The notes under the pieces: generated by a model
Told to the model about the DNA's origin: nothing
The model's database searches: none
Seen by the model: the letters and a program-made list of their open reading frames with translations, nothing else
Shown here: positions 1 through 64,000 of the stretch, one piece after another
How the letters are laid out: the number at the start of each line of letters is the position of its first letter
How positions within the stretch are numbered: the stretch's first letter is position 1
Source: Azospirillaceae bacterium
GTDB taxonomy: Bacteria > Pseudomonadota > Alphaproteobacteria > Azospirillales > Azospirillaceae
Direction: 5' to 3'
Length of the DNA stretch: 64,000 nucleotides
Assembly: GCA_028283825.1 (NCBI GenBank)
Contig: JAPWJW010000001.1
Span: forward strand, 992,001-1,056,000
Position numbers and translations under genes: made by a program

Positions 1-2
1 GC

Positions 3-2384
3 CATGGTGACATCGGCCAGGGGCTGTGGCGGCCGCTGGCCAAACCACGGGGACTGTTGCCCCTGACCCCGTGGGTGCTGGCGGCCGTCGCCCACCATGG
101 CGCCCCCACCGTGTCGGCGACGCCCAATAATGCCATCAGGCCGCCCAGCCTGGACGATGCCGGCGCTTGCGTGGACGCCGTTGTCGCCCTGCTGGGCCGT
201 CCCGACTTCGCCGACCCCATGCCCGAGGAGATGGGGGCGGAGGTGTGGCGGGTGGCGGGCCTGGTCATCCTGGCCGACTGGATCGGGTCGAACCAGGCCT
301 GGTTCCCCTATGCCCCGCCGGACCTGGCCCTGCCGGCCTATTGGGACCGGGCCCGGCACCAGGCGCGCCTCGCCGTCCGGGCGGCGGATTTGGCGGAGGC
401 ACCCATCGCCGCCCGTGTCCTGCTGGCCGACCTGCTGCCGGGCAGCGACGCCACCCCGCTGCAACAGCAGGCCGAGCGCGAACCCAGCCCCGACGGCCCC
501 ACGCTTTATATCGTGGAGGACCTGACCGGTGCCGGCAAGACGGAGGCCGCCCTGCTGCTGGCCCACCGCCTGATGGCGGACGGCCGGGCGGAGGGGCTGT
601 ACTGGGCCCTGCCCACCATGGCCACCGCCAACGGCCTGTACCGGCGCCTGGCCGACAGCCACCATTGCCTGTTCCGGCAAACGGGGCAGGGGGGCCGGCC
701 GTCCCTGGTGCTGGCGCACAGCGCCCGGGACCTGAACACCGCCTTCCAGCTGTCCATCGCCGCCCCCGGCCGGGCGGATTACGCCGATGCCCCCAATGCC
801 GCCGATCAGGACCGCAGTGCGGAGGCCCACTGCGCCGCCTTCATCGCCGACGATGCCAAGAAGACCTTCCTGGCGCAGGTGGGCGTGGGCACCCTGGACC
901 AGGCGTTGCTGGCCGTCCTGCCGGTGCGCCACCAGGCGCTGCGGCTGGCTGCCCTGTCCCGGCGGGTGCTGGTGGTCGACGAAGCCCACAGTTACGACCC
1001 TTATATGAACAGGGCGCTGGAACAGCTGTTGCGCTTCCACGGCCGGCTGGGCGGCAGTGCCGTGGTGCTGTCCGCCACCCTGACGGCGGCGCAGCGCCAG
1101 GGGCTGGTGAATGCCTATGCCGGCCGCACCGTCGCCCTGTCCCGCCAGGATTTCCCCCTGCTGACCCGCGTGCGCGCCGGTGCCGCCGTGGAGGTGCCGG
1201 TGGCGTCCGGCCGGGGCACCCGCCGCGACCTGCCCGTGCGCCGCCTGGACACGGCGGAGGCGGCGATGGCCGCCCTGCTGGACGCGGCCGCCCAGGGGCA
1301 TTGCGCCGTCTATATCCGCAACACGGTGCGTGACGCGCTGGCCGCCGTGGACCATCTGCGGCGCCATGCAGCCCAGGCCAGGGGTGGGGCCGGCGTCGCG
1401 GTCGACCTGTTCCACGCCCGCTATTGCCTGGGCGACCGCCTAGCGCGGGAGGGGGCGGCGCTGGACCGGTTCGGCAAGGCGTCCACGCCGGCCGCGCGCC
1501 GGGGCCGCATCCTGGTGGCCACCCAGGTGGTGGAGCAGAGCCTGGATCTGGATTTCGATTTCATGGCCACCGACCTGGCGCCGATGGATTTGCTGATCCA
1601 GCGGGCCGGGCGCCTGCACCGCCATGCGCGGCCGGGCCGCCCGCCGCCGGAACTGTGGGTGGTGGGGCCGCCGGCCGTGCCCGACGCGCCCGCCACCTGG
1701 TACCAGACGCCGTTCCCCTACGCCGCCAAGGTCTACCCCGACGCCGTCCAACTGTGGCTGACCCAGCGCACGCTGGACGCCCTGGGCGGGCTGCCGCTGG
1801 ACAGCCGCAGCCCGCGCGCCCTGATCGAGCCGGTGTTCGGCGCGACAGGGGCCGAGGGCGCCCCCGCCGTGTCCGCCGCCCTGGCCCGCGTGGGCGAGAC
1901 CGCCGCCGGGCAACGGTCGGCGGAACGGGGCATCGCCCGGCTGAACACCCTGGACCCCGACCGGTTCGACCGGGGGGCCGCCGCCTGGGACAGCGACATC
2001 GAAACCCCCACCCGCCTGGGCGACCCCACCCTCACCCTGCGCCTGGCCCGCTGGCACGACGGCCACCTGACGCCCTGGTGGCAGGACGCGCCTGGTACCG
2101 GTACCATCGCCGATCCGGTCCCGGCCGGCCGCACCTGGCGCCTGTCGGAACTGACGGTGCGGGCCGGCCTGCTGGAGGTGCCGCTGGCGCCCGACGCGCA
2201 GGCGCAAGCCGCCATCGACGCCGTCCGCACCCGTTGGCCGGAAGACGCCCCACCCATCCTGGCACTGACCCCGGCACCCGACGCGCCGCCGGATCAAGAC
2301 CTGTGGACCGGCCGCTGGCGCGACCGCCAGGGGCATGAGCAGACCGTGCTGTACGATGCCGCAACGGGCTTGCGCGTGCCGTGA
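3..2384 (+). CDS. cas3: Cas3 helicase-nuclease, type I-E (5' end outside window)
   Basis: Cas3 is the DNA-degrading effector recruited by Cascade: an HD nuclease fused to a 3'-5' SF2 helicase. The frame is open back to base 3 with no stop, so the start and most of the HD domain lie upstream. The first visible residues, around HGDIGQ and AHHGAP, fit the end of an HD domain. Then follow Walker A (DLTGAGKTEA, near 520-550), the DEAH box (VVDEAHSYD, near 970), motif III (LSATLT, near 1070) and motif VI (QRAGRLHRH, near 1600). The last ~250 residues are the C-terminal accessory region. The TGA at 2382-2384 is followed after one base by a degenerate CRISPR repeat. Cas3 is separated from cse1 by array 1 and IS DNA, so it probably has its own promoter upstream of the window. 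Function is secure; only the N-terminus cannot be judged. Confidence 0.95.
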   Translation, partial: HGDIGQGLWRPLAKPRGLLPLTPWVLAAVAHHGAPTVSATPNNAIRPPSLDDAGACVDAVVALLGRPDFADPMPEEMGAEVWRVAGLVILADWIGSNQAWFPYAPPDLALPAYWDRARHQARLAVRAADLAEAPIAARVLLADLLPGSDATPLQQQAEREPSPDGPTLYIVEDLTGAGKTEAALLLAHRLMADGRAEGLYWALPTMATANGLYRRLADSHHCLFRQTGQGGRPSLVLAHSARDLNTAFQLSIAAPGRADYADAPNAADQDRSAEAHCAAFIADDAKKTFLAQVGVGTLDQALLAVLPVRHQALRLAALSRRVLVVDEAHSYDPYMNRALEQLLRFHGRLGGSAVVLSATLTAAQRQGLVNAYAGRTVALSRQDFPLLTRVRAGAAVEVPVASGRGTRRDLPVRRLDTAEAAMAALLDAAAQGHCAVYIRNTVRDALAAVDHLRRHAAQARGGAGVAVDLFHARYCLGDRLAREGAALDRFGKASTPAARRGRILVATQVVEQSLDLDFDFMATDLAPMDLLIQRAGRLHRHARPGRPPPELWVVGPPAVPDAPATWYQTPFPYAAKVYPDAVQLWLTQRTLDALGGLPLDSRSPRALIEPVFGATGAEGAPAVSAALARVGETAAGQRSAERGIARLNTLDPDRFDRGAAAWDSDIETPTRLGDPTLTLRLARWHDGHLTPWWQDAPGTGTIADPVPAGRTWRLSELTVRAGLLEVPLAPDAQAQAAIDAVRTRWPEDAPPILALTPAPDAPPDQDLWTGRWRDRQGHEQTVLYDAATGLRVP

Positions 2385-2385
2385 G

Positions 2386-2839
2386 GGTGGGGTCCTGCGG
2401 GGGCGGGGAAGACGACAGGGTGATGGTGCCCAGGCCGTCGTACACCGGTTCAGCCCCGCATACGCGGGGAAGACTAGGGCGGAGTCAATCACCCGAACGG
2501 CTACCGCGGTTCAGCCCCGCATACGCGGGGAAGACATGCGTTCCTCGTGTTAGGGAGGTGGTCTGCGCGGTTCAGCCCCGCATACGCGGGGAAGACTCGC
2601 TGAACGACCATCCAGCGGTGCGGCAGGCCGGTTCAGCCCCGCATACGCGGGGAAGACGCGCTGAACGACCATCCAGCGGTGCGGCAGGCCGGTTCAGCCC
2701 CGCATACGCGGGGAAGACGCGCCAAGGCGCTCGCCACGAAGGATGGCGGCCGGTTCAGCCCCGCATACGCGGGGAAGACTGACGCGCCCTACGCGTTGGC
2801 CTCCATAAAGACGGTTCAGCCCCGCATACGCGGGGAAGA
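2386..2839 (-). CRISPR. CRISPR array 1, leader-distal segment (left of the IS)
   Basis: Seven good repeats begin at 2447, 2508, 2569, 2630, 2691, 2752 and 2813 (counted without the usual leading C), period 61: 29-bp repeat and 32-bp spacer. One degenerate copy lies at 2386-2413, with 19 of 28 positions conserved. The stem is CCCCGC/GCGGGG with a GTAT loop when read on the minus strand. By comparison with E. coli-type I-E repeats (ending in GAACCG on the crRNA strand), crRNAs are read leftwards. The degenerate copy next to cas3 is therefore the trailer end. The repeat at 2813 is cut by the IS: its last ten bases reappear at 4263-4272. Two adjacent spacers (2597-2629 and 2658-2690) are the same but for their first base. 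Confidence 0.97.
2831..2839. repeat. Left target-site duplication of the IS256-family element
   Basis: The nine bases CGGGGAAGA end the left array segment and recur exactly at 4263-4271 on the other side of the element. They are part of the CRISPR repeat. Duplications of 8-9 bp are usual for the IS256 family. Confidence 0.9.
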
Positions 2840-4262
2840 GGTCACGTCCCACTGCGTGGTGTAGGAGCGCCTCCGCCGTGTCAGGCGTGGAGGCCGGCAT
2901 AGCCGGCTGGAAGGCCTGACACGGCGGGCGGTCATCGCGGTTCTTCGGTAGAGTTTGGTCACCACAACACATCCCCAACCGAGGGTGACCACGATGACCG
3001 ACCCGATGATGGCGCTGCGCGTGATGCTTGAAAAGGGCGCAGACGCCGATGTCCTGAGACAGATGATCGGCTTTGCCGCCGAGCGACTGATGGAACTGGA
3101 GGTTCAGGAGTTGACCGGTGCCGGCCACGGCGAACGGTCGGCCGACCGCCTGGTTCAGCGCAATGGCTACCGTGACCGCGATTGGCATACCCGCGCCGGC
3201 ACGGTGGAACTGCACATCCCCAAGCTGCGCAAGGGCAGCTACTTCCCAGGCTTCCTGGAGCCCCGCCGCATGGCGGAGAAAGCGCTGACCGCCGTGATCC
3301 AGGAGGCCTACATCCAGGGCGTCTCCACCCGCGCGGTGGACGACCTGGTCCAGGCCATGGGCATGACCGGCATCTCCAAGAGCCAGGTCAGCCGGCTGTG
3401 CGAGGAGATCGACGGCCGGGTTAAGACCTTCCTGGAACGGCCGCTGGAAGGCGACTGGCCCTACCTGTGGATCGACGCCACCTATGTGAAGGTCCGCCAG
3501 AACGGCCGCATCGTCTCCGTGGCCGTCACCATCGCCGTGGCGGTCAATACCAACGGTCGGCGAGAGATCCTGGGCATGGACATCGGCACCTCGGAAGCCG
3601 AGACCTTCTGGGTAGAGTTCCTGCGCAAGCTCAAACGCCGCGGCCTGGGTGGCGTCAAGCTGGTCGTCTCCGATGCCCACGAGGGCATCAAGGCCGCTGT
3701 CGCCCGCGTATTCCGTGCCACCTGGCAGCGTTGCCGTGTCCACTTTATGCGCAACGCCTTGGCCCACGCCGGCAAGCAAGGCCGCCGTGTGGTGGCTGCC
3801 TTCATCGGCACCGCCTTTGCCCAGGATGACGCCACCGCCGCCCGGACCCAGTGGCGCCAGGTCGCCGATCAACTCCGACCCAAGGTCGGCAAGCTCGCCG
3901 CCCTGATGGACGAGGCCGAGGAGGACGTCCTGGCCTTCATGTCCTTCCCCGCCGCCCACAGGGCAAAGCTGCACAGCACCAACCCCATCGAACGCCTCAA
4001 CGGCGAGATCAAGCGCCGTACCGAGGTCGTCGGTATCTTCCCGAACGAGGACGCCATCACCCGCCTGGTGGGTGCCGTCCTCATGGAGATCAACGATGAA
4101 TGGGCAGTTCAGCGCGGTCGCTACATGACCCTGGAAACCATCGCCGCCGTCGGCGATGATCCAACCATCATGCTGCCCACTGTCGCCGCATGATCGTCCC
4201 GGCCAAACGCGCCGGAGACCAAAATGACCGGGCGCTTCTTACACCACGACCTGGGACACGAT
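2840..4262 (+). mobile_element. Intact IS256-family insertion sequence inside a CRISPR repeat
   Basis: The element is 1423 bp with one transposase gene and imperfect terminal inverted repeats. The left end (about 2846-2871, GTCCCACTGCGTGGTGTAG) matches the inverted right end (about 4232-4257) except for a few bases. Outside the ends lies a 9-bp direct repeat that is itself CRISPR repeat sequence, and the remaining repeat base (C, 4272) and a full 33-base spacer follow. Insertion was therefore simple and recent enough for the duplication to be perfect. The transposase reads rightwards, against the direction of crRNA transcription. An inverted repeat also lies upstream of the gene, around 2873-2930 (CGCCGTGTCAGGC and GCCTGACACGGCG). 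Confidence 0.93.
2994..4193 (+). CDS. IS256-family (mutator-type) transposase
   Basis: The protein has 399 residues, the usual length for the family, and looks intact. The DDE catalytic residues can be placed: first D in [10 protein letters not shown] (around 3470), second D in VVSDAHEGI (around 3670), and E in the conserved [13 protein letters not shown] stretch (around 3985-4015) that typifies this family. The N-terminal part holds the DNA-binding region (for example [12 protein letters not shown]). ATG at 2994 is chosen because a GAGGGTGA ribosome site lies just before it; a GTG at 2955 would add 13 residues. It drives cut-and-paste or circle-type transposition of the element that interrupts array 1. 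Confidence 0.95.
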
Positions 4263-4271
4263 CGGGGAAGA
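4263..4271. repeat. Right target-site duplication of the IS256-family element
   Basis: An exact copy of the nine bases at 2831-2839. With the C at 4272 it completes the 3' part of the interrupted CRISPR repeat. Confidence 0.9.
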
Positions 4272-5249
4272 CGATGCGGACCCCGCCGGGATGGTTTCGG
4301 GAGTTGGTTCAGCCCCGCATACGCGGGGAAGACAAGGCGGCCAATTCCTGCCCCGACGGGAAAAACGGTTCAGCCCCGCATACGCGGGGAAGACCGGGGA
4401 CCGTCACCGCCCCCTGGTGGACCCAGCGGTTCAGCCCCGCATACGCGGGGAAGACTGCGTTCCAGGCCCGGAGAGTTGGCGCATGTCCGGTTCAGCCCCG
4501 CATACGCGGGGAAGACGCGACCAAGAAATCTATCTGATCGATGCCATGCGGTTCAGCCCCGCATACGCGGGGAAGACCTTGGCGGGATCGCTCAGGTCGG
4601 GGGTGATGTCCGGTTCAGCCCCGCATACGCGGGGAAGACGGGTGGTGCATGACAGCTTGCAGGGCCTGCGCCGGTTCAGCCCCGCATACGCGGGGAAGAC
4701 TGGATGAAGGTGACCCGGCATGGTCTGCCCGCCGGTTCAGCCCCGCATACGCGGGGAAGACGCGAATTCGCCAATCCCTACGCCCGGTTCAGCGGGTTCA
4801 GCCCCGCATACGCGGGGAAGACCCGTCGACGCGACCGGTCCGGAGACCCCGAGGCAGTTCAGCCCCGCATACGCGGGGAAGACACCTAGGCGTGGCCCTG
4901 CCGCCCGACCGAGAGCGGTTCAGCCCCGCATACGCGGGGAAGACGTGCCGTTGCACTCCATGAGGGTGGCGAGCCCCGGTTCAGCCCCGCATACGCGGGG
5001 AAGACCCGTTGGGATTTTTTCTCTGACTCCGTTTGACCGGTTCAGCCCCGCATACGCGGGGAAGACCACGCCGTGACATTACTGCTCACCCTCAAGCCCG
5101 GTTCAGCCCCGCATACGCGGGGAAGACGGCCGGGATTTTAATCTCAAAGAAAACAAGGTCGGTTCAGCCCCGCATACGCGGGGAAGACTTCCTCGCGCGA
5201 GGTAACCTCCGCTAACGCCCCGGTTCAGCCCCGCATACGCGGGGAAGAC
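4263..5249 (-). CRISPR. CRISPR array 1, leader-proximal segment (right of the IS)
   Basis: After the repeat fragment at 4263-4272, sixteen repeats begin at 4306, 4367, 4428, 4489, 4550, 4612, 4673, 4734, 4795, 4856, 4917, 4978, 5039, 5100, 5161 and 5222. Spacing is 61 bp apart from one 62. Repeats are nearly invariant; the copy at 4856 has a G-to-A change in its first base and 4306 lacks the usual preceding C. With the left segment the array had 23 good repeats, one degenerate repeat and 23 spacers. The leader lies to the right (5250 onward), so these are the newer spacers and stay connected to the promoter despite the IS. Confidence 0.97.
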
Positions 5250-5474
5250 TCTAACTGGAGGCTATTGATCCATAAGCCTTTTTACAATGTCCAAGAATCC
5301 ACCGGTTGAATCGCCGGTTTTTGACGGGCCGTTTTCGGCATGCCGGGCCCCGATGTTTCGGCGCCCGCGATGGAAAAACAGCGGCGCTGTTCTTAATGGT
5401 TGTATATCGAAAGGGCGGCATTCATAAATGCAAACATATTGACCGTTGATTGGCTAATTAGGCGGCAGTTATAA
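5250..5474. promoter_or_regulatory. Leader of array 1 and cse1 promoter region
   Basis: This is an AT-richer gap between the newest repeat of array 1 and cse1. Bases 5250-5303, read on the minus strand, match the 54 bases before array 2 at about 41 of 54 positions. Conserved blocks are GGTGGATTCTT at the far end and GCCTCCAGTT next to the first repeat. This identifies it as a CRISPR leader used for promoter activity and spacer integration. The rightward part must also carry the promoter and ribosome site of the cas operon (cse1 starts at 5475), so the region is bidirectional. I cannot place -35/-10 boxes with confidence. Confidence 0.8.
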
Positions 5475-7079
5475 ATGTCCCTCAACCTCATCACCGATCC
5501 CTGGCTGCCCGTCCGGCGGCAGTCCGGCGCGCGGGCGCGGGTCAGCCCGGCGGGGGTGACGGAGGGGTTGGGGGATGACCCCATAACGGCGCTGGACTTC
5601 CCCCGCCCGGACTGGAACGCGGCGGTGACGGAATGGCTGGTGGGGGTGCTGTTCCTGGCCCTACGGCCGGTGGGGGAACGGGCTTGGGCGCTGCGGTTCC
5701 GGGCGCCGCCGGCGCCGGGGGAACTGGCGGCGGCGCTGGCGCCCTGGGCGGTCCACTTCGACCTGGGGGCGGACGGGGCCGGCGGTGCGCGCGCCTTCCA
5801 GGATAGTGATGCGCTGGCCGGGGCGGAGGTGCGGCCGCTGTCGGGCCTGCTGATCGACGCGCCGGGCGAGAACACGGTGAAGAACAACGCCGACCTGTTC
5901 GTGAAGCGGCGGGAGGATCTGGCGCTGTGCCTGCCTTATGCCGCTGCCGCCCTGATCACCCTGCAAACCTATGCCCCCTCCGGCGGGGCCGGCCATCGCA
6001 CCTCCCTGCGCGGCGGCGGGCCCCTGACCACCCTGCTGGCCCCCGGTGTGCGGCGGGAGGGTGGGGCGGAGGTCGCCACCCTGTGGCACCTGCTGTGGGC
6101 CAATGTGCCGGACGGCGCTTACGCCTCGGTTGAGGAACTGGCGCCGGCCCGGGTGCTCCCCTGGCTGTCGCCCACCCGCGTGTCCGACAAGGGCCAGGTC
6201 ACCACGCCGGACGACACCAGCCCGGCCATGGCCTTCTTCGCCTGCCCCCGCCGCATCCGCCTGGTGTTCGGCGACACCGACGGCGACTGCGGCCTGGGCG
6301 GTGGGCACGGGCCCATGGTCACCGGCTATCGCACCCAGAACTACGGCGCCAGTTACGCCAGTGGCTGGCAGCACCCCCTGTCGCCCTACCGGGAGGACAA
6401 GAAGGCCGGCCTGCTGCCCCTGCATCCTCAGGCGGGCGCCAGCGATTATGGCGACTGGCTAGCGTGGTGGGGCCTGCGCGGCGCCCCGGCCCAGATGGTG
6501 GCGCTGTGGCAGACGCGGCGGGATTTCGTGGAGGACCAACTGGGCCATGTGGGCGTGCGCGCCCTGGGCTTCGACATGGACAACATGAAGGCCCGCCAGT
6601 GGCTGGAGATGCGCCTGCCCTGGGTGCCGGTGCAGGGCGACAAGGGCGAGGCCCTGCGCGCCGCCCTGCTGGCGGCGGCCGACACGGCGGAGGCCACGGC
6701 CCAGGCGGTGCGTTTCGCCGCCAAGCTGGCGCTGCACGGCCAGCGCCAGGGCCACGGTTACCGCCTGCCGGAGAATTTGCCACTGGACGCCCTGCCGGAA
6801 CCGGCGGAACGGCTGTGGCGGGAGACGGAGGGCGCCTTCCGCACCCTGGTCGATGCGCTGTGCCGGCGGCACCGCGACACCGACCTGGCCCCCGATGCCG
6901 ACCTGCGCGAGGGCTGGACCAAGACCCTGCGCGCCGCCGCCTGGCGGATATTCGATGACACCGTGGACCTGGACGGCCTGACCGACCAGGTGCCCCACCG
7001 GCTGCTGTTCGCGCGCGACGAACTGGGCAAGCGCCTGCTGCGGGCGGGCGGCATGGGCCTGCGCAAGGCGCGGGGCTGA
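5475..7079 (+). CDS. cse1: Cascade large subunit Cse1 (Cas8e)
   Basis: Cse1/CasA is the large subunit of type I-E Cascade: it recognises the PAM and recruits Cas3. The protein has 534 residues, close to the family norm. It begins with the typical NLITDPWLPV motif and contains the central zinc-region-type and loop segments of the family (for example FFACPRRIRL and the C-terminal helical bundle). It is the first gene of a rightward operon of seven cas genes with short gaps or overlaps. The start ATG directly follows the leader of array 1. Confidence 0.95.
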   Translation: MSLNLITDPWLPVRRQSGARARVSPAGVTEGLGDDPITALDFPRPDWNAAVTEWLVGVLFLALRPVGERAWALRFRAPPAPGELAAALAPWAVHFDLGADGAGGARAFQDSDALAGAEVRPLSGLLIDAPGENTVKNNADLFVKRREDLALCLPYAAAALITLQTYAPSGGAGHRTSLRGGGPLTTLLAPGVRREGGAEVATLWHLLWANVPDGAYASVEELAPARVLPWLSPTRVSDKGQVTTPDDTSPAMAFFACPRRIRLVFGDTDGDCGLGGGHGPMVTGYRTQNYGASYASGWQHPLSPYREDKKAGLLPLHPQAGASDYGDWLAWWGLRGAPAQMVALWQTRRDFVEDQLGHVGVRALGFDMDNMKARQWLEMRLPWVPVQGDKGEALRAALLAAADTAEATAQAVRFAAKLALHGQRQGHGYRLPENLPLDALPEPAERLWRETEGAFRTLVDALCRRHRDTDLAPDADLREGWTKTLRAAAWRIFDDTVDLDGLTDQVPHRLLFARDELGKRLLRAGGMGLRKARG

Positions 7080-7114
7080 TCGATACGGGATAACAAGAAA
7101 AGGGAACACCGCCG

Positions 7115-7810
7115 TTGACCGCACCCCCCGCCACGCCATCCGCCCCCTCGGCCGCGTCTCCACCCGCCGGCGATCGTCCGCGCGACCTGTTCGGCCTTTA
7201 CAAGCCGGTGTTCCAGGACTGGTGGGACGGCCTGACGGACGCCGCCAACGACCACACCAACCCCCAACGGGGGCCGCTGGCCCGCCTGCGGCGCCTGGGC
7301 ATCTACGACAGCCCGACCGGCCCCCTGCCGGACGTGGCCACCGCCTTGTCCGAGGGTGCTTTCCAGCATCTCTACAAGGCGGTGCGTGGCCGGCAGCCGC
7401 GCGCGGAGGAGGGCGGAAAGCGCCTGTCCGATGACCAGGAGGAAAGCCTGGTGGTGGTGGCCGCCACCCTGGCCCATGTGCGCGGCCACCGGCCGGGCAG
7501 GACCGCCGCCCTGCTGGGCGGGCCGGAGGATGGGCCGCCACGCCTGCTGGCCGAGGCCCGTTTCCTGCGCCTGATGCGGGTTGAAACCGCCGCCGAACTG
7601 ATGGACCAGGCCCGCCGCCTGGTGGCCCTGCTGGGGCGTGAGGCGCCGGTGGGCGATTTGGGCGCCAGCCTGTTCCTGTGGCGCGTCCTGCCCAAGGTGC
7701 GGCGCGACTGGGCCCGGTCCTACTACGGCCTGGACCTGGCCGGCCACGGCGCCGCCAAGCCCGGCCCCATTCCCCCCTCTCAAGACGCCCCCGAACCCGG
7801 AGCCGCCTGA
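7115..7810 (+). CDS. cse2: Cascade small subunit Cse2
   Basis: Cse2/CasB forms a dimer along the crRNA-target duplex in Cascade. The protein has 231 residues, slightly long, because of a Pro/Ala-rich N-terminal extension. The family core is recognisable in FGLYKPVFQDWWDG near the start and in the C-terminal segment with WRVLPKVRRDWARSYY. The start is TTG at 7115, about nine bases after an AGGGAA ribosome site; no in-frame ATG exists near it. It lies 35 bp after cse1 and 2 bp before cas7. Confidence 0.9.
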   Translation: MTAPPATPSAPSAASPPAGDRPRDLFGLYKPVFQDWWDGLTDAANDHTNPQRGPLARLRRLGIYDSPTGPLPDVATALSEGAFQHLYKAVRGRQPRAEEGGKRLSDDQEESLVVVAATLAHVRGHRPGRTAALLGGPEDGPPRLLAEARFLRLMRVETAAELMDQARRLVALLGREAPVGDLGASLFLWRVLPKVRRDWARSYYGLDLAGHGAAKPGPIPPSQDAPEPGAA

Positions 7811-7812
7811 CC

Positions 7813-8895
7813 ATGCCGCGTTTCCTGCAACTGCACCTGCTGACCACCTATCCCGCCGCCAACCTGAACCGGGACGACACCGGCCGGCCCAAGACCGTCA
7901 CCTTCGGCGGGGCGGACCGGCTGCGCATCTCCTCCCAAAGCCTGAAGCGGGCCTTCCGCACCTCCGCCATCTTCGCCGATGGTTTGCCGGGCGCCTTGGG
8001 CACCCGCTCCCAGGCCTTCGCCGGCGCCCTGGTGGATGCGCTGGTCGCCAGCGGTCTGGAACGGGAGGAGGCGGTGACCCGGGCGGAAACCGTGATCACC
8101 GTGGCCAAGCTGGGCAAGGTCAAGAAGGGGGCGCCGGCCCAGACGGAGCAGCTGGTGCATTTGGGCCCCGAGGAGCTGGACGCCATCGTCGGCCTGGCCG
8201 AACGCCTGGCCCAGCCGGACGGGCTGGAGGAGAAGTCCATCCTGGTGCTGAAGGACAAGCCGCGCGCCGCCGACATCGCCATGTTCGGCCGCATGCTGGC
8301 CGACAACCCCGGCTATAACGTCGAGGCGGCGGTGCAGGTGGCCCACGCCTTCACCACCCACCGCGCGGTGGTGGACGACGATTATTACACCGCCGTGGAC
8401 GACATCAAGAATGCCGACCAGACGGCGGATCGCGGCGCCGGCTTCATCGGTGTGCAGCAGTTCGGCGCCGGCCTGTTCTACCTTTACATCTGCATCGATG
8501 CCGGCCTGCTGCTGGACAATCTGGCGGGTGATGCCGGCCTGGCCGCCGACGCCGTCGCCGCCCTGGTGAGTGCTGCCGCCATCGTCAGCCCCAGCGGCAA
8601 GCAGGCCAGTTTTGCCAGCCGGTCCAAGGCCCGCTACGCCCTGCTGGAGGTGGGGGATGAGGCGCCGCGCAGCCTGGCCGGCGCCTTCCAGCTGCCGGTG
8701 GGCGCCCGCGCGGGGGAGGCCGACCAGTACCGGGATTCCATCGCGCGCCTGACCGACCTGCGCGACGGCTACAAGCGCGCCTATGATGAGGAATGGATCA
8801 GCCACGTCATGGATGTGGATCGCCCTGACGGTGGCCGGCTGGCCGATCTGGTGGCCGCCGCGCGGGCCGCCGTCACGGCCCAGGCCGGCGGCTGA
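7813..8895 (+). CDS. cas7: Cascade backbone subunit Cas7e (CasC, Cse4 family)
   Basis: Cas7e polymerises along the crRNA spacer to form the Cascade backbone. The protein has 360 residues and opens with the signature LQLHLLTTYPAANLNRDD. The RNA-binding segment RISSQSLKRAFRTS follows, then the thumb region with DDYYTAVDD and a GAGFIGVQQFGAGLFYLY strand typical of the family. The ATG at 7813 comes two bases after the cse2 stop, and cas5 starts three bases after its stop, so translation is probably coupled. Confidence 0.95.
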   Translation: MPRFLQLHLLTTYPAANLNRDDTGRPKTVTFGGADRLRISSQSLKRAFRTSAIFADGLPGALGTRSQAFAGALVDALVASGLEREEAVTRAETVITVAKLGKVKKGAPAQTEQLVHLGPEELDAIVGLAERLAQPDGLEEKSILVLKDKPRAADIAMFGRMLADNPGYNVEAAVQVAHAFTTHRAVVDDDYYTAVDDIKNADQTADRGAGFIGVQQFGAGLFYLYICIDAGLLLDNLAGDAGLAADAVAALVSAAAIVSPSGKQASFASRSKARYALLEVGDEAPRSLAGAFQLPVGARAGEADQYRDSIARLTDLRDGYKRAYDEEWISHVMDVDRPDGGRLADLVAAARAAVTAQAGG

Positions 8896-8898
8896 ACC

Positions 8899-9726
8899 AT
8901 GGCCAACCGGGATTTCCTGGTCTTTCGTCTGCAGGGGCCCATGGCCGCCTGGGGTGCCGTGGCGGTGGGGGAACGTCGGCCCACCTGGGACCTGCCGTCC
9001 AAGTCCGCCGTCCTGGGCTTGGTGGCGGCCGGCCTGGGCCTGACGCGGGGCGATGCGCCGGGCCATGCGGCGCTGGAGGCCGGCCTGGGGTTCGCCGTCC
9101 GCCAGGACGCCGCCGGCCGGCCGCTGCGCGACTATCACACCGCCCAGGCGCCCAAGGCCCGGCGCAACGCCCAGTGGCGCACCCGCCGGGATGAACTGGC
9201 CGGGGACAAGGACGATCTGAACACCGTGCTGTCCGAACGCCTTTACCGGCTGGAGGCGGCGGCCACCGTGGCGCTGTGGCGGCGGGGGGATGCGGGGGCG
9301 GCGCCGGCACTGCCCGATCTTGCGGCCGGCCTGGTCCGGCCGCGCTACACCCTGTTCCTGGGGCGCAAGAGCTGCCCGCTGGGCCGCCCGCCCCGCCCGC
9401 GCACCGTGGCCGCCGACGGCCTGCTGGCGGCCTTCAGCGCCTATGACGCGGCGGAGGGTGCCGCCGGCCTGCACCTGCCCCTGTGGCTCAACCGTGGGCG
9501 CCCGCCGGCCGACGCGCCGCGCGATGTCTGGTTCGAGTGGCACGCCGGCCTGGCGGCGGAGGAAAGCCAAGTGCTGGCCGGTGATGACGGGCAGCACCGC
9601 CAGCGCCGCGACGCCGTGGCCGACCGGGCCCGCTGGCAGTTCACCGACCGGCGGGAGGGCCGCCTGGTGTGGCGGGCGCCCGTCATCGGCGAAGGGGCGG
9701 TTGTGGGTAAGGGGGACACGCCATGA
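8899..9726 (+). CDS. cas5: Cascade subunit Cas5e (CasD)
   Basis: Cas5e caps the 5' handle of the crRNA in Cascade. The protein has 275 residues with the RAMP-type N-terminus: FLVFRLQGPMAAWG, followed by RRPTWDLPSKSAVLGLVAAG, where the strand-helix and the conserved W/P/S pattern identify the family. The C-terminus is a little longer than E. coli CasD. Its stop overlaps the cas6e start by four bases (ATGA at 9723-9726). Confidence 0.94.
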   Translation: MANRDFLVFRLQGPMAAWGAVAVGERRPTWDLPSKSAVLGLVAAGLGLTRGDAPGHAALEAGLGFAVRQDAAGRPLRDYHTAQAPKARRNAQWRTRRDELAGDKDDLNTVLSERLYRLEAAATVALWRRGDAGAAPALPDLAAGLVRPRYTLFLGRKSCPLGRPPRPRTVAADGLLAAFSAYDAAEGAAGLHLPLWLNRGRPPADAPRDVWFEWHAGLAAEESQVLAGDDGQHRQRRDAVADRARWQFTDRREGRLVWRAPVIGEGAVVGKGDTP

Positions 9727-10388
9727 GTTTCATCACCCGCGCCCATCTGCGCCAGGACACGCCGGCGGTGCGCAACCTGGCCCGCCTGCTGCTGGACCAG
9801 AGCGATGCCGACAACGGCCACCGGCTGGTGTGGACGCTGTTCGGCGAGGATCCGGACGCCGCCCGTGATTTCCTGTACCGCGAGGCGGAGCCGGGGCATT
9901 TCCTGGTGGTGTCGTCCCGCCCGCCCCAGGCCAGCACCGACATCTGGGCGCTGGAGACCAAGGCCTACGCGCCCGCCCCGCCGGAAGGGGCCGCCTATGC
10001 CTTCACCCTGCGCGCCAACCCGGCCGCCAGCGTGGCGCGGCCGGGTGCCCGCGGCCTGCGGGTGGACGCCGTCATGCACGCCCGCACCCAAAAGGGCGGG
10101 CCCCTGACGGTGGAGGAGAAGGAGGCGGCGGCCCTGGCCTGGCTGTACGCCCGCGCCGACCGCCTGGGCGTGGCCTTTGAGGCCGAACGGTGTGCGGCCG
10201 CCGGCTATCGCAAGGTGACGGTTCCCCGCAAGGGGGCGCCACCCGCCCAGTTCGCCCTGGTGGATTATGACGGCGTGCTGCGGGTACGGGACCCCGGGCG
10301 CCTGGCCGAGGCCCTGCGGGGCGGGGTGGGCCGGGCACGGGCCTACGGCTGCGGCCTGCTGCTGCTGCGCCCCTTGCCGGCGATGTGA
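9723..10388 (+). CDS. cas6e: crRNA-processing endoribonuclease Cas6e (CasE)
   Basis: Cas6e cuts the pre-crRNA at the base of each repeat hairpin and stays bound to the 3' handle. The protein has 221 residues. The N-terminal ferredoxin-like fold contains DNGHRLVWTLF, where the His is the likely catalytic residue by analogy with other Cas6e proteins, and the C-terminal glycine-rich end is AYGCGLLLLRPL. One Cas6e must serve two repeat variants (arrays 1 and 2) that differ in loop sequence but share the stem. cas1 starts 7 bp downstream. Confidence 0.93.
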   Translation: MSFITRAHLRQDTPAVRNLARLLLDQSDADNGHRLVWTLFGEDPDAARDFLYREAEPGHFLVVSSRPPQASTDIWALETKAYAPAPPEGAAYAFTLRANPAASVARPGARGLRVDAVMHARTQKGGPLTVEEKEAAALAWLYARADRLGVAFEAERCAAAGYRKVTVPRKGAPPAQFALVDYDGVLRVRDPGRLAEALRGGVGRARAYGCGLLLLRPLPAM

Positions 10389-10395
10389 GGCGCCG

Positions 10396-11620
<1,225 letters not shown>

Positions 11621-11699
11621 CCCGGTTTTGGGACGCCAAAAAGTTGGTGGATTCTTTGACATCGTGAATCGTAAGCTGAATCAATGGCCTCCAGTTGGA
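11621..11699 (+). promoter_or_regulatory. Leader of array 2
   Basis: Bases 11646-11699 carry the same block as the leader of array 1 in mirror orientation (about 41 of 54 identical), ending GCCTCCAGTTGGA directly before the first repeat. This places the transcription start and integration end of array 2 next to cas2. The gap is only 79 bp, so part of the promoter may lie in the cas2 3' end. Confidence 0.8.
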
Positions 11700-13013
11700 G
11701 TGTTCCCCGCAGGCGCGGGGCTGAACCGCCAACCTCTTCGATCCAGTATCAGGGGCCGGGGTGTTCCCCGCAGGCGCGGGGCTGAACCGTCGTCCAGCAG
11801 CAGTTTTGTGCCGCGCCGGCCGTGTTCCCCGCAGGCGCGGGGCTGAACCGCACCTGAAATTAACATCAAGAGGACGTTATGTGTGTTCCCCGCAGGCGCG
11901 GGGCTGAACCGGCCGTAACACCACTTCAGTGATGTACTTTTCCGTGTTCCCCGCAGGCGCGGGGCTGAACCGATCATAGACGCCGGGGCCGATGCCGGGC
12001 ACGAGTGTTCCCCGCAGGCGCGGGGCTGAACCTGCATGTTGATCACATAAAGCCGCGTAGCCGTTGTGTTCCCCGCAGGCGCGGGGCTGAACCGCGCATG
12101 GGCGGCGCGCCTTGGATGACGGGAGAGTGTTCCCCGCAGGCGCGGGGCTGAACCGGATAGAACCGGCGCGCAGGCCGTCAAGAAGAGCGTGTTCCCCGCA
12201 GGCGCGGGGCTGAACCGGCTTGGTATCGGGTTAGGATCAGGAGGGTTCTGTGTTCCCCGCAGGCGCGGGGCTGAACCGGTGTAATGCGCATACCGCGTGT
12301 TGTCCACGTTGTGTTCCCCGCAGGCGCGGGGCTGAACCGGCGCGTCACCCTGAACCATCATCTGGAACTCTGCGTGTTCCCCGCAGGCGCGGGGCTGAAC
12401 CGCTTGATCTGGACGTATTTTTGCTGTTCGGACAGTGTTCCCCGCAGGCGCGGGGCTGAACCGTGTGACCGACGCGGCAACGCGGTCCATGGTGCGTGTT
12501 CCCCGCAGGCGCGGGGCTGAACCGCCGTCGTCTGGTGGCGCTGGGCTTCCGCAACCGTGTTCCCCGCAGGCGCGGGGCTGAACCGCGAATGCTAGCGTCC
12601 GCAGCTACCGCCCAGCTGTGTTCCCCGCAGGCGCGGGGCTGAACCGGCGTTGCATCCACCGACCTCTTCGGGCCGGACGTGTTCCCCGCAGACGCGGGGC
12701 TGAACCGGCTGAACGCCACGCCTGGGAGCAGATGCTGGAGTGTTCCCCGCAGGCGCGGGGCTGAACCCGGCGGCGCAAGAGATATGGCCTACCTTTAGTC
12801 GTGTTCCCCGCAGGCGCGGGGCTGAACCGGGCCTTGATAGGGCTGTCCCCATTACCCTCCCGTGTTCCCCGCAGGCGCGGGGCTGGACCGTGGGGCCGCG
12901 ACCTTGAGATGAGGGACACCATGGTGTCCCCCGCACGCGCGGGGCTGAACCGACCATCCCCGGGCGGTTCTATGCGCCCCATCAGTATTCCCCGCAAACG
13001 CGGGGCCGATCAG
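11700..13013 (+). CRISPR. CRISPR array 2, 22 repeats
   Basis: Repeats of 29 bp begin at 11700, 11761, 11822, 11883, 11944, 12005, 12066, 12127, 12189, 12250, 12311, 12374, 12435, 12496, 12557, 12618, 12679, 12740, 12801, 12862, 12924 and 12985, giving 21 spacers of 32-34 bases. The repeat has stem CCCCGC/GCGGGG with an AGGC loop and ends CTGAACCG, in the E. coli-like sense on the plus strand. Variants accumulate at the far end: 12679 (one loop change), 12740 (end changed), 12862 (GGACCG), 12924 (two changes) and 12985 (several). This marks 13013 as the trailer end. Confidence 0.97.
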
Positions 13014-13132
13014 GTGTTGAGGATGATCGCCAGATGGACCCCGGTCTCGGGTCCCATGGTCTGGGACGGGGCGCTCATTTCCACTCGGGCGGCCGACATT
13101 TTCAACGCGGCGATGTCCTGCCCGGCCGTCAA
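13010..13132 (-). CDS. Possible small protein of 40 residues behind the amidohydrolase gene
   Basis: On the minus strand, seven bases after the amidohydrolase stop, a TTG preceded by GAGGG opens a 40-codon frame ending at 13010-13012. The visible sequence includes GQDIAALKMSAARVEMSAP and a C-terminal GVHLAIILN. Third codon positions are nearly all G or C, as in the real genes here, which is the main support. Its 3' end overlaps the last, decayed CRISPR repeat. I do not recognise a family; a chance frame is possible. Apart from this frame the 126 bp between array 2 and the amidohydrolase hold nothing I can name. Confidence 0.35.
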   Translation of the reverse strand: MTAGQDIAALKMSAARVEMSAPSQTMGPETGVHLAIILNT

Positions 13133-13139
13133 CCGGCCC

Positions 13140-14579
13140 TCATGAAAGCGCGTAATACGCCTTCATGAGGGCTTTTCGGCTTTCGATTCCGCTTTCCCGC
13201 TCCGGCGACAGGGCTGTGCGGTCTGAGAAAAGGGGGGCGGTGACAGGCGGGGTGGCCGTCTTCCCGTCCTGGACCAGGGGGCGGCCGTTGATGAGAAGCA
13301 GTCGGACATGCCGCTGCTGCGCCCGTCCCAGCAGCAGGGACAGCACGTCGGAACGGGATGGGATGGCGTCCTCCGCCATGGCGGCGAAATCGAGGCCGAG
13401 GAGGTCGGCGGGCGCGCCCACGGTGATCCGGCCGCCACCGTCGTCGCCGACGATGGAGCGGCGGCCCGTCTCCCACGCGCCCTTCAGCACGTCGGTCGCC
13501 GACAGGGGGCGCGCGTCGCCGGCGGTGGCGCCGGCCAGGTGATAGGCCAGGCGCAGTTCGCGCAGCATGTCTTCGTCATCGTCCAGGCTCATGCCGTCCA
13601 GGCCGAAGGCCAGGGGTGCGCCCGCCGCCCGCAAGGCCGCCATGGGCGGCAGGCCGGAGCGCAGGCGCAGGTTGGAGGACAGGTTGAGCACGACGGTGAC
13701 GCCCCGGTCGGCCAGCAGCGTGCACTCCTCCGGCCGCAGCCAGACGCCGTGCGCCACCGTCAGGCGCGGCGACAGCAGGCCGATCCCGTCGAAATGGCGG
13801 ATGATGCCGTCGGGATATTGCCGGTCCGCCCAGGCCCGCTGGTGCCGGGTTTCCAGCAGATGCATGTGGACGCGCCGGTCCTCTTGGGCGGAGGCCTGGG
13901 CGATGGCGGCCAGCGTGGCGGGCTGCACCCATTGTGGCGCCACGGGATGGAATTGCAGGCTGAACAGCGCATGCTCGAACGCGCGGGCCTGTTCCATCAG
14001 GGCGACGTTGGTGGCGCGGTCGCGCATGCCGGCCTCGCGGCCCCGCAATTCCTCAAATTCCGCCGCGTCCATGTGGGCGGCCAGGGGTTCCAGGCCGCCG
14101 TAGACGACGGGATTGGCATCGAAGAACGGCCAGCAGAACGCCACCCGGACACCGGTATCCCGCGCCGCCCGCGACACCGCCTCGGCCTCCGCCAACAGGG
14201 CCCGGCCGTCCTGGGTGTTGTGGCAATGGTTGACGATGCCGATGCCGGACCGGGCCATGCGGGTGAAGGCGGTGACGGCGCAGGCGTAGGGATCAAGGTA
14301 GGGCTGGCGCCCCAGGTCGGGCAGCCAGGTCTCCAGCGGCTGGTCATCGGCGCCGAAGGCCAGCGTCCGCAGGCCCCGGCCGTGGTCATGGGCGTTGGCC
14401 AGGGCGGGGGTCAGCAGCAGGCCGGCCTCCTCCGGGGAGAGTCGGTCGCCGGTGATCGGGCTGATACCGCGGATCCGGCCGTCGGCGGCGATAGTGATGG
14501 CGTGCGGCCCCTCCGGCGCATGGCCGGCCGCGCGGATCAGGCGCCCGGCCCGGACGGTCACGACGGCGTCATCTGGCAT
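13140..14579 (-). CDS. Amidohydrolase-superfamily deaminase/hydrolase
   Basis: A 479-residue protein of the cytosine deaminase/TRZ-ATZ type of metal-dependent hydrolases. The metal ligands are visible in order: H-D-H in ANAHDHGRGL, His in HMHLLET, His in TVAHGVWL and Asp in FGLDGMSLDDDED. The start ATG at 14579 follows GGAG at a good distance; a GTG at 14585 is an alternative. The substrate would be an aminated or chlorinated ring, or an amide, but the sequence does not say which. It is transcribed away from the TonB-receptor gene, with which it shares a 395-bp divergent control region, so the two may act in one uptake and breakdown route. Confidence 0.8.
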   Translation of the reverse strand: MPDDAVVTVRAGRLIRAAGHAPEGPHAITIAADGRIRGISPITGDRLSPEEAGLLLTPALANAHDHGRGLRTLAFGADDQPLETWLPDLGRQPYLDPYACAVTAFTRMARSGIGIVNHCHNTQDGRALLAEAEAVSRAARDTGVRVAFCWPFFDANPVVYGGLEPLAAHMDAAEFEELRGREAGMRDRATNVALMEQARAFEHALFSLQFHPVAPQWVQPATLAAIAQASAQEDRRVHMHLLETRHQRAWADRQYPDGIIRHFDGIGLLSPRLTVAHGVWLRPEECTLLADRGVTVVLNLSSNLRLRSGLPPMAALRAAGAPLAFGLDGMSLDDDEDMLRELRLAYHLAGATAGDARPLSATDVLKGAWETGRRSIVGDDGGGRITVGAPADLLGLDFAAMAEDAIPSRSDVLSLLLGRAQQRHVRLLLINGRPLVQDGKTATPPVTAPLFSDRTALSPERESGIESRKALMKAYYALS

Positions 14580-14974
14580 GCCCACTCCATTTTATTTCCA
14601 TGCGCGCCGGCCGCTTTTGGCGCGGGGGTGGGCAAGCTTATCGGAATTGGCCCGGGCGGCGGTTGCCAGTTCCGCAGCGCCGCTGTGCGGCCCCGGCAAC
14701 GGCTGGTGACCGCACAGTTTTAGCACCAGGGCTGTTCCCTTCTTGCAATGGCGTTGCCGGCTATTTCCCGGAACGATGGGGGCGACTGGGATCGGGATGC
14801 CGGCCGACCAAAGGTTCACCGACTTTGGTGAAATCCGGTAAAACCTGAATCTTGGCACAGGGGCGCAAAGTAACAAGCGTCGTACCGATGATCGATGCGG
14901 GATGTTCGTCGATCATTGGTTGAAATACCAAAAATAAAAGGGAGCTTTAATGTTTCAGGTAAGGGGGACACTTG
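14580..14974. promoter_or_regulatory. Divergent control region between amidohydrolase and TonB receptor
   Basis: A 395-bp gap carrying the promoters for both divergent genes. The right part (from about 14850) is AT-rich and holds a short frame ATG 14950 to TGA 14982 (10 codons, after AAGGGAGC) that overlaps the receptor start at 14975 and could couple or attenuate its translation. Nothing else could be named. Confidence 0.4.
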
Positions 14975-17317
14975 ATGTCTGATTCCAATAAGCAAACCAA
15001 TAAGCCGCGGTTGCGCGGCATGGGCGTTGGCTTCCTTGCTCTGTCCTGCGCCGCCGTGGCCCTGGTGGCCGCCGCCCCGGTCGCCCAGGCCCAAACCCAG
15101 CCGGCCGCCGATGCCGATGGCCTGCAAGAGATCATCGTCAGCGCGCAGCGGCGCGAGGAAAGCATCAGTAAGGTGCCGCTGTCCGTCGCCTCGCTCAGCC
15201 AGCAGCAGATGGACCAGGAAGGCATCCGCAAGATCGACGACATCGCGCGGGTGACGCCGGCCCTGCGCTTCGTGCCGGCCTCGGGCGTCACCTCCAACAA
15301 CGGCAGCAACATCTACATTCGCGGCCTGTCCTCGGACGTCGGCTCGGCCACCACCGCCATCTACATCGACGACACGCCCATCCAGATCCGCAACGTCGGT
15401 TATTACGGCGGCAACCCCTATCCCAAGGTGTTCGACCTGGAACGGGTCGAGGTGCTGCGCGGGCCCCAGGGCACGCTGTTCGGCGCCAGCGCCGAGGGCG
15501 GCGCCGTGCGGTTCATCACGCCACAGCCCAGCTTCGACAAGCTGGAGATCTATTCCCGGGCCGAGGTGGCCTCGACCTACAACGGTGCCGCCAGTTATGA
15601 GGCCGGGTCGGCCGTCGGCGGGCCGATTTCCAACACCCTGGCCGTGCGCGCCAGCGCCTGGTACCAGCACAGCGGCGGCTACATCGACCAGGTGCAGCAG
15701 GGCACCAACACCGTCACCAATAAGGACGTCAATTCCGACGACACGCGTGAGGCCCGCCTGGCCCTGGCCTGGAAGCCGATCGAAGGGCTGACGATCACGC
15801 CCAGCATCTATTACCAGCTGGAAAAGTCCAACGCCCGCAACGACTACTGGGAAGGCTACGGCAACACCGGCGACAACGATTACAAGACCGGCGTCGCGGC
15901 GCTGGAGCCCAGCCGGGACCGCTTCACCACGCCCGCCCTGGGCATCAAGTATGAGCTGGACGACAATATCGAGATCATCTCCAACACCTCATACTTTGAG
16001 CGCCAGCAGGACCAGACGCTGAACTACGGCACCTATTTCTCCTTCCTGCGGTCGGGCAACCCGTTCGGCACCTACACCAACAAGGACCTGGCCAACGCCA
16101 ACGACTACCTGACCCTGAACCAGCGCAACCTGACGCAGGAACTGCGTGCGCAGTCCTATGACAACAAGTGGGTGGATTGGACGGCGGGCCTCTATTACTC
16201 CCGCACCCGGCAGTACTTCACCAACTACACGGGCTCCGGCCGCACGCCCGGCGTGCTGGTCAACGGCTATCAGCAATATGACAACCGCTACAGCTACGTC
16301 GACCTGGTCGCCGCCAACGATCACCAGTACGCCGGCTATGGCAGCGTCGACATCAAGCCGATGGAGGACCTGAAGATCACCCTGGCGGTACGCTACACCC
16401 TGGACCAGTTCGATTTCACCGACACCAAGGACGGCCCCACCAACGCCGGCGTCCGCACCACCACCCGCGTGGGCCAGGACGAAGGCGCATGGACGCCCAA
16501 GGTCGGCGTGTCCTATCAGCTGGACCAGGACCACATGCTGTACGCCTCGGCCACCGAGGGCTTTCGCCCCGGTGGCGCCCAGGCCCAGGTGGCCAGCGAT
16601 TTCTGCGCCAGCGACCTGAAGACCCTGGGCCTGACCTCCAGCCCCACCGGCTATGACTCCGACAAGCTGTGGTCCTATGAGGGCGGTTCCAAGAACAAGC
16701 TGTTCGACGGCCTGCTGAGCCTGGACGCCAGCGGCTACCTGCTGAAATGGAAGAACATCCAGCAGGCCATCCGCCTGCCGACGTGCAGCTTCTCCTACAT
16801 CTCCAACCTGGGTGAGGCGACCGGCAAGGGCATGGAACTGTCCGCCGCCATCCACCCGATGCACGGCCTGACGTTCGGGACGGAGGTGGGCTACACCCAC
16901 ATCACCTACGACCAGAACATCTATGGCGGCAACAACCTGCTGCTGCGGGAAGAGGGGCAGCGCATCGGCGGCCCGCTGTGGTCCGGCCATGTCTTTGGCG
17001 AAGGGGAGATGCCGGTCACCGAGACCATCACCGGTTATCTGCGCGCCGATTACAGCTTCGCCAGCAAGAACATCCAGCAGGCGACCCAGGGCACCTACGG
17101 CTACGACGCCGGCCTCTACGCCCTGGGGGCCACCAACTACCTGTCCCTGCGGGCCGGCGCCCGCTTCTCCGGGGTGGACCTGTCCCTGTTCATCGACAAC
17201 GTCACCAACTCCAGCGACGTGCTGTCACGCAACCACGACGGTGTCGGCGGCACGCTTTACTACGATCAGAGCTATCGTCCCCGCACGATCGGCCTGACGG
17301 CGCAGTACCGGTACTAA
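14975..17317 (+). CDS. TonB-dependent outer-membrane receptor
   Basis: A 780-residue outer-membrane transporter. An N-terminal signal peptide (hydrophobic FLALSCAAVALVAAAP, cleavage near AQAQ) is followed by a TonB-box-like LQEIIVSAQRREE. Next come the plug domain (VPLSVASLSQQQ, then VEVLRGPQGTLFGASAEGG) and a beta-barrel with a C-terminal strand ending in Tyr (GLTAQYRY). There is no STN domain, so it is a transporter rather than a signalling receptor. The plug type is common in sphingomonad- and Caulobacter-like receptors for plant-derived or aromatic compounds. The substrate is unknown; its position at the edge of a catabolic island suggests uptake of that island's substrate. A GGGGGA ribosome site precedes the start. 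Confidence 0.9.
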   Translation: MSDSNKQTNKPRLRGMGVGFLALSCAAVALVAAAPVAQAQTQPAADADGLQEIIVSAQRREESISKVPLSVASLSQQQMDQEGIRKIDDIARVTPALRFVPASGVTSNNGSNIYIRGLSSDVGSATTAIYIDDTPIQIRNVGYYGGNPYPKVFDLERVEVLRGPQGTLFGASAEGGAVRFITPQPSFDKLEIYSRAEVASTYNGAASYEAGSAVGGPISNTLAVRASAWYQHSGGYIDQVQQGTNTVTNKDVNSDDTREARLALAWKPIEGLTITPSIYYQLEKSNARNDYWEGYGNTGDNDYKTGVAALEPSRDRFTTPALGIKYELDDNIEIISNTSYFERQQDQTLNYGTYFSFLRSGNPFGTYTNKDLANANDYLTLNQRNLTQELRAQSYDNKWVDWTAGLYYSRTRQYFTNYTGSGRTPGVLVNGYQQYDNRYSYVDLVAANDHQYAGYGSVDIKPMEDLKITLAVRYTLDQFDFTDTKDGPTNAGVRTTTRVGQDEGAWTPKVGVSYQLDQDHMLYASATEGFRPGGAQAQVASDFCASDLKTLGLTSSPTGYDSDKLWSYEGGSKNKLFDGLLSLDASGYLLKWKNIQQAIRLPTCSFSYISNLGEATGKGMELSAAIHPMHGLTFGTEVGYTHITYDQNIYGGNNLLLREEGQRIGGPLWSGHVFGEGEMPVTETITGYLRADYSFASKNIQQATQGTYGYDAGLYALGATNYLSLRAGARFSGVDLSLFIDNVTNSSDVLSRNHDGVGGTLYYDQSYRPRTIGLTAQYRY

Positions 17318-17330
17318 GGCCGGATAAGGC

Positions 17331-17366
17331 AAGGGCGGCGGCATCCAAACGGGTGCCGCCGCCCTT
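17331..17366 (+). terminator. Terminator hairpin after the TonB-receptor gene
   Basis: A perfect 13-bp stem, AAGGGCGGCGGCA at 17331-17343 pairing with 17354-17366, with a 10-base loop, 13 bp after the receptor stop codon. No long T run follows. Confidence 0.7.
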
Positions 17367-17386
17367 CGCGTTTCGGGACCAAGAAA

Positions 17387-17453
17387 CAGCGGCATGAGAT
17401 CCTCCCTCATGCCGCTGTAGGCCGCGACCGAGGCCGCCCGGCGCTTGAGGGAA
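17387..17453 (+). repeat. Dispersed intergenic palindromic element, copy 1 (short)
   Basis: It opens with a hairpin, CAGCGGCATGAG at 17387-17398 and its complement at 17406-17417, and then has the family tail TAGGCCGCGACCG...CGCCCGGCGCTTGAGGGAA. It ends one base before the stop codon of the convergent hydrolase gene. The middle of the element is missing compared with copies 2 and 4. Confidence 0.75.
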
Positions 17454-18734
17454 CTAATCGTTGAACGGCACGCCAGGTGTCGGCGCCTGGACGGGGCCAG
17501 GCGGCGTGATTTCCGCGCAGTTGCCCTCAGGTGTTTCGCCCTTCAGCAGGGCCTGGACGAAGGGCAGGCTGTCGGCCAGCGAGCCGTTGACGGCGCCGTT
17601 GTGGCTGAGGCCGGGATAGGTGTGCCATTGCACATTGCTGCCGGCCAGGCACATGGCCTTGACGGCGTTGAACTGGCCCGCGGTGCCCGCCATGCCGTCG
17701 GCCAGGCCGGTGCCGGCGAAGATGGGCACGGTCATCTTTGCGACCGGGAACTGGAAGTTGGCCTCCATGTCGCCGTCCAACGGCTTCAGGTCGGCGACGA
17801 AGGCGTCCTGGCCGCTGATCCCCTGCTGCTTGGACAGGGCGAACAGATCGTGCAGGCAGGACGTGCGCGCGGCGTTCAGCAGGGCGCGGCCCTTCGCCGT
17901 CACGAAGTCGGCCGGGTCCAGTTCCGGGTGCAGGGCGCGGTCGATGCCGGCGATGCGCAGCATGGCGAAACCCGGATCCATCTGCTTGGGATCGGTGTAC
18001 TGCTCCGGCTTCTTGACGAAGCCCTCACCCTGCGGGCCGGCGAAGGTGACCACCAGTCCGGTGGCGACCGTGCCCAGGACGTGCAGGTCGGGCGCGTAGT
18101 CCGGCACCAAATATGTGGCGCCCAGGGCGGCCCCCGATCCCTGCGACTGCCCGGCGATGACCACCTGGTTGCGCAGCAGGTCGGGCTTGGCCTTCAGGGC
18201 GGCGCGCACCGCGTCCAGGATGGAATAGCCTTCGGACTTCCACAGCAGGTAGGGGTGGACGCCCTTGGTGCCCAGGCCTTCATAGTCGGTGGCGACGATG
18301 GCGAACCCGGCCTCCATCCAGCGTTGCAGATAGGCGACGTCGCGCGCCGGCTGGCCCCGCCACGACGGCGCGCAGACATCGGCGAAACCGGTGGTGCCGT
18401 GCGCCCAGGCCAGCACCGGCCACCCCCCCTTGGGCGGGGTGCCGTCGGGCAGGTAGATCAGGCCGGACACGGGCACGGTGCCGCGGTCCACGCCGCTGGT
18501 GGCGGTGTACAGGAAACGGACCGCCTTGCCCGCCAGTTTGGGGCGCGACAGCGTGGCGGGGAACGTCTCCTCCCGCAGGGGCAGGCCAGGCTGCGCGATC
18601 GCCCCATCCCAGCGGTAAAAGGCGGAAACGCCGCCGTCGCCGTCGATGTCGCTTTTCACACCTTGCGCCAGGGCGGTCCCCGACATCAGCGTCAATGAAA
18701 AGTAGAAGAGAACGCGCTTGGAAATCCTGAACAT
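17454..18734 (-). CDS. Secreted lipase-like alpha/beta hydrolase
   Basis: A 426-residue exported esterase/lipase of the secretory-lipase (LIP) type. The signal peptide is MFRISKRVLFYFSLTLMSG, cut near TALA. The nucleophile elbow is GQSQG (serine in the middle), the oxyanion region AWAHGTTGFADVC lies earlier, and a late His (GLSHNGAV) can complete the triad. The start at 18734 is chosen because the signal peptide begins there and GGGACAGGG precedes it; an ATG 12 bases upstream is also possible. It is a periplasmic or secreted ester hydrolase of unknown substrate. It is convergent with the TonB receptor and divergent from the MFS gene. Confidence 0.8.
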   Translation of the reverse strand: MFRISKRVLFYFSLTLMSGTALAQGVKSDIDGDGGVSAFYRWDGAIAQPGLPLREETFPATLSRPKLAGKAVRFLYTATSGVDRGTVPVSGLIYLPDGTPPKGGWPVLAWAHGTTGFADVCAPSWRGQPARDVAYLQRWMEAGFAIVATDYEGLGTKGVHPYLLWKSEGYSILDAVRAALKAKPDLLRNQVVIAGQSQGSGAALGATYLVPDYAPDLHVLGTVATGLVVTFAGPQGEGFVKKPEQYTDPKQMDPGFAMLRIAGIDRALHPELDPADFVTAKGRALLNAARTSCLHDLFALSKQQGISGQDAFVADLKPLDGDMEANFQFPVAKMTVPIFAGTGLADGMAGTAGQFNAVKAMCLAGSNVQWHTYPGLSHNGAVNGSLADSLPFVQALLKGETPEGNCAEITPPGPVQAPTPGVPFND

Positions 18735-18951
18735 GCCCTGTCCCATCTTTTTGTCGTGATGACGGAGGGTGTACAGCCTATTGCCGGCGATTCCATTTGG
18801 CCCGTGTCAATTTTTACAATGCCCCGTTGCCGGGAAGACAACACCGCCGAGGTGTTTGTTTTTGTGAACGGCCCGGTGCTAATCCCGCACCCGTATTGCG
18901 TCCGGGCCCCCGGCGGCCCACTGTTAGGCCCTGGGCGAACGGGAGAACGGC

Positions 18952-20169
18952 GTGAACATGGGCAAGACGGTGAAAGAGGGCGGGTGGGGGCCCCTGACGA
19001 TCCTGGTGGTCTACGGCATCGGCCTGGGCGCCATGTCGCTGGTCGGTATCCTGTCGCCGCTGGCGGTGCGCATCACGGCCGACCTGCGGGCGCCGGCCGC
19101 CGCCATCGGTTTCACCATCGCCTTGTTCTCCCTGCCGGCGGCCGTGATGGCCATGGTGGGCGGCGGCATCGTCGACCGCATCGGCCCGCGCCGGGCCCTG
19201 ATGCTGGCCGCCCCGGTGTTGGCCCTGGCCGACGCGCTGGTCTTCCTGGCGCGGGATTTGTGGCTGCTGGACGCGGGCGTCCTGCTGGCCGGTGTGGGGT
19301 ACCTGGGCGTGCTGAACGGCGGGGCCGCCATGCTGATCGGCAGCCTGGACGGGCCTTTGCGCACCCGGGCCATGGCGTGGTGGTCGACCTACGCGCCGGT
19401 GGGTTTTTCCCTGGGCCTGCTGGTGGCGGCCCCCTTCACCACCGCCGCCGACTGGCGCCTGGCACCGGCGCTGCATGGCGCCTTCATGGTGGTGTGCTGC
19501 GTCGGCACCCTGTTCCTGCCCCGGGTGGCGCCGCGCACGGCGGAGGGGGCGCCGGTGCGCGAACAGATCGCCCGCCTGTTCGCGGCCCTGCGTCATAAGG
19601 ACGTGCTGCTGCTGGCCGTCAGCACGGCGATGCCCAGCATGATCTCCTACGGCACCAGCCTGGTCGCCGCCACCTACCTGGCCAAGGTGCACGGCGTGTC
19701 GCTGGCGGCGTCGGCCAGCATCGTGGCCGTGGCCAAGATCGCCGCCGTCCTGCTGGGCGGCACCGTCACCGGCACCTTGCTGGCCCGGGATTTCCCGCCC
19801 CGCACGTTGTTCACCGCCATGGTTGGGGTGGGCATGGTGGCGCAGTTCCTGTTGTTCTTCCCCGGCAGCCCCTTGCCGGTGGCGGTGCTGGGGCTGATGG
19901 GCTGGCTGTTCACCTTCGGCGCCCTGTCGGGCGTCTGTATGGCGGCCATGCCGCGCCTGGCCGGCAAGGCGCTGGGCGGCGGCACGATCGCCGGCACGGT
20001 CAACCAGTTCGTCTCGCTGGCCTCTTTCCTCACACCCACCCTCTATTTCGCCCCGTCCGGCTGGGGCGGCCATGTCGCCATCGCCCTGGCCGGGCTGGTG
20101 GTTGCCCTGGTGGCCCTGCCGGGGGTGGTGGGCCGGCGGCGCGGGCCGGTAACCGCTCCCGTTTCCTGA
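18952..20169 (+). CDS. MFS transporter
   Basis: An inner-membrane major facilitator protein of 405 residues with about 12 hydrophobic segments. The loop 2-3 signature is recognisable (GGGIVDRIGPRRALML), and a basic central loop (EQIARLFAALRHKD) separates the two halves. The start is GTG 18952 or ATG 18958, both served by GGGAGAACGG. The substrate cannot be read from the sequence, but the gene lies between a secreted hydrolase and oxidoreductases, which favours uptake of an organic acid or aromatic product. It is convergent with the following SDR gene across a copy of the dispersed repeat. Confidence 0.85.
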   Translation: MNMGKTVKEGGWGPLTILVVYGIGLGAMSLVGILSPLAVRITADLRAPAAAIGFTIALFSLPAAVMAMVGGGIVDRIGPRRALMLAAPVLALADALVFLARDLWLLDAGVLLAGVGYLGVLNGGAAMLIGSLDGPLRTRAMAWWSTYAPVGFSLGLLVAAPFTTAADWRLAPALHGAFMVVCCVGTLFLPRVAPRTAEGAPVREQIARLFAALRHKDVLLLAVSTAMPSMISYGTSLVAATYLAKVHGVSLAASASIVAVAKIAAVLLGGTVTGTLLARDFPPRTLFTAMVGVGMVAQFLLFFPGSPLPVAVLGLMGWLFTFGALSGVCMAAMPRLAGKALGGGTIAGTVNQFVSLASFLTPTLYFAPSGWGGHVAIALAGLVVALVALPGVVGRRRGPVTAPVS

Positions 20170-20179
20170 TGCTCAAAGG

Positions 20180-20310
20180 GCGGCATGAGATTTTGTCTCA
20201 TGCCGCTTAGGCCGCGACTGCGGCCGCCGCAGGTTTCCGGGGAACGAAGTGGACTGGAAACCGAGGATAGCCCGAGCCCGCGGATGCGGGCGCCCGGCGC
20301 CTGAGGGAAT
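20180..20310 (+). repeat. Dispersed intergenic palindromic element, copy 2
   Basis: The hairpin GCGGCATGAGA...TCTCATGCCGC opens the element. It then runs through TAGGCCGCGAC, a CCGGGGAACGAAGTGGACTG segment and GAGGATAGCC to CGCCCGGCGCCTGAGGGAA. It fills the gap between the convergent MFS and SDR genes and could act as their shared terminator. Confidence 0.8.
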
Positions 20311-20316
20311 TTTCAA

Positions 20317-21036
20317 TCAAACCGCCGTGTCGCCGCCGTCCACCGGGATCATGGCGCCGGTGACGTAGGACGCGGCGGGTGAGATGAGATAACGGATGAG
20401 CGATGCCGCCTCTTCCGCCCCGCCATGGCGGCGCAGGGGGATGCGGCCGTCCACCGCCGCCCGGCGCCTTTCCGCGTCCGTTTGTCCCGACCAGAACGCC
20501 CGCGTCTGGGCCGTATCCACCCAGCCGACCAGGGCCGCGTTCACCCGGACGCCCTGGGGCCCCAGCTCCGCCGCCAGGCTGCGGACCAGGCCGGCCAGGC
20601 CCGCCTTGGTGGCCTGGTAGGCATGGGTGTCGGGCTGCCCGCGCAGCGTGGCGGTGGAGGAGATGAAGACCACCCCCGCCTGGCCGCCGGCGCGCAGCAG
20701 GTCCAGCGTCGCCTGCACTGCCAGGAAGGGCAGGCGCAGATTGACGGCCGCCGCCTCGTCCCACATGGCCGCCGTCCACTGGCCCACGGGCGCCGCCTGC
20801 ACCAGCGACGCCGCGATGATGACGGCATCCAGCGCCGGCTGATGCCCCGCCACCGCGCCGGCGATGATGCCCGGTGCCGCCGGGTCGGCCAGCGCGGCGG
20901 GGATGTACAGGTCCCAGGGGCCGTTATCCTCCGCCGCACTATCGGCCATGGCGACCCAGTCGCCGTCGGCCCGGCACGCCTGCGCCACGGTGCGGCCGAG
21001 GCCGGTCGAACTTCCGATGATCAAGACGCGCGCCAT
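20317..21036 (-). CDS. Short-chain dehydrogenase/reductase (SDR)
   Basis: A 239-residue classical SDR. The cofactor motif is IIGSSTGLGRT near the N-terminus. The active site is Ser in ISSTATLRG with Tyr and Lys in YQATK, and the C-terminus GAMIPVDGGDTAV is the usual SDR ending. It lacks the full NAG segment, having VIIAASL instead, so it is somewhat divergent. The start ATG at 21036 follows AAGGA. It is divergent from the DUF1445-PhyH-SDR operon, with 136 bp between. Substrate unknown. Confidence 0.85.
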   Translation of the reverse strand: MARVLIIGSSTGLGRTVAQACRADGDWVAMADSAAEDNGPWDLYIPAALADPAAPGIIAGAVAGHQPALDAVIIAASLVQAAPVGQWTAAMWDEAAAVNLRLPFLAVQATLDLLRAGGQAGVVFISSTATLRGQPDTHAYQATKAGLAGLVRSLAAELGPQGVRVNAALVGWVDTAQTRAFWSGQTDAERRRAAVDGRIPLRRHGGAEEAASLIRYLISPAASYVTGAMIPVDGGDTAV

Positions 21037-21172
21037 GGCTGGTCCTTGCTGCCGCTGTGCCTGCCGGCCACCACATACCCCCCGGGTGCCCGGTGCCCAG
21101 GGCCGGTTCGGCAACGGCCGGGGCGAAAAATAGCAACTCCCGGCAACACCCCCGCTGGATATGATCGGGGGC

Positions 21173-22009
21173 ATGAGCTTCTTGGCCAATCCTGACGCGA
21201 ATGCCGGCATGTTCGACGTGCCCGGCGCGTTCGACCCCACCGATCCGGTTTCCGTCCGCCGGGCCATCCGGGAACGCCGCTTCACCGGCTTCACCAACCT
21301 GGTCGCGCGCACGGTGGTGCAGGGCAACCTGGTGGCGGTGCCGGCGGAATACGCCGACGCGTTCGAGGCCTACTGCCGCGCCAACGCCCAGGCGCTGCCT
21401 ATCCTGGGGCGCAGCGCGCCGGGGGAACGCACCATCCCCTTCCTGGCGCGGGACATGGACATCGCCCGGGACACCGGCGGCTACATGGTGTTCCGCGATG
21501 GGGAGCTGGTGGACACGCCGGTCGACGCCTCCGCCGCCTGGCGGGACGATCTGGTGGCCTTCGTCCTGGGCTGTTCCTTCTCGTTCGAGGCGCTGTTGCA
21601 GCGCCACGGCGTGCGGCTGCGCCACCTGGATGAGGGCAACGTGTCGGCCATGTACGTGACCGACCGCGACACGGTGCCGGTCGGCCCCTTCGGCGGCAAG
21701 CTGGTCGTGTCCATGCGGGCCCTGCTGCCGGCCGATGCCATCCGGGCCACCATCCTGTCGGCCCGCTATCCCGCCTTCCACGGCGCGCCGGTGTCGCTGG
21801 GCCTGCCCGCCGACTTAGGCATTGAGGATTTGGGGGCGAGCTACGGCGGCCACGGCCTGACCCGGCTCAACCCCGATGAGGTTCCGGTTTTCTGGGCGTG
21901 CGGCGCCACGGGGCAGATCGCCGCCCGCGCCGCCCGCCTGCCGATCTGCATCACGCACTACAAGGCGCACATGGTCGTCACCGACCTGCCTTTGCCGAAG
22001 GAAGATTGA
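21173..22009 (+). CDS. DUF1445 family protein (putative hydro-lyase / D-glutamate cyclase-like)
   Basis: A 278-residue cytosolic protein recognised by the DUF1445 pattern: FVLGCSFSFEALL, then NVSAMYVTDRDTVPVGPFGG and VPVFWACGATGQIA. The family includes the cyclase domain of the mitochondrial D-glutamate cyclase, which makes 5-oxo-D-proline; most bacterial members are only annotated as putative hydro-lyases. ATG at 21173 follows GGGGG; an ATG at 21161 is an alternative. It is the first gene of a three-gene operon, two bases before the PhyH gene. Its role here might be to release a gamma-glutamyl group as a lactam, but that is speculation. Confidence 0.8.
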   Translation: MSFLANPDANAGMFDVPGAFDPTDPVSVRRAIRERRFTGFTNLVARTVVQGNLVAVPAEYADAFEAYCRANAQALPILGRSAPGERTIPFLARDMDIARDTGGYMVFRDGELVDTPVDASAAWRDDLVAFVLGCSFSFEALLQRHGVRLRHLDEGNVSAMYVTDRDTVPVGPFGGKLVVSMRALLPADAIRATILSARYPAFHGAPVSLGLPADLGIEDLGASYGGHGLTRLNPDEVPVFWACGATGQIAARAARLPICITHYKAHMVVTDLPLPKED

Positions 22010-22011
22010 GG

Positions 22012-22869
22012 ATGAACGTCGACGATTTCGTGTCGCACTACCACGAACACGGTTACGCGGTGGCCCCCGGCCTGCTGGCGGGTCCCGTCCTGGATGAACT
22101 GCTGGACCTGACGGCCCGGATCGAGGCGCGGGCCGCCGACAGTGTCGATGACGACGCCTGGTTCGATTTCGACATCGACACCAACGGCCGGCGCGCCATC
22201 CAGCGCATCAAGAAGCCCAACCGCATCGATCCGTTCTACGCCAGCCTGGCGGGCCATCCCAAGATCGTCGCGGTGCTGGAACGGCTGATCGGGCCCAACA
22301 TCCGCCTGAACCACACCAAGATGAACATGAAGTCGGCCAACGGCGGGGCCGCCCTGGAATGGCACCAGGACTGGGCCTTCGCCCCCCACACCAACATGTC
22401 CACCTGCGTCGCCTCCATCATGCTGGACGGGGCGTCGGCCATGAACGGCGCCATGCAGGTCATCCCCGGCAGCCACAAGGGCCCCTTGCTGGACCACCAT
22501 GATGAGGAGGGGTATTTCGCCGGCGCGGTGGACGTGGGCCAGGTCGCCCTGGACCAGGCCGCCCTGCTGGCCGGTCCGCCCGGCACCGTCAGTTTCCACC
22601 ACCCCATGACCCTGCACGGGTCCAGCGTCAACCGCTCCGGCATGTCGCGGCGCATCCTGTTCTATGAATACGCCGCGTCCGACGCCTTCCCGCTGTTCTA
22701 CAAGCTGGATTGGGAGGAGTATGAGTCCCGCCTCGTCGCCGGCCCGTCGACCAGCGAGGTGCGGTTCGAACCGAACCACGTGAAGCTGCCGTTCCCCTCG
22801 CGCGCCGGCAGTTCCATCTACAAGATCCAGGCGGAATCCAAGCGCCGCTATTTCGCGGAGGCCCAGTAA
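22012..22869 (+). CDS. Phytanoyl-CoA dioxygenase (PhyH) family oxygenase
   Basis: A 285-residue non-haem Fe(II)/2-oxoglutarate-type oxygenase. The iron-binding H-x-D is in EWHQDWAF, the distal His is in FHHPMTLHGSS, and a later Arg (SRRILFYEYA) fits the 2-oxoglutarate site. The protein would hydroxylate a small organic substrate in the cytosol. It is coupled to DUF1445 (two-base gap) and to the SDR behind it (no gap). Hydroxylation followed by SDR oxidation is a reasonable sequence of steps. Confidence 0.87.
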   Translation: MNVDDFVSHYHEHGYAVAPGLLAGPVLDELLDLTARIEARAADSVDDDAWFDFDIDTNGRRAIQRIKKPNRIDPFYASLAGHPKIVAVLERLIGPNIRLNHTKMNMKSANGGAALEWHQDWAFAPHTNMSTCVASIMLDGASAMNGAMQVIPGSHKGPLLDHHDEEGYFAGAVDVGQVALDQAALLAGPPGTVSFHHPMTLHGSSVNRSGMSRRILFYEYAASDAFPLFYKLDWEEYESRLVAGPSTSEVRFEPNHVKLPFPSRAGSSIYKIQAESKRRYFAEAQ

Positions 22870-23673
22870 GTGGCGGCCCAAGGGACGGCAAGAGAGCGGC
22901 CCGTCGCCTTCGTCACCGGCGCCAGCGCCGGCACCGGCGGCGACATCGCCCGGGCGCTGGGGCAGGCGGGCTATGATGTCGCCGTCGCCGGCCGGCGGAC
23001 GGAGGCCTTGCGGGACCTGGCCGGTGAACTGCAGGCGTCCGGCGCCGACACGCTGGTCCTGACGGTCGATGTCCGCGACGCCGCCGCCCTGGACCAGGCC
23101 CTGGGCGCGTTCCTGGAGTGGTCGGGCGGCCGGGTGGACGTGGTGGTCAACGCCGCCGGCACCACCGGCCCGCTGTCCCCGCCCATTGGCGAGTTCAGCG
23201 TGGATGACTTCGACAACGTCATCGCCACCAACCTGCGCGCGCCGTTCATCGTGCTGTCGCGCCTGCTGCCGGTGATGCGGGCGGCGAAGGGCGGGCGCAT
23301 CGTCAACATCGGCGGCAACCACGGCATGCGCGGTCGCGCCGGCCGGTCCAGCTACAGCGCCTCCAAATGGGGCCTGCGCGGTCTCAGCCGCAGTGCCGCG
23401 CTGGAGGCCGGGCCCGACGGCGTCACCGTGAACTACATCGCCCCCGGCCCCGTCGCCGTGCCGCGCATGAAGGCCGCCTGGCGCGCCAAGGCCGAGCAGG
23501 ACGGCGTCAGCGAGGATGAGGCGCTGACCCGCTATGTCGCCAACATGGGCATTCCCCTGGGCCGCCCCAGTGAGCCGTCGGATGTCGTCGCCATGGTCAT
23601 GTACCTGGTGGGCCCCGGCGGCCGCAACATCACCGGCCAGGAACTGGTGATCGACGGCGGGGCGACTCTTTAG
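22870..23673 (+). CDS. Short-chain dehydrogenase/reductase (SDR)
   Basis: A 267-residue classical SDR starting with GTG directly after the PhyH stop. It shows TGASAGTGGDIA (cofactor loop), NAAGTTG, and the catalytic Tyr-Lys in YSASKWGLRG. The C-terminus ITGQELVIDGGATL is complete. The stretch GRAGRSSYSASKWGLRGLS closely resembles the SDRs at 31081 and 39794, so these are likely paralogues. It probably oxidises the product of the PhyH enzyme. Confidence 0.88.
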   Translation: MAAQGTARERPVAFVTGASAGTGGDIARALGQAGYDVAVAGRRTEALRDLAGELQASGADTLVLTVDVRDAAALDQALGAFLEWSGGRVDVVVNAAGTTGPLSPPIGEFSVDDFDNVIATNLRAPFIVLSRLLPVMRAAKGGRIVNIGGNHGMRGRAGRSSYSASKWGLRGLSRSAALEAGPDGVTVNYIAPGPVAVPRMKAAWRAKAEQDGVSEDEALTRYVANMGIPLGRPSEPSDVVAMVMYLVGPGGRNITGQELVIDGGATL

Positions 23674-23774
23674 AGCAAGATGCGATCAGGCATGATCGCA
23701 TCTTGCTCTAAAGCTGTTCATGATAGAGCGGATTTACACGATCAGGTGATTCCACCTGATCGCGTTCCGCTCTA
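23672..23774. repeat. Two large palindromes behind the SDR gene
   Basis: The first is a perfect 17-bp stem (23672-23688 with 23693-23709, loop GGCA) that overlaps the last two bases of the SDR stop codon. The second spans 23724-23774 with outer arms TAGAGCGGA/TCCGCTCTA and inner arms GATCAGGTG/CACCTGATC. They could act as terminators or be REP-like mobile palindromes; sequence alone does not decide. Confidence 0.75.
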
Positions 23775-23781
23775 GTTCGGG

Positions 23782-23883
23782 TTCCCTCAGGCGCCGGGCG
23801 GCGGCATCCGCCGCCTGGGCTTCCTCGATTTTCAGTCCGCTACGCTCCCCAAAAATCTCCGGCAGACGCGGTCGCGTCCTAGG
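23782..23883 (-). repeat. Dispersed intergenic palindromic element, copy 3 (reverse)
   Basis: It reads TTCCCTCAGGCGCCGGGCGG on the plus strand, the reverse complement of the tail of copies 2 and 4, and ends with ACGCGGTCGCGTCCTAGG. It lies between convergent genes (SDR and glutamine-synthetase-like). Confidence 0.75.
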
Positions 23884-23909
23884 AAAACAAAAGTGTGGTG
23901 CCAATAAAG

Positions 23910-23943
23910 AAAAACGCCCCGATCCAGTGGTCGGGGCGTTTTT
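23910..23943 (-). terminator. Rho-independent terminator of the glutamine-synthetase-like operon
   Basis: A 13-bp stem AAAAACGCCCCGA (23910-23922) pairs with 23931-23943, loop of eight bases, with T runs on both sides. It can stop transcription in both directions between the convergent SDR and ligase genes. Confidence 0.88.
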
Positions 23944-23956
23944 CTTTGGGCGGTGG

Positions 23957-25411
23957 TCAGAACAGGTCGAAATACTCGCGGTGTTCCCAGTCGGTCACCG
24001 TGCTGTTGTAGCGGGCGACCTCGGCGCGTTTGATCATCAGGAAATGGTCGACGAAGCCGTCGCCGAAGCCCTGGCGCAGCAGGGCGCTGGCGTCCAGCAG
24101 GGTGAGGGCGGTTTCCAGGCTGGTGGGCAGGGTGGTGGCTTCGGCCATATAAGGGCTATCGACGGCGGGGGGCGGTTCCAGCCCGGCCTCGATCCCGGCC
24201 AGGCCGGTCAGCATCTGGGACGCCAGGTAGAGATAGGGGTTGGCGGCGGGCTCGCCGATGCGGTTCTCGATGCGCGTGGCGGTGGCCGCCCCCCGCGCCA
24301 GCACGCGCAGCAAGGCGCCCCGGTTGTCCTCCCCCCAGGCCACCCGGTCGGGCGCCAGGCTGTTGGCGCGGTAGCGCTTGTAGCCGTTGATGGTGGGGGT
24401 GCTGAAGGGCGTGGCGGCGGCGGCGCCCTGAAGCAGGCCGGCCAGGAACTGGCGGCCCGTCGGCGACAATACCGGCCGGCCCTCGGCATCGGCGAAGGCG
24501 TTGGCGCCGGTCCGGCGGTCGCGCAGCGACTGGTGCAGGTGCCAGCCGCTGGACATGGCGTTGGGCAGGTGGGGCCGGCACATGAAGCTGGCGTGATAAC
24601 CGTGGCGCCGGGCCACCTGCTTCACCGCGTTGCGGAACAGGATCATGTCGTCGGCCGGCTGGATGCCGCTGCCGGGGCTGAACACGAACTCGCACTGGCT
24701 GGGGCCGAACTCCAGTTCCAGCGAATGCAGGGGCAGGCCCAACGCCATGCAATCGCGGCGCAGGATGTCCAGGATGGGCTCGATCTGGTCGAAGCGCTGT
24801 TCGGTCAGGTAGGCGTAACCCTGGTGCAGCAGCGCGACCTCCGGCGGCGTGCCCGGCTGGCCGGCATCCTCCGGCGCCAGCTTGGGATCGACCAGCCGGG
24901 TCAGGTAGAACTCCACCTCCAGACCGCTGACATAATCAAAGCCGCGCTGAGCCAACCGGTCGGCCGCCGCCTGCGCGATGCGCCGGGTGGACGAGACCAC
25001 CGGCCGGCCATCGGCGTGGTACAGGTCGCACAGCATCCAGCCCGTGCCCGGCGCCCAGGGCAGGCGGCGAAAGGTGGCGGGATCGGGCACCATCACCACG
25101 TCGCCGCCGCCCTGAAGGTCGGCATCGCCGATGCCGGCCCCGGCCGTGAACACCGGCGCCACCGTGCGGTGGGCGGTGTCCTTCAGCAGCAGGGTGGAGG
25201 TGATGGCGCAGCCGTCGCGCATGGCCCCCGGAATGGCGCCGGCCAGCAGGGTCTTGCCGCGCAGCAGGCCGTGCATGTCGGGGAAGGACAGGCGCACCAT
25301 GTCGATGCCGCCGCCATTGAGGCGGGCCAGCACCTCATCCGCCTGGCGCCGCTGGTCCCCGTTCCACAGGCCATGGCGTTCGATGAAGTGGCGTTCAATA
25401 AGAGGGGGCAT
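23957..25411 (-). CDS. Glutamine-synthetase-family ligase (gamma-glutamyl-amine synthetase-like)
   Basis: A 484-residue member of the glutamine synthetase superfamily. The catalytic core shows SGLEVEFYLT (Glu metal ligand), LELEFGPSQCEFVF, ASFMCRPHLPNAMSSGWHLHQSL (His), the INGYKRYRAN segment and TRIENRIGEP(A)ANPYLYLA near the C-terminus. It resembles the groups that join glutamate to amines (PuuA, GlnA3, aniline gamma-glutamylamide synthetases) rather than housekeeping GlnA. The start ATG at 25411 overlaps the Rieske gene stop by one base (TGATG), so the two products are likely made together. A GS-like ligase beside a Rieske oxygenase recalls aniline- and isopropylamine-type degradation, where gamma-glutamylation precedes oxidation. 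The substrate is not known. Confidence 0.82.
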   Translation of the reverse strand: MPPLIERHFIERHGLWNGDQRRQADEVLARLNGGGIDMVRLSFPDMHGLLRGKTLLAGAIPGAMRDGCAITSTLLLKDTAHRTVAPVFTAGAGIGDADLQGGGDVVMVPDPATFRRLPWAPGTGWMLCDLYHADGRPVVSSTRRIAQAAADRLAQRGFDYVSGLEVEFYLTRLVDPKLAPEDAGQPGTPPEVALLHQGYAYLTEQRFDQIEPILDILRRDCMALGLPLHSLELEFGPSQCEFVFSPGSGIQPADDMILFRNAVKQVARRHGYHASFMCRPHLPNAMSSGWHLHQSLRDRRTGANAFADAEGRPVLSPTGRQFLAGLLQGAAAATPFSTPTINGYKRYRANSLAPDRVAWGEDNRGALLRVLARGAATATRIENRIGEPAANPYLYLASQMLTGLAGIEAGLEPPPAVDSPYMAEATTLPTSLETALTLLDASALLRQGFGDGFVDHFLMIKRAEVARYNSTVTDWEHREYFDLF

Positions 25412-26733
25412 CACGCGGTCGCCTTCATCGCCGTCCACGGGGCCTGCGCCCGGCGGCGCGCGTCGGTCCGTTGCCAATAGGCCTGGATGTCCTCACCGGC
25501 CTTGGCCACGCCGTCGACGGTGGCGGGGCCGGTGATGGATGCCGCCGCCGCACCATCCACGGCCAACAGCGGCGCCTCCCCCTGTTCCACCCTGCGGATC
25601 TGGTTCATCAGCAGCATGCGGTAGGCGACGATGGCCTTGTCGGTGGTGCCCAGATGTTCGCGCGTGCGGTCCTGGATGGCTCCCTGGCTTTCCACCGCCC
25701 ACTGGTCGTGGACGTTGATGTCCTCCCCCATGCCGGTGTAGGTGCGGCTACGCTGTTCCACCACGTCGTAGCCATAGTCGTTGTGGCGGCCCAGGCGCGG
25801 CTTGTAGTCGGGCAGGGTGTAGAGTTGCAGGCGCTGGCGGCGCATCTCCGCCTTGTCGACCGCTTCGGCGAAGCCGGTGAAGACGGCGTACCAATAACAG
25901 CTGCGGTCATCCACCGGCACGTGCCACTGGGTGATGGTCATCGTCTCCGACAGGGGGATGACGAAGGCCTGGGGGAACATCAGGTTGGTGACGCGCACAT
26001 GGGTGTCGCCGGTGTTCAGCGGCCGCAGCGACGTCAGGCGCAGGCCGACGTCGCTTTTCTCCACGCTGATGTCGGGGTTCTCATACTCCCGCAACACCTG
26101 GGTCATGGTCATGTCGCTGTCGGCCGACTGGGCGCGGAACTGGCGGCCGTAGCTGGCGGCCGCGTCCTCATCCTCGAAGAAGCGGTGCAGGAAGCTGGCG
26201 TGGGCGGGATCGATGCCGACCTCCAGCGCCTGCAACCAGTTGCAGTCCAGATAGCCCTTGAAGGCGAAGACGTGGCTGTCCGGCGCGATGAAGCAGTCCA
26301 GGGCGGGGAAGGCGGGGGCCGCGCCCTCGCCCAGATAGCCGAAGATGATGCCGCTGCGCTCCACCACCGGATAGGCCCGCTGGTGGATGCGGCTGCACAG
26401 CTTGCTGCCCGTGGGCTCGCCCGGGGTCTCCAGGCAGTTGCCGTTGACGTCGAACAGCCAGCCATGGAACAGGCAGCGCAGGCCGCCGCCCTCCAGCCGG
26501 CCGAAGGCCAGGTCGGCGTTGCGGTGGGGGCAGTCACGGTCCAGCAGGCCCAGGCGCCCGCCTTCATCCCGGAACAGCACCATATCCTGGCCCAGCACGC
26601 GCACCGCCTTGGCGGGGCGGGGGCCCTCCAACTCCTCCACCAGGGCCACCGGCTGCCAGTAACGGCGCAGCAGCGTGCCCAGCGGCGTGTCGGGGCCGGA
26701 GCGGGTGATCAGCGCGTTTTGCTCGGGAGTCAT
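25411..26733 (-). CDS. Rieske non-haem iron oxygenase, alpha subunit
   Basis: A 440-residue ring-hydroxylating or demethylating oxygenase of the phthalate/phenoxybenzoate dioxygenase type. The Rieske [2Fe-2S] motif is DCPHRNADLAFGRLE followed by LRCLFHGWLFD (C-x-H ... C-x2-H). The mononuclear iron site is in GIDPAHASFLHRFFED (D/H/H). ATG at 26733 follows AGGAG. Single-subunit enzymes of this type need a reductase or ferredoxin; a ferredoxin reductase and ferredoxin occur at 32109-33657. It is the first gene of a two-gene operon with the GS-like ligase. The preferred substrate cannot be read from the sequence. Confidence 0.9.
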   Translation of the reverse strand: MTPEQNALITRSGPDTPLGTLLRRYWQPVALVEELEGPRPAKAVRVLGQDMVLFRDEGGRLGLLDRDCPHRNADLAFGRLEGGGLRCLFHGWLFDVNGNCLETPGEPTGSKLCSRIHQRAYPVVERSGIIFGYLGEGAAPAFPALDCFIAPDSHVFAFKGYLDCNWLQALEVGIDPAHASFLHRFFEDEDAAASYGRQFRAQSADSDMTMTQVLREYENPDISVEKSDVGLRLTSLRPLNTGDTHVRVTNLMFPQAFVIPLSETMTITQWHVPVDDRSCYWYAVFTGFAEAVDKAEMRRQRLQLYTLPDYKPRLGRHNDYGYDVVEQRSRTYTGMGEDINVHDQWAVESQGAIQDRTREHLGTTDKAIVAYRMLLMNQIRRVEQGEAPLLAVDGAAAASITGPATVDGVAKAGEDIQAYWQRTDARRRAQAPWTAMKATA

Positions 26734-26772
26734 GCGGTTGCTCCTGTTCTTTCTGGATGCGAGGCGGCCGTC

Positions 26773-26808
26773 ACCACCCGCGCGCGTTCGTGATCGCGCG
26801 CGGGTGGT
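26773..26808. promoter_or_regulatory. Perfect 14-bp inverted repeat upstream of the Rieske gene
   Basis: ACCACCCGCGCGCG (26773-26786) pairs exactly with 26795-26808 around an eight-base loop, 40 bp before the Rieske start and in the divergent gap to the LOG gene (26734-27026). It may be an mRNA hairpin or an operator; I cannot say which. The rest of the gap contains the two promoters, not resolvable by eye. Confidence 0.5.
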
Positions 26809-27026
26809 CTGTCTGTCGGGGGTGTTGCTGTAGCGGACCCGTTGCCAATGATCGCTGGGCGTCCGGCGCCCGCGTTGTTTGCCCGCATTATGCATTGCGG
26901 CCGGCTTTGGGCCCGTTGCCCAAACGGCGCCGCGGCGGTGCCAAAACAAACCAGCCGGCGCGTTGTGCGGGGGCCCGCCTTGCCCTATCCTGCAACCCAT
27001 CGGGCAATAGGGGACATCTCACTGAA

Positions 27027-27629
27027 ATGATTGCGGAAACACCCGTCGCCGGCACGCGCGCGCTGAAGAACATCGCGATCTTCTGCGGCTCCAACACCGG
27101 CCTGGGCGACGCCTACAAGGATGCGGCCGCCCAGTTGGGCGCCACCCTGGCGCGCCGGGGCATCGGCATCGTCTATGGCGGCACCCACAAGGGCCTGATG
27201 GGCATCCTGGCCGACGCCGCGCTGGCGGAAGGCGGGCACGTGCACGGCGTCATCACCCGCCGCCTGTTCGAACGCGACCATCTTCATCCGACGCTCAGCC
27301 TGCATGAGATCGTGGACGGCATGCGCGCCCGGAAAGAGCGCATGCTGGGCCTGGCCGACGCCTGCATCGCCCTGCCGGGCGGCATCGGCACGACGGAGGA
27401 GTTCATGGAGGCCTGGACCCTGAACCAGCTGGGCGATGTGGACAAGCCGGTGGGCCTGCTGAACGTCGGCGGTTATTTCGACGCCTTCATGGCCTTCATC
27501 GACACCATGATCGCCCAGCGCTTCCTGCCGCCTGAACACCGCCAGGGCATCGCCCTGGCCCCCGACGCCGACGGCCTGATCGACCAGTTGCTGGTCTTCC
27601 AGAAGCCGACGGTGGCGAAGTGGCTTTGA
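27027..27629 (+). CDS. LOG-family phosphoribohydrolase (TIGR00730)
   Basis: A 200-residue Rossmann-fold protein with the LOG signature: FCGSNTGLGDAY at the start, YGGTHKGLMG, then MRARKERM and LPGGIGTTEEFMEAWT, the PGGxGTxxE active site. Family members hydrolyse nucleoside 5'-monophosphates, including cytokinin ribotides, to base and ribose 5-phosphate. ATG at 27027 gives the normal length. It is monocistronic, divergent from the Rieske operon and convergent with the ALDH gene. Its relation to the catabolic genes is unclear; it may simply be a neighbour. Confidence 0.92.
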   Translation: MIAETPVAGTRALKNIAIFCGSNTGLGDAYKDAAAQLGATLARRGIGIVYGGTHKGLMGILADAALAEGGHVHGVITRRLFERDHLHPTLSLHEIVDGMRARKERMLGLADACIALPGGIGTTEEFMEAWTLNQLGDVDKPVGLLNVGGYFDAFMAFIDTMIAQRFLPPEHRQGIALAPDADGLIDQLLVFQKPTVAKWL

Positions 27630-27650
27630 TCAAAGCCAGCACCTCCAAAG

Positions 27651-27780
27651 CAGTGGCATGAGAAGTCTCATGCCACTGTAGGCCCCGACCGGGGGCGCCG
27701 GAAGTTTTCGGGGAACGAAGTGGACTGAAAACTGAGGATAAGCCAAGCGACCGGATGGTCGCGCCCGGCGCCTGAGGGAA
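27651..27780 (+). repeat. Dispersed intergenic palindromic element, copy 4
   Basis: It opens with the hairpin CAGTGGCATGAGA...TCTCATGCCACTG and continues through TAGGCCCCGACCGGGGGCGC and GGGGAACGAAGTGGACTG to CGCCCGGCGCCTGAGGGAA. It lies between the convergent LOG and ALDH genes and is very close to copy 2. Confidence 0.8.
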
Positions 27781-27784
27781 CCGC

Positions 27785-27813
27785 GATAGCGACGCGCTCA
27801 GCGCGTCGCTATC
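27785..27813 (-). terminator. Hairpin whose loop is the ALDH stop codon
   Basis: GATAGCGACGCGC (27785-27797) pairs perfectly with 27801-27813; the three loop bases 27798-27800 are the stop codon of the aldehyde dehydrogenase on the minus strand. It likely forms in the mRNA at the translation end; no T run follows. Confidence 0.6.
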
Positions 27814-29270
27814 CAGAGACTCTTGGTTTCCAGGTGCTCTTCCAGATGGGCACGGCCGTATTCGCGGCCGTAGCCGCTGGCCTTCACACCACCCGACGGC
27901 ATGGCCGGGTCGATGGCGTTGTAGCAGTTGACCCAGACCGATCCCGCCCGCAGGCGCCGGCCCAGGCGGTGCGCCCGGCCGACATCGCGGGTCCACACCC
28001 CGGCGCCCAGGCCGAAGGGCGTGGCGTTGGCGCGGGTCACCACTTCATCCTCGGTGGTGAAGGGCAGGGTGGCCAGGATGGGGCCGAAAATCTCCTCCCG
28101 CACCGCGCGCATGTCGTCGCGGGCGTCCACCAGCACGGTGGGCGGGAAGAAGAAACCCTGGTCCAGGCCGCTGCCGGTCAGGCGGGCGCCGCCGCTGATG
28201 GGCGTGGCGCCGGCCGCGATGGCATCCTCCATGTGGCCGCACACGCGGGCCAGTTGCCGGGCGTTGACCAGGGGGCCCAGGTCGGTTTCCGGATCCATGC
28301 CGTCGCCGATACGCAGGGTGGCGGCGACGCGCGCCACCTGTTCCGCGAACTCCCGATGCACGGCCTGCTCCACGAACAGGCGGGTGCCGGCGCTGCACAC
28401 CTGGCCGGAATTGGCGAAGGCGGCGATGACGGCGGTGCGGGCCGCGGCCTCAAGGTCGGCGTCGGCGAAGACGATGTTGGGCGACTTGCCGCCCAGTTCC
28501 AGTGACAGCCTGGTCAGGTTGGCGCCGGCGGCGGCGGCGATGGTGCGCCCGGTGGCATCGGACCCGGTGAAGGCCAGCTTGTCGAGGCCGGGGTGGCCCG
28601 CCAGGGCGGCCCCAGCCTCGGCACCCAGGCCGGTGACGACGTTGAACACGCCGGGCGGAATGCCGGCTTCCTCCCCCAATCGCGCCAGCATCAGCGGCGC
28701 CAGGGAGGCGTCCTCCGCCGGCTTCAGCACCAGGGTGCAGCCGGTGGCCAGCACGGGCCCCAGCTTCAGGACGGATGCCCACAGCGGGCCGTTCCAGGGG
28801 ATGATGGCGCCGCACACGCCCACCGGCTCGCGCAGGGTGCAGGCGAACATGTCGGGATCGGATGTCTGGGCGGTCAGCCCCTCGATCCCCCGGCTCATGC
28901 CGGCGTAATAACGCAGCAGGTCGACCAGCAGGCCCACGCTGCCGCGCGTGTGGCGGATGGGCGACCCCATTTCCAAGGTGTCGATGCGGGCGAAATCCTC
29001 CGCATCCCGTTCCAGCAGGTCGGCCAGGCGCAGCAGCAGGCGCTGCCGGTCGGACGGCGAGAAGCGGGGCCAGGCCCCATCCTCGAACGCCGTGCGCGCC
29101 GCCGTGACGGCCGCGTCCACGTCCATTGCCGTGCCGCGCGCGATGGTGGCCAGCAGTTGGCCGTTGGCGGGGTTACGCGTCTCGAACGTCTGGCCGTCGC
29201 TGGCATCGCGCCAGCGGCCGCCGATGAACAGGCCCTTGGGCCGGCCGTCCAGGAAGGGATGCAGGCTCAT
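27798..29270 (-). CDS. NAD(P)-dependent aldehyde dehydrogenase
   Basis: A 490-residue ALDH-superfamily enzyme. The catalytic Cys is in NSGQVCSAGTRLFVE and the general-base Glu in SLELGGKSPNIVFAD. The cofactor region IIPWNGPLWAS is present, and the C-terminal YGREYGRAHLEEHLETKSLW is typical. It resembles betaine- or gamma-glutamyl-aminobutyraldehyde-type enzymes. Its ATG at 29270 overlaps the DUF3830 stop (ATGA). It is the last gene of a minus-strand run MetC-like, DUF3830, ALDH and would oxidise an aldehyde intermediate to the acid. Confidence 0.92.
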   Translation of the reverse strand: MSLHPFLDGRPKGLFIGGRWRDASDGQTFETRNPANGQLLATIARGTAMDVDAAVTAARTAFEDGAWPRFSPSDRQRLLLRLADLLERDAEDFARIDTLEMGSPIRHTRGSVGLLVDLLRYYAGMSRGIEGLTAQTSDPDMFACTLREPVGVCGAIIPWNGPLWASVLKLGPVLATGCTLVLKPAEDASLAPLMLARLGEEAGIPPGVFNVVTGLGAEAGAALAGHPGLDKLAFTGSDATGRTIAAAAGANLTRLSLELGGKSPNIVFADADLEAAARTAVIAAFANSGQVCSAGTRLFVEQAVHREFAEQVARVAATLRIGDGMDPETDLGPLVNARQLARVCGHMEDAIAAGATPISGGARLTGSGLDQGFFFPPTVLVDARDDMRAVREEIFGPILATLPFTTEDEVVTRANATPFGLGAGVWTRDVGRAHRLGRRLRAGSVWVNCYNAIDPAMPSGGVKASGYGREYGRAHLEEHLETKSLWIATR

Positions 29271-29683
29271 GCGCGGACCTTGAAGGCGATGGGCTGCGCC
29301 CCTTCCCACAGCACGGTGCGGCCCAGGACGGGCAGCTGTTCCAGCCCGTCGATGATGGTCAGGAAGTGGTTGCCGGCCAGGGGCCCCAGCCTGCTGGCGA
29401 AGGCGACACCGCCATAGGCCAGCAGGATTTCTGTCTCGCTGAACCCGCCGGGATAGAAGATGAACTGCCCGGGTGCGGGGTGGCGGGTGGCGTTCTCCCA
29501 CGGCAGGTCATAGGGATTGTCGCCCATGGGGATCCAGCAGCCTTCGCCACTCCACCGCACGTGGATCAGCTTTTCCTCGTAAGGCAGCATGGTCAGGAAG
29601 CGGGCGCAGGTGACGGGCGCCAGTTTCTCCTCCAGCTTCGCGGTGAAGCGGTGGCCGCCGGCGGTGATGTCGATCAGGGTCAT
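29267..29683 (-). CDS. DUF3830 family protein (cyclophilin-like fold)
   Basis: A 138-residue protein recognised as DUF3830 by ITAGGHRFTAKLEEKLAP, ARFLTMLPYEEKLIHVRWSG, a WIPMGD segment and FIFYPGGFSETEILLAYGG. The family has a cyclophilin-like barrel and no proven function, but members often lie in catabolic gene clusters with amidases, hydantoinases or racemases. ATG at 29683 sits 14 bp after the MetC-like stop, and the end overlaps the ALDH start by four bases. Confidence 0.8.
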   Translation of the reverse strand: MTLIDITAGGHRFTAKLEEKLAPVTCARFLTMLPYEEKLIHVRWSGEGCWIPMGDNPYDLPWENATRHPAPGQFIFYPGGFSETEILLAYGGVAFASRLGPLAGNHFLTIIDGLEQLPVLGRTVLWEGAQPIAFKVRA

Positions 29684-29697
29684 GGGCTTATCCTCAG

Positions 29698-30894
29698 TCA
29701 GCGTGCGGCGGCCAGACGATTGAACCCGCGCTCCAGGTCGGCGATCAGGTCGGCCGGATCCTCCAGCCCGACATGCAGGCGCAGGGACGGGCCGGGCGCC
29801 TCCCACGTCACGGCGGAGCGCAGGTCGGACGGGTATGTCGGCACCACCAGGCTTTCATAACCGCCCCAGCTGTAGCCCAGCTTGAACAGGTCCATATGGT
29901 CCAGCATGGCGGCGAACTGCGCATCGGTGCAGGCGTTCAGCACCACGCCGAACAGGCCCGACGCGCCGTCATAGTCGCGCTTCCAGATGGCGTGGCCGGG
30001 GTCGTCGGGCAGGGCCGGGTACATGACCCGCGCCACCTCGGGCCGCTGTTGCAGCCATTGGGCGACGTGCAGGGCGGATTCCTGGTGGCGTTTCATGCGC
30101 AGGCCCAGGGTGCGCAGGCCGCGCAGGGCCATGTAGACGTCGTCCGGCCCGCCACAATAGCCGGAACCCGAGGCGGTTTTCTTCACGGGGATGAACGCCT
30201 CCTCCGTGCAGACGGCGATGCCCAGCATCAGGTCGGAATGGCCGGAGATGTACTTGGTGGCGGCGTTGACCGACACGTCCACGCCGTGTTCCAGCGGCCG
30301 GAAGCACACGGGTGAGGCCCAGGTGTTATCCATGATGGTCTTGACGCCACGCGCCCGGCACAACTTGGTGATGGCCGGCACGTCCGTCATCTCGAACGTC
30401 AGGGAACCGGGGGATTCCAGGTAGACCACCTTGGTGTTGGGCTGGAACAGCGCTTCGATGCCCGCACCGATGGTGGGGCGGTAATAGGTGATCTCCACCC
30501 CGAACTTGCGCAGGAAATCCTCACAGAAGGCGCGCGCGGGCCCGTACAGGCTGTCGACGATCAGCAGATGGTCGCCCGCCGACAGGAAGGCGGTCAGCGA
30601 CGCGCAGATGGCGCCCAGCCCGCAGGAGGTGGTGACGGCGCGGTAGCCGCCCTCCAGCAGGGTCACCGCATCCTCGAACGCGCGGGTGGTTTCGGTCCCC
30701 TCGCGCCCGTAGGTGAAGCCGACATAGGCGCCGGACGCCCGGTCCCGCCGGGTTTCCAGCAGCGCCTCGACACTGTCGAACAAAACGGTGGAGCAATGGT
30801 AGACGGGCGGATTGACCACGCCGTGATTGGCCTTCGGGTCGCGCCCCGCGTGCAGGATCTGCGTGTCCCGCCGAAAGCCGGTCAAATCGGTCAT
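29698..30894 (-). CDS. PLP-dependent Cys/Met-metabolism enzyme (cystathionine beta-lyase-like)
   Basis: A 398-residue fold-type I PLP enzyme of the cystathionine beta/gamma-lyase family. The PLP lysine is in NAATKYISGHSDLM, the phosphate-binding segment is TTSCGLGAI, the Asp that pairs with PLP nitrogen is in MDNTWASPVCF, and YGREGTETTRAFE is the N-terminal signature. It resembles MetC. The start at 30894 follows a strong AAGGAGG. It leads an operon with DUF3830 and ALDH, unusual for a housekeeping MetC. This suggests beta-elimination of a sulfur-containing or other amino-acid conjugate in the same pathway; that is inference. Confidence 0.88.
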   Translation of the reverse strand: MTDLTGFRRDTQILHAGRDPKANHGVVNPPVYHCSTVLFDSVEALLETRRDRASGAYVGFTYGREGTETTRAFEDAVTLLEGGYRAVTTSCGLGAICASLTAFLSAGDHLLIVDSLYGPARAFCEDFLRKFGVEITYYRPTIGAGIEALFQPNTKVVYLESPGSLTFEMTDVPAITKLCRARGVKTIMDNTWASPVCFRPLEHGVDVSVNAATKYISGHSDLMLGIAVCTEEAFIPVKKTASGSGYCGGPDDVYMALRGLRTLGLRMKRHQESALHVAQWLQQRPEVARVMYPALPDDPGHAIWKRDYDGASGLFGVVLNACTDAQFAAMLDHMDLFKLGYSWGGYESLVVPTYPSDLRSAVTWEAPGPSLRLHVGLEDPADLIADLERGFNRLAAAR

Positions 30895-30919
30895 CTTCTT
30901 AGGCCTCCTTAATTCGCGT

Positions 30920-31076
30920 GGCCTTCGATCTTGATCGATCAAAGGCCCCCTAAAGCGCCGGGCGCCGGCATCCGCCGGCTTGGGCTTCCTCGATTTCCAG
31001 GTTCGCCTTCGGCTCCCCGGAAATCTCCGGCGGACGCGGTCGCGTCCTACGGGGGCATGAGGCTTCGCCTCTTGTC
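30920..31076 (-). repeat. Dispersed intergenic palindromic element, copy 5 (with extra hairpin)
   Basis: A hairpin GGCCTTCGATC...GATCAAAGGCC (30920-30947) leads into CCCTAAAGCGCCGGGCGCC and the reverse-oriented element, ending with GCGGTCGCGTCCTACGGGGG and a decayed GCATGAGG hairpin. It lies between the SDR stop and the MetC-like start on the minus strand, so it would sit in the leader of the second gene if they are co-transcribed. Confidence 0.75.
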
Positions 31077-31080
31077 CCTG

Positions 31081-31863
31081 CTAAATCACCATGCCGGCAT
31101 CGACCACGATGTCCTGGCCCGTCATCATACGGCCGCCCGGGCCCAGCAAATGCAGCATGGCCGCGGCGACATCGTCCTCGCTCACCAGCCGGCCCAGGGC
31201 CGTGCCGGTGGTGAAGCGCTTCAGTGGCGCGTCCTCCGGCTCGCCATTCGCTTCGGCCGATTGGCGGAACAGGCGGCGCAGGCGCTCGCCATCCACCCCG
31301 CCGGGGGAGATCATGTTGACGGTGACGCCGTGCGGGGCGGCGTCCAGGGCGGCGGACCGCACCAAGCCGCGCAACGCCCATTTGGAGGACGCGTAGACGG
31401 AAAAGCCCGCCACGCCCTTGTGGCCGTAGGTGCCGCCGATGACGATCACCCGGCCGCCGCCGCGCGCCACCATGCCGGGCAGGGTGGCCGTCATGCCGTT
31501 GATCACGCCCAGCACGTTGGTGTCGAAGCAATGGCGGTAGGTCTCGGCCCCCATCTGCCAGAGGGGCGCCTTGGGGGAACTGACGCCGGCGGCGCAGAGG
31601 GTGATGTCCAGCGGGCCGAGATGGGCCTCGGCTTCAGCGGCGGCGGCGCGCATGGCCGCCTCATCCGTCACGTCGGCGCTGATGGCGCGGGCCGTGCCGC
31701 CGAGGGCTTGCAAAGTTTCGACCGCTGCGGCGCCCGCCTGCGGATCGCGGCCAATGACGGCGACGGCGCAGCCGGCCCCCACCAGGGTGCGCGCCAGCGT
31801 CAGGCCCAATCCCCGGGTTCCCCCGGTGACCAAAGCGACCTTGCCCGTTAAAGCCCGTTCCAT
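31081..31863 (-). CDS. Short-chain dehydrogenase/reductase (SDR)
   Basis: A 260-residue classical SDR with cofactor motif VTGGTRGLGLTLA, CAAGVSS in place of the NAG motif, the catalytic Ser near VIGGTYG and Tyr-Lys in YASSKWALRG, and a C-terminal GQDIVVDAGMVI. ATG at 31863 gives a normal length. It is a likely paralogue of the SDRs at 22870 and 39794. It faces the ferredoxin-reductase gene across a 245-bp divergent region that carries an inverted repeat. Confidence 0.88.
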   Translation of the reverse strand: MERALTGKVALVTGGTRGLGLTLARTLVGAGCAVAVIGRDPQAGAAAVETLQALGGTARAISADVTDEAAMRAAAAEAEAHLGPLDITLCAAGVSSPKAPLWQMGAETYRHCFDTNVLGVINGMTATLPGMVARGGGRVIVIGGTYGHKGVAGFSVYASSKWALRGLVRSAALDAAPHGVTVNMISPGGVDGERLRRLFRQSAEANGEPEDAPLKRFTTGTALGRLVSEDDVAAAMLHLLGPGGRMMTGQDIVVDAGMVI

Positions 31864-31894
31864 GCGTCCGACCCGACTGCCCTGTTTCCTTGAG

Positions 31895-31935
31895 ATGATC
31901 ACTAAAGCGCATGCGGGCCTGCCGAAAGTGATCAT
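31895..31935. promoter_or_regulatory. Operator-like inverted repeat in the SDR/ferredoxin-reductase gap
   Basis: ATGATCACT at 31895-31903 is an exact inverted match of AGTGATCAT at 31927-31935, spaced 32 bp centre to centre (about three helix turns). It lies 32 bp before the SDR start and in front of the divergent reductase gene. A dimeric regulator could bind it; the LysR gene at 38646 is the only dedicated regulator nearby. Confidence 0.5.
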
Positions 31936-31996
31936 TTGGCCACGGCGGCGGTAGAAAAAAGCACCGCTTGGGCCCCTTGCGTTGCCGTAATCATCA
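31927..31996 (+). promoter_or_regulatory. Duplicated 70-bp upstream element, copy A
   Basis: It matches 33714-33783 at about 57 of 70 positions without gaps. Shared blocks include AGTGA, GGCCACGGCG, AAAAAGCACCGCTT and GTTGCCGTAATCATCA. It ends 112 bp before the ferredoxin-reductase start. Such conservation outside genes points to a common promoter or regulator site for the two transcription units. Confidence 0.65.
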
Positions 31997-32108
31997 ACAG
32001 CGCCGTCCTTCGGGGCCACCGGAGGGGCGCCACGCGAGAGATTTTGAATGAGCCGACGCGGCGCGGGCGCCATCCGCCCGCGACGTCCGGCCGCGCCATG
32101 GGGGCGAC

Positions 32109-33344
32109 ATGCATTACGACATTTTGATCGTCGGCTCGGGCCACGGCGGCGCCCAGGCGGCCATCACCCTGCGCCAACGCGGCTACACCGGCAGCATCGC
32201 CATCATCGGGGATGAGCCGGATTTGCCCTATGAGCGGCCACCCCTGTCCAAGGACTATTTGTCCGGCGCCAAGCCGTTCGAGCGCATCCTGATCCGCCCG
32301 CCCGCCTTCTGGGAGACGCGCGACATCACCCTGCTGCGCGGCCGGCGGGTGGTGGTGGTGGACCCGGTCGCCCATGCCGTGACCACGGGCGACGGCGCCG
32401 TCGTCGGCTACGGCCAGTTGATCTGGGCGGCCGGCGGCCATGCCCGGCGGCTGGACTGCGCTGGTGGTGGCCTAGCCGGCATCCACACCGTGCGCACCCG
32501 CGCCGATGCCGACGCCATGCGGGCCGAACTGCCGGCGGTGGAGCAGGCGGTGGTGATCGGCGGCGGTTATGTCGGGCTGGAGGCGGCGGCCGTGCTGCGC
32601 GCCGCCGGCAAACGCGTCGTGCTGCTGGAACAGCAGGATCGTGTATTGGCCCGCGTGGCCGGGGAAACGCTGTCCCGCTTCTATGAGGGCGAACACCGGG
32701 CCCAGGGCGTGGACATGCGCCTGGGCGCCCGGGTCGATGGTTTCATTGGCGACGGCCGGTCGGTCACTGGGGTGCGCCTGGCCGATGGTGAATTGATCCC
32801 GGCGCAGATGGTGGTGGTGGGCATCGGCCTGGTGCCGGCGGTGGCACCGCTGCTGGCCGCGGGCGCGATGGGTGGTGATGGGGTGATGGTCGATGCCCAT
32901 GGCCGCACCTCGCTGCCCGACATCCACGCCATCGGCGACTGCGCCCTGCACCCCAACGCTTACGCCGGGGGCCGGCATATCCGCCTGGAGTCCGTGCAGA
33001 ACGCCACCGACATGGCGGTCACCGTGGCCAAGGCCCTGACCGGGGCGGCGGAGCCTTATCGGGCTGTGCCGTGGTTCTGGTCCAACCAGTATGACCTCAG
33101 GCTTCAGACGGTGGGCCTGTCGGCTGGCCATGACGCCGCCGTCCTGCGGGGCGACCCGGCGGCGCGGTCCTTCGCCATCGTCTATTTCCGCGCCGGCCGG
33201 GTGGTGGCGCTGGATTGCGTCAACGCCACCCGCGACTACACCCAGGGCCGTGCCTTGGTGGAGGCGGGTTGGCACGGCGATCCCGCCCTGGTCGCCGACA
33301 CCACCGTGCCGCTGAAGGACCTGGCGGCCCGATCATCTCATTAA
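32109..33344 (+). CDS. FAD-dependent ferredoxin reductase
   Basis: A 411-residue NAD(P)H-ferredoxin reductase of the putidaredoxin-reductase type. It has two Rossmann motifs (LIVGSGHGGAQAA at the N-terminus for FAD and VIGGGYVGLEAAAVL in the middle for NAD(P)H), the YERPPLSKDYL segment, and the FAD-contact HAIGDCALHP near residue 280. The C-terminal domain is complete. With the ferredoxin 10 bp downstream it forms an electron-transfer pair that could serve the Rieske oxygenase at 25411. The 70-bp upstream element is shared with the 2OG-oxygenase gene. Confidence 0.92.
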   Translation: MHYDILIVGSGHGGAQAAITLRQRGYTGSIAIIGDEPDLPYERPPLSKDYLSGAKPFERILIRPPAFWETRDITLLRGRRVVVVDPVAHAVTTGDGAVVGYGQLIWAAGGHARRLDCAGGGLAGIHTVRTRADADAMRAELPAVEQAVVIGGGYVGLEAAAVLRAAGKRVVLLEQQDRVLARVAGETLSRFYEGEHRAQGVDMRLGARVDGFIGDGRSVTGVRLADGELIPAQMVVVGIGLVPAVAPLLAAGAMGGDGVMVDAHGRTSLPDIHAIGDCALHPNAYAGGRHIRLESVQNATDMAVTVAKALTGAAEPYRAVPWFWSNQYDLRLQTVGLSAGHDAAVLRGDPAARSFAIVYFRAGRVVALDCVNATRDYTQGRALVEAGWHGDPALVADTTVPLKDLAARSSH

Positions 33345-33354
33345 GGATAAAAGC

Positions 33355-33657
33355 ATGCCGATCATCACCGTTGTCACCCGGGACGGCACCGGCCGCGCCG
33401 TCGACATGGAAGTGGGCGCCACCCTGATGGAGGGCCTGCGCGACCATGGCTTCGATGAGGTGCTGGCCATGTGCGGCGGCTGCTGTTCCTGCGCCACCTG
33501 CCACGTCTATGTGGAGCCGGCGTCGCCGCCGTTGGAGGACGAGGACGATTTGTTGGCCGGGGCCGCCCACCGCCGCGACAATTCCCGGCTGTCCTGCCAG
33601 ATCATCTTGAGCGCCGATCATGACGGCCTGCGGGTGGCGATCCCGCCGGAGGATTAA
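33355..33657 (+). CDS. [2Fe-2S] ferredoxin (adrenodoxin type)
   Basis: A 100-residue ferredoxin. The cluster ligands are in MCGGCCSCATCHVYV (C-x5-C-x2-C pattern, with an extra Cys) and a fourth Cys in SCQIILS near the C-terminus. The type normally partners FAD reductases like the one directly upstream. It would pass electrons to an oxygenase, most plausibly the Rieske enzyme encoded about 7 kb away. An AAGGATAA ribosome site precedes the start. Confidence 0.92.
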   Translation: MPIITVVTRDGTGRAVDMEVGATLMEGLRDHGFDEVLAMCGGCCSCATCHVYVEPASPPLEDEDDLLAGAAHRRDNSRLSCQIILSADHDGLRVAIPPED

Positions 33658-33713
33658 GCCGCGCTGTAGCGTCACCACCCACGACAACCCTGGCGGGATG
33701 GTGGTGCGGATAC

Positions 33714-33783
33714 AGTGAACATTCGGCCACGGCGTTGTCCGGAAAAAGCACCGCTTAGGCCTTTGGTGTTGCCGTAATCATCA
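33714..33783 (+). promoter_or_regulatory. Duplicated 70-bp upstream element, copy B
   Basis: The second copy of the element at 31927-31996, here ending 76 bp before the 2OG-oxygenase start, in the 202-bp gap after the ferredoxin gene. It probably marks the promoter of the oxygenase-HyuA-HyuB operon. Confidence 0.65.
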
Positions 33784-33859
33784 TGGGGAACCGGTCACCT
33801 GCCTTCGGGACGTGATGTGGCTGGACAGGGTTGGCAGACAAAAAGTCACGGAGATTGGA

Positions 33860-34867
33860 ATGAGCAGAAGCGAACGAAGCGCGGACGACATCGCCGCCGC
33901 CAGCGCCATTTCCCTGGATGAAGTACCCTTGATCGACTTCGCGCCCTTCCTGACGGGCGATGCCCAGGCGCGCCGCGATGTCGCCGCCCAGATCGCCCAT
34001 GCGTGCGAGGAGATCGGCTTCTTCTACCTGTCGGGCCATGGCGTGCCGCAGGCGACCATCGACGCCATCTTCGGCCAGGCCGACGCCTTCTTCTCGCTGG
34101 ACAAGGCGGACCGCCGTGGCGCCATGGCCACGCCGGAATGGTACCGGGGCTGGATCCCGGCGCCGGAGGCGCAGCCCCTGTCACGCAATACCCGCATGTT
34201 CGAACAATACCGCCTGCAGCATGAATGGCCGGCCGACCCGCGTGACATGCAGCACGCCGACATCTTCGACAAGCTGAACCGCTGGCCCCAGGGCATGCCG
34301 GCCTTCAAGAACGCGGCCGACGCCTACCTGGCCGCCATGCTGTCCTTCTCGCGCGAACTGCTGCGCGCTTTCGCCCTGGGTCTGGGCGTGGCGGAGGACC
34401 GGTTCGACGATTGTTTCCACCAGCCGGCCTCGCAACTGAGCCTGAACTATTATCCCAAGTTGCCGATGGACGCGCAGGATGAGGTGTCCAACATGGTGGC
34501 CCACACGGATGAGGGGCCATTCACCGTGCTGGCGCAGCAGGGCGTGGGCGGGCTGGAGGTGAAACGCCGCGACGGCGTGTGGATCCAGGCCCCGCCGGTG
34601 CATGGCGCCTTCACCATCAATGTCGGCGACATGATGATGTGGTGGTCCAACGGCCGCTTCCTGTCCAACTATCACCGCGTCCGCAACCGGGGCGGGGCGC
34701 GGCGCTTCTCCGTGCCTTATTTCGCCAATCCCGACCGCGACGTGGTGGTGGCGCCGCTGCCGGAACTGGTGGCCGGCGCGCCGAAATACGCCCCCGTCCG
34801 CGTCGCCGACCATCTGGCCCGTTTCTATTCCACGCTCTCCAAGAATCCCCATGACATCTACAACTGA
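33860..34867 (+). CDS. 2-oxoglutarate/Fe(II) oxygenase, isopenicillin-N-synthase family
   Basis: A 335-residue non-haem iron oxygenase. The N-terminal DIOX_N domain shows VPLIDFAPFL and IGFFYLSGHGVP. The iron ligands are His and Asp in MVAHTDEGPFTVL and a later His in SNYHRVRNRGGARR, with the Arg for 2-oxoglutarate shortly after. ATG at 33860 follows GGAGATTG. It is the first gene of an operon with HyuA (17-bp overlap) and HyuB. It would hydroxylate or desaturate the substrate before hydrolysis. Confidence 0.9.
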   Translation: MSRSERSADDIAAASAISLDEVPLIDFAPFLTGDAQARRDVAAQIAHACEEIGFFYLSGHGVPQATIDAIFGQADAFFSLDKADRRGAMATPEWYRGWIPAPEAQPLSRNTRMFEQYRLQHEWPADPRDMQHADIFDKLNRWPQGMPAFKNAADAYLAAMLSFSRELLRAFALGLGVAEDRFDDCFHQPASQLSLNYYPKLPMDAQDEVSNMVAHTDEGPFTVLAQQGVGGLEVKRRDGVWIQAPPVHGAFTINVGDMMMWWSNGRFLSNYHRVRNRGGARRFSVPYFANPDRDVVVAPLPELVAGAPKYAPVRVADHLARFYSTLSKNPHDIYN

Positions 34868-36962
34868 GCGCCCCTCCACCCGTCCCGGGGCCCGCATCGG
34901 CGCCGACATCGGCGGCACCTTCACCGACATCGTGCTGGAGGTGGGGGGCCGCCGGCATTCCACCAAGCTGCTGACCACCTATGACGCGCCGGAACGGGCA
35001 TTGCTGGACGGCGTCCGGCTGCTGCTGGATGAGGCCGGCGTGGTGCCGCGTGACGTATCGCTGGTGGTGCACGGCACCACGCTGGCGACCAACGCCCTGA
35101 TCGAACGGCGCGGCGTTGCCACCGCCCTGCTGACCACCGAGGGTTTCCGCGACGTGCTGGCGCTGGGCAGCGAAAGCCGCTTCGACCAGTACGACATCGG
35201 CATGGAACGGCCGGAGCCGCTGGTGCCCCGCCGCTTGCGCGTCGGCGTGGCGGAGCGCCTGGACGCCCGGGGCCAGGTGCTGGTGCCGCTGGACGAGGGG
35301 GCGGTGCGCGCCACCGCCGCCCAGTGGCGCGCCCAGGGCATCCGCAGCGTCGCCATCGCCTTCCTGCACAGCTACGCCAACGACCGGCATGAGCGGCGGG
35401 CGGCGGAGATCCTGAGGGAGGAGATGCCGGGCGTCAGCCTGTCGCTGTCGTCCGAGGTCTCGCCCGAGATGCGGGAGTATGAGCGGTTCTCGACCACGGT
35501 CGCGAACGCCTATGTCCAGCCGCTGGTGGACGCCTATCTGCGTCGCCTGGATGAAAAGCTGAAGGTCATGGGCATCGGCTGCCCGCTGTATTTGATGCTG
35601 TCGTCGGGCGGCCTCACCACCGTGGACGCCGCCGCGCGCTATCCGGTGCGGCTGGTGGAAAGCGGGCCGGCGGGCGGCGCCATCTTCGCGGCCTCCGTCG
35701 CCGCCGAACGGGGTGTCGCCCAGGTGGTGGCCCTGGACGTGGGTGGCACCACCGCCAAGATCTGCTTGATCAATGACGGCACGCCGCAGACCTCGCAAGT
35801 GTTCGAGGTCGGCCGCGCCCATCGCTTCCGCAAGGGCAGCGGCCTGCCCCTGCGCATCCCGGTGGTGGAGATGGTGGAGATCGGCGCCGGCGGCGGCTCC
35901 ATCGCCGCGGTCGACAATGCCGGCCGTTTGGCGGTGGGGCCGCACAGCGCGGGCTCCGAACCCGGGCCGGCCGCCTACGGCCGGGGCGGCACCCGGCCGA
36001 CGGTGACGGATGCCGACATCACCCTGGGCCGCATCGACCCGTCGCGCTTCGCCGGCGGCAAGGTCACGCTGGACGCCGCCGCGTCCGCCACCGCCCTGGC
36101 GGGCCTTGGCATCTGGGATGGCAAGGCGGAGACCCTGGCCATCGGTGTCAGCGAGATCGTGGATGAGACCATGGCCAGTGCGGCCCGCGTCCACGCGGTG
36201 GAGCAGGGCATGACCCTGGACGACCGCACCCTGATCGCCTTCGGCGGTGCCGCGCCCCTGCACGCCGCCCGCTTCGCCGAAAAGCTGGGCATCCGTGAGG
36301 TCATCATCCCGTCCGGCGCCGGGGTGGGGTCCGCCATCGGCTTCCTGCGGGCGCCGGTGTCGTATGAGATGGCGCGCAGCCTGACCATGCTGCTGGACGC
36401 GGTGGACTTCGACCGGCTGAACACCCTGCTGGACGGCATGACGGCGGAGGCCCGCGCCCTGGTGGAGGCCGGCGCCCCCGGTGTGGCCCAGGTGGAACGG
36501 CGCACCTGCCTGGCCCGCTACAAGGGCCAGGGCTACGAGATCCCGTTCGAAATCCCGGCCCGGCCTTTGGAGAGTGGGGACGCCGCCCTGCTGCGCGCCG
36601 CGTTCGAGACGGCTTACCGCACCCAATATGGCGGCGTCACCCTGGACCTGCCCATCGAGATGCTGACCTGGCGGGTCACCGTCGGCTCCCCCGCGTGGAA
36701 ACCGCACGACACCGTGGCCGTGACCGCCACGCGCGATGTGGAGGTCACGGAGCGGCGGGCGGTGATCGACCCCGACAGCGGCGTGGCGCTGCCCTTCGCC
36801 CTGGTGCGGCGTGAGGCCCTGCGCCCGGGCGACCGGGTCCAGGGCCCCGCCCTGATCACCGAACGCGAGACCACCACGGTCGTCTCGCCCCGTTTTGACG
36901 CCTGGATGGACGCCAACGGCTATCTGGTCCTGACCCGGCGCGATGAAGAGGTATCGCCATGA
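34851..36962 (+). CDS. Hydantoinase/oxoprolinase subunit A (HyuA)
   Basis: A 703-residue ATP-dependent amidohydrolase subunit of the HyuA/5-oxoprolinase/acetone carboxylase family. The acetate-kinase-like phosphate loop is in IGADIGGTFTDIVLE, the second is in VALDVGGTTAKICL, and the family segments VHGTTLATNALIER and GAGGGSIA occur at the usual distances. It cleaves cyclic amides (hydantoins, 5-oxoproline) with ATP, always together with subunit B. It overlaps the oxygenase gene by 17 bp and HyuB by four. With the GS-like and DUF1445 genes it supports 5-oxoproline-type chemistry in this island. Confidence 0.92.
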   Translation: MTSTTERPSTRPGARIGADIGGTFTDIVLEVGGRRHSTKLLTTYDAPERALLDGVRLLLDEAGVVPRDVSLVVHGTTLATNALIERRGVATALLTTEGFRDVLALGSESRFDQYDIGMERPEPLVPRRLRVGVAERLDARGQVLVPLDEGAVRATAAQWRAQGIRSVAIAFLHSYANDRHERRAAEILREEMPGVSLSLSSEVSPEMREYERFSTTVANAYVQPLVDAYLRRLDEKLKVMGIGCPLYLMLSSGGLTTVDAAARYPVRLVESGPAGGAIFAASVAAERGVAQVVALDVGGTTAKICLINDGTPQTSQVFEVGRAHRFRKGSGLPLRIPVVEMVEIGAGGGSIAAVDNAGRLAVGPHSAGSEPGPAAYGRGGTRPTVTDADITLGRIDPSRFAGGKVTLDAAASATALAGLGIWDGKAETLAIGVSEIVDETMASAARVHAVEQGMTLDDRTLIAFGGAAPLHAARFAEKLGIREVIIPSGAGVGSAIGFLRAPVSYEMARSLTMLLDAVDFDRLNTLLDGMTAEARALVEAGAPGVAQVERRTCLARYKGQGYEIPFEIPARPLESGDAALLRAAFETAYRTQYGGVTLDLPIEMLTWRVTVGSPAWKPHDTVAVTATRDVEVTERRAVIDPDSGVALPFALVRREALRPGDRVQGPALITERETTTVVSPRFDAWMDANGYLVLTRRDEEVSP

Positions 36963-38620
36963 CGGCGGCGTTGAACGAACTGCGCACCCAGGTGATCTGG
37001 ACCCGGCTGATCTCCATCGTCGAGGAACAGGCCCAGACCTTGATGCGCACCGCCTTTTCCACCACGGTGCGCGACGCCGGCGACCTGTCGGCCGCCCTAT
37101 TCGACCTGGACGGGCGGCTGATCGCGGAGGCCGTGACCGGCACGCCGGGCCACGTCAATTCCATGGCCGCCGGCGTGCGCCATTTCCTGGACAGGTTCCC
37201 CGTCGCCACCATGGCGGAGGGGGACCACTTCATCACCAACGACCCCTGGCTGACCGCCGGCCACCTGCATGACGTGACGGTACTGTCGCCGGCCTTCCAC
37301 CAGGGGCGCATCGTCGGGCTGTTTGGCGTCTGCTGTCACCAGGTGGACATCGGCGGCCTGGGGCAGGGGCCGGACGGCCGCTCCATCTTTGAGGAAGGCT
37401 TGCAGATCCCCCTGATGAAGCTGGCCAGCCGGGGCGTGCTGAACCAGGATCTGCTGGCCATCCTGTGCCTGAACGTGCGCATGCCCCTGCAGGTGCGGGG
37501 CGACGTGCTGTCCTACATCTCCAGCAATGAGGCGGCGTCCCGCCGGCTCAGCGCCATGCTGGTGGAATTCCGGCTGGCGGACCTGGGCGGCGTCGCCGAC
37601 TACATCGTCGCCCAGTCGCTGGCGGCCACCCGGGCGGAGATCGCCAAGCTGCCCCGGGGCAGTTGGACCAGCGAACTGGTGATCGACGGTTACGACCACC
37701 CCATCACCCTGCGCGCCCGGCTGACCATCGAGGCCGACCGCATCCTGGTCGATTATGAGGGTACCGACGCCTGCGTGCCGCGCGGCATCAACGTCGTGCT
37801 CAACTACTGCCGCGCCTACACCATCTTCGGCCTGCGCTGCGTCATCTCGCCGGAGGTGCCGAACAACTATGGCGCCCTGCTGCCGTTTGAGGTGGTGGCG
37901 CCGGAGGGCAGCATCCTGAACGTCCAGCGGCCCTGGCCGGTGGCCGCCCGCCACGTCATCGGCCAGATGCTGCCCGACGTGGTGTTCGGCTGCCTCTCCC
38001 AGGCCATTCCGGATCGGGTGCCGGCGGAGGGCAGTTCCTGCCTGTGGAGCGTACAGCTGCGCGGTCGCCACCCGGCAGGCGATGCCCAGGGGGGCGACAG
38101 CTTCGACGCCATCTTCTTCAACAGCGGCGGGTCGGGCGCCCGGCCGTGCCAGGACGGCCTGTCCGGCACCGCCTTCCCCAGCGGTGTGCGCGCCATGCCG
38201 GTGGAAATCACCGAGAACAGCGCCCCCATCGTCATCTGGCGCAAGGAACTGCTGACCGACAGCGGCGGCATCGGCGAGCGGCGCGGCGGCCTGGGCCAGC
38301 GGGTGGAGGTCGCCATGCGTGACGACAGCGCGTTCGAGGTGCTGGCCATGTTTGAACGGGTGGACCACCCGGCGGCGGGCCGCGACGGTGGCGGCGACGG
38401 GTCGCACGGCGTGGTGCGGCTGGCGTCGGGTAAGGGCATGCAGGCCAAGGGCCTACAGCAAATCCCCGCCGGCGACAGGCTGGTGCTGGACATCCCCGGC
38501 GGCGCCGGCCTGGGCGCCCCCACCGCCCGCGCGGCCGCCCTGGTGGCGCGCGACGTGGAGGAAGGCTTCGTCTCGGCTGAGGCCGCCGCCCGGGACTACA
38601 ACGGCGGCACGGGCGTCTGA
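36959..38620 (+). CDS. Hydantoinase/oxoprolinase subunit B (HyuB)
   Basis: A 553-residue HyuB subunit recognised by SAALFDLDGRLIAEA, then FITNDPWLTAGHLHDVTV, and GGIGERRGGLGQRVEV. It forms the cyclic-amide hydrolase with HyuA, with which it is coupled by ATGA. It ends in a strong hairpin that contains the stop codon (38601-38633), and the LysR gene converges on it 25 bp away. Confidence 0.92.
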   Translation: MTAALNELRTQVIWTRLISIVEEQAQTLMRTAFSTTVRDAGDLSAALFDLDGRLIAEAVTGTPGHVNSMAAGVRHFLDRFPVATMAEGDHFITNDPWLTAGHLHDVTVLSPAFHQGRIVGLFGVCCHQVDIGGLGQGPDGRSIFEEGLQIPLMKLASRGVLNQDLLAILCLNVRMPLQVRGDVLSYISSNEAASRRLSAMLVEFRLADLGGVADYIVAQSLAATRAEIAKLPRGSWTSELVIDGYDHPITLRARLTIEADRILVDYEGTDACVPRGINVVLNYCRAYTIFGLRCVISPEVPNNYGALLPFEVVAPEGSILNVQRPWPVAARHVIGQMLPDVVFGCLSQAIPDRVPAEGSSCLWSVQLRGRHPAGDAQGGDSFDAIFFNSGGSGARPCQDGLSGTAFPSGVRAMPVEITENSAPIVIWRKELLTDSGGIGERRGGLGQRVEVAMRDDSAFEVLAMFERVDHPAAGRDGGGDGSHGVVRLASGKGMQAKGLQQIPAGDRLVLDIPGGAGLGAPTARAAALVARDVEEGFVSAEAAARDYNGGTGV

Positions 38621-38633
38621 CCCGTGCCGCCGT
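38601..38633 (+). terminator. Terminator hairpin spanning the HyuB stop codon
   Basis: ACGGCGGCACGGG (38601-38613) pairs perfectly with 38621-38633; the seven loop bases include the TGA stop. It separates the convergent HyuB and LysR genes. Confidence 0.65.
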
Positions 38634-38645
38634 TGGTTCCACGCG

Positions 38646-39620
38646 TCATGCCCCCGCCTGGTCGGTGTAGGGCACCGTGTCATCTTCCGGTGAGTAGTCG
38701 CCCAGGGTGGGCAGCGACCGGCAGTCGTTGAGTTCCCGGGCCATCTGCTCGGCGAACTTGGCGGCGGCCAGGGGCAGGGGGCGGCCCTTCAACTGGCCCA
38801 GCACCATGGGGCCATAGGTGCGGTCCAGGTCGCTGATGCGGCGGACGGCGTAGCGCGGATCGTTGCGCCACAGGTCGGCACCGATATCGATCTGGAAGGC
38901 GATCAGGTCGGACACCGCGACCAGGTCGCCCAGCAGGTCGAAGCTGTTGGATTCCACCCCGATCGACAGCTTGGCGGAACTGGCGGCCAGCCGGCTTTCG
39001 ATGATCTCGCGTCCGCCGAACGATGATTCCGGCATGGCGGTCTCATACTCCGCGCACTCGCGCAGGCGGACCACGTCCTTGGCGGCCAGCGGGTGGTTGG
39101 CATTCATGATGGCGACCAGCCCCTGGCCGATCGACATGATGGGGTGCAACTCCGGATGCCGCAGCGGCCGGAAGATCAGCACCAGGTCGATTTCGAACGC
39201 GGTCAGCTGGCGCATGGCCGTGGAATGGTCGGTGACCGTGATCTTGAAGCGGACGTTGGGGTGCTTCTTGCGGAAGGCCGCCACCTGGCGCAGCACGAAG
39301 CCGCGCGCCACCGCCTGGCTGCACGCCAGCCGGATTTCGCCGCGCTGCAGGCCGGCCAGTTCCTCGATCTCCGAATAGACGCGGCGCAGTTCGGCCGATT
39401 GCGAGCGGATCCAGCGGATCAGCACCTCACCCGCCGCCGTCAGGCGGACGCCGGAGGAGTGCCGCTCGAACACCGGGGCGCCCAGATCGTGTTCCACGTC
39501 CTGGATGCGCCGCAGCAGGGCCGAGGGGGTGACGTTCAACCGCTCCGCCGCCTGGCGCACCGATCCGACGCGCGCGACTTCATTGATGTAGAGCCAAATC
39601 CTTTGATTCCGCAGTGCCAT
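38646..39620 (-). CDS. LysR-family transcriptional regulator
   Basis: A 324-residue LTTR. The N-terminal winged HTH shows VGSVRQAAERLNVTPSALLR and IQDVEHDLGAPVFERH, and the rest is a periplasmic-binding-like effector domain. It is divergent from the SDR at 39794 (173-bp gap) and convergent with HyuB, the usual place for the activator of a catabolic operon. Candidate targets are its own divergent promoter and the shared 70-bp elements upstream of the reductase and oxygenase genes. The effector is unknown. Confidence 0.92.
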   Translation of the reverse strand: MALRNQRIWLYINEVARVGSVRQAAERLNVTPSALLRRIQDVEHDLGAPVFERHSSGVRLTAAGEVLIRWIRSQSAELRRVYSEIEELAGLQRGEIRLACSQAVARGFVLRQVAAFRKKHPNVRFKITVTDHSTAMRQLTAFEIDLVLIFRPLRHPELHPIMSIGQGLVAIMNANHPLAAKDVVRLRECAEYETAMPESSFGGREIIESRLAASSAKLSIGVESNSFDLLGDLVAVSDLIAFQIDIGADLWRNDPRYAVRRISDLDRTYGPMVLGQLKGRPLPLAAAKFAEQMARELNDCRSLPTLGDYSPEDDTVPYTDQAGA

Positions 39621-39793
39621 GGCGGTCCTGTTCCATTTTTGGCTACGCCCTACCCCAGCTTTAGCACAACTGCGGCAACGGCATATCTTTTATGTCAATA
39701 GGTACGGGAATGTTGAATTCTGAACCATATGCCCAGACTGAACCAAAAACGCGCAAATATCCATGCCTGCTTTCGGCAATACAGAGGAATAAA

Positions 39794-40585
39794 ATGGATC
39801 TGTCTCTCAAGGGAAAGAAGATTCTAATCACGGGTGCCGGCAAAGGTATGGGGCCGGAGATTTGTTCTTCCTTTGCCGAAGAGGGTGCTGATATTGCGAT
39901 TTTAGGTAGAGACATGGCCGCTTTGGCGGAAGTGTCTGCCACGGTGGACGGGCTGGGCGTCCGGTCGCTGGTGCTTTCGTGCGATGTCATGGACGCCCCG
40001 CAATGCGACGATGCCGTCGCGGCAACGGTGGCCCATTTCGGTCACGTGGACGTCCTGGTCAACGTCGCGGGTGGCACGGGGCCGGTGGGCGCCACGGCCT
40101 GGGAAACCAGCCCGGAAGCCTTCGATGAGATCATCCGCCTGAACATGGCCGGGTGCTTCCACATGATGCGTGCCGTCCTTCCCGGCATGGTCGCGCGGCG
40201 CTATGGCAAGATCGTCAACGTCGGCGGTACCTTTGGCCTGCGCGGGCGTGCCGGTCGCATGGCCTATTCCGCCTCCAAATGGGGCCTGCGCGGCATCACC
40301 AAGTCCACCGCCATCGAGGCCGGGCCGCACAACATCAACGTCAACATCGTCGCCCCCGGCATGGTGGACGGCCCGCGCTTCCGCACCAAGGTGATGCCCG
40401 CCGTGGCCAAGGCCCGCGGCCTGACGGAGGAGGAGGTGATCGCCGAGCATGCGGCCGAATACGCCCTGCGCCGCATCAGCACGGCGCGCGACGTGGCGGC
40501 GGCCTGCCTGTTCCTGGCGTCCGACGTGTCCAAGCAGATCACGGGCGTCGACCTGCCGGTCGATGGCGGCTGGGCCGCGCTTTGA
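39794..40585 (+). CDS. Short-chain dehydrogenase/reductase (SDR)
   Basis: A 263-residue classical SDR with ITGAGKGMGPEICSSF (cofactor loop), NVAGGTG, GRAGRMAYSASKWGLRGIT (catalytic Tyr-Lys) and the terminal GVDLPVDGGWAAL. The ATG at 39794 follows GAGGAATAAA. The first ~150 bases are clearly AT-richer than the rest, which may reflect the upstream promoter region or a recombination joint. It is divergent from LysR, the likely activator, and is followed by a repeat copy and the amidohydrolase. Confidence 0.9.
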   Translation: MDLSLKGKKILITGAGKGMGPEICSSFAEEGADIAILGRDMAALAEVSATVDGLGVRSLVLSCDVMDAPQCDDAVAATVAHFGHVDVLVNVAGGTGPVGATAWETSPEAFDEIIRLNMAGCFHMMRAVLPGMVARRYGKIVNVGGTFGLRGRAGRMAYSASKWGLRGITKSTAIEAGPHNINVNIVAPGMVDGPRFRTKVMPAVAKARGLTEEEVIAEHAAEYALRRISTARDVAAACLFLASDVSKQITGVDLPVDGGWAAL

Positions 40586-40588
40586 TAG

Positions 40589-40682
40589 GTCCCCTCAATC
40601 GCCGGGCGGCGGCGTCCGCCGCCTTGGCTTCCTCACTGCGCCCTGCGGTGCTCGTTCCGGCGGACGCGGTCGCGTCCTACGG
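40589..40682 (-). repeat. Dispersed intergenic palindromic element, copy 6 (reverse)
   Basis: From four bases after the SDR stop it reads CCCTCAATCGCCGGGCGGCG, then GGCTTCCTCACTGCG, and ends GACGCGGTCGCGTCCTACGG. It lies in the 142-bp gap before the amidohydrolase gene on the same strand. Confidence 0.75.
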
Positions 40683-40727
40683 CGGCAAGGGCAAACGTCG
40701 CTGGTCACCACCCCTGGGAAAAGCATC

Positions 40728-42143
40728 ATGAAGGCAGACATCGTCATCAACGGCGCCACGCTGGTCACCGACAGCGCCATGGTCCAGGCCTCCATCGCCA
40801 TCAAGGACGGCGCCATCCTGGCCATCGGCTCGGCCGACGCCATGCCGCCGGCGGCCGAGGTGGTGGACGCCACCGGCAAGTACATCCTGCCCGGCGCCAT
40901 CGACGCCCATGTGCATTTCCGCGACCCCGGCTACACCCACAAGGAAACGTGGGAAACGGGCACGGCCAGCGCCGCCATGGGCGGGGTCACCACCGTGTTT
41001 GAGATGCCCAACACCAACCCGCCCACCGGCACGGTGGCGGCGCTGAACCTCAAGCTGAAGTCCGCCGAGCAGGCCTATGTCGATTTCGGCATCTACGGCC
41101 TGCTGGGCGAGGAAAACCTGACCGAGCTTGAGGCCCTGATCGAGGGCGGCGTGGCCGGCTTCAAGTGCTTCATGGGCAACACCTTCGGCAACTTGCCGTC
41201 GCCGCCCACCGGCGCCATCCTGGAAGGGTTCGAGATCGTGGCCAAGCACGGCTACCGCATCGCCCTGCATGCCGAGAACGCCTCCATCATGGCGCGCCGG
41301 TCCAAGAAGCTGCGTGAGGCCGGCCGCTGCGACCCCCTGGCCCACTTGGACGCCCGTCCGCCGGTGGTGGCGACGGAGGCGGTGGCGCGCGCCGCCATCC
41401 TGGCGGAATGGACTGGCGCCCGCATCCACATCCTGCATGTGTCGTCCGGTGACGAGTTGCGCCCCCTGCGGGAAGCCAAGGCGCGCGGCGTGGACATCAC
41501 GGCGGAGACCTGCCCGCACTACCTGCTGCTGGATGAACGCGCCTATACCGAGAAGAAGTCGCTGATCCGCGTGAACCCGCCGGTGCGGGAGAAGACGCAC
41601 CAGGACCAGCTGTGGACCGCCGTGCGCGACGGCACCATCGACATGATCGCCACCGACCACGCCCCGCATTCCCATGAGGAAAAGCACAAGGACGACATCT
41701 GGACGACGGATTGCGGCTTCACCGGCGTGCAGACGCAGATGCCCCTGATGCTGACCCAGGTATCGGCCGGCCGCCTGTCGCTGACCGATTATGTGCGCAT
41801 GACCTCGCTGGCCCCGGCCAAGGCCTTTGGCCTGTATCCGCGCAAGGGCGCCCTGTTGCCGGGGTCGGACGCCGACCTGGTGGTGATCGACATGGAACGC
41901 GAAACCCAGGTGGACTCCGCCAGGCTGAAGTCCAAGGGCTCCAGCACGCCGTTCCAGGGCACCGCCACCAAGGGCGCGCCGCTGCACACCCTGGTGCGCG
42001 GCCGCTTCGTGATGCGCGACGGCGCCCTGGTGACGGAGGCCAAGGGCCACGGCCGCAACGTGCGCCGCATCCAGCAGATGCCCACACCCACGCCCCGCAA
42101 TGTCCACACCACAACGGCGGCCATCCTGAAGAAGCGGGGGTGA
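40728..42143 (+). CDS. Dihydroorotase/hydantoinase-like cyclic amidohydrolase
   Basis: A 471-residue metal-dependent cyclic amidohydrolase. The metal ligands HxH are in AIDAHVHFRDPGYTHKE, with later His residues in ALHAENAS and ILHVSSGDE and Asp in IATDHAPHS. MPNTNPPT and AETCPHYLLLDE are typical of class I dihydroorotase and allantoinase. By sequence it would be called dihydroorotase, but its place next to HyuAB and LysR favours a catabolic cyclic amide such as a hydantoin or dihydropyrimidine; I cannot decide. The usual carbamylated Lys region appears as GFKCFMGN. ATG at 40728. Confidence 0.85.
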   Translation: MKADIVINGATLVTDSAMVQASIAIKDGAILAIGSADAMPPAAEVVDATGKYILPGAIDAHVHFRDPGYTHKETWETGTASAAMGGVTTVFEMPNTNPPTGTVAALNLKLKSAEQAYVDFGIYGLLGEENLTELEALIEGGVAGFKCFMGNTFGNLPSPPTGAILEGFEIVAKHGYRIALHAENASIMARRSKKLREAGRCDPLAHLDARPPVVATEAVARAAILAEWTGARIHILHVSSGDELRPLREAKARGVDITAETCPHYLLLDERAYTEKKSLIRVNPPVREKTHQDQLWTAVRDGTIDMIATDHAPHSHEEKHKDDIWTTDCGFTGVQTQMPLMLTQVSAGRLSLTDYVRMTSLAPAKAFGLYPRKGALLPGSDADLVVIDMERETQVDSARLKSKGSSTPFQGTATKGAPLHTLVRGRFVMRDGALVTEAKGHGRNVRRIQQMPTPTPRNVHTTTAAILKKRG

Positions 42144-42355
42144 TGGGTTCCGCCTGATAGCCCCCAACGTTCTTTCCCTGTCCTGTGCCGGTCCGGCCGC
42201 CCTGGGGCCGGCACCGGCCGGAATAGGCCATTCAACAAAATATTCGCACCCCCGCGCGTTTTTGCGCGCAACCTGCGGGGCCGTCGCGGCGAACCAATGA
42301 TCAGGGCCATCGCAAGGGGGCCTGACGGAATGCCTTCAATCGACGGAGCTGATTC

Positions 42356-42919
42356 ATGAAAGTCTTCAAGGGTGCGCGCACGATCCTCGCCATCGCGGCG
42401 GCCGTGGTCGTGGCGGGGGGTGCTTCCATCGCCGCAGCCGCGCTGCCGCAGGGCGCCACGGCACCCGACTTCCAGCTGCAGGGCGCCCTGGGGGGCAAGC
42501 CGCTGACCTTCTCGCTGCGCCAGGCGTTGGCGCAGGGGCCGGTCGTGCTGTATTTCTTCCCGGCGGCCTTCACCAAGGGCTGCACGATCGAGGCGCATGA
42601 CTTCGCCGAGGCGACGGACGATTTCAAGAAGCTGGGCGCCACCGTCATCGGCGTCACCGCCGGCAATGTCGACCGCGTGGCCGAGTTCTCCAGCGTGGAA
42701 TGCCGGGACAAGTTCGCGGTCGCGGCCGACCCCGACGCCAAGGTCGCCATCGAATACCAGAACACCATCCAGGCCGACGGCCGCGTCATCTCCGACCGGA
42801 CGTCCTATGTGATCGCGCCCGACGGCAAGATCCTGCTGAGCTACACCGACAAGAACCCCGACGCGCACATCGAGAAGGCGATGGAGGCCGTCAAGGCCTA
42901 CGCCAAGGCGGGCAAGTAG
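42356..42919 (+). CDS. Exported peroxiredoxin (AhpC/TSA-type, Bcp-like)
   Basis: A 187-residue thiol peroxidase with an N-terminal signal peptide (hydrophobic TILAIAAAVVVAGGASIAA, cut near AAA). The peroxidatic Cys is in FTKGCTIEAHDF; the second Cys of Bcp (five residues on) is missing, and another Cys in SSVECRDKF may serve instead. It would reduce peroxides in the periplasm. It is preceded by a 212-bp gap that holds nothing I could name and followed by a hairpin; the ECF sigma gene lies downstream on the same strand. Confidence 0.88.
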   Translation: MKVFKGARTILAIAAAVVVAGGASIAAAALPQGATAPDFQLQGALGGKPLTFSLRQALAQGPVVLYFFPAAFTKGCTIEAHDFAEATDDFKKLGATVIGVTAGNVDRVAEFSSVECRDKFAVAADPDAKVAIEYQNTIQADGRVISDRTSYVIAPDGKILLSYTDKNPDAHIEKAMEAVKAYAKAGK

Positions 42920-42928
42920 GCCTTCCTG

Positions 42929-42961
42929 TTCCTGGCGGCGCTCTGGGGCGGCCGCCAGGAA
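42929..42961 (+). terminator. Hairpin after the peroxiredoxin gene
   Basis: TTCCTGGCGGC (42929-42939) pairs with 42951-42961 around an 11-base loop, 10 bp after the stop codon. No clear T run. Confidence 0.55.
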
Positions 42962-43081
42962 CGCCGATTGTCGTGAACGTCGCGGGCGGGCGGGCGGGCG
43001 TATAAGCTGTCGGGGCAAGGGGGCGCCGCCCCCATCGTCCTCTCCATTTCCGGGGCCGACATCCGTGAGCACCGCACACCC

Positions 43082-43645
43082 GTGAGCGCCGCCCCGCCGC
43101 GTGCCGAGTGGCCGGCCCTGATGGCGCGCGCGCAGGCGGGCGACCAGGCGGCCTATGGGCGGCTGCTGAAGGCGATGCTGCCCCTCATCCAGTCGCTGGC
43201 CCGGCGGAAGGTCGGCGATGACGGCCTGGTGGACGATGTCGTGCAGGACGCGCTGATGACCATCCATGCCGTGCGCCACACCTATGACCCGGCCCGGCCG
43301 ATCCTGCCCTGGGTGGCGGCGATCGTGTCGGCCCGCGCCGTCGATGCCCTGCGCCGGCGCGGACGGCACCGCCGGCGAGAGGTCCAGGACGAGGGCGCGC
43401 TGCTGGCGGCGGTCGACGCCGGCGCCTTCGCGCGGGTGGAGGGGGGGGGGGCACGGCGGGAACTGGATGGCTTCCTTGGCCGCCTGCCGGCCCGGCAGCG
43501 CCAGATCGTCGAACTTGTCCATTTGCGGGAGATGAGCCTGGTTGATGCCGCCGGCGCCAGCCGCCTGTCCGTATCCGCCGTCAAGGCGCTGCTGCACCGC
43601 GCCGTCACCCGGCTGCGCCAATTCGGGATCGATGACCATGGCTGA
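43082..43645 (+). CDS. ECF-type RNA polymerase sigma factor
   Basis: A 187-residue extracytoplasmic-function sigma factor. Region 2 includes DDVVQDALMTIHAVRHTYDPARPILPWVAAI and region 4 includes LPARQRQIVELVHLREMSLVDAAGASRLSVSAVK. This layout fits sigma factors paired with NrsF/DUF1109 anti-sigmas (Caulobacter SigF type). GTG at 43082 is the start. A run of eleven G residues at 43441-43451 falls in the linker between regions 2 and 4 (codons Glu-Gly-Gly-Gly-Ala) and could slip, changing frame. The gene overlaps the anti-sigma gene by 8-14 bp, so the two are coupled. Confidence 0.88.
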   Translation: MSAAPPRAEWPALMARAQAGDQAAYGRLLKAMLPLIQSLARRKVGDDGLVDDVVQDALMTIHAVRHTYDPARPILPWVAAIVSARAVDALRRRGRHRRREVQDEGALLAAVDAGAFARVEGGGARRELDGFLGRLPARQRQIVELVHLREMSLVDAAGASRLSVSAVKALLHRAVTRLRQFGIDDHG

Positions 43646-44270
43646 CCACGACGCGCTGATCGACCGGCTCAGCCGGGCCGCCCGGCCGGTCAGACGGCCG
43701 CTTCCCGCCGGGCTGCGCACCGCCGCCTGGATGGCGGCGGCCCTGCCGTGCGGCGCCCTCGCCACCCTGGCCCTCCACCGGGTGGCGACGGATTGGTCAC
43801 GGCCCGGCGGGGGCTGGGCCGCACTGCAACTGGCCCTGGCGCTGGCCGCCGGCGGGCTGGCCATCCTGACGGCGTTCGAATGGAGCATCGCCGGGCGCCG
43901 GGCCGTGGCCGGCAAGTGGGTGGCCCCCGTCATCGCCGCCTGGCTGGCGACCAGCCTGGGCAACGTGGCGATGTTGCCCAGCCCGATGGGAGTGATCGGT
44001 GCCCGAAGTTACTGTTACGTGTTCATGGTGGTGGCCAGCCTGCCGATGATCGTCCTGTACGTCGCCAGCCTGCGGCGTACGCGTACGCTCTACCCCGACC
44101 GCTGCCTGGCCGCCGCCGGCCTGGGCATCGCCTTCATGACGGCGGCCTTGCTGGCCCTGTGCCACCCGGTGCGGGGGCATCTGTGGGATTTCCTGGCGCA
44201 TCTGGCCGCCGGCGCCACGATCATCGCGATCACGGTGGCGGGCGGCCGCCGCTGGGTGGCGGTGCGCTGA
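43632..44270 (+). CDS. NrsF-like (DUF1109) membrane anti-sigma factor
   Basis: A 212-residue inner-membrane protein with about six hydrophobic helices after a short cytoplasmic N-terminus (DHDALIDRLSRAARPVRR). Cysteines in GARSYCYVF and LLALCHPVRGHLW sit where NrsF proteins carry the two Cys needed for metal sensing in Caulobacter. It would hold the preceding sigma factor at the membrane until a stress signal arrives. The start is ATG 43632 or 43638, both inside the sigma gene. It is convergent with the double-HTH regulator. Confidence 0.78.
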   Translation: MTMADHDALIDRLSRAARPVRRPLPAGLRTAAWMAAALPCGALATLALHRVATDWSRPGGGWAALQLALALAAGGLAILTAFEWSIAGRRAVAGKWVAPVIAAWLATSLGNVAMLPSPMGVIGARSYCYVFMVVASLPMIVLYVASLRRTRTLYPDRCLAAAGLGIAFMTAALLALCHPVRGHLWDFLAHLAAGATIIAITVAGGRRWVAVR

Positions 44271-44301
44271 GCGCCTGGCTTGGGTTCGCCTTCCAGGCGC
44301 C

Positions 44302-44865
44302 TCAGCAGAGTCCGGGCACGCGGCCCCAGTGCGCCACCTCGGTGCGTCCCCGGGCGGGGGCGGGCCGGTCCGCGCCGGAGGGGGCGGCGGCGGGTTGGCC
44401 CCGGATGATGATTTCCTGAAGCGTATGCACGCCCAGCTTCTCACTGGCCCGTTCGCGGTGCTTCTGCACGGTGCGGGGGCTGATGTCGATCAGCCGGGCG
44501 ATTTCCTTGCTGGTCAGGCCGGCGGCGACGTAGCGCACCACCTCCGCCTCACGCGGGCCCAGGGCATCCCAGGCCAGCGGCGGCGGCGTCTGCCTGGCCT
44601 GCCGGGCGACACCACTGGCATAGGCGATCAACTGCGCGGTGGAGGCCAGACCCGCCTTGCGCATGATGTTGGAGCGGTGCTTGCGGATGGTCAGCTCCGA
44701 CGCGCCCAGGGCGGCGGCGATCTGCGAACTGCTGAGGCCCTGTCCGGTCAGGTCCAGGACTTCGCGTTCCCGGGGGGTGAAGGGCGTGGCGATGGAGGGT
44801 GTCATGGCGGCTGGCTCATGGGCGGTTGTGGTCACCGCGGCGCCTGGCGCCAACGGCCCACACAC
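44302..44865 (-). CDS. Regulator with two LuxR-type HTH domains
   Basis: A 187-residue protein made of two GerE/LuxR-type helix-turn-helix domains in tandem. The first is FTPREREVLDLTGQGLSSSQ to LTIRKHRSNIMRKAG; the second is LGPREAEVVRYVAAGLTSKE to TVQKHRERASEKLGV. No receiver or autoinducer domain is present. Start at 44865 or an ATG at 44805. Tandem LuxR HTH proteins without a sensory domain are uncommon. Its targets are unknown; it lies just behind NrsF (convergent) and downstream of the STAND gene pair on the same strand. Confidence 0.82.
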   Translation of the reverse strand: MCGPLAPGAAVTTTAHEPAAMTPSIATPFTPREREVLDLTGQGLSSSQIAAALGASELTIRKHRSNIMRKAGLASTAQLIAYASGVARQARQTPPPLAWDALGPREAEVVRYVAAGLTSKEIARLIDISPRTVQKHRERASEKLGVHTLQEIIIRGQPAAAPSGADRPAPARGRTEVAHWGRVPGLC

Positions 44866-44972
44866 CCTGCCAGCAAGCGGAAGAATTCTTCCTTCTGTTA
44901 TTCTTCTGACGTGTAACTTATTGATATATATAAGGAATGATTTGCGGTAGCTTCCGACTTGTCTGGAAGGAA

Positions 44973-45005
44973 AACGGCCCGAGGCTTTAGAAAGCCCGGG
45001 CCGCT
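44973..45005 (-). terminator. Terminator of the STAND/small-protein operon
   Basis: CGGCCCGAGGCTTT and AAAGCCCGGGCCG form a long stem with one mismatch; read leftwards it is followed by TTTTCC. It lies 40-70 bp behind the small gene, in the 178-bp gap before the double-HTH regulator. Confidence 0.8.
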
Positions 45006-45043
45006 ACTCATCGCATCTGTTCGGTAACTTTGACCGAATTCGG

Positions 45044-45487
45044 TTACACAATGCCGCCGGTGTTAATAACCTCTGGATCCGAGGAAATCATATCGCCAAT
45101 AGCGTTGCCGAGCATGTCTATTGGAATAGCATTGAAAAGAACTTCTCCAACTGCAGTGAAGTTCCTGTTTTGTTGCGTATTGTAAATTGTAATAGTGGTT
45201 GTTGTAACGTCTGGAGGGGGCATTAGGTCCGTATAATCTTCTCCCTGACTATTCGTGTAATAGGTAATAGTTGGATATTCAAATTTAAATTTCTTTGACG
45301 TTTCTTCATCTAGTTCGAACGTCATATGTCCAATACCAGACGTGGCGCCGATCGAAAATGACTTAGAATGTATGTGATTATAGTACCATATGTATTTTGG
45401 ATTCTTCCGGCTCTTGCTCTTTGGATCTTTTATGATGCGAACGGTAAAGTAAATCCTTCCATCCGGACAATCGCCTCTTGATGTCAT
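45044..45487 (-). CDS. Hypothetical protein, AT-rich, partner of the STAND gene
   Basis: A 147-residue protein of no family I recognise. It has no signal peptide or membrane helix; it is rich in Thr, Tyr, Ile and Asn with probable beta strands (FTVRIIKDPKSK, TITIYNTQQN). Codon use is AT-rich, quite unlike its neighbours, which points to recent acquisition. It starts 13 bp after the STAND-protein stop with a good GGAGTGAC ribosome site, so it is co-transcribed with it, and it ends before a terminator. Possible roles are an effector, target or regulator of the STAND protein; there is no direct evidence. Confidence 0.65.
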   Translation of the reverse strand: MTSRGDCPDGRIYFTVRIIKDPKSKSRKNPKYIWYYNHIHSKSFSIGATSGIGHMTFELDEETSKKFKFEYPTITYYTNSQGEDYTDLMPPPDVTTTTITIYNTQQNRNFTAVGEVLFNAIPIDMLGNAIGDMISSDPEVINTGGIV

Positions 45488-45500
45488 TATTAGTCACTCC

Positions 45501-48500
45501 TTAGGGTGTGGTTGTAGATTGAAGATACTCAGTGCCCCGATATCCCATGGTACTCAGGATCCGGCTTCCAGCCTCGGCCATCGCTTGGTTCCCGCTGCAT
45601 CGATTGGCACGGACCCAAGGATCAAGAATGCGAAAATCTTTACTTAATAAAGCCATTGTCTTGAGTGCATCAACTACGTTCTGGCAGACTTTCTTTGCTT
45701 CTGTATTTTCTCCGCGTGTAAGAAATATATTAGAGCTTGCGAGTAATATATTGGAAAATAGAATTGTTCTTAGTTTGTCTTTGTGATCTCGCTCATACGA
45801 TCCTCGAACAATGTTGGCTGCTTCTTCTATTTTCTGGATGGCAGAATTTAATTCTTTCGTTGATGTTAAGATGGTGCCGTGCAGCATGAGAGCTTCGGCT
45901 TTTTGGCGCTGTAATTGATCATCTGCCGGGTTGACGCGAAGCATCTGATCAACAGTTGTCTCTATATTAATTATATCTGGTAAGGCGCTTTCAAAGTTGC
46001 CACCAGCTAAGTCCGCTCGCGCTTTTAGAAGACGGATTTCTGTTCGAGTGATTTGCCAGCGTCGGTTCTCAGGTTCTCTATGCAAACAATCGTCAATTTG
46101 CGCCATAGCTTGGCCTAGGCTTACAATGGCGGGTGCTGTCTTGCCTTGGGCTTCCAGAAGGGAACTTTTCAATCGACCGGCGGCCGCCAAACGAAATAAC
46201 CAGACCGCTGCGTCTGGCTGTCGGCGGTGCACCTCGTCCAGGACTTCGCGTTGTTCATCATAAAGGTCGGTTGCTGCTTCCAATTGCCCTCGTTCAGACT
46301 GCGCTTCTGCCAATAAGGAGAGGCTGTTCGCCAAGTCGGCTGACAGCGAGATATTATCGGGATGAGCCATTATTGCTCGTCGTTTCAAGGCAATGGAGTC
46401 GTTGAGATTATCCGTTGCCATGTCGTCTTCGCCTTCGCGCAAATGCGCAGTGCCAAGGCTGCTCAGTGCGTAGGAAAGCTCAATCCAGGCATTTGGCTCG
46501 TTTGGCTCAAGGCTCATTCGGCGTTGGGCAAAATCCCGATATTGCGTGAAACGACGCATCGTTTCATCAAGTCGCCCTTGGTCCAATGCGATTTGGCCAT
46601 ACCAAAAGGCGATTGACCCCGCAGTCTTCAAGGTCTCGCCATCATGAGCCCTTTCCGCTAAGTTGGCTTGCAATAAGCTTTCTGCTTGGCCCAACGCCTT
46701 AAGGGCAATATCCACGTTGCCGCGTGAGCGATTGACATCGGCCAAAGTCTGCAGCGCTTTGGCTTGGCGCAGGCGAGCCTCACTTGGGATGCGTCCCGGG
46801 TCGTCTACGGTAAGATAGCCCAGGGCCTTCTGCGCCACGCCGTCCAGCACGTCCAGGCGGCCCAGGGGTTGCAGCTTTTCGGCCAGGTCGCCCAGCATGT
46901 AGTCGACCAGTTCTTCCGCCCCTTGCAGGCGCTGGGCGGCCACCGCTTCCGCCCGGCTGGCGCGCAGGCCCAGGAAGGCGGCCACCAGGGCGATGGCGGC
47001 GAAGCTGACCATCGCGCCCAGGCGCAGGCGGTCTGCCCGCTTGGCCTGGCGGGTGGAGGCGGTGACCAGGGCCTTGACCTCGGCGCTGACGGGCACGGTG
47101 GCGCGGCTGACCAGGTCGCGCGCCTCTTCCAGCGGCTTGCCCCGGCGCAACAGGCGGTCGGCGCGGCGGCCCTCGTTCAGCCACTGTTGCGCCAGCCCTT
47201 CCAGCTGGCTGCGGGCGCGCAGGGCCTGGCGGTGTTCGGCGATCCAGGTCACGGCCCGGGGCCATTGCCGCAGCAGGGCCTCATGCGCCACGCCGAACAC
47301 GGCCTGGGTTTCCGACACCTGGCTGACGAACAGCCGTTCGTCCACCAGGGCGCGCACCAGGGTGCGCTCATCCTCCGTCGCCAGGTTCGACCAGGCGGCG
47401 CGCAGGCCGCGCACCGTGTCGTCGGCGGCGCTGACGGCCACCATCAGGGAGAAGATGCGGGGCAAGGCGGCCTGGGCGGCGGCGGGCAAGGTGGCCAGCG
47501 TGGCCTCCGCCCGGCGGCCGATCGCGCCCTCGATACCGCCCAGGCCGCGATAGGCCGCCAGGGTCAGCTCCCGCGTCGGGCTGCGCAGCAGGTAGAGCTG
47601 CTGCAAGGTGTACTGCAACAGGGGCAGGGCGTCCGGGCTGTCGGCGGCGGCGTCGCACAGCAGATCGTCCAGGCGCTCATTGCCGTCCGGGTCGCCGCCG
47701 AAGCTGAGGCCGGCGATCTCCGCCGGCAGGCGGATCATCTGGCCGATCTCCGCCCGGCTGGGGGGCAGCAGGTCGAAATGGCCGCCGGCCGCCTTGCCTT
47801 CCATCAGCAGCGGCTCTTTGGCCAGGTCGGGATAGAAGTCGTTGCGGCAGGCGGCGATGACCATGACCTGGCCGCCCCGCGCCAGGCGGTCCAGCGCCGT
47901 CAGGAACTGCCGCCGTTGCAGGCCGCTGGCGAAGGCGGCGCTGAACAGCGCCTCCAGCCGGTCGATGAACAGGATGAAGCGGTCGCCGGCGGTTTCCGGC
48001 GCGTCGGTCGGCCGGGTTCCGTCCCGGGGGGCCTGGCCCTCTTCGATCAGGCTCTGGCCCAGATGCTCGGCACTTTGCCCGGCGTAGAGGGGTTCGCCGT
48101 CCCGGTCCAAATCCAGCAAGGCGCCGCCCAGGGCGGTGGGCAAGGGCACGGCGCCGATGCCGCCCAGGTCCAGGATTGTGGCCCCTGTGATCCGGGGCGT
48201 GGCGCCGTCGCGCATCAGGGCGGGCAGCAGGCCCGCCTGGACCAGGGAGGTCTTGCCGCTGCCGCTGGCGCCCAGGATGAGGACGAAGGCGCGCCCGCCA
48301 TTGGCCTGGCTGGCCAGCAGGTCGCGCAGGCGGGTGACGGCGACGTCGCGCCCGAAGAAGACGGACGAATGGGTGGCTTCGAACGACGCCAGGCCGACGT
48401 AAGGCGATTCCCGCGCCCAGGTTTCCGGCGCCAGGTCGGCGTCGCGGTGCGTCGCCATGATCACCGGCGCTACGGTGCGGTAGCCGCGCTTGCGAATGTT

Positions 48501-48776
48501 CTCGATGTAGCGGGGTTCGGTGGCGCTGTCGCCTAGGGCTTTGCGCAGCTGGGTGATGGCCTTGTGCACCTGGTTCTCGCCGACGGCGATGCCGTCCCAG
48601 CACAGGTGCAGCAGGTCGTCGGCGCTCAATATCTTGCCGGCGTTCATGCACAGCGCCATCAGCACGTCCAGGGCGCGCGGCTCAACCGGGATCTGGGCAG
48701 CCTCATCCTCGCGCCACACGGCACATGCCTGCGCGTCCACCTGCCAATCACCGAATTGAAAGCGCTTAACCTTCAC
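45501..48776 (-). CDS. Winged-helix / STAND NTPase / TM / TPR protein
   Basis: A 1091-residue multidomain protein. Residues ~1-105 form an OmpR/CadC-type winged HTH (VEPRALDVLMALC, IENIRKRGYRTVAPV). Residues ~130-560 form an nSTAND-type NTPase with Walker A LGASGSGKTSLVQ (~169) and a Walker-B-like ILFIDRLEAL. A TM helix (~582-604, SFAAIALVAAFLGL) follows, then a TPR-like helical region to the end. GTG at 48776 is chosen because AGAGGA precedes it; a start further upstream would add 35 unlikely residues. GC content falls sharply at about 46790 (residue ~660), so the TPR half has a different origin from the NTPase half. Such proteins sense a ligand through repeats and signal through NTPase oligomerisation; a role in defence or stress sensing is possible. 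Confidence 0.82.
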   Translation of the reverse strand: MKVKRFQFGDWQVDAQACAVWREDEAAQIPVEPRALDVLMALCMNAGKILSADDLLHLCWDGIAVGENQVHKAITQLRKALGDSATEPRYIENIRKRGYRTVAPVIMATHRDADLAPETWARESPYVGLASFEATHSSVFFGRDVAVTRLRDLLASQANGGRAFVLILGASGSGKTSLVQAGLLPALMRDGATPRITGATILDLGGIGAVPLPTALGGALLDLDRDGEPLYAGQSAEHLGQSLIEEGQAPRDGTRPTDAPETAGDRFILFIDRLEALFSAAFASGLQRRQFLTALDRLARGGQVMVIAACRNDFYPDLAKEPLLMEGKAAGGHFDLLPPSRAEIGQMIRLPAEIAGLSFGGDPDGNERLDDLLCDAAADSPDALPLLQYTLQQLYLLRSPTRELTLAAYRGLGGIEGAIGRRAEATLATLPAAAQAALPRIFSLMVAVSAADDTVRGLRAAWSNLATEDERTLVRALVDERLFVSQVSETQAVFGVAHEALLRQWPRAVTWIAEHRQALRARSQLEGLAQQWLNEGRRADRLLRRGKPLEEARDLVSRATVPVSAEVKALVTASTRQAKRADRLRLGAMVSFAAIALVAAFLGLRASRAEAVAAQRLQGAEELVDYMLGDLAEKLQPLGRLDVLDGVAQKALGYLTVDDPGRIPSEARLRQAKALQTLADVNRSRGNVDIALKALGQAESLLQANLAERAHDGETLKTAGSIAFWYGQIALDQGRLDETMRRFTQYRDFAQRRMSLEPNEPNAWIELSYALSSLGTAHLREGEDDMATDNLNDSIALKRRAIMAHPDNISLSADLANSLSLLAEAQSERGQLEAATDLYDEQREVLDEVHRRQPDAAVWLFRLAAAGRLKSSLLEAQGKTAPAIVSLGQAMAQIDDCLHREPENRRWQITRTEIRLLKARADLAGGNFESALPDIINIETTVDQMLRVNPADDQLQRQKAEALMLHGTILTSTKELNSAIQKIEEAANIVRGSYERDHKDKLRTILFSNILLASSNIFLTRGENTEAKKVCQNVVDALKTMALLSKDFRILDPWVRANRCSGNQAMAEAGSRILSTMGYRGTEYLQSTTTP

Positions 48777-48906
48777 GGGCCATCCTCTGGCTTCGGCAAA
48801 AACGGTTTTCCCGGTACCTGTCTCAACCGTGTGACTGCGGCCACGGCCACGCCCCCTACCGGGGCGCATATATAACCGCATGCCACAACCTCCGCGACAA
48901 AACTAT

Positions 48907-49764
48907 TCAAAAGGCGTAAGCGGGCGCTGAAACCGGGTCCCGCTCCGCACTTGTCCGGGTGGTCCTCCCGGCCTGGAACGCCGCACAGACGCCCGAGAAT
49001 GCGGCCGGGTGGGCCAAGACGGCGGACGCTTCGACCTCGGCCTCGACCATCACCGGCCGCGTGCCGGCGGCGTAGTCCTCCCGGTACTGGATGGTCAAAT
49101 CCTGTAGCCGCATCCGCATGTCTGATTCGTAGTTCGTCCGGGGATGGGTGGTCAGCGACGCGCCGTGGGTGCGGCGCAGATAGAGGAACTCTTCCAGGAC
49201 GGTGGTGGCGAAGCCCGCCGCCTGCGCCCGGATGACGAATTCGGTATCGGCGCCGCAGGGCCAGGCGCGGAAGGCGCCCAGCCGATCCCAGATGTGCCGC
49301 CGGGCGACGAACTGGCCGTCCGTGCCCTTGCGGCGGTGGCCCTTCTCGGGGCGGTAGTCGGGCAGGGCCGGCACGATGGATGTCGGCCGCAGGGCCTCAT
49401 CCGTGTACACGCTCCATGACATGCTGAGGTCGGCGCCGGCCTCCAGCGCCTCGATGTGGCGGCGCAGATAGCCGTCCAGCATGACGTCATCCGCGTCGAA
49501 GCGGGCGATCACCTCGCCCTCGGCGAACCGCATCAGGGTGTTGAAGGTGACGTACGTGCCGCGGTTGCGCGGCAGGTACACCACCCGCAGGTCCGCGTAC
49601 GGCGCCGTTCCGACATAGTCCAGCGTATCGGCGCAGCCATCGATGCCCAGCAGCACCTGCAGGCGCCACCCCGGCGGCAGGGACTGCGCGAACACGGCGT
49701 CCAGGCAATCGCCCAGCCAGCGGCGCGCGTCAAAGGCGGCGATCAGGACGGATAGGGTCTTCAA
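48907..49764 (-). CDS. Family-2 glycosyltransferase
   Basis: A 285-residue GT-A glycosyltransferase. SVLIAAFDARRWLGDCLDAV opens the fold and the metal-binding DxD is in IARFDADDVMLDGYL. The acceptor region contains CGADTEFVIRAQAAGF. A TTG start at 49764 fits an AGGGGA ribosome site eight bases upstream and the normal N-terminus of the family. It is the last gene of the six-gene operon, 26 bp after the second ATP-grasp gene. It would transfer a sugar from a nucleotide donor to the product of the cluster. Confidence 0.85.
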   Translation of the reverse strand: MKTLSVLIAAFDARRWLGDCLDAVFAQSLPPGWRLQVLLGIDGCADTLDYVGTAPYADLRVVYLPRNRGTYVTFNTLMRFAEGEVIARFDADDVMLDGYLRRHIEALEAGADLSMSWSVYTDEALRPTSIVPALPDYRPEKGHRRKGTDGQFVARRHIWDRLGAFRAWPCGADTEFVIRAQAAGFATTVLEEFLYLRRTHGASLTTHPRTNYESDMRMRLQDLTIQYREDYAAGTRPVMVEAEVEASAVLAHPAAFSGVCAAFQAGRTTRTSAERDPVSAPAYAF

Positions 49765-49790
49765 GGCTGTCCCCTCATCTGGATGGGCGG

Positions 49791-50717
49791 TCAGTGCGCG
49801 CAGGTCGCCAGTTCGGCCTGGGTCGTCAGGTCGCGCAGGCCGCGCCGCAGGAAGGCGAACCAAGGGGCTCGGGGCGGGTTCTGGCCGTAAAAGGGCGTCA
49901 GGTTCAGGTCGATGATGGTGTGCCGGGTGCCGTCGTGGATGACGTCCAGGCAGAAATAATCGAAGGGATACCGGCCGATGAACCCGGCCAGCTGCCGCCA
50001 CAAATCGCGGGGGAAACCGCCATGGTCGTCGGTCAGCGTGTCCAGCCGGCGGCGGTCGATGCAGACCCATCGGTCCTCCGGCCGCTCATCCTCTTTCTTG
50101 ATCAGGTCCGGGCTATGGGCCCGGATGCAGACCAGCGCGTCACCACAGCCGTAGATGCGGTACAGCGTGTCGTCATGGGCGATGAAATTCTCGATCACCA
50201 GGCCCGGATGGTCCCACCAGGCGGGTGCGATCTCATCCCGCCGCATCAGGCGATAGTCGTCCCAGCCGCGGATGGGGCAATCGACCTGCAATGAGAACAG
50301 CGGCTGCAGGTCGGGCGGCAGCGCGCGTTCCGCCTTGCCGCCATAGTTCAGGTCGGTCTTCACGAACAGGAACTGGTCGTCCGGCCCCTGGCGATCGGCC
50401 CGGGCGCAGCGCAGGCCGGCGCGTTCCAGCATGGTGTGCAGGGTGCGCTTGCGCATGTCCGCCAGGCCGGCGTTCAGCACCCGGATGCCCCGCCGTGCCA
50501 GTTGCCGTTCCAGTTCGGGACGCCGGCGGGGGAACAGGGCGGCGTGCGACAGGCAATTGTGGAACAGCACCGTGTTGATGCTGGGCCCGCAGGCCGCGTC
50601 CAGCACGTCCCACCCGTCCTCCCACTGCGCGGCGCAATGCGCGGACACCAGGTGGCTGATCAGATAGCCGCGCCACGCGTTCCACTCATAGACCAGAAGA
50701 TTGCCCAGCTTTTCCAT
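49791..50717 (-). CDS. ATP-grasp-like ligase, second in the operon
   Basis: A 308-residue protein that I assign to the ATP-grasp fold with moderate confidence. FLFVKTDLNYGGKAE looks like the lysine and glycine-rich nucleotide loop, GLVIENFIA like the hinge, and FCLDVIHDGTRHTIIDLNLTPFYG like the terminal metal site (D...D-x-N). The N-terminal ~100 residues form a pre-ATP-grasp region. Such enzymes join a carboxylate to an amine via acylphosphate. It lies 23 bp after the adenylation gene. Confidence 0.68.
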   Translation of the reverse strand: MEKLGNLLVYEWNAWRGYLISHLVSAHCAAQWEDGWDVLDAACGPSINTVLFHNCLSHAALFPRRRPELERQLARRGIRVLNAGLADMRKRTLHTMLERAGLRCARADRQGPDDQFLFVKTDLNYGGKAERALPPDLQPLFSLQVDCPIRGWDDYRLMRRDEIAPAWWDHPGLVIENFIAHDDTLYRIYGCGDALVCIRAHSPDLIKKEDERPEDRWVCIDRRRLDTLTDDHGGFPRDLWRQLAGFIGRYPFDYFCLDVIHDGTRHTIIDLNLTPFYGQNPPRAPWFAFLRRGLRDLTTQAELATCAH

Positions 50718-50740
50718 ACGGATCTGCCTTTATCGGACGG

Positions 50741-51949
50741 TCATCGGCGCAGGTCGACCAGGGTCGCCGTCTTGGCCGTGGTGGGGTCGAGGCGCAGGTC
50801 GGCCAGGGTGACCGCCCGCACATGGGTCGTGCCGCTGCCCGGGTCCTGCTTCATGTGCCGGCGCAGGCGCTCCGCCATGCATCCCAAGTCCGTCGCGCCG
50901 TCGCAGACCACATGCAGGCCCAGCCGGTCGCAGCCGTCCGGCCCAAAATCCAGCACCGCCTGCCAGGCGGTGCACCCCTCGGCCACGGCGGCGAAACCGC
51001 TGTCGTCGTGGGTGATCTCATAGAACCGGAAGGAACGTGGCCGGCGGCCCCGGACCTCCAGCAGCCGTTCGCCATCTCGTGTCACGACGCGGCCGAAGTC
51101 GCCCTGGCTGTAGCGGAACAGGGGGAAGCGCTCGCGCCAGGTGTTGGTCACCACGATTTCGCCGAAGCCGTCCGCGTCGGGCTCATGGATTTCCACCAGC
51201 ACCCGTGGCAGCACGGTGAACAGGCCCGGTGTGGCGCTGGCGTCGCACACCCCCCAGATGCCGGTTTCCGCCGCCCCGTACATCGACCAGATCTGCCGGA
51301 TGCCGAAGGTGCGGCACAGGCGTTCGCGCACGGAATCGCGCATCAGTTCGCCGGCGTACAGCAGGTTCTGGAACTGGGGCGGGGCCTGGCCCGATTCCTC
51401 GCACCAGTTGGCGAACAGCGTCAGGATGGACGGCGTGCCCGCCAGGTGGGTGGGCTGGAACAGGTCCGCCGCCGCGCGCATGTCGCTGTAGGGCGACTGC
51501 GCGCTCATCGGCAGGGTGGTGGCGTAGCATCGCTCCAGCAAATCATCGATGATGGCGGCGGTGCGGTAGAGGCCGGTGTAGGCGAACAGGTTCAGCACCA
51601 CCGAGCTGGGTGCGAACACCCCCCGGGCCAGCAGATGCTCGGCCAGCGCCTGCCGCTGGGCGTGGTTCTCGGCGATGTCCACCGGGAAGATCAGCGGGCC
51701 GCTGGTGCTGCCGCCGGAGCGCACCAGGTACACCCCGCGCGCCTCCCCGGCGGGGGAGAAGCCGTCCAGGGCCGCCAGAAGGTCGGCCTTCTGGCACACC
51801 GGCGCGTCCTGCCAATGGTCGTAGCCGCGATAGAAGGTGCGCCAGAAGGGATGGTTGCGTGCGACCTGGAACGCCTGTGCCATCTGGCGGGCCACGGGGG
51901 CGGCGCTTTCATGGCTCTCGCCGGCGATCCAGCCTGCGTCCGGGCTCAT
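50741..51949 (-). CDS. PaaK-like adenylate-forming enzyme
   Basis: A 402-residue member of the ANL (AMP-dependent synthetase/ligase) superfamily, closest in shape to phenylacetate-CoA ligase. The phosphate loop is LVRSGGSTSGPLIFP, the adenine motif is SMYGAAETGIWG, and the hinge region includes FPLFRYSQGDFGRVV. The C-terminal domain is short. It would activate a carboxylic acid as the adenylate, perhaps for transfer to an amine or thiol. It overlaps the preceding glycosyltransferase gene by four bases. No carrier-protein gene is visible nearby. Confidence 0.82.
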   Translation of the reverse strand: MSPDAGWIAGESHESAAPVARQMAQAFQVARNHPFWRTFYRGYDHWQDAPVCQKADLLAALDGFSPAGEARGVYLVRSGGSTSGPLIFPVDIAENHAQRQALAEHLLARGVFAPSSVVLNLFAYTGLYRTAAIIDDLLERCYATTLPMSAQSPYSDMRAAADLFQPTHLAGTPSILTLFANWCEESGQAPPQFQNLLYAGELMRDSVRERLCRTFGIRQIWSMYGAAETGIWGVCDASATPGLFTVLPRVLVEIHEPDADGFGEIVVTNTWRERFPLFRYSQGDFGRVVTRDGERLLEVRGRRPRSFRFYEITHDDSGFAAVAEGCTAWQAVLDFGPDGCDRLGLHVVCDGATDLGCMAERLRRHMKQDPGSGTTHVRAVTLADLRLDPTTAKTATLVDLRR

Positions 51950-52881
51950 GCCGCCCTCCCCAGCAAGGGCAGGTCGATGTCGAAATGCGCCAGCAGGGTG
52001 CCGTGGGCGGCGCGGAACGCGTCACGCTGGGCATCGTCGGGCAGGCTTTCCAGCGCATAGGCCAGCCAGCGCCGGCCCAGGGTGTGGCACAGGCGACGGT
52101 CGTCGGCATCAAAGCTGTGGCGGAACCGCTCCAGGCTGGGCGGGACCTGCAATTGCCGCCAGTCGCCGCAGCGCCGGTGCGACAGGCTGTCGGGCAGGAT
52201 GCGGTAGCGGATCAGCGGTTCGGCCAGCAGGCCCACCGGGGCCATGGCCGGGGCGCCCGCGCGTCTGACGACGCGCTTGGCGACGCGGTACCAGAAATCG
52301 ATGTTCTCATTCACATGGCGGCCTTCGGCGAAGCATTCCTCACCGATGGCGCTGCGGCGGGCGGCCACGTTGCTGGCCCGCCCCATGAAAAAGTCCGGGT
52401 GGCTGGCGGTGGCCGTCACACGCGGCAGGTGGTGCAGCGCCCCGTCCAGCGGCACGGCCTCGGCCCCCAGGGCGGCCATGTCGGGGAAATATTCCCCGTC
52501 GGGCGCGGTCTCGAACCCCAGGACCAGCAGATCCAGGGTGTGGGCGTGCATGCAGCGCAGGATTTCGCTGCAACTATCCTCACGCCAGCGGTCGTCGGCA
52601 TCCAGGAAGGCCAGCACCGTGCCGCCGGCCCGCTTCAGCCCGCGATTGCGCGCGGCGCTGGGGCCGCCGTTGACGGGCAGGCGCAGCAGGTCGGTGCGGG
52701 CGACACCCGCCTGGGCCAGGCGCAGCAGGCCGGCCTCGGCCCGTGCCGCGCTGTCGTCGGTGGAGGCGTCGTCCACCACGATGACCTCGAACGGCAGGTG
52801 CGTCTGGCGCGCCAGCGAGGCCAGGGCCTCCCCGATATAATCCTGCCGGTTGTACAGGGGGATGACGACCGACAGGCTCAT
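51946..52881 (-). CDS. Family-2 glycosyltransferase
   Basis: A 311-residue GT-A glycosyltransferase. SLSVVIPLYNRQDYIGEAL and EVIVVDDASTDDS give the nucleotide-binding strand, and the DxD is in VLAFLDADDRWREDS. ATG at 52881 overlaps the ATP-grasp stop by four bases. It is the third gene of the operon, between the first ATP-grasp and the adenylation gene. The sugar is unknown. Confidence 0.88.
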   Translation of the reverse strand: MSLSVVIPLYNRQDYIGEALASLARQTHLPFEVIVVDDASTDDSAARAEAGLLRLAQAGVARTDLLRLPVNGGPSAARNRGLKRAGGTVLAFLDADDRWREDSCSEILRCMHAHTLDLLVLGFETAPDGEYFPDMAALGAEAVPLDGALHHLPRVTATASHPDFFMGRASNVAARRSAIGEECFAEGRHVNENIDFWYRVAKRVVRRAGAPAMAPVGLLAEPLIRYRILPDSLSHRRCGDWRQLQVPPSLERFRHSFDADDRRLCHTLGRRWLAYALESLPDDAQRDAFRAAHGTLLAHFDIDLPLLGRAA

Positions 52882-54059
52882 GATGCCACCGTGCACCGAT
52901 AGAGTTTGCCCCGCTGCTGATGCAGGTTGATCACCGCCTCGTCCGATCCGCGAAAGACGCCGTTGCCGTAGCAGACGGCATCGCGGCACAGCAGCATGCC
53001 CACCATGTGGATGGGCCGGGCGAAGTCGGAATCCATGAAATCCAGCTGTTCCAGGTAGGGCTGGAACATCAGGTGCGGCCAGTCGCGCCGCACCCGCTGC
53101 GCCCAATCGGCGGCACTGCATAAGGAGCGCACCAGTGAGCCGATGCCCCGCCCGCCGCTGTTGGGCTTGGCGATCCAATCGCCATCGCGCAGCAACAGCC
53201 GCTCCGCCTCCACGGCCGAGCGGGCGCAAAGCGACGGGATAAGGTGCGGCCGCAATTGCGCGTAAAGTGCCGCCGGCATGGCGTCGCGCATGATGGCCTC
53301 ATCCGACAGCACCGCCAGCACGCGCTTGTCATGCACCAGGATCAGGGTGCGCACGTCGTTGAAGTAATCCGCGCGGGTGGCCAGGTGGGCCATGACCTCG
53401 GGCGCCATCAGCGGCAACTCATCCCGGTCCAGTTGCAGGATCAGATGGTCCAGCGGCCGTCCTTGGGCGTGCGGGGCGGCGTACAGGCCCCCGTCACGCA
53501 CCGTCAGGTCCCGGGGCCGCACGGCGACGAAGCCGACGCCGGTGCGCGTCAGGTGCTCTGCCAGGCAGTCGACCTCGCCGCTGGGTTCCTGGCCGTGCAC
53601 CAGGGCCACGGTGTCGCCGGGCCGGTAGGGCGCGCACAGATCGTCCCAGAAATCCGCCTGGCCCTGCGACCAGGCGCGGCTAACCATCCAGCCGTTCAGG
53701 GGATAGCGCGCGCCGATTTCGCAGATGCGTGCCGTGCCGTCCCGGTCCAGGATGAAATCCGGCCGGTACCAGCCCACGTGATAGGGCCGGGCCGCCGCCA
53801 TTCCCAGGATGCGTTCCAGGTCCGGCGACAGGGCGTAGATGGCCCGGATGCGGGCGTCGATGAAATACCGCTGCACCACCGCCCTCAGGGCCGTGTCGAT
53901 CAGGCCGGTCAGGGCGCGCATCTGGTCGCGGTAGGCGGCCGGGAGGACGACGGCGCGGTCGGAACAGACCTCGCCATGGCGCAGCCCCCCCACCATGGGA
54001 AGTGCCGCCCCCATGGCGCCGCTGGCTTCGACCAGGGTGGGGTGGCGGCCGTCAGTCAT
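52878..54059 (-). CDS. ATP-grasp-type ligase, first in the operon
   Basis: A 393-residue protein. WIAKPNSGGRGIGSLVRS (lysine plus glycine-rich loop) and the segment PHLMFQPYLEQLDFMDS identify the ATP-grasp fold in its C-terminal half. The N-terminal half contains RPDFILDRDGTARICEIGAR, which resembles the pre-ATP-grasp region of glutathionylspermidine-synthetase and PGM1-type peptide ligases. ATG at 54059 overlaps the preceding gene by eight bases. It would form an amide or peptide bond in the product of the cluster. Confidence 0.75.
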   Translation of the reverse strand: MTDGRHPTLVEASGAMGAALPMVGGLRHGEVCSDRAVVLPAAYRDQMRALTGLIDTALRAVVQRYFIDARIRAIYALSPDLERILGMAAARPYHVGWYRPDFILDRDGTARICEIGARYPLNGWMVSRAWSQGQADFWDDLCAPYRPGDTVALVHGQEPSGEVDCLAEHLTRTGVGFVAVRPRDLTVRDGGLYAAPHAQGRPLDHLILQLDRDELPLMAPEVMAHLATRADYFNDVRTLILVHDKRVLAVLSDEAIMRDAMPAALYAQLRPHLIPSLCARSAVEAERLLLRDGDWIAKPNSGGRGIGSLVRSLCSAADWAQRVRRDWPHLMFQPYLEQLDFMDSDFARPIHMVGMLLCRDAVCYGNGVFRGSDEAVINLHQQRGKLYRCTVAS

Positions 54060-54855
54060 GGCTGGGGAACAGCGTCCGCAGGACGGCGGCCTTCTTTTGC
54101 AGATACTGGCCGACGATGCCCGCCAGGTCATAGGCCGCCCAATCGACCTGGACTGCCCGCGCGTAATGCTCCAGGGCGTTCACCGCGTGGAAGAAGTGGT
54201 TCTTCTCCGTGCCGCCGCAGTGCACGGCGATCCAGCGCAGGGGGCGGGCGGTGTCGTCCTCGGTGTAATGGTAATGTTCGATCAGCCACTGCTTGAACAG
54301 GGGCAGGATGAACTCGACCTCGCCATGGGTGTAGATCTCATGCGCCAAGGTGGTCAGCAGGCCAAGCGCGATATCGGGTTCGCGCAGGGACATGTGGTCC
54401 TTCCATGTCTTGAAGTCCGCCGCGGTCCGGTCGATATAGCCGGTCCGCAGCCAGGCATCGTCACCGGTGATGGCGGTCGCCATGGTGAAATACATCTTGG
54501 AATGCAGGATCTTATGGGTCACCGCCAGGTCTTCGTCGATGATCCGGTGCAGGGAAACCAGGGTCCGCAGCAGGGCCTGTTCGTCCAGCACCGGTTCGCC
54601 GCGATGCAGCTTCAGGGTCAGCCGGTTGCTGATGCCCGCCACCGTCATGGCGCTGTTGTTGGTCTGGCCCCAGCTCGCGAAAAACCGGCGCAGGGTTTCC
54701 GCGTCCTGCACCCGCGAGGTCAGGCTGCGAAAGCCGTTTTCAATTACCGCGAATTCCGCCGGATGGTTCGCGAAGCCTTGCAGCAACGGCCCCCGAAACG
54801 GCCCGTCGGGCATTGATCGCAGCACGGGCAGGATGTTGCCGGCCAAGGTTTCCAT
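54052..54855 (-). CDS. Uncharacterised protein, possibly heme-oxygenase-like fold
   Basis: A 267-residue all-helical protein, first gene of the operon. I do not recognise a named family. Helices with Glu and His at spacings seen in heme-oxygenase-like diiron oxidases are visible: TLAHEIYTHGEVEF, and E-x2-H in GTEKNHFFHAVNALEHY. An N-oxygenase, desaturase or decarboxylase of that superfamily is therefore possible, but this is a pattern argument only. ATG at 54855 is preceded by GGGGGAATT. A long AT-rich region upstream carries the operon promoter. Confidence 0.55.
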   Translation of the reverse strand: METLAGNILPVLRSMPDGPFRGPLLQGFANHPAEFAVIENGFRSLTSRVQDAETLRRFFASWGQTNNSAMTVAGISNRLTLKLHRGEPVLDEQALLRTLVSLHRIIDEDLAVTHKILHSKMYFTMATAITGDDAWLRTGYIDRTAADFKTWKDHMSLREPDIALGLLTTLAHEIYTHGEVEFILPLFKQWLIEHYHYTEDDTARPLRWIAVHCGGTEKNHFFHAVNALEHYARAVQVDWAAYDLAGIVGQYLQKKAAVLRTLFPSHD

Positions 54856-55454
54856 ATGAAATTCCCCCGAAAAACAGGTGTTGTATTGCGCCGATGCGTG
54901 ATTGGCGTTCTTTTGTTTTTGATGAAAAGCTAATTTTTATTGGCCTGTCTCAGGTTCGATTTATGAAATCATAAAACATGACAACCACCCGTCTGCGTGC
55001 TCGAAAAATACATCAAGTACTCGAAGCATTATTTTAAAATTCTCCGGCATGTATTTTCAGATTCTTAGTTTATATTTCTGGCATCATATAAGATGGCGCA
55101 TTTTTATAAATGCCACCGATTGCGTACATTGCTGAAAGATCGGACCGTCCGGCCTGCCGAACGGCAGCCGGGGCCGTTGGCCATCCTGATCGCGATGCCG
55201 TCAGGATGGCGCCCAGACGCCCATGGGCGCAGGCTCGGGTGTGGGTTGAGGTTCTACGTCGCCAGCGTCAGAGATTGAGGGCCAGGCGGGGTGATCGGCT
55301 GCGGAAACAGCACGAGGGGGATCCGGTCGCCGGCACGACCCGCGACTGACGGCACCCTGGCCTTCACGCCGCTGACGTTGGGGATCGCCTGTGGCGCCCC
55401 AACGTCAGCTTTCGCGCACCGCCCACCTGGTGCTGGGCGCGCTTACCGAGGTGA
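54856..55454. promoter_or_regulatory. Promoter region of the six-gene operon; no gene seen
   Basis: The part next to the operon (54880-55110) is strikingly AT-rich for this genome and must hold its promoter. It contains a direct near-repeat GCTCGAAAAATACATC / TACTCGAAGC. The distal half is GC-rich without a convincing reading frame. A perfect 12-bp stem CTGACGTTGGGG (55372-55383 with 55397-55408) lies 46 bp behind the stop of the LigB-type gene and is probably its terminator. Confidence 0.45.
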
Positions 55455-56438
55455 TCACGCCGCTTTGGGCGCCCAGTACATGAAGCCCATGCCCTCGCCC
55501 GTGCCGGCCTCCGTACGATAGCAGGGCACGTAATCGACCAGGGTCATGGGTGCCCCGATCGATTTCATGGCCACCACCACCGGCGCGTACAGCTTGATCT
55601 CCGAATTGCCGGATTGGTAGGAACGGTCGTCCACCGCCTCCAGCGCCGCCAGGTCACCCCGGCCGAGATGGCCGATGATGTCGCGGTCGAACGCCTCATC
55701 ACAGACGAAGTGCGACAGCCCGCCGGACGCGATGACCGCCACCCGCAACTTGCTGTCCCAGCTTTCAATCGCCTGGGTCAGCGCGCGGCCGAAGGCGACG
55801 GCCCGCGCCATCGACGGCTGGGTCGGGGCGTAGAAGGTGTTCATCAGCACCGGCACGTGGGGCGGCGGGTTGTCCGCCATGACATGGCGATAGATGAAGC
55901 CGAAGGCGTGCGGCACGATGGGCTTGTTCTCCATCCACCGGTTGGCCGGCCAGGCGATCAACTCAGTCAGGTCGAAACCGGCCTGGCCGATGTCGCGCAG
56001 CAGATGATTGGCGAGGTCGGGCAGGGCGGCATGGGTGACGGCCTGGTCGGGTCCGTAGACCGGGCGCTGGGGCGGGCCGTTGTAAATCTCCTGCCCCGAA
56101 TAGATCGCGATGGACGGTGAGATCTCGGTGAAGATCTCCTTCTGGTCCTTGCCGATGATGACCGCCACGTCCACCCGCGCCGCCTCATAGGCGCGGGCCA
56201 TTTCGGCCAGGGCCGCCGTGCAGCGGGCGGAGCGGGCGTTCAGTTCCTGCGGCGTCAGCAGGGCCTCGAACCCCTCATCCTTGCGATGTTCCGCCAGCTC
56301 CGCGAAGGTCCAGGTCCGGTTGCGATAACTCAGCGCGTCCTTCCTGCGGTCGCGCAGGCCATCCTCGGGCCAGGTTTCACCCGGTTTGCCCAACATGCCG
56401 CTGTGGGGTATCGCCATGCCGAAAACGATCTGCGCCAT
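55455..56438 (-). CDS. Class III extradiol ring-cleavage dioxygenase (LigB type)
   Basis: A 327-residue member of the LigB superfamily (protocatechuate 4,5-dioxygenase beta, gallate and related dioxygenases). The candidate iron ligands are His in GMAIPHSGML, a second His in GFIYRHVMAD or HVPVLMN, and the catalytic His in SGGLSHFVCDEAFDRD; IIGKDQKEIFTE is a family segment. It opens a catecholic ring with Fe(II) and O2. ATG at 56438 follows GGAGATGG. It is monocistronic between the biosynthetic operon and uvrA2-like gene; no alpha subunit is seen beside it. Its presence makes aromatic catabolism in this region more likely. Confidence 0.85.
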   Translation of the reverse strand: MAQIVFGMAIPHSGMLGKPGETWPEDGLRDRRKDALSYRNRTWTFAELAEHRKDEGFEALLTPQELNARSARCTAALAEMARAYEAARVDVAVIIGKDQKEIFTEISPSIAIYSGQEIYNGPPQRPVYGPDQAVTHAALPDLANHLLRDIGQAGFDLTELIAWPANRWMENKPIVPHAFGFIYRHVMADNPPPHVPVLMNTFYAPTQPSMARAVAFGRALTQAIESWDSKLRVAVIASGGLSHFVCDEAFDRDIIGHLGRGDLAALEAVDDRSYQSGNSEIKLYAPVVVAMKSIGAPMTLVDYVPCYRTEAGTGEGMGFMYWAPKAA

Positions 56439-56601
56439 AGGACCATCTCCATCCCTGATTTTTCGTGAGCCGGGGACGGTTTCGGGCATTCGGATCGATC
56501 CCGTGCCGTCCCAGGGGTGGGGTAAGACTTCCCATCCCTAGGCGGCCCGTCGCTTGACCTGGGTCAAGCCAGCGCCAGACCTGATAGGCCCGGGCGCGGA
56601 A

Positions 56602-56721
56602 TCAATATCCCTGGAGGCCGGCGACTGCCGGCCCCGGAGTGAGCACCGCAGGGCGGAACGAGGAAGCCAAGCCAGCGGATGCTGGCGCCCGGCGCTTGAG
56701 GGGGCCTTTGATCGGTCAAGA
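56602..56721 (+). repeat. Dispersed intergenic palindromic element, copy 7 (with extra hairpin)
   Basis: The element ends with GATGCTGGCGCCCGGCGCTTGAGGGGGCC and a hairpin CCTTTGATC...GATCAAAGG, the same hairpin seen in copy 5. It reaches the stop codon of the UvrA-like gene and may terminate it. The centre shares GGAACGAGGAAGCCAAGCC with copy 6. Confidence 0.75.
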
Positions 56722-59280
56722 TCAAAGGCCGCGCGTATAAGGGCGCAGGTGGGGGGCCGTCCGGCTGTCGGGGGATGCCGCCACCGCCGCCGGCGTGCCG
56801 GCGGCCACCACCCGGCCGCCCTCGTCGCCGGCACCGGGGCCGATGTCGATCACCCAGTCGCTGGCGGCCGCCACGCCCATGTCGTGGTCCACCACGATGA
56901 CGGTGTTGCCGGCCGCCACCAGGGCGTCCAGCTGGACCACCAGCCGGTCCACATCCGTGGGATGCAGGCCGGTGGTGGGCTCATCCAGCACGTAGAGGGC
57001 ACCGCCCTTCTGCGCCCGCTGCAGCTCGGTCGCCAGCTTGATGCGTTGCGCCTCCCCGCCGGAAAACTCCGTCGCCGGCTGGCCCAGGCGCAGATAGTCC
57101 AGGCCGACCTGGCGCAGAACCTCCAGCGACCGGCGCACGGTGGGCACGTCCTGGAAGAAGTCGAAAGCCCCCGCCACCGTCAGGCCCAGCACGTCGGCGA
57201 TATTCTTGCCCTGATAGGTGATCTCCAGCGTCTCGTCATTGTAGCGGGTGCCGTGGCAGAGGGGGCAGGGGGCATAGACGCTGGGCAGGAACAGCAGTTC
57301 CACCGTCACCGCCCCCTCGCCCTCGCACCGGGGACAGCGGCCCTTGGCCACGTTGAAGGAAAAGCGGCCGGCGTCGTACCGGCGCCGCCTGGCTTCCGGG
57401 GTGGCGGCGAACAGTGCGCGCACATGGTCCAGCAGGCCGGTGTAGGTGGCGAGGTTGGAGCGTGGCGTGCGGCCGATGGGCTTCTGGTCCACCTGGATCA
57501 GGCGCCTGATGCCGCCGAGGCCCCCGTCAAGCCGGCCTTCGGTCGCGGCCGCCGGCTCCTGTTCCAGCATCGCCTCTGCATCGGCCGGCTCATCCTCCAC
57601 CGCCACGGGCGCGCCCAGGGCCTGGCCCACCAGTTCCACCAGCGCCTGGCTGACCAGGCTGGACTTGCCGGAACCGGAGATGCCGGTGACGGTGGTCATG
57701 ACGCCCAGGGGAAAGGCGCAATCGAGGTCGGCCAGGTTGTTGCGGGTGACGCCCGCCAGCCGTAGCCAGCCCTTGGGCGCCCGGCGGGATCCCTGATGGG
57801 CCTGCCCATCCGCGAACAGATGGCGGGCGGTCTGCGACGCTGCCACCTGGCGCAGCCCCTGCGGCGGCCCGCTGTAGAGGATCTGGCCGCCGCCCTCGCC
57901 GGCGGCGGGGCCGACATCGACGATCCAGTCGGCATGGCGCACCACGTCCAAATCGTGTTCCACCACGAACAGGGAATTGCCCACCGCCTTCAGCCCGTCC
58001 AGCGCCCGCAGCAGCGCCTGGGTGTCGGCCGGGTGCAAACCCGCCGACGGCTCATCCATCACATAGACCACGCCGAACAGGTTGGAGACCACCTGCGTGG
58101 CCAGGCGCAGGCGCTGCAATTCCCCGGGCGACAGGGTGGGAGTGCTGCGCTCCAGCGTCAGGTAGCCCAGGCCCAGATCCAGCAGCACGGCCAGGCGCCG
58201 GCGCAAATCGGCGGCGATGCGCGTGATGACGATGGCCGTTTCCGGCCGCGCCCGGCGCAACCGGTCTAGCCTGTCCGATCCCTCCTCCGCATAAGGTGCG
58301 AAAAGGGCGGATATGCGCTTCAGGGGCAGGCGACCCATGTCGGCGATGTCCAGCCCCTCGAACGTCACCGACAGCGATTCCGGCCGCAACCGTTTGCCGT
58401 GACAGGTGGGGCAGGGGCTGCTGACCATGAAGCCGGCGGCGCGCTTCTTCATCATGGCGCTTTGCGTGGTGGCGAAGCTGTGGGTCACGTGCCGCCGCGC
58501 GCTGGAGAAGGTGCCCATGTAGTTGGGCTCCAGCCCCCGCCGAACGGCCTCCTTTACCTGGGCGGCGGTGAAGCCGGGGTAGACCGGCACCTCCGGCTGT
58601 TCGTCGGTGAACAGGATCCAGTCACGGGTCTTTTTCGGCAGGTCGCGCCAGGGGGTGTCGACGTCGATGCCGAGCGTGATCAGGATGTCGCGCAGGTTCT
58701 GCCCGCCCCAGGCGGTGGGCCAGGCCGCCACCGCCCGCTCGCGGATGGTCAGCGACGGGTCGGGCACCATGGACGCCTCGGTCACCGCATGCACCCGGCC
58801 CAAGCCGTGGCAGGTGGGGCAGGCCCCCTCCGGCGTGTTGGTGGAGAAGGCCTCCGCCTCCAGGTGCGGCTGGTCCGGCGGATAATCGCCGGCGCGGGAA
58901 TACAGCATGCGCAGCAGGTTGGACAGGGTGGTGACACTGCCGACGGAGGACCGCGCCGTGGGCGACCCGCGCTGCTGTTGCAGGGCCACCGCCGGTGGCA
59001 GGCCCTCGATCATGTCCACGTCCGGCACGCTCATCTGGTGGAACAGCCGGCGGGCGTAGGGCGAGACGGATTCCAGATAGCGGCGCTGCGCCTCCGCATA
59101 CAGCGTGCTGAACGCCAGCGAGGATTTGCCGGAGCCGGAAACGCCGGTGAACACCACCAGCGCGTCGCGTGGGATGTCCACGTCGACGTTCTTCAAATTG
59201 TGCTCCCGGGCACCCCGGACGCGGACGAAGCCGGTGGTGCCGCTTGCCGCCACGTCTTTGGAATCAAGGTGCTTATCCAT
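56722..59280 (-). CDS. UvrA2-like ABC ATPase (excinuclease subunit A family)
   Basis: An 852-residue UvrA-family protein with two ABC modules: Walker [17 protein letters not shown] near the N-terminus and [14 protein letters not shown] in the middle, signature motifs [14 protein letters not shown] and [15 protein letters not shown], and Walker [14 protein letters not shown] and [13 protein letters not shown]. Zinc-finger cysteines occur in [22 protein letters not shown] and CPLCHGTR. It is about 100 residues shorter than UvrA and fits class II (UvrA2, DrrC-like), which lacks the UvrB-binding part. Roles in resistance to DNA-binding drugs are known for the class. ATG at 59280 follows GAGGAG. 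It is divergent from the FecI gene. Confidence 0.9.
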
Positions 59281-59418
59281 CGCTGTCTCCTCGGCCATGG
59301 GCCCCAAGGTGCCACAGGTCATGGCTGTCCGGGATGCAACAATGGTCGGGGGGCTGAATGCGCGGCACCGCGGGTAATTGATAACGGATCGCAAATGTGG
59401 CATGTCGGCCCCGTCGGA

Positions 59419-59976
59419 ATGCATTCATCGGGGCGGATTGGTGCTGTGGCGTTGACAGGCGACCAAGGCAGGCTTGACCTCTACCTAGCCCACCGGGCGG
59501 CGTTGATTGATTACGCCACGCCCATCCTGGGGGAACGGTCGCGGGCGGAGGATGTGGTGCAGGAGGCCTTCCTGCGCTTTGTGCCCCGGGGTGCCGCCGC
59601 CAATGAAAACGGGGGCGGCAAGGGTGTCGCCCAGCCGCTGTCCTACCTGTACCGCATCGTCCGCAACCTGGCCTTCGATGTCGTGCGCCGCCGGCGCAAC
59701 GAGGCTCGGCTGAATGAGGAGGCCGAGTGGTGGATGCTGCCGGCCGAGGCCCGCCCGCCGGAGCGGGAACTGATCCACCAGCAGAACCTGGAACGGGTGG
59801 AGGCGGTGCTGGCGGCCCTGCCGATGCAGGCGCGGCTGGCGGTGGAGATGAACCGCTTCGGCGGCTATACCCTGCATGAGATCAGCGCGCGCATCGGTGT
59901 TTCCCCGCCCACCGTCCACCGCATGGTGCGCGACGGTTTGCTGAAGATCGCCATGGCGATGGCGACCGACGCGTGA
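59419..59976 (+). CDS. fecI: FecI-like ECF sigma factor
   Basis: A 185-residue ECF sigma factor. Region 2 shows RSRAEDVVQEAFLRF and SYLYRIVRNLAFDVVRRRR; region 4 shows LPMQARLAVEMNRFGGYTLHEISARIGVSPPTVHRMV. This, the FecR-like gene 130 bp downstream and the STN-containing receptor place it in cell-surface iron signalling. The start is uncertain: ATG 59419 is used, ATG 59395 is possible. It would direct transcription of the receptor gene when FecR is triggered. Confidence 0.88.
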   Translation: MHSSGRIGAVALTGDQGRLDLYLAHRAALIDYATPILGERSRAEDVVQEAFLRFVPRGAAANENGGGKGVAQPLSYLYRIVRNLAFDVVRRRRNEARLNEEAEWWMLPAEARPPERELIHQQNLERVEAVLAALPMQARLAVEMNRFGGYTLHEISARIGVSPPTVHRMVRDGLLKIAMAMATDA

Positions 59977-60105
59977 TGGGTGTATCCCGTGGAAAATTTC
60001 CCCCCGCCGTTCGTTTATGACCATGCGGGGAGACGGGGGTGCTGTTCCGCATGATCGCGCCCCCTCAAACCCTTACGGGCGCTGTGACCGGGCCCAAACG
60101 AAGCG

Positions 60106-61086
60106 ATGGCGATGACCGCAGGCGACAAACCCGACCGGGCGTTGGAGGAGGCGATGGACTGGCTGCTCGAGGTGCAGTCGGCCCCCGCCGATCCGGCCGT
60201 GCGCGCCCGCTTCGACGCCTGGCTTGCCCGTGATCCGTCGCATGCCGGCGCCTGGGACCGTGCGCGGCATGCCTGGACCATCGTCGGCGACGTGCCGCCC
60301 GCCCATGCCGATGTGGCGCGCGCGCATACCGGGCGTTCCCGGTGGCCTGTGGTCAATCGTTATTGGGGCGGCATCGCGGCAGCGGCCGTGGCGGCTTGCC
60401 TGGTGCTGGCCATCGCCGCCTCCCCCTCCGGCCTGGTGGCGCTTCGGGCTGATTACGCCACCGGCACGGCGGAGACGCGGGTGGTGGCGCTGGACGATGG
60501 CACCAAGATTCATCTGGGCCCGCACAGTGCCATCGATGCGCATGTCGGTGCCGACAGCCGCACGGTGGCGCTGCTGGCCGGCGAAGCCTGGTTCGAGGTG
60601 GTGCACGATGCCGCGCGACCCTTCACCGTCAGGGCCGGCGGGGTCGATATCCAGGACATCGGCACCGCGTTCGAGGTGCGCATGACCGGGGCGGATACCC
60701 GCGTGGCGGTGGCCCAGGGGGTGGTGCAGGTGCGGGCCCAAGGCCAGGGCGGCGCCGTTGATGCCCGCCTGATGGCCGGCGACAGCCTGGCCGTGGATGG
60801 ATCCACTGGGCGAGCCGAGGCGGGCCGGGTGCCGGTGGACGACGTGGCCTTGTGGCGGGATGGATGGCTTGCCACCAACAACATGACGGTGGCCGAGGTG
60901 GTGGAGCGGCTGCGCGCCTACCAGCCCGGCTGGATCATGATCACCGATGACGCGCTGGCCCGCCGCCGGGTGACGGGCCTGCTGGACCTGCGCAAGCCTG
61001 AGGCGGCCATGCAGGCGCTGGTGGAGGCCGGCGGCGGCCGGGTGCGCCGGGTGACGCCGCTGCTCTACGTCCTGTCCGTTTCCTGA
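60106..61086 (+). CDS. fecR: FecR-like membrane anti-sigma regulator
   Basis: A 326-residue FecR protein. The N-terminal cytoplasmic part (ALEEAMDWLLEVQSAPADPA, DAWLARDPSHAGAWDRAR) is the DUF4880 anti-sigma segment, one TM helix (AAAAVAACLVLAIAASPSG) follows, and the periplasmic FecR domain holds TRVVALDDGTKIHLGPHS and a C-terminal secretin/STN-like region (NNMTVAEVVERLRAYQPG). It passes the signal from the receptor to FecI. ATG 60106 or 60112. Confidence 0.92.
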   Translation: MAMTAGDKPDRALEEAMDWLLEVQSAPADPAVRARFDAWLARDPSHAGAWDRARHAWTIVGDVPPAHADVARAHTGRSRWPVVNRYWGGIAAAAVAACLVLAIAASPSGLVALRADYATGTAETRVVALDDGTKIHLGPHSAIDAHVGADSRTVALLAGEAWFEVVHDAARPFTVRAGGVDIQDIGTAFEVRMTGADTRVAVAQGVVQVRAQGQGGAVDARLMAGDSLAVDGSTGRAEAGRVPVDDVALWRDGWLATNNMTVAEVVERLRAYQPGWIMITDDALARRRVTGLLDLRKPEAAMQALVEAGGGRVRRVTPLLYVLSVS

Positions 61087-61220
61087 AAAAGAAATTTTCC
61101 GAACTTTCTCAGGTAGTTGGCGGGAATCCCAAGAATCTTTCGCCAGCGTCGTGAAAAGTTTTTTCGACCTCCACGTCTCTCATCTTGAAAACGCGACTTG
61201 CTCGCAATTCGCGAAAAAAG

Positions 61221-63746
61221 ATGGGGTCGATTAAGATGGTTTCAGGTTCCGTGTCCGCCGGTACGGCCCGGCGTAAATCCATGTCCCGTACGGCGCTGCT
61301 GCTGCTGGCGACGACGGCGCTGGCCCCCCTGTCGGTGGCGACGCCGGCGCTGGCTCAGACGGGGCAACAGGCCCAGACCGCCCCGGGCGCCCGGCATTTC
61401 GACATTCCCGCTCAGGCGCTGGCGACGGCGGTCAACGCCTTCGGCCGCCAGGCCGGCATGCAGGTTACGGCCGAGGCGGATGTGGTCGCCGACGTGCAGG
61501 TGCCGGCGCTCAGCGGCGACTATCAGCCGGCCGACGCGCTCAACCGCTTGCTGGCCGGCACCGGTGTCACCTGGCGCCAGGCGGGCGGCACCTTCGTGCT
61601 GATGCGGGCGCCGCAGGCATCGGGCGGGGTGCTTCAGCTGGGCGCTGTGCGGGTGCAGGGTGACAGCGGCACCGCCCCCCGGGGTGGCAATTTGCGCGGC
61701 CCCAGCGGCGACCCGGTCGCCCGGCGGCTGAACCCGCAGACCACCATCGGGTCCAAGGACGCGGTCAACCAGCGGGAAATCCCGCAGTCGGTCACCGTCA
61801 TCACCCAGGATGAGATCCAGGCGCAGAACATGGTGACGGTGGACGACGTGATCCGGTCGACGCCGGGCATGCTGGTCACCACCGTCAACCCCAACGACAC
61901 CACCTATGTCGCCCGCGGCTTCCCCATCACCGCCTTCCAGATCGACGGCGTGCCCACCGCCATTCCGGCCGGCGGCGCCGGTGTGGCGGCCGACAACCTG
62001 GCCATGTACGACAGGGTGGAGATCCTGCGCGGGCCGGCCGGCCTGTTCAACGGCTTCGGCGGCGACGGTGGCGTCATCAACCTGGTGCGCAAACAGGCGC
62101 CGGACACCTTGCAGGCCTCCGCCGTCTTGTCCGGCGGCACCTACGACACCCTGCGCGGCCAGTTGGACGTCGGCTCCCCGCTGAACGAGGCCGGCACCCT
62201 GCGTTTTCGCGCCGTGGGGTCGGAGCAGTACCAGGACCTCATGCAGGACACGACCTGGCAGCGTGACCGCCAGGCCTACGGCACCTTGGAGGCCGACCTG
62301 ACGCCCACCCTGACCGCCCGCGCCGGCATCAGCTATTCCGACACCAACGGCCGGCTGATGTACGGCATCCCGTACACCCAGGATGACACCTTCGCCTCTA
62401 TTTCCCGCTCGGCCTATCTGGGGGCCGACTGGAACCACTTCCACAATGACCGCCTGGGCGAATTCCTGGAATTGTCGCAACAGTTCGACAGCGGGTGGGA
62501 CATCAAGGCGTCGTACGAGCATCACCGCCTGAACACGCGCTATCTCGACGGCATCGCCGACCTGATCTACGACGCGGCCACCAGCACCGGCGAGATGTAT
62601 GACTACAAGTACAACCAGACAGACAACCAGCACGCCGTCGATGTCTACGCCTCCGGCCCGTTCACCCTGTTCGGCCGGGTGCACAAGATCACGGTGGGCG
62701 CCAACTACCTGCACGATTACACCCAGGGTGATGGCTTCCTGTACAACACCGCCACCGGGTACGACGCCTACGGCAGTGTCTACAACATCAACGTCTACGA
62801 CAATTCGCTGTACGCCCCGGTCTCCGGTTTCAACGGCGGCGACCAGTACCAGAACGCCACGACGACGGAGCAGGTCGGAACCTACGGCAACGTCCGCCTC
62901 AGCATCACCGACGCGCTGACCCTGGTGGGCGGCGGCCGGCTGACCTGGTGGAATTCCCGCAACGTCGTGCCGGACGATGCCCATCTGAACGCCTATGGCG
63001 CCAGCAACACCGACGATCACCTGGGGCCGAAGTTCTCCCCCATCGCCGGGCTGATCTACGATTTGGACCAGACCTACACGCTCTACGGCAGCTACACCTC
63101 GATCTACAAGCCGCAGACCGGCGCCTACACCGTGTCGGGCGGCCTGCTGCGGCCCATCGAGGGCGAACAGTATGAGATCGGCGTGAAGGGGGAGCATTTC
63201 GGCGGCCGCCTGACCACCTCCATCGCCCTGTTCCACACGGAAGAGACCAACAACGCGGTGCAGGACCCGACCAACCAGGCCTTCGTGCTGCCGTCCGGCA
63301 AGGTGCGCAGCCAGGGTGTGGAATTGCAGGCACACGGCCAGATCCTGCCGGGCTGGACCATGCTGGTGGGCTACACCTATGACGATGCGGAGCGCGCCGC
63401 CGACAATTCCGACAACAACTTCGCCGTCGGCCTGACGCCGCACCATTTGTTCAAGCTGTCGACCGACTACACCCTGCCGGGGGATCTCAGCGCCTGGTCT
63501 GTCGGCGGCACCTTGCATGCCGAAAGCAACTCCACCTGGTCGTGCTGCAGCGGGGCCACGCTGTTGCACAAGCCGGGCTACGCCACCACCGACCTGCGCG
63601 TGTCCTACGCCTTCACGCCCAAGGTCTCCCTGAGCGCCAGCGTCACCAACCTGTTCGACCGGTACTACATCGATACGGCCGGTGGGGCGGAAAACACCCT
63701 GGGCGACCCGCGCAAGGTGCTGTTCACCCTGCGCGCCGCCTACTGA
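61221..63746 (+). CDS. TonB-dependent siderophore receptor with STN signalling domain (FecA type)
   Basis: An 841-residue outer-membrane receptor. The signal peptide (SRTALLLLATTALAPLSV, cut near ALAQ) is followed by an STN domain (FDIPAQALATAVNAFGRQAG, LLAGTGVTWRQAGG), the plug (IPQSVTVITQDEIQAQ, DRVEILRGPAGLFNGFG) and a 22-strand barrel ending in Phe-type strand VLFTLRAAY. It fits the FpvA/FecA siderophore subfamily. ATG 61221 is used; TTG 61185 would add 12 residues. Its STN domain contacts FecR, so import of a ferric siderophore is coupled to FecI-driven expression. No siderophore synthesis gene is seen here. Confidence 0.93.
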   Translation: MGSIKMVSGSVSAGTARRKSMSRTALLLLATTALAPLSVATPALAQTGQQAQTAPGARHFDIPAQALATAVNAFGRQAGMQVTAEADVVADVQVPALSGDYQPADALNRLLAGTGVTWRQAGGTFVLMRAPQASGGVLQLGAVRVQGDSGTAPRGGNLRGPSGDPVARRLNPQTTIGSKDAVNQREIPQSVTVITQDEIQAQNMVTVDDVIRSTPGMLVTTVNPNDTTYVARGFPITAFQIDGVPTAIPAGGAGVAADNLAMYDRVEILRGPAGLFNGFGGDGGVINLVRKQAPDTLQASAVLSGGTYDTLRGQLDVGSPLNEAGTLRFRAVGSEQYQDLMQDTTWQRDRQAYGTLEADLTPTLTARAGISYSDTNGRLMYGIPYTQDDTFASISRSAYLGADWNHFHNDRLGEFLELSQQFDSGWDIKASYEHHRLNTRYLDGIADLIYDAATSTGEMYDYKYNQTDNQHAVDVYASGPFTLFGRVHKITVGANYLHDYTQGDGFLYNTATGYDAYGSVYNINVYDNSLYAPVSGFNGGDQYQNATTTEQVGTYGNVRLSITDALTLVGGGRLTWWNSRNVVPDDAHLNAYGASNTDDHLGPKFSPIAGLIYDLDQTYTLYGSYTSIYKPQTGAYTVSGGLLRPIEGEQYEIGVKGEHFGGRLTTSIALFHTEETNNAVQDPTNQAFVLPSGKVRSQGVELQAHGQILPGWTMLVGYTYDDAERAADNSDNNFAVGLTPHHLFKLSTDYTLPGDLSAWSVGGTLHAESNSTWSCCSGATLLHKPGYATTDLRVSYAFTPKVSLSASVTNLFDRYYIDTAGGAENTLGDPRKVLFTLRAAY

Positions 63747-63768
63747 CGCCTTCCGGCATTGGCGGTGG

Positions 63769-64000
63769 TCAATGCCCGGCGGGCGGTACCTTGGCGGCGG
63801 TGAACTCGATCTCCACCAGGGCGCCGGGCAGGACCAGGGCCGCCACCTTCACCGTGCTGCGTGCCGGCTTGTTGGGCTGGGCGGCCGTGCCGAAATACTG
63901 GGTCCAGGCGGCCTGCAGGCCGGCGAAGTCGATGTCGCCGCCCTTGTTGGGGTCGCCGGCCAGGAAGACATGGGCCTGCACCACGTCGCCCAGGCCATAG
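63769..64000 (-). CDS. RidA family protein, 3' end only (runs out of the window)
   Basis: The C-terminal ~76 residues of a RidA/YjgF/UK114 protein: DVVQAHVFLAGDPNKGGD, then TAAQPNKPARSTVKVAALVLPGALVEIEFTA with the conserved Arg that binds carboxylates and the terminal Glu region. The frame is open to the window edge, so the start is outside. It ends 22 bp after the convergent receptor gene. Family members deaminate reactive enamines and imines. Confidence 0.85.
   Translation of the reverse strand, partial: YGLGDVVQAHVFLAGDPNKGGDIDFAGLQAAWTQYFGTAAQPNKPARSTVKVAALVLPGALVEIEFTAAKVPPAGH

Follow-up and report, generated by a model that had tools for sequence, protein, structure and literature searches.

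The locus considered here lies in a 64,000-nt stretch of DNA (the window, from whose first letter all positions are counted) and carries, in order on the forward strand, a predicted promoter, a peroxiredoxin gene, an ECF sigma factor gene and a gene for an NrsF-family protein, which together, as judged from gene order and sequence, form a SigF-NrsF-type (ECF16-like) oxidative-stress operon. The peroxiredoxin gene comes first (42356-42919, 187 aa, AhpC-TSA match with E 7.3e-24), and its product is 65-70% identical to the peroxiredoxins of related plasmid operons. The sigma gene (43082-43645) has a GTG start and encodes 187 residues in which two Pfam domains, Sigma70_r2 (PF04542, 43.1 bits) and Sigma70_r4 (PF04545, 36.3 bits), score above their cut-offs and no more is found; the protein matches sigma factors generally and appears to be of the SigF/ECF16-like kind. 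An imperfect 17-bp tandem duplication (43059-43092) spans its start codon and presents two GTG triplets, at 43065 and 43082, in different frames. Elsewhere in the window, two CRISPR-like arrays with a 61-nt period (2568-5188 and 11820-12772) lie in opposite orientations, with CCCCGC..GCGGGG palindromes in their repeats.

The end of the sigma gene (stop codon at 43643-43645) overlaps the start of the putative anti-sigma gene (43638-44270, 210 aa), for which ATG codons at 43632 and 43638 are both possible starts. Compared with its counterparts at the NrsF position in six plasmid operons, three carrying the annotation NrsF/DUF1109, the encoded protein shows 40-55% identity, and its Cys126 and Cys175 are invariant in all seven. 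Its hydropathy profile has seven peaks, two of them overlapping, giving six hydrophobic segments; the Pfam NrsF model matches it weakly, at 14.1 bits under a cut-off of 26.8.

The predicted promoter, GCAACC-N16-CGAA at 42268-42293, begins 88 nt before the start codon of the peroxiredoxin gene. The SigF motif of Caulobacter is given as GTAACC-N16-CGAA (PMC3511200) and the ECF16 motif of Brucella as (T/C)GTAAC-N17-CGAA (PMC8315932); read in the latter register, the window's -35 element GCAAC is one base off. GCAAC or GAAAC, spaced by N16 or N17 from CGAA, stands at -76 to -114 before the peroxiredoxin gene at every one of 16 related loci (17 of 17 with the window), and since this SigF-like element is conserved there, the operon probably activates itself through it. 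The motif alone is not enriched genome-wide (80 matches vs 76 for a reversed control), and a regulon search by promoter pattern was uninformative. We also considered a promoter between the peroxiredoxin and sigma genes, near four copies of CGGG (42983-42998), and rejected it: the only match there is off-pattern, and the conserved site is the one before the peroxiredoxin gene. The same gap (42920-43081) holds a long hairpin (~42927-42964) beside the CGGG repeats, and an Rfam search of 42000-45000 found nothing.

The feature of interest is a run of exactly eleven G residues at 43441-43451, preceded by A at 43440 and followed by CAC. It lies in frame, reaching from the last base of the GAG codon of E120 through three GGG codons (G121-123) to the first base of the GCA codon of A124, and with eleven Gs the sigma reading frame is open over all 187 codons. 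Sigma70_r2 matches residues 29-95 and Sigma70_r4 residues 132-180, so that the tract falls between the two. In an AlphaFold model built on 22 sequences (mean pLDDT 85.6), residues 106-122 are of low confidence and residues 122-133 form a helix, which places the tract at the end of a flexible interdomain linker. The sequence-only reading, which had described a run of eleven Gs inside an ECF sigma gene, between sigma regions 2 and 4, with an NrsF gene coupled to it, was right as to the identity of both genes, their overlap, and the position and length of the run.

That reading had further proposed that slippage by one base would cut off region 4, and the reading frames bear this out in both directions. 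Loss of one G leads into a frame at 43452-43535 that adds 27 residues and stops at 43533-43535; gain of one G leads into a frame at 43453-43545 that adds 30 residues and stops at 43543-43545. The length of the tract thus sets the reading frame, and a slip either way ends translation before region 4. Without region 4, recognition of the promoter -35 element would be lost, and because the operon promoter looks like the sigma factor's own target, none of the three genes should then receive self-activated transcription. Between the shifted-frame stops and the two candidate start codons of nrsF lie ~87-103 nt, so early termination should also break any translational coupling between sigma and nrsF; a reverse slip would restore the frame and with it the system. 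We also considered whether a shifted sigma frame might run on into nrsF; the frame entered on loss of one G is indeed that of nrsF, but it stops first, at 43535.

The nearest relatives found for the sigma protein (52-61% identity) are encoded on plasmids of Novosphingobium, Sphingobium, Pantoea and Erwinia. In a tree of 83 proteins, none of whose rows is known to be Caulobacter SigF, the window and the sigma factors of six plasmid operons (57-61% identical to it) form one clade with 100/100 support. Sixteen loci of this clade were fetched, and the twelve that are annotated all show the order peroxiredoxin, thioredoxin-family protein, sigma, NrsF/DUF1109, with the sigma/nrsF overlap seen in the window; the other four, all from Novosphingobium, lack annotation, and for three of these tblastn located the peroxiredoxin, sigma and NrsF genes. 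The thioredoxin-family gene is missing from the window between 42919 and 43082, and a relative at 45% is found elsewhere in the genome.

Six other genomes of the genus yielded no clade member at the threshold used. Three of them have only more distant matches, two being rows of the tree and the third an identical duplicate, and the second sigma hit of the window's own genome groups with these. Five peroxiredoxin loci of the same genus (L129-L133) have no sigma relative by tblastn. At four of these (L130-L133) no sigma-type promoter was found by pattern upstream of estimated start codons, L132 having a single off-pattern match at -145. The fifth, L129 (genus member G004, contig C11), encodes a peroxiredoxin 86% identical to that of the window and is without sigma or NrsF; its CAAACC-N16-CGAA element at ~-86 is perhaps a relic of a sigma promoter.

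Conservation of the tract had been set beforehand as a check on the proposal that it is a contingency locus, and on this point the sequence-only reading was not supported. In all 82 distinct relatives (88 loci minus six duplicates; one of the 82, L106, ends inside the linker) the tract is shorter or interrupted: no run exceeds 7 in the gene, and the longest in the linker is 6. Nor does any of the 16 clade loci carry it; six of them are also among the 82, and in the ten further ones, of which L185 shares its linker with L134, again no run in the gene exceeds 7. The absence is a weaker refutation than these counts suggest, since even the closest relative shares no more than 61% identity and a contingency tract may be confined to one lineage. 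Both the residues and the length of the linker are poorly conserved (29-41 aa where the relative is complete), and where the alignment is closest the tract stands opposite codons for mixed residues at equal length, as in pSA1, whose EAIGAEREL aligns with EGGGARREL of the window in a linker that has 37 residues in both. Given the equal length in these alignments, the tract appears to have been built up mainly through substitution. Conservation lends the putative contingency function no support.

How unusual the tract is depends on the background chosen. Apart from this single run of eleven, no G or C run in the window is longer than 7, a length reached twice. Markov models predict ~0.46 G or C runs of at least 11 per window at first order, ~0.05 at third order and ~0.004 at fifth order. 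Dinucleotide shuffles gave a mean of 18.5 8-G matches vs 4 observed, all four within the tract, so the shuffle overpredicts such matches. By dinucleotide content alone the tract is unremarkable; it stands out because G runs are otherwise rare in the window. Among 30 long open reading frames of the window, GGG makes up 17% of glycine codons, and of the 17 overlapping Gly-Gly-Gly windows in them none is encoded by GGG throughout.

Across the 7.16-Mb genome, merging of the listed match positions into runs gave 15 of at least 9, ten of at least 10 and four of at least 11 (lengths 13, 12, 11 and 11). Judged by open frames and GC3 instead of gene calls, which was done for 14 of the 15 (C5:878347 was left out), the other three runs of at least 11 lie outside likely genes, and the tract is the longest run in any likely gene of the genome. 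On the same judgement, seven of the ten runs of at least 10 appear to lie outside likely coding frames, and those in likely genes would be the tract itself and two runs of 10, one near a lipoprotein-like N-terminus (C3:1394045, locus L047) and one, of Gs, in an RHS-like tail (C5:210102, locus L058).

We suggest, with a probability of roughly 60%, that this is an ordinary SigF-NrsF-type operon whose tolerant sigma linker has acquired a lineage-specific, hypermutable run of eleven Gs, more probably through accident than by evolution as a contingency locus. As sequenced, the gene is in frame and, going by homology, the system would work as usual: NrsF would hold the sigma factor at the membrane until stress affects its cysteines, whereupon sigma would transcribe the operon. 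For Caulobacter it is reported that NrsF restrains SigF and that changing cysteines 131 and 181 relieves the restraint (PMC3511200). Very probably the tract raises the rate at which reversible OFF variants arise, although both the slippage and its rate are inferred. A table in a modelling paper gives 0.0002 insertions and 0.0028 deletions per division for a G11 tract in another organism, C. jejuni (PMC8224891). Transfer of these rates to a genome bearing MutS and MutL is an assumption; both are present here, and slippage may be far rarer than in C. jejuni.

As to its origin, mutation in a linker that tolerates change is the most likely source of the tract, rather than selection for a switch: the linker is unconserved in residue and length and disordered in the model, and the genome has other long G runs with no role in a gene. 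Two observations count against accident. Four runs of at least 11 in the genome compare with ~0.45 expected at the fifth-order rate scaled to its size, a surplus that selection or biased slippage could explain, and a purely neutral view must call it luck that the longest run in a likely gene is this one.

The likeliest of the other readings is that selection keeps the tract so that a bet-hedging fraction of cells always lacks, or regains, the sigma-driven antioxidant response. The uninterrupted run uses GGG three times although this codon accounts for 17% of glycine codons, no other likely gene has a longer run, a slip at this site would give a clean null in which the anti-sigma gene is uncoupled too, and the predicted self-promoter would make the OFF state all-or-none. 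Against this stand the uniform absence of the tract from relatives and clade loci, the single genome behind the reading, and the position of most other long tracts of that genome outside likely genes, and we regard selection for switching as unlikely. A little more doubtful is the specific proposal of a sigma-factor contingency switch, in which reversible slippage at this one tract would toggle the autoregulated SigF-NrsF peroxiredoxin operon en bloc and produce alphaproteobacterial subpopulations pre-adapted to oxidative stress.

At the other extreme, the tract may be inert, hardly slipping in a genome proficient in mismatch repair and leaving three linker glycines without consequence. The presence of MutS and MutL, the in-frame assembly and the suitability of glycines for a flexible linker all agree with this, but homopolymers of this length slip measurably in C. 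jejuni (PMC8224891), and we consider inertness slightly more doubtful again. Slippage during translation or transcription, with a GGAGG-like head running into slippery Gs (43438-43451) and both shifted frames ending within ~30 codons, could release a share of region-2-only sigma; we think this very improbable, as the tract is conserved in no relative or clade locus and there is no partner product with a known role. Homopolymers commonly hold consensus-length errors in assemblies, yet such an error is equally improbable here, where eleven Gs give the right frame, region 4 aligns with relatives 57-61% identical, and the linker length matches that of pSA1.

Even an accidental tract predicts drift of the oxidative-stress response in laboratory stocks of the strain. 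If the tract does switch, a single mutable run at the top would govern the whole sigma/anti-sigma operon, a cheap form of bet-hedging. Switching by homopolymers is known best from pathogens adapted to a host, and the bacterium with this operon looks like an environmental bacterium. A search of the literature on phase-variable ECF sigma genes, mostly through titles and the beginnings of abstracts and with thin coverage of subscription papers, found no homopolymer in a sigma gene among the entries listed, which is weak evidence of novelty.

The closest parallels for the predicted switching are flgR and flgS and the poly-G loci of C. jejuni, where, as described, indels in coding tracts change the reading frame and turn off a regulon (PMC3930126, PMC8224891). 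In C. jejuni, however, switching has been observed, and in flgR the tracts consist of A/T and lie in a gene that regulates the sigma-54 regulon rather than forming a G run in a sigma factor. In its architecture the operon resembles SigF-NrsF of Caulobacter crescentus and the ECF16 systems BcrS-AbcS of Brucella and EcfF-OsrA of Bradyrhizobium, described as an ECF sigma gene followed by one for a two-cysteine NrsF/DUF1109 membrane anti-sigma factor, and its predicted promoter sequence is close to GTAACC-N16-CGAA (PMC3511200, PMC8315932). It differs from them in having the peroxiredoxin gene first, GCAACC at the predicted -35 and eleven Gs in the sigma linker. With the plasmid operons of Novosphingobium, Sphingobium, Pantoea and Erwinia it shares the predicted promoter, the sigma/nrsF overlap and the gene order, apart from the thioredoxin-family gene that the annotated ones have between peroxiredoxin and sigma and that the window lacks; the G tract, in turn, is found in the window and not in them. 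This operon widens the SigF-NrsF kind by a peroxiredoxin-led version, common to alpha- and gammaproteobacterial plasmids, with a conserved and likely self-directed promoter.

Follow-up and report, generated by a model that had tools for sequence, protein, structure and literature searches.

Haem-oxygenase-like diiron oxidases (HDOs) act with two ATP-grasp ligases in the synthesis of mangotoxin, and at least 25 types of HDO/ATP-grasp cluster have been counted (PMC13185094). Cp1B, an ATP-grasp protein of fungal E-64 synthesis, is a proven amide ligase, and ligases of this type are known there alongside an adenylating partner (PMC12568646). Here we analyze a 64,000-nucleotide stretch of an Azospirillaceae genome (contig JAPWJW010000001.1, positions 992,001 to 1,056,000; hereafter the window, whose numbering we use throughout) carrying a six-gene cassette that resembles both systems in part. 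Like mangotoxin-type clusters, the cassette contains a putative HDO and two ATP-grasp proteins, has no NRPS and follows a small-peptide logic. Unlike them, it includes a PaaK-like enzyme as well as two glycosyltransferases, has no MboB-like reductase among its six genes, and encodes an HDO-like protein that is not recognizable by sequence together with ATP-grasp proteins that are Cp1B-like and ITPK-like. With E-64 biosynthesis (Cp1A-D) it shares a Cp1B-type ATP-grasp ligase alongside an adenylate-forming enzyme, which here is PaaK-like, whereas the Fe/2-oxoglutarate oxygenase and PLP decarboxylase are missing and a second ATP-grasp protein, the HDO-like protein and the two glycosyltransferases are added. 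No earlier account of all these enzyme types together came up in a literature search. A preliminary description of this DNA had placed the genes outside any standard class, which is correct only in part, since HDO plus ATP-grasp clusters (PMC13185094) and the pairing of a Cp1B-type ligase with an adenylating enzyme (PMC12568646) are both already recognized. The cassette is best read as extending the known HDO/ATP-grasp cluster type by a new variant.

Organization and distribution of the cassette

The cassette consists of six minus-strand genes spanning about 6 kb (54855-48907):

54052..54855, minus strand: HDO, putative haem-oxygenase-like diiron oxidase, 267 aa (predicted structure and invariant residues)
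52878..54059, minus strand: ATPg1, Cp1B-type ATP-grasp ligase, 393 aa (homology to 9cjn Cp1B)
51946..52881, minus strand: GTa, family 2 glycosyltransferase, 311 aa (Pfam Glycos_transf_2, E 1e-28)
50741..51949, minus strand: AMP, PaaK-like adenylate-forming enzyme, 402 aa (NF045666 and PDB chains)
49791..50717, minus strand: ATPg2, ITPK-like ATP-grasp protein, 308 aa (Pfam PF05770)
48907..49764, minus strand: GTb, family 2 glycosyltransferase, 285 aa, TTG start (Pfam, E 4e-13)

The first three junctions are overlaps of 8 (54052/54059), 4 (52878/52881) and 4 (51946/51949) bases, followed by gaps of 23 and 26 bases. All six tightly spaced, leftward open reading frames of the preliminary description were recovered; the start of GTb is corrected from an ATG to a TTG at 49764 on the basis of alignment and upstream sequence. 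The family assignments also support its statement that the operon lacks NRPS, PKS and carrier proteins, as Pfam and NCBIfam profiles detect no such domain among the six proteins. Hydropathy analysis finds no membrane segment in any of them, and all six look cytosolic. Exporter, self-resistance, redox-partner and precursor-supply genes are absent from the six. A role as a defence system was considered and rejected: PADLOC returned no match for the six genes, and weak ATPase matches in the downstream regulator only.

A co-occurrence search recovered the identical gene order in five other genomes, four from the Nitrospirillum group and one Niveispirillum MAG, so homologues of these genes do cluster elsewhere. 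The flanks mostly differ among the carrier genomes, and this recurrence of one order in mostly different surroundings indicates that the cassette has defined ends. Values of dN/dS between 0.14 and 0.32 across the six genes reveal purifying selection on each, and this, together with the recurring order, argues that the arrangement is not due to chance. The carriers, among them Nitrospirillum viridazoti CBAmc, are plant- and soil-associated bacteria in which the cassette is kept as a unit. Within the order, ATPg2 is restricted to the six cassette genomes (6/82). Beyond the order, its profile matched the window's own genome only among 385 genomes of the class, and ATPg1 found no more than weak partial matches elsewhere among 398 genomes of the phylum; as distant genomes were thinly sampled, occurrence may be wider. 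Neither ATP-grasp protein had a homologue on the plasmids searched, and no clean empty site was found in relatives, where uvrA sits in a different context. Their close spacing, their retention as a block and the enzyme families assigned to them all back the earlier view that these genes form one biosynthetic operon.

Candidate regulatory features

Upstream of the cassette lies a conserved sequence:

55104..55126, minus strand: 23-bp element TACGCAnTCnGTnGYATTTATAA, about 250 bases ahead of the first gene

The element aligns in 5/5 Nitrospirillum-group cassettes and is degenerate in Niveispirillum. It occurs once per carrier genome (n = 5), at the cassette only, and is absent from two non-carrier genomes. 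The AT-rich region upstream had been thought to mark special regulation or acquisition; the cassette-specific element supports the former, but recent acquisition, judged by base composition, is rejected because the cassette genes share the GC content of their surroundings. Nothing credible emerged for a riboswitch or other RNA.

Downstream there are three genes, two of them regulators, that the preliminary description did not include:

45501..48881, minus strand: membrane-anchored one-component regulator, optional seventh gene (OmpR-type wHTH, nSTAND1 NTPase, TM, TPR)
45044..45487, minus strand: small AT-rich gene, 147 aa (open reading frame; a 144-aa open reading frame occupies the same position in L014)
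44302..44865, minus strand: LuxR-type regulator with two tandem GerE HTH domains, 187 aa (Pfam GerE E 2e-33, two stretches)

The membrane-anchored regulator begins 25 bases downstream of the cassette, matches Pfam nSTAND1 (E 7e-86) and Trans_reg_C (E 3e-14), and has a transmembrane segment near residue 621 according to hydropathy. It is found beside the cassette in the window and in two of the other carriers only (L013 and L014), while L013, L014 and L015 carry relatives of the LuxR-type regulator on the downstream side of the cassette.

Enzyme assignments

ATPg1 has no Pfam match and aligns with Cp1B (9cjn) at E 6e-15 as a profile and E 2e-10 as a single sequence. Three of the four Cp1B catalytic residues tested are present, R139, D141 and E163 corresponding to the invariant R99, D101 and E114; the position of N165 is occupied by glycine (G116, and glycine in 8/8 homologues), so the four-residue set is incomplete. 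ATPg1 is a homologue of Cp1B and a putative amide ligase. ATPg2 scores above the cut-off of Pfam PF05770 (Ins134_P3_kin; 26.8 bits against 23), with a match covering part of the C-terminal half only, and has weak ITPK1 matches in PDB. Residues K120, D258, D270 and N272 are invariant, and the D-x-N metal-binding motif shared with ITPK-type ATP-grasp kinases is intact; the structure model was too poor for use. Because its nearest relatives are inositol phosphate kinases, ATPg2 may not form amides, and gene context makes an inositol phosphate an unlikely substrate.

The AMP protein scores just below the Pfam AMP-binding cut-off (27.9 bits against 29.9). Significant matches to PaaK-type models (NF045666, E 9e-16) and PDB chains (9s3l, E 3e-13; 4r1l, E 2e-6) put its homology to adenylate-forming (ANL) enzymes beyond doubt. 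The profile match to PaaK-like enzymes (9s3l, 4r1l, 6siw) spans the adenylation core and is distant, and the acceptor may be CoA or an amine. GTa and GTb both exceed the cut-off of Pfam PF00535 and carry the DxD motif (GT2).

The first gene product belongs to a family with no Pfam, NCBIfam or PDB match, and neither hmmsearch nor hhalign links it to known HDOs (hhalign probability 2% against a small Haem_oxygenas_2 set). Its structure model is of low confidence (pLDDT 60.7, pTM 0.63), and with this model the top seven Foldseek matches all have the haem-oxygenase-like fold (E 0.05-0.2), the best being TenA (top), UndA, CADD and BesC. Across nine homologues, down to 18% identity, E39, D109, H118, E173, E179, H212, E217 and H220 are invariant. 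These three histidines and five acidic residues fall in three helical regions, with spacing unlike MboA; known HDO ligand sets lead one to expect three histidines and three to four carboxylates (PMC13108848). The low-confidence model resembles HDOs, and the invariant residues would suit a putative diiron site. The earlier label of a helical oxidase-like protein thus agrees with a weak structure model and finds no family match by sequence; no structural evidence speaks against the haem-oxygenase-like fold, which is weakly supported, or against the ATP-grasp fold. In an unrelated alphaproteobacterium (L045, L063), an HDO homologue is directly followed by a full-length GTa relative, and both also keep a degenerate HDO paralogue.

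Proposed pathway and alternatives

The sequences establish an operon-like layout, conservation of the six genes as a unit, the enzyme families of five of them and the pairing of HDO with GTa elsewhere; from this we infer every reaction and its place in the order, along with substrates, metal site and product, as follows. ATPg1 would phosphorylate a carboxylic acid and couple this to an amine or amino acid. The PaaK-like enzyme might then adenylate another carboxylate, which could be the newly formed C-terminus, for transfer to an amine, as the amide synthetase of E-64 does. ATPg2 would add a further amine or a phosphate, the HDO-like protein would use a non-haem diiron site to oxidize the intermediate, and two sugars would be added by GTa and GTb, the former probably in concert with HDO. 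The 23-bp element probably mediates control of expression, and the regulators encoded downstream are candidates for exerting it. The enzyme set would agree with an acid being activated, coupled as an amide, oxidized and glycosylated. We regard it as evenly poised between right and wrong that the six genes are transcribed as a unit and that their products make a small glycosylated pseudopeptide or amide in the cytoplasm, by a route that is independent of NRPSs and includes an oxidation.

The oxidation step would fall away if the first gene product were helical but not a diiron oxidase, for instance a scaffold or a hydrolase resembling TenA, a reading compatible with the ligase part of our main proposal. 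Sequence profiles find no known HDO, TenA is the top structural match, and the paralogues kept in L045 and L063 lack most of the putative metal residues; the invariant histidine/acidic pattern in three helical regions nonetheless fits the needs of an HDO (PMC13108848), and we consider a non-oxidase unlikely.

GT2 enzymes more often make polysaccharides. The cassette could accordingly decorate a cell-surface glycan, its GT2 enzymes extending a saccharide and its ligases coupling amino acids or different acids to that saccharide, and two Azospirillum genomes do carry a solitary ATPg1 homologue near exopolysaccharide-type glycosyltransferases. However, no membrane protein, lipid-carrier transferase, flippase or polymerase lies in the cassette or is conserved beside it, and an HDO homologue in Nostoc adjoins NRPS as well as glycosyltransferase genes, leaving surface decoration rather improbable. 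Glycosyltransferase and ligase logic comparable to that of mycothiol or mycofactocin could instead yield a glycosylated cofactor, thiol or stress metabolite that stays inside the cell. Such a product would suit the cytosolic appearance of the proteins and the missing exporter, and the best named model for GTb is a mycofactocin glycosyltransferase, far under its cut-off. Patchy occurrence within the order speaks against a general cofactor, as does the absence of deacetylase, radical SAM and thiol genes from the cassette, and we give this explanation little credence.

Returning to the ligase-built product with oxidation, we tentatively raise the further, somewhat doubtful possibility that such oxidized, glycosylated pseudopeptides form a new class and that the HDO-like protein represents a distinct lineage of diiron oxidases, as yet unmodelled and recurrently partnering glycosyltransferases across alphaproteobacteria and cyanobacteria. 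Routine annotation misses similar pathways, because no Pfam model covers this family. With a length of just 6 kb, clear ends and culturable carriers, the cassette allows a direct search for its product. It would tie a Cp1B-type ligase, known from a pathway to a cysteine-protease inhibitor, to two glycosyltransferases and to what may be a new branch of oxidases, all in alphaproteobacteria associated with plants and soil.

Conservation and layout of the six-gene cassette

All six genes that the preliminary description had placed in a leftward set are found on the minus strand of the window, in a genome of 7.2 Mb, with junctions of -8, -4, -4, +23 and +26 bases from first gene to last; a large regulator gene comes next, starting 25 bases past GTb.

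54052-54855, minus strand: HDO, putative haem-oxygenase-like diiron oxidase
52878-54059, minus strand: ATPg1, Cp1B-type ATP-grasp protein
51946-52881, minus strand: GTa, GT2 glycosyltransferase
50741-51949, minus strand: AMP, PaaK-like adenylate-forming enzyme
49791-50717, minus strand: ATPg2, ITPK-like ATP-grasp protein
48907-49764, minus strand: GTb, GT2 glycosyltransferase
45501-48881, downstream of the cassette: large regulator, wHTH-nSTAND1-TM-TPR
44302-44865, downstream of the cassette: LuxR-type regulator, 187 aa, two tandem GerE HTH domains

The grouping holds beyond the window. Among 82 genomes of the order, ATPg1 is full-length in 8, and 6 of these 8 (the window's genome counted) have the whole set with its order kept. 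The other five carriers are four genus-mates and one genome of a neighboring genus (a Niveispirillum MAG), and within the order ATPg2 is confined to these six cassettes. Flanks are mostly unlike between carriers: two loci (L013 and L014) resemble the window from about 44.4 to 54.9 kb with one gap, L015 shares the cassette and the LuxR gene, the Niveispirillum locus (L016) shares the cassette only, and L012 has the cassette alone, yet its adjoining genes are found 30 kb off in the window. A dN/dS of 0.14–0.32 in each cassette gene shows that all six are real and under selection.

The upstream regions of the cassettes have in common the element TACGCAnTCnGTnGYATTTATAA, which occurs (≤2 mismatches) at one site per genome in 5/5 genus carriers, each before the HDO gene, and is absent from both non-carrier genomes examined. 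Since the pattern was derived from the carrier sites themselves, their recovery is expected, and the information lies in the absence of other sites. Downstream, the 3′ end of the large regulator gene and the region beyond are strongly AT-rich (GC 0.42–0.58). The LuxR-type regulator is kept near the cassette in several relatives. Separately, an interspersed repeat of ~130 bp lies at 56611-56742, with a LigB-like dioxygenase gene on one side and uvrA on the other; it is present dozens of times in this genome and recurs many times in every genome of the genus.

The first gene and its relatives

The HDO protein had no match in family libraries or in a PDB sequence search. Its AlphaFold2 model is all-helical and of low confidence; the top 7 Foldseek matches all belong to the haem-oxygenase-like superfamily (UndA, CADD and BesC among them), none reaching E 0.001. 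Homologues aligned from plasmids of Azospirillum and Nostoc and from other proteobacteria share 17 invariant columns, 8 of them E, D or H (E39, D109, H118, E173, E179, H212, E217 and H220). In HDOs, three or four helices supply the ligands, namely three histidines with three or four carboxylates (PMC13108848), and the composition and order of the invariant residues suggestively fit this pattern. Their spacing is not identical to MboA, and a comparison by hhalign with a small Haem_oxygenas_2 set found no match; we therefore call the gene HDO-like, an identity that is suggested rather than proven.

In two genomes of one genus from another alphaproteobacterial order, the HDO homologue (53% identity) has a full-length GTa relative (37% identity) as its immediate downstream neighbor, and upstream of this intact pair lies a degenerate HDO paralogue without most of the putative metal residues (L045, 9824-10666; L063, 9189-10031); in Nostoc, NRPS modules and glycosyltransferases come after it, and in Azospirillum B510 it adjoins an MFS transporter and methyltransferases. 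These neighbors speak for a part in making small molecules and for a functional tie between HDO and GTa. Two Nitrospirillum genomes, one of which also has the cassette, carry a solitary HDO paralogue (L026 and L027, both 10001-10804) adjoining an Lrp-type regulator and an EamA-type transporter.

Cassette enzymes and known systems

Compared with solved structures, ATPg1 has Cp1B as its sole significant match, a ligase of the E-64 pathway that joins amino acids to trans-epoxysuccinate (PMC12568646). Four Cp1B residues that each matter for activity, R139, D141, E163 and N165 (PMC12568646), appear to correspond to R99, D101, E114 and G116 of ATPg1, as judged by RPD and E-I-N motifs in a HMMER alignment. 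All 8 ATPg1 homologues carry the N-to-G change, which may reflect altered metal binding or altered chemistry. In two Azospirillum genomes, the remaining two of the eight with ATPg1, the homologue is solitary (L017, 5973-7172; L018, 11962-13146), with an HppD-like gene and glycosyltransferases of the exopolysaccharide type as neighbors. ATPg2 scores above the Pfam cut-off for an ITPK-type ATP-grasp domain and has kept the lysine and the acidic metal residues expected of one; it could therefore act either as a ligase or as a kinase. The PaaK-like AMP enzyme has a conserved C-terminal lysine (K393), and both GT2 enzymes keep their DxD motifs. A distant AMP relative on a Rhizobium rhizogenes plasmid (L038, 7941-11208) is followed by SDR and ATP-grasp genes, with an amidase and an MFS transporter nearby.

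Clusters combining HDOs with ATP-grasp enzymes are a recognized kind, with at least 25 cluster types counted; in the mangotoxin cluster, two ATP-grasp ligases accompany an HDO and a reductase (PMC13185094). In E-64 synthesis, a Cp1B-type ligase is paired with an adenylating amide synthetase (PMC12568646). The cassette is alike in logic to both, but we assign it to neither because defining genes of each are missing from it. Its enzyme combination was not found described in the literature searched, which covered the main texts of papers open without subscription, and it could be one of the 25 uncited HDO/ATP-grasp cluster types. The preliminary description had read the six genes as an undescribed biosynthetic operon. 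The reactions and products that it proposed are putative; the gene set itself is confirmed, and the cassette is likely an NRPS-independent biosynthetic operon.
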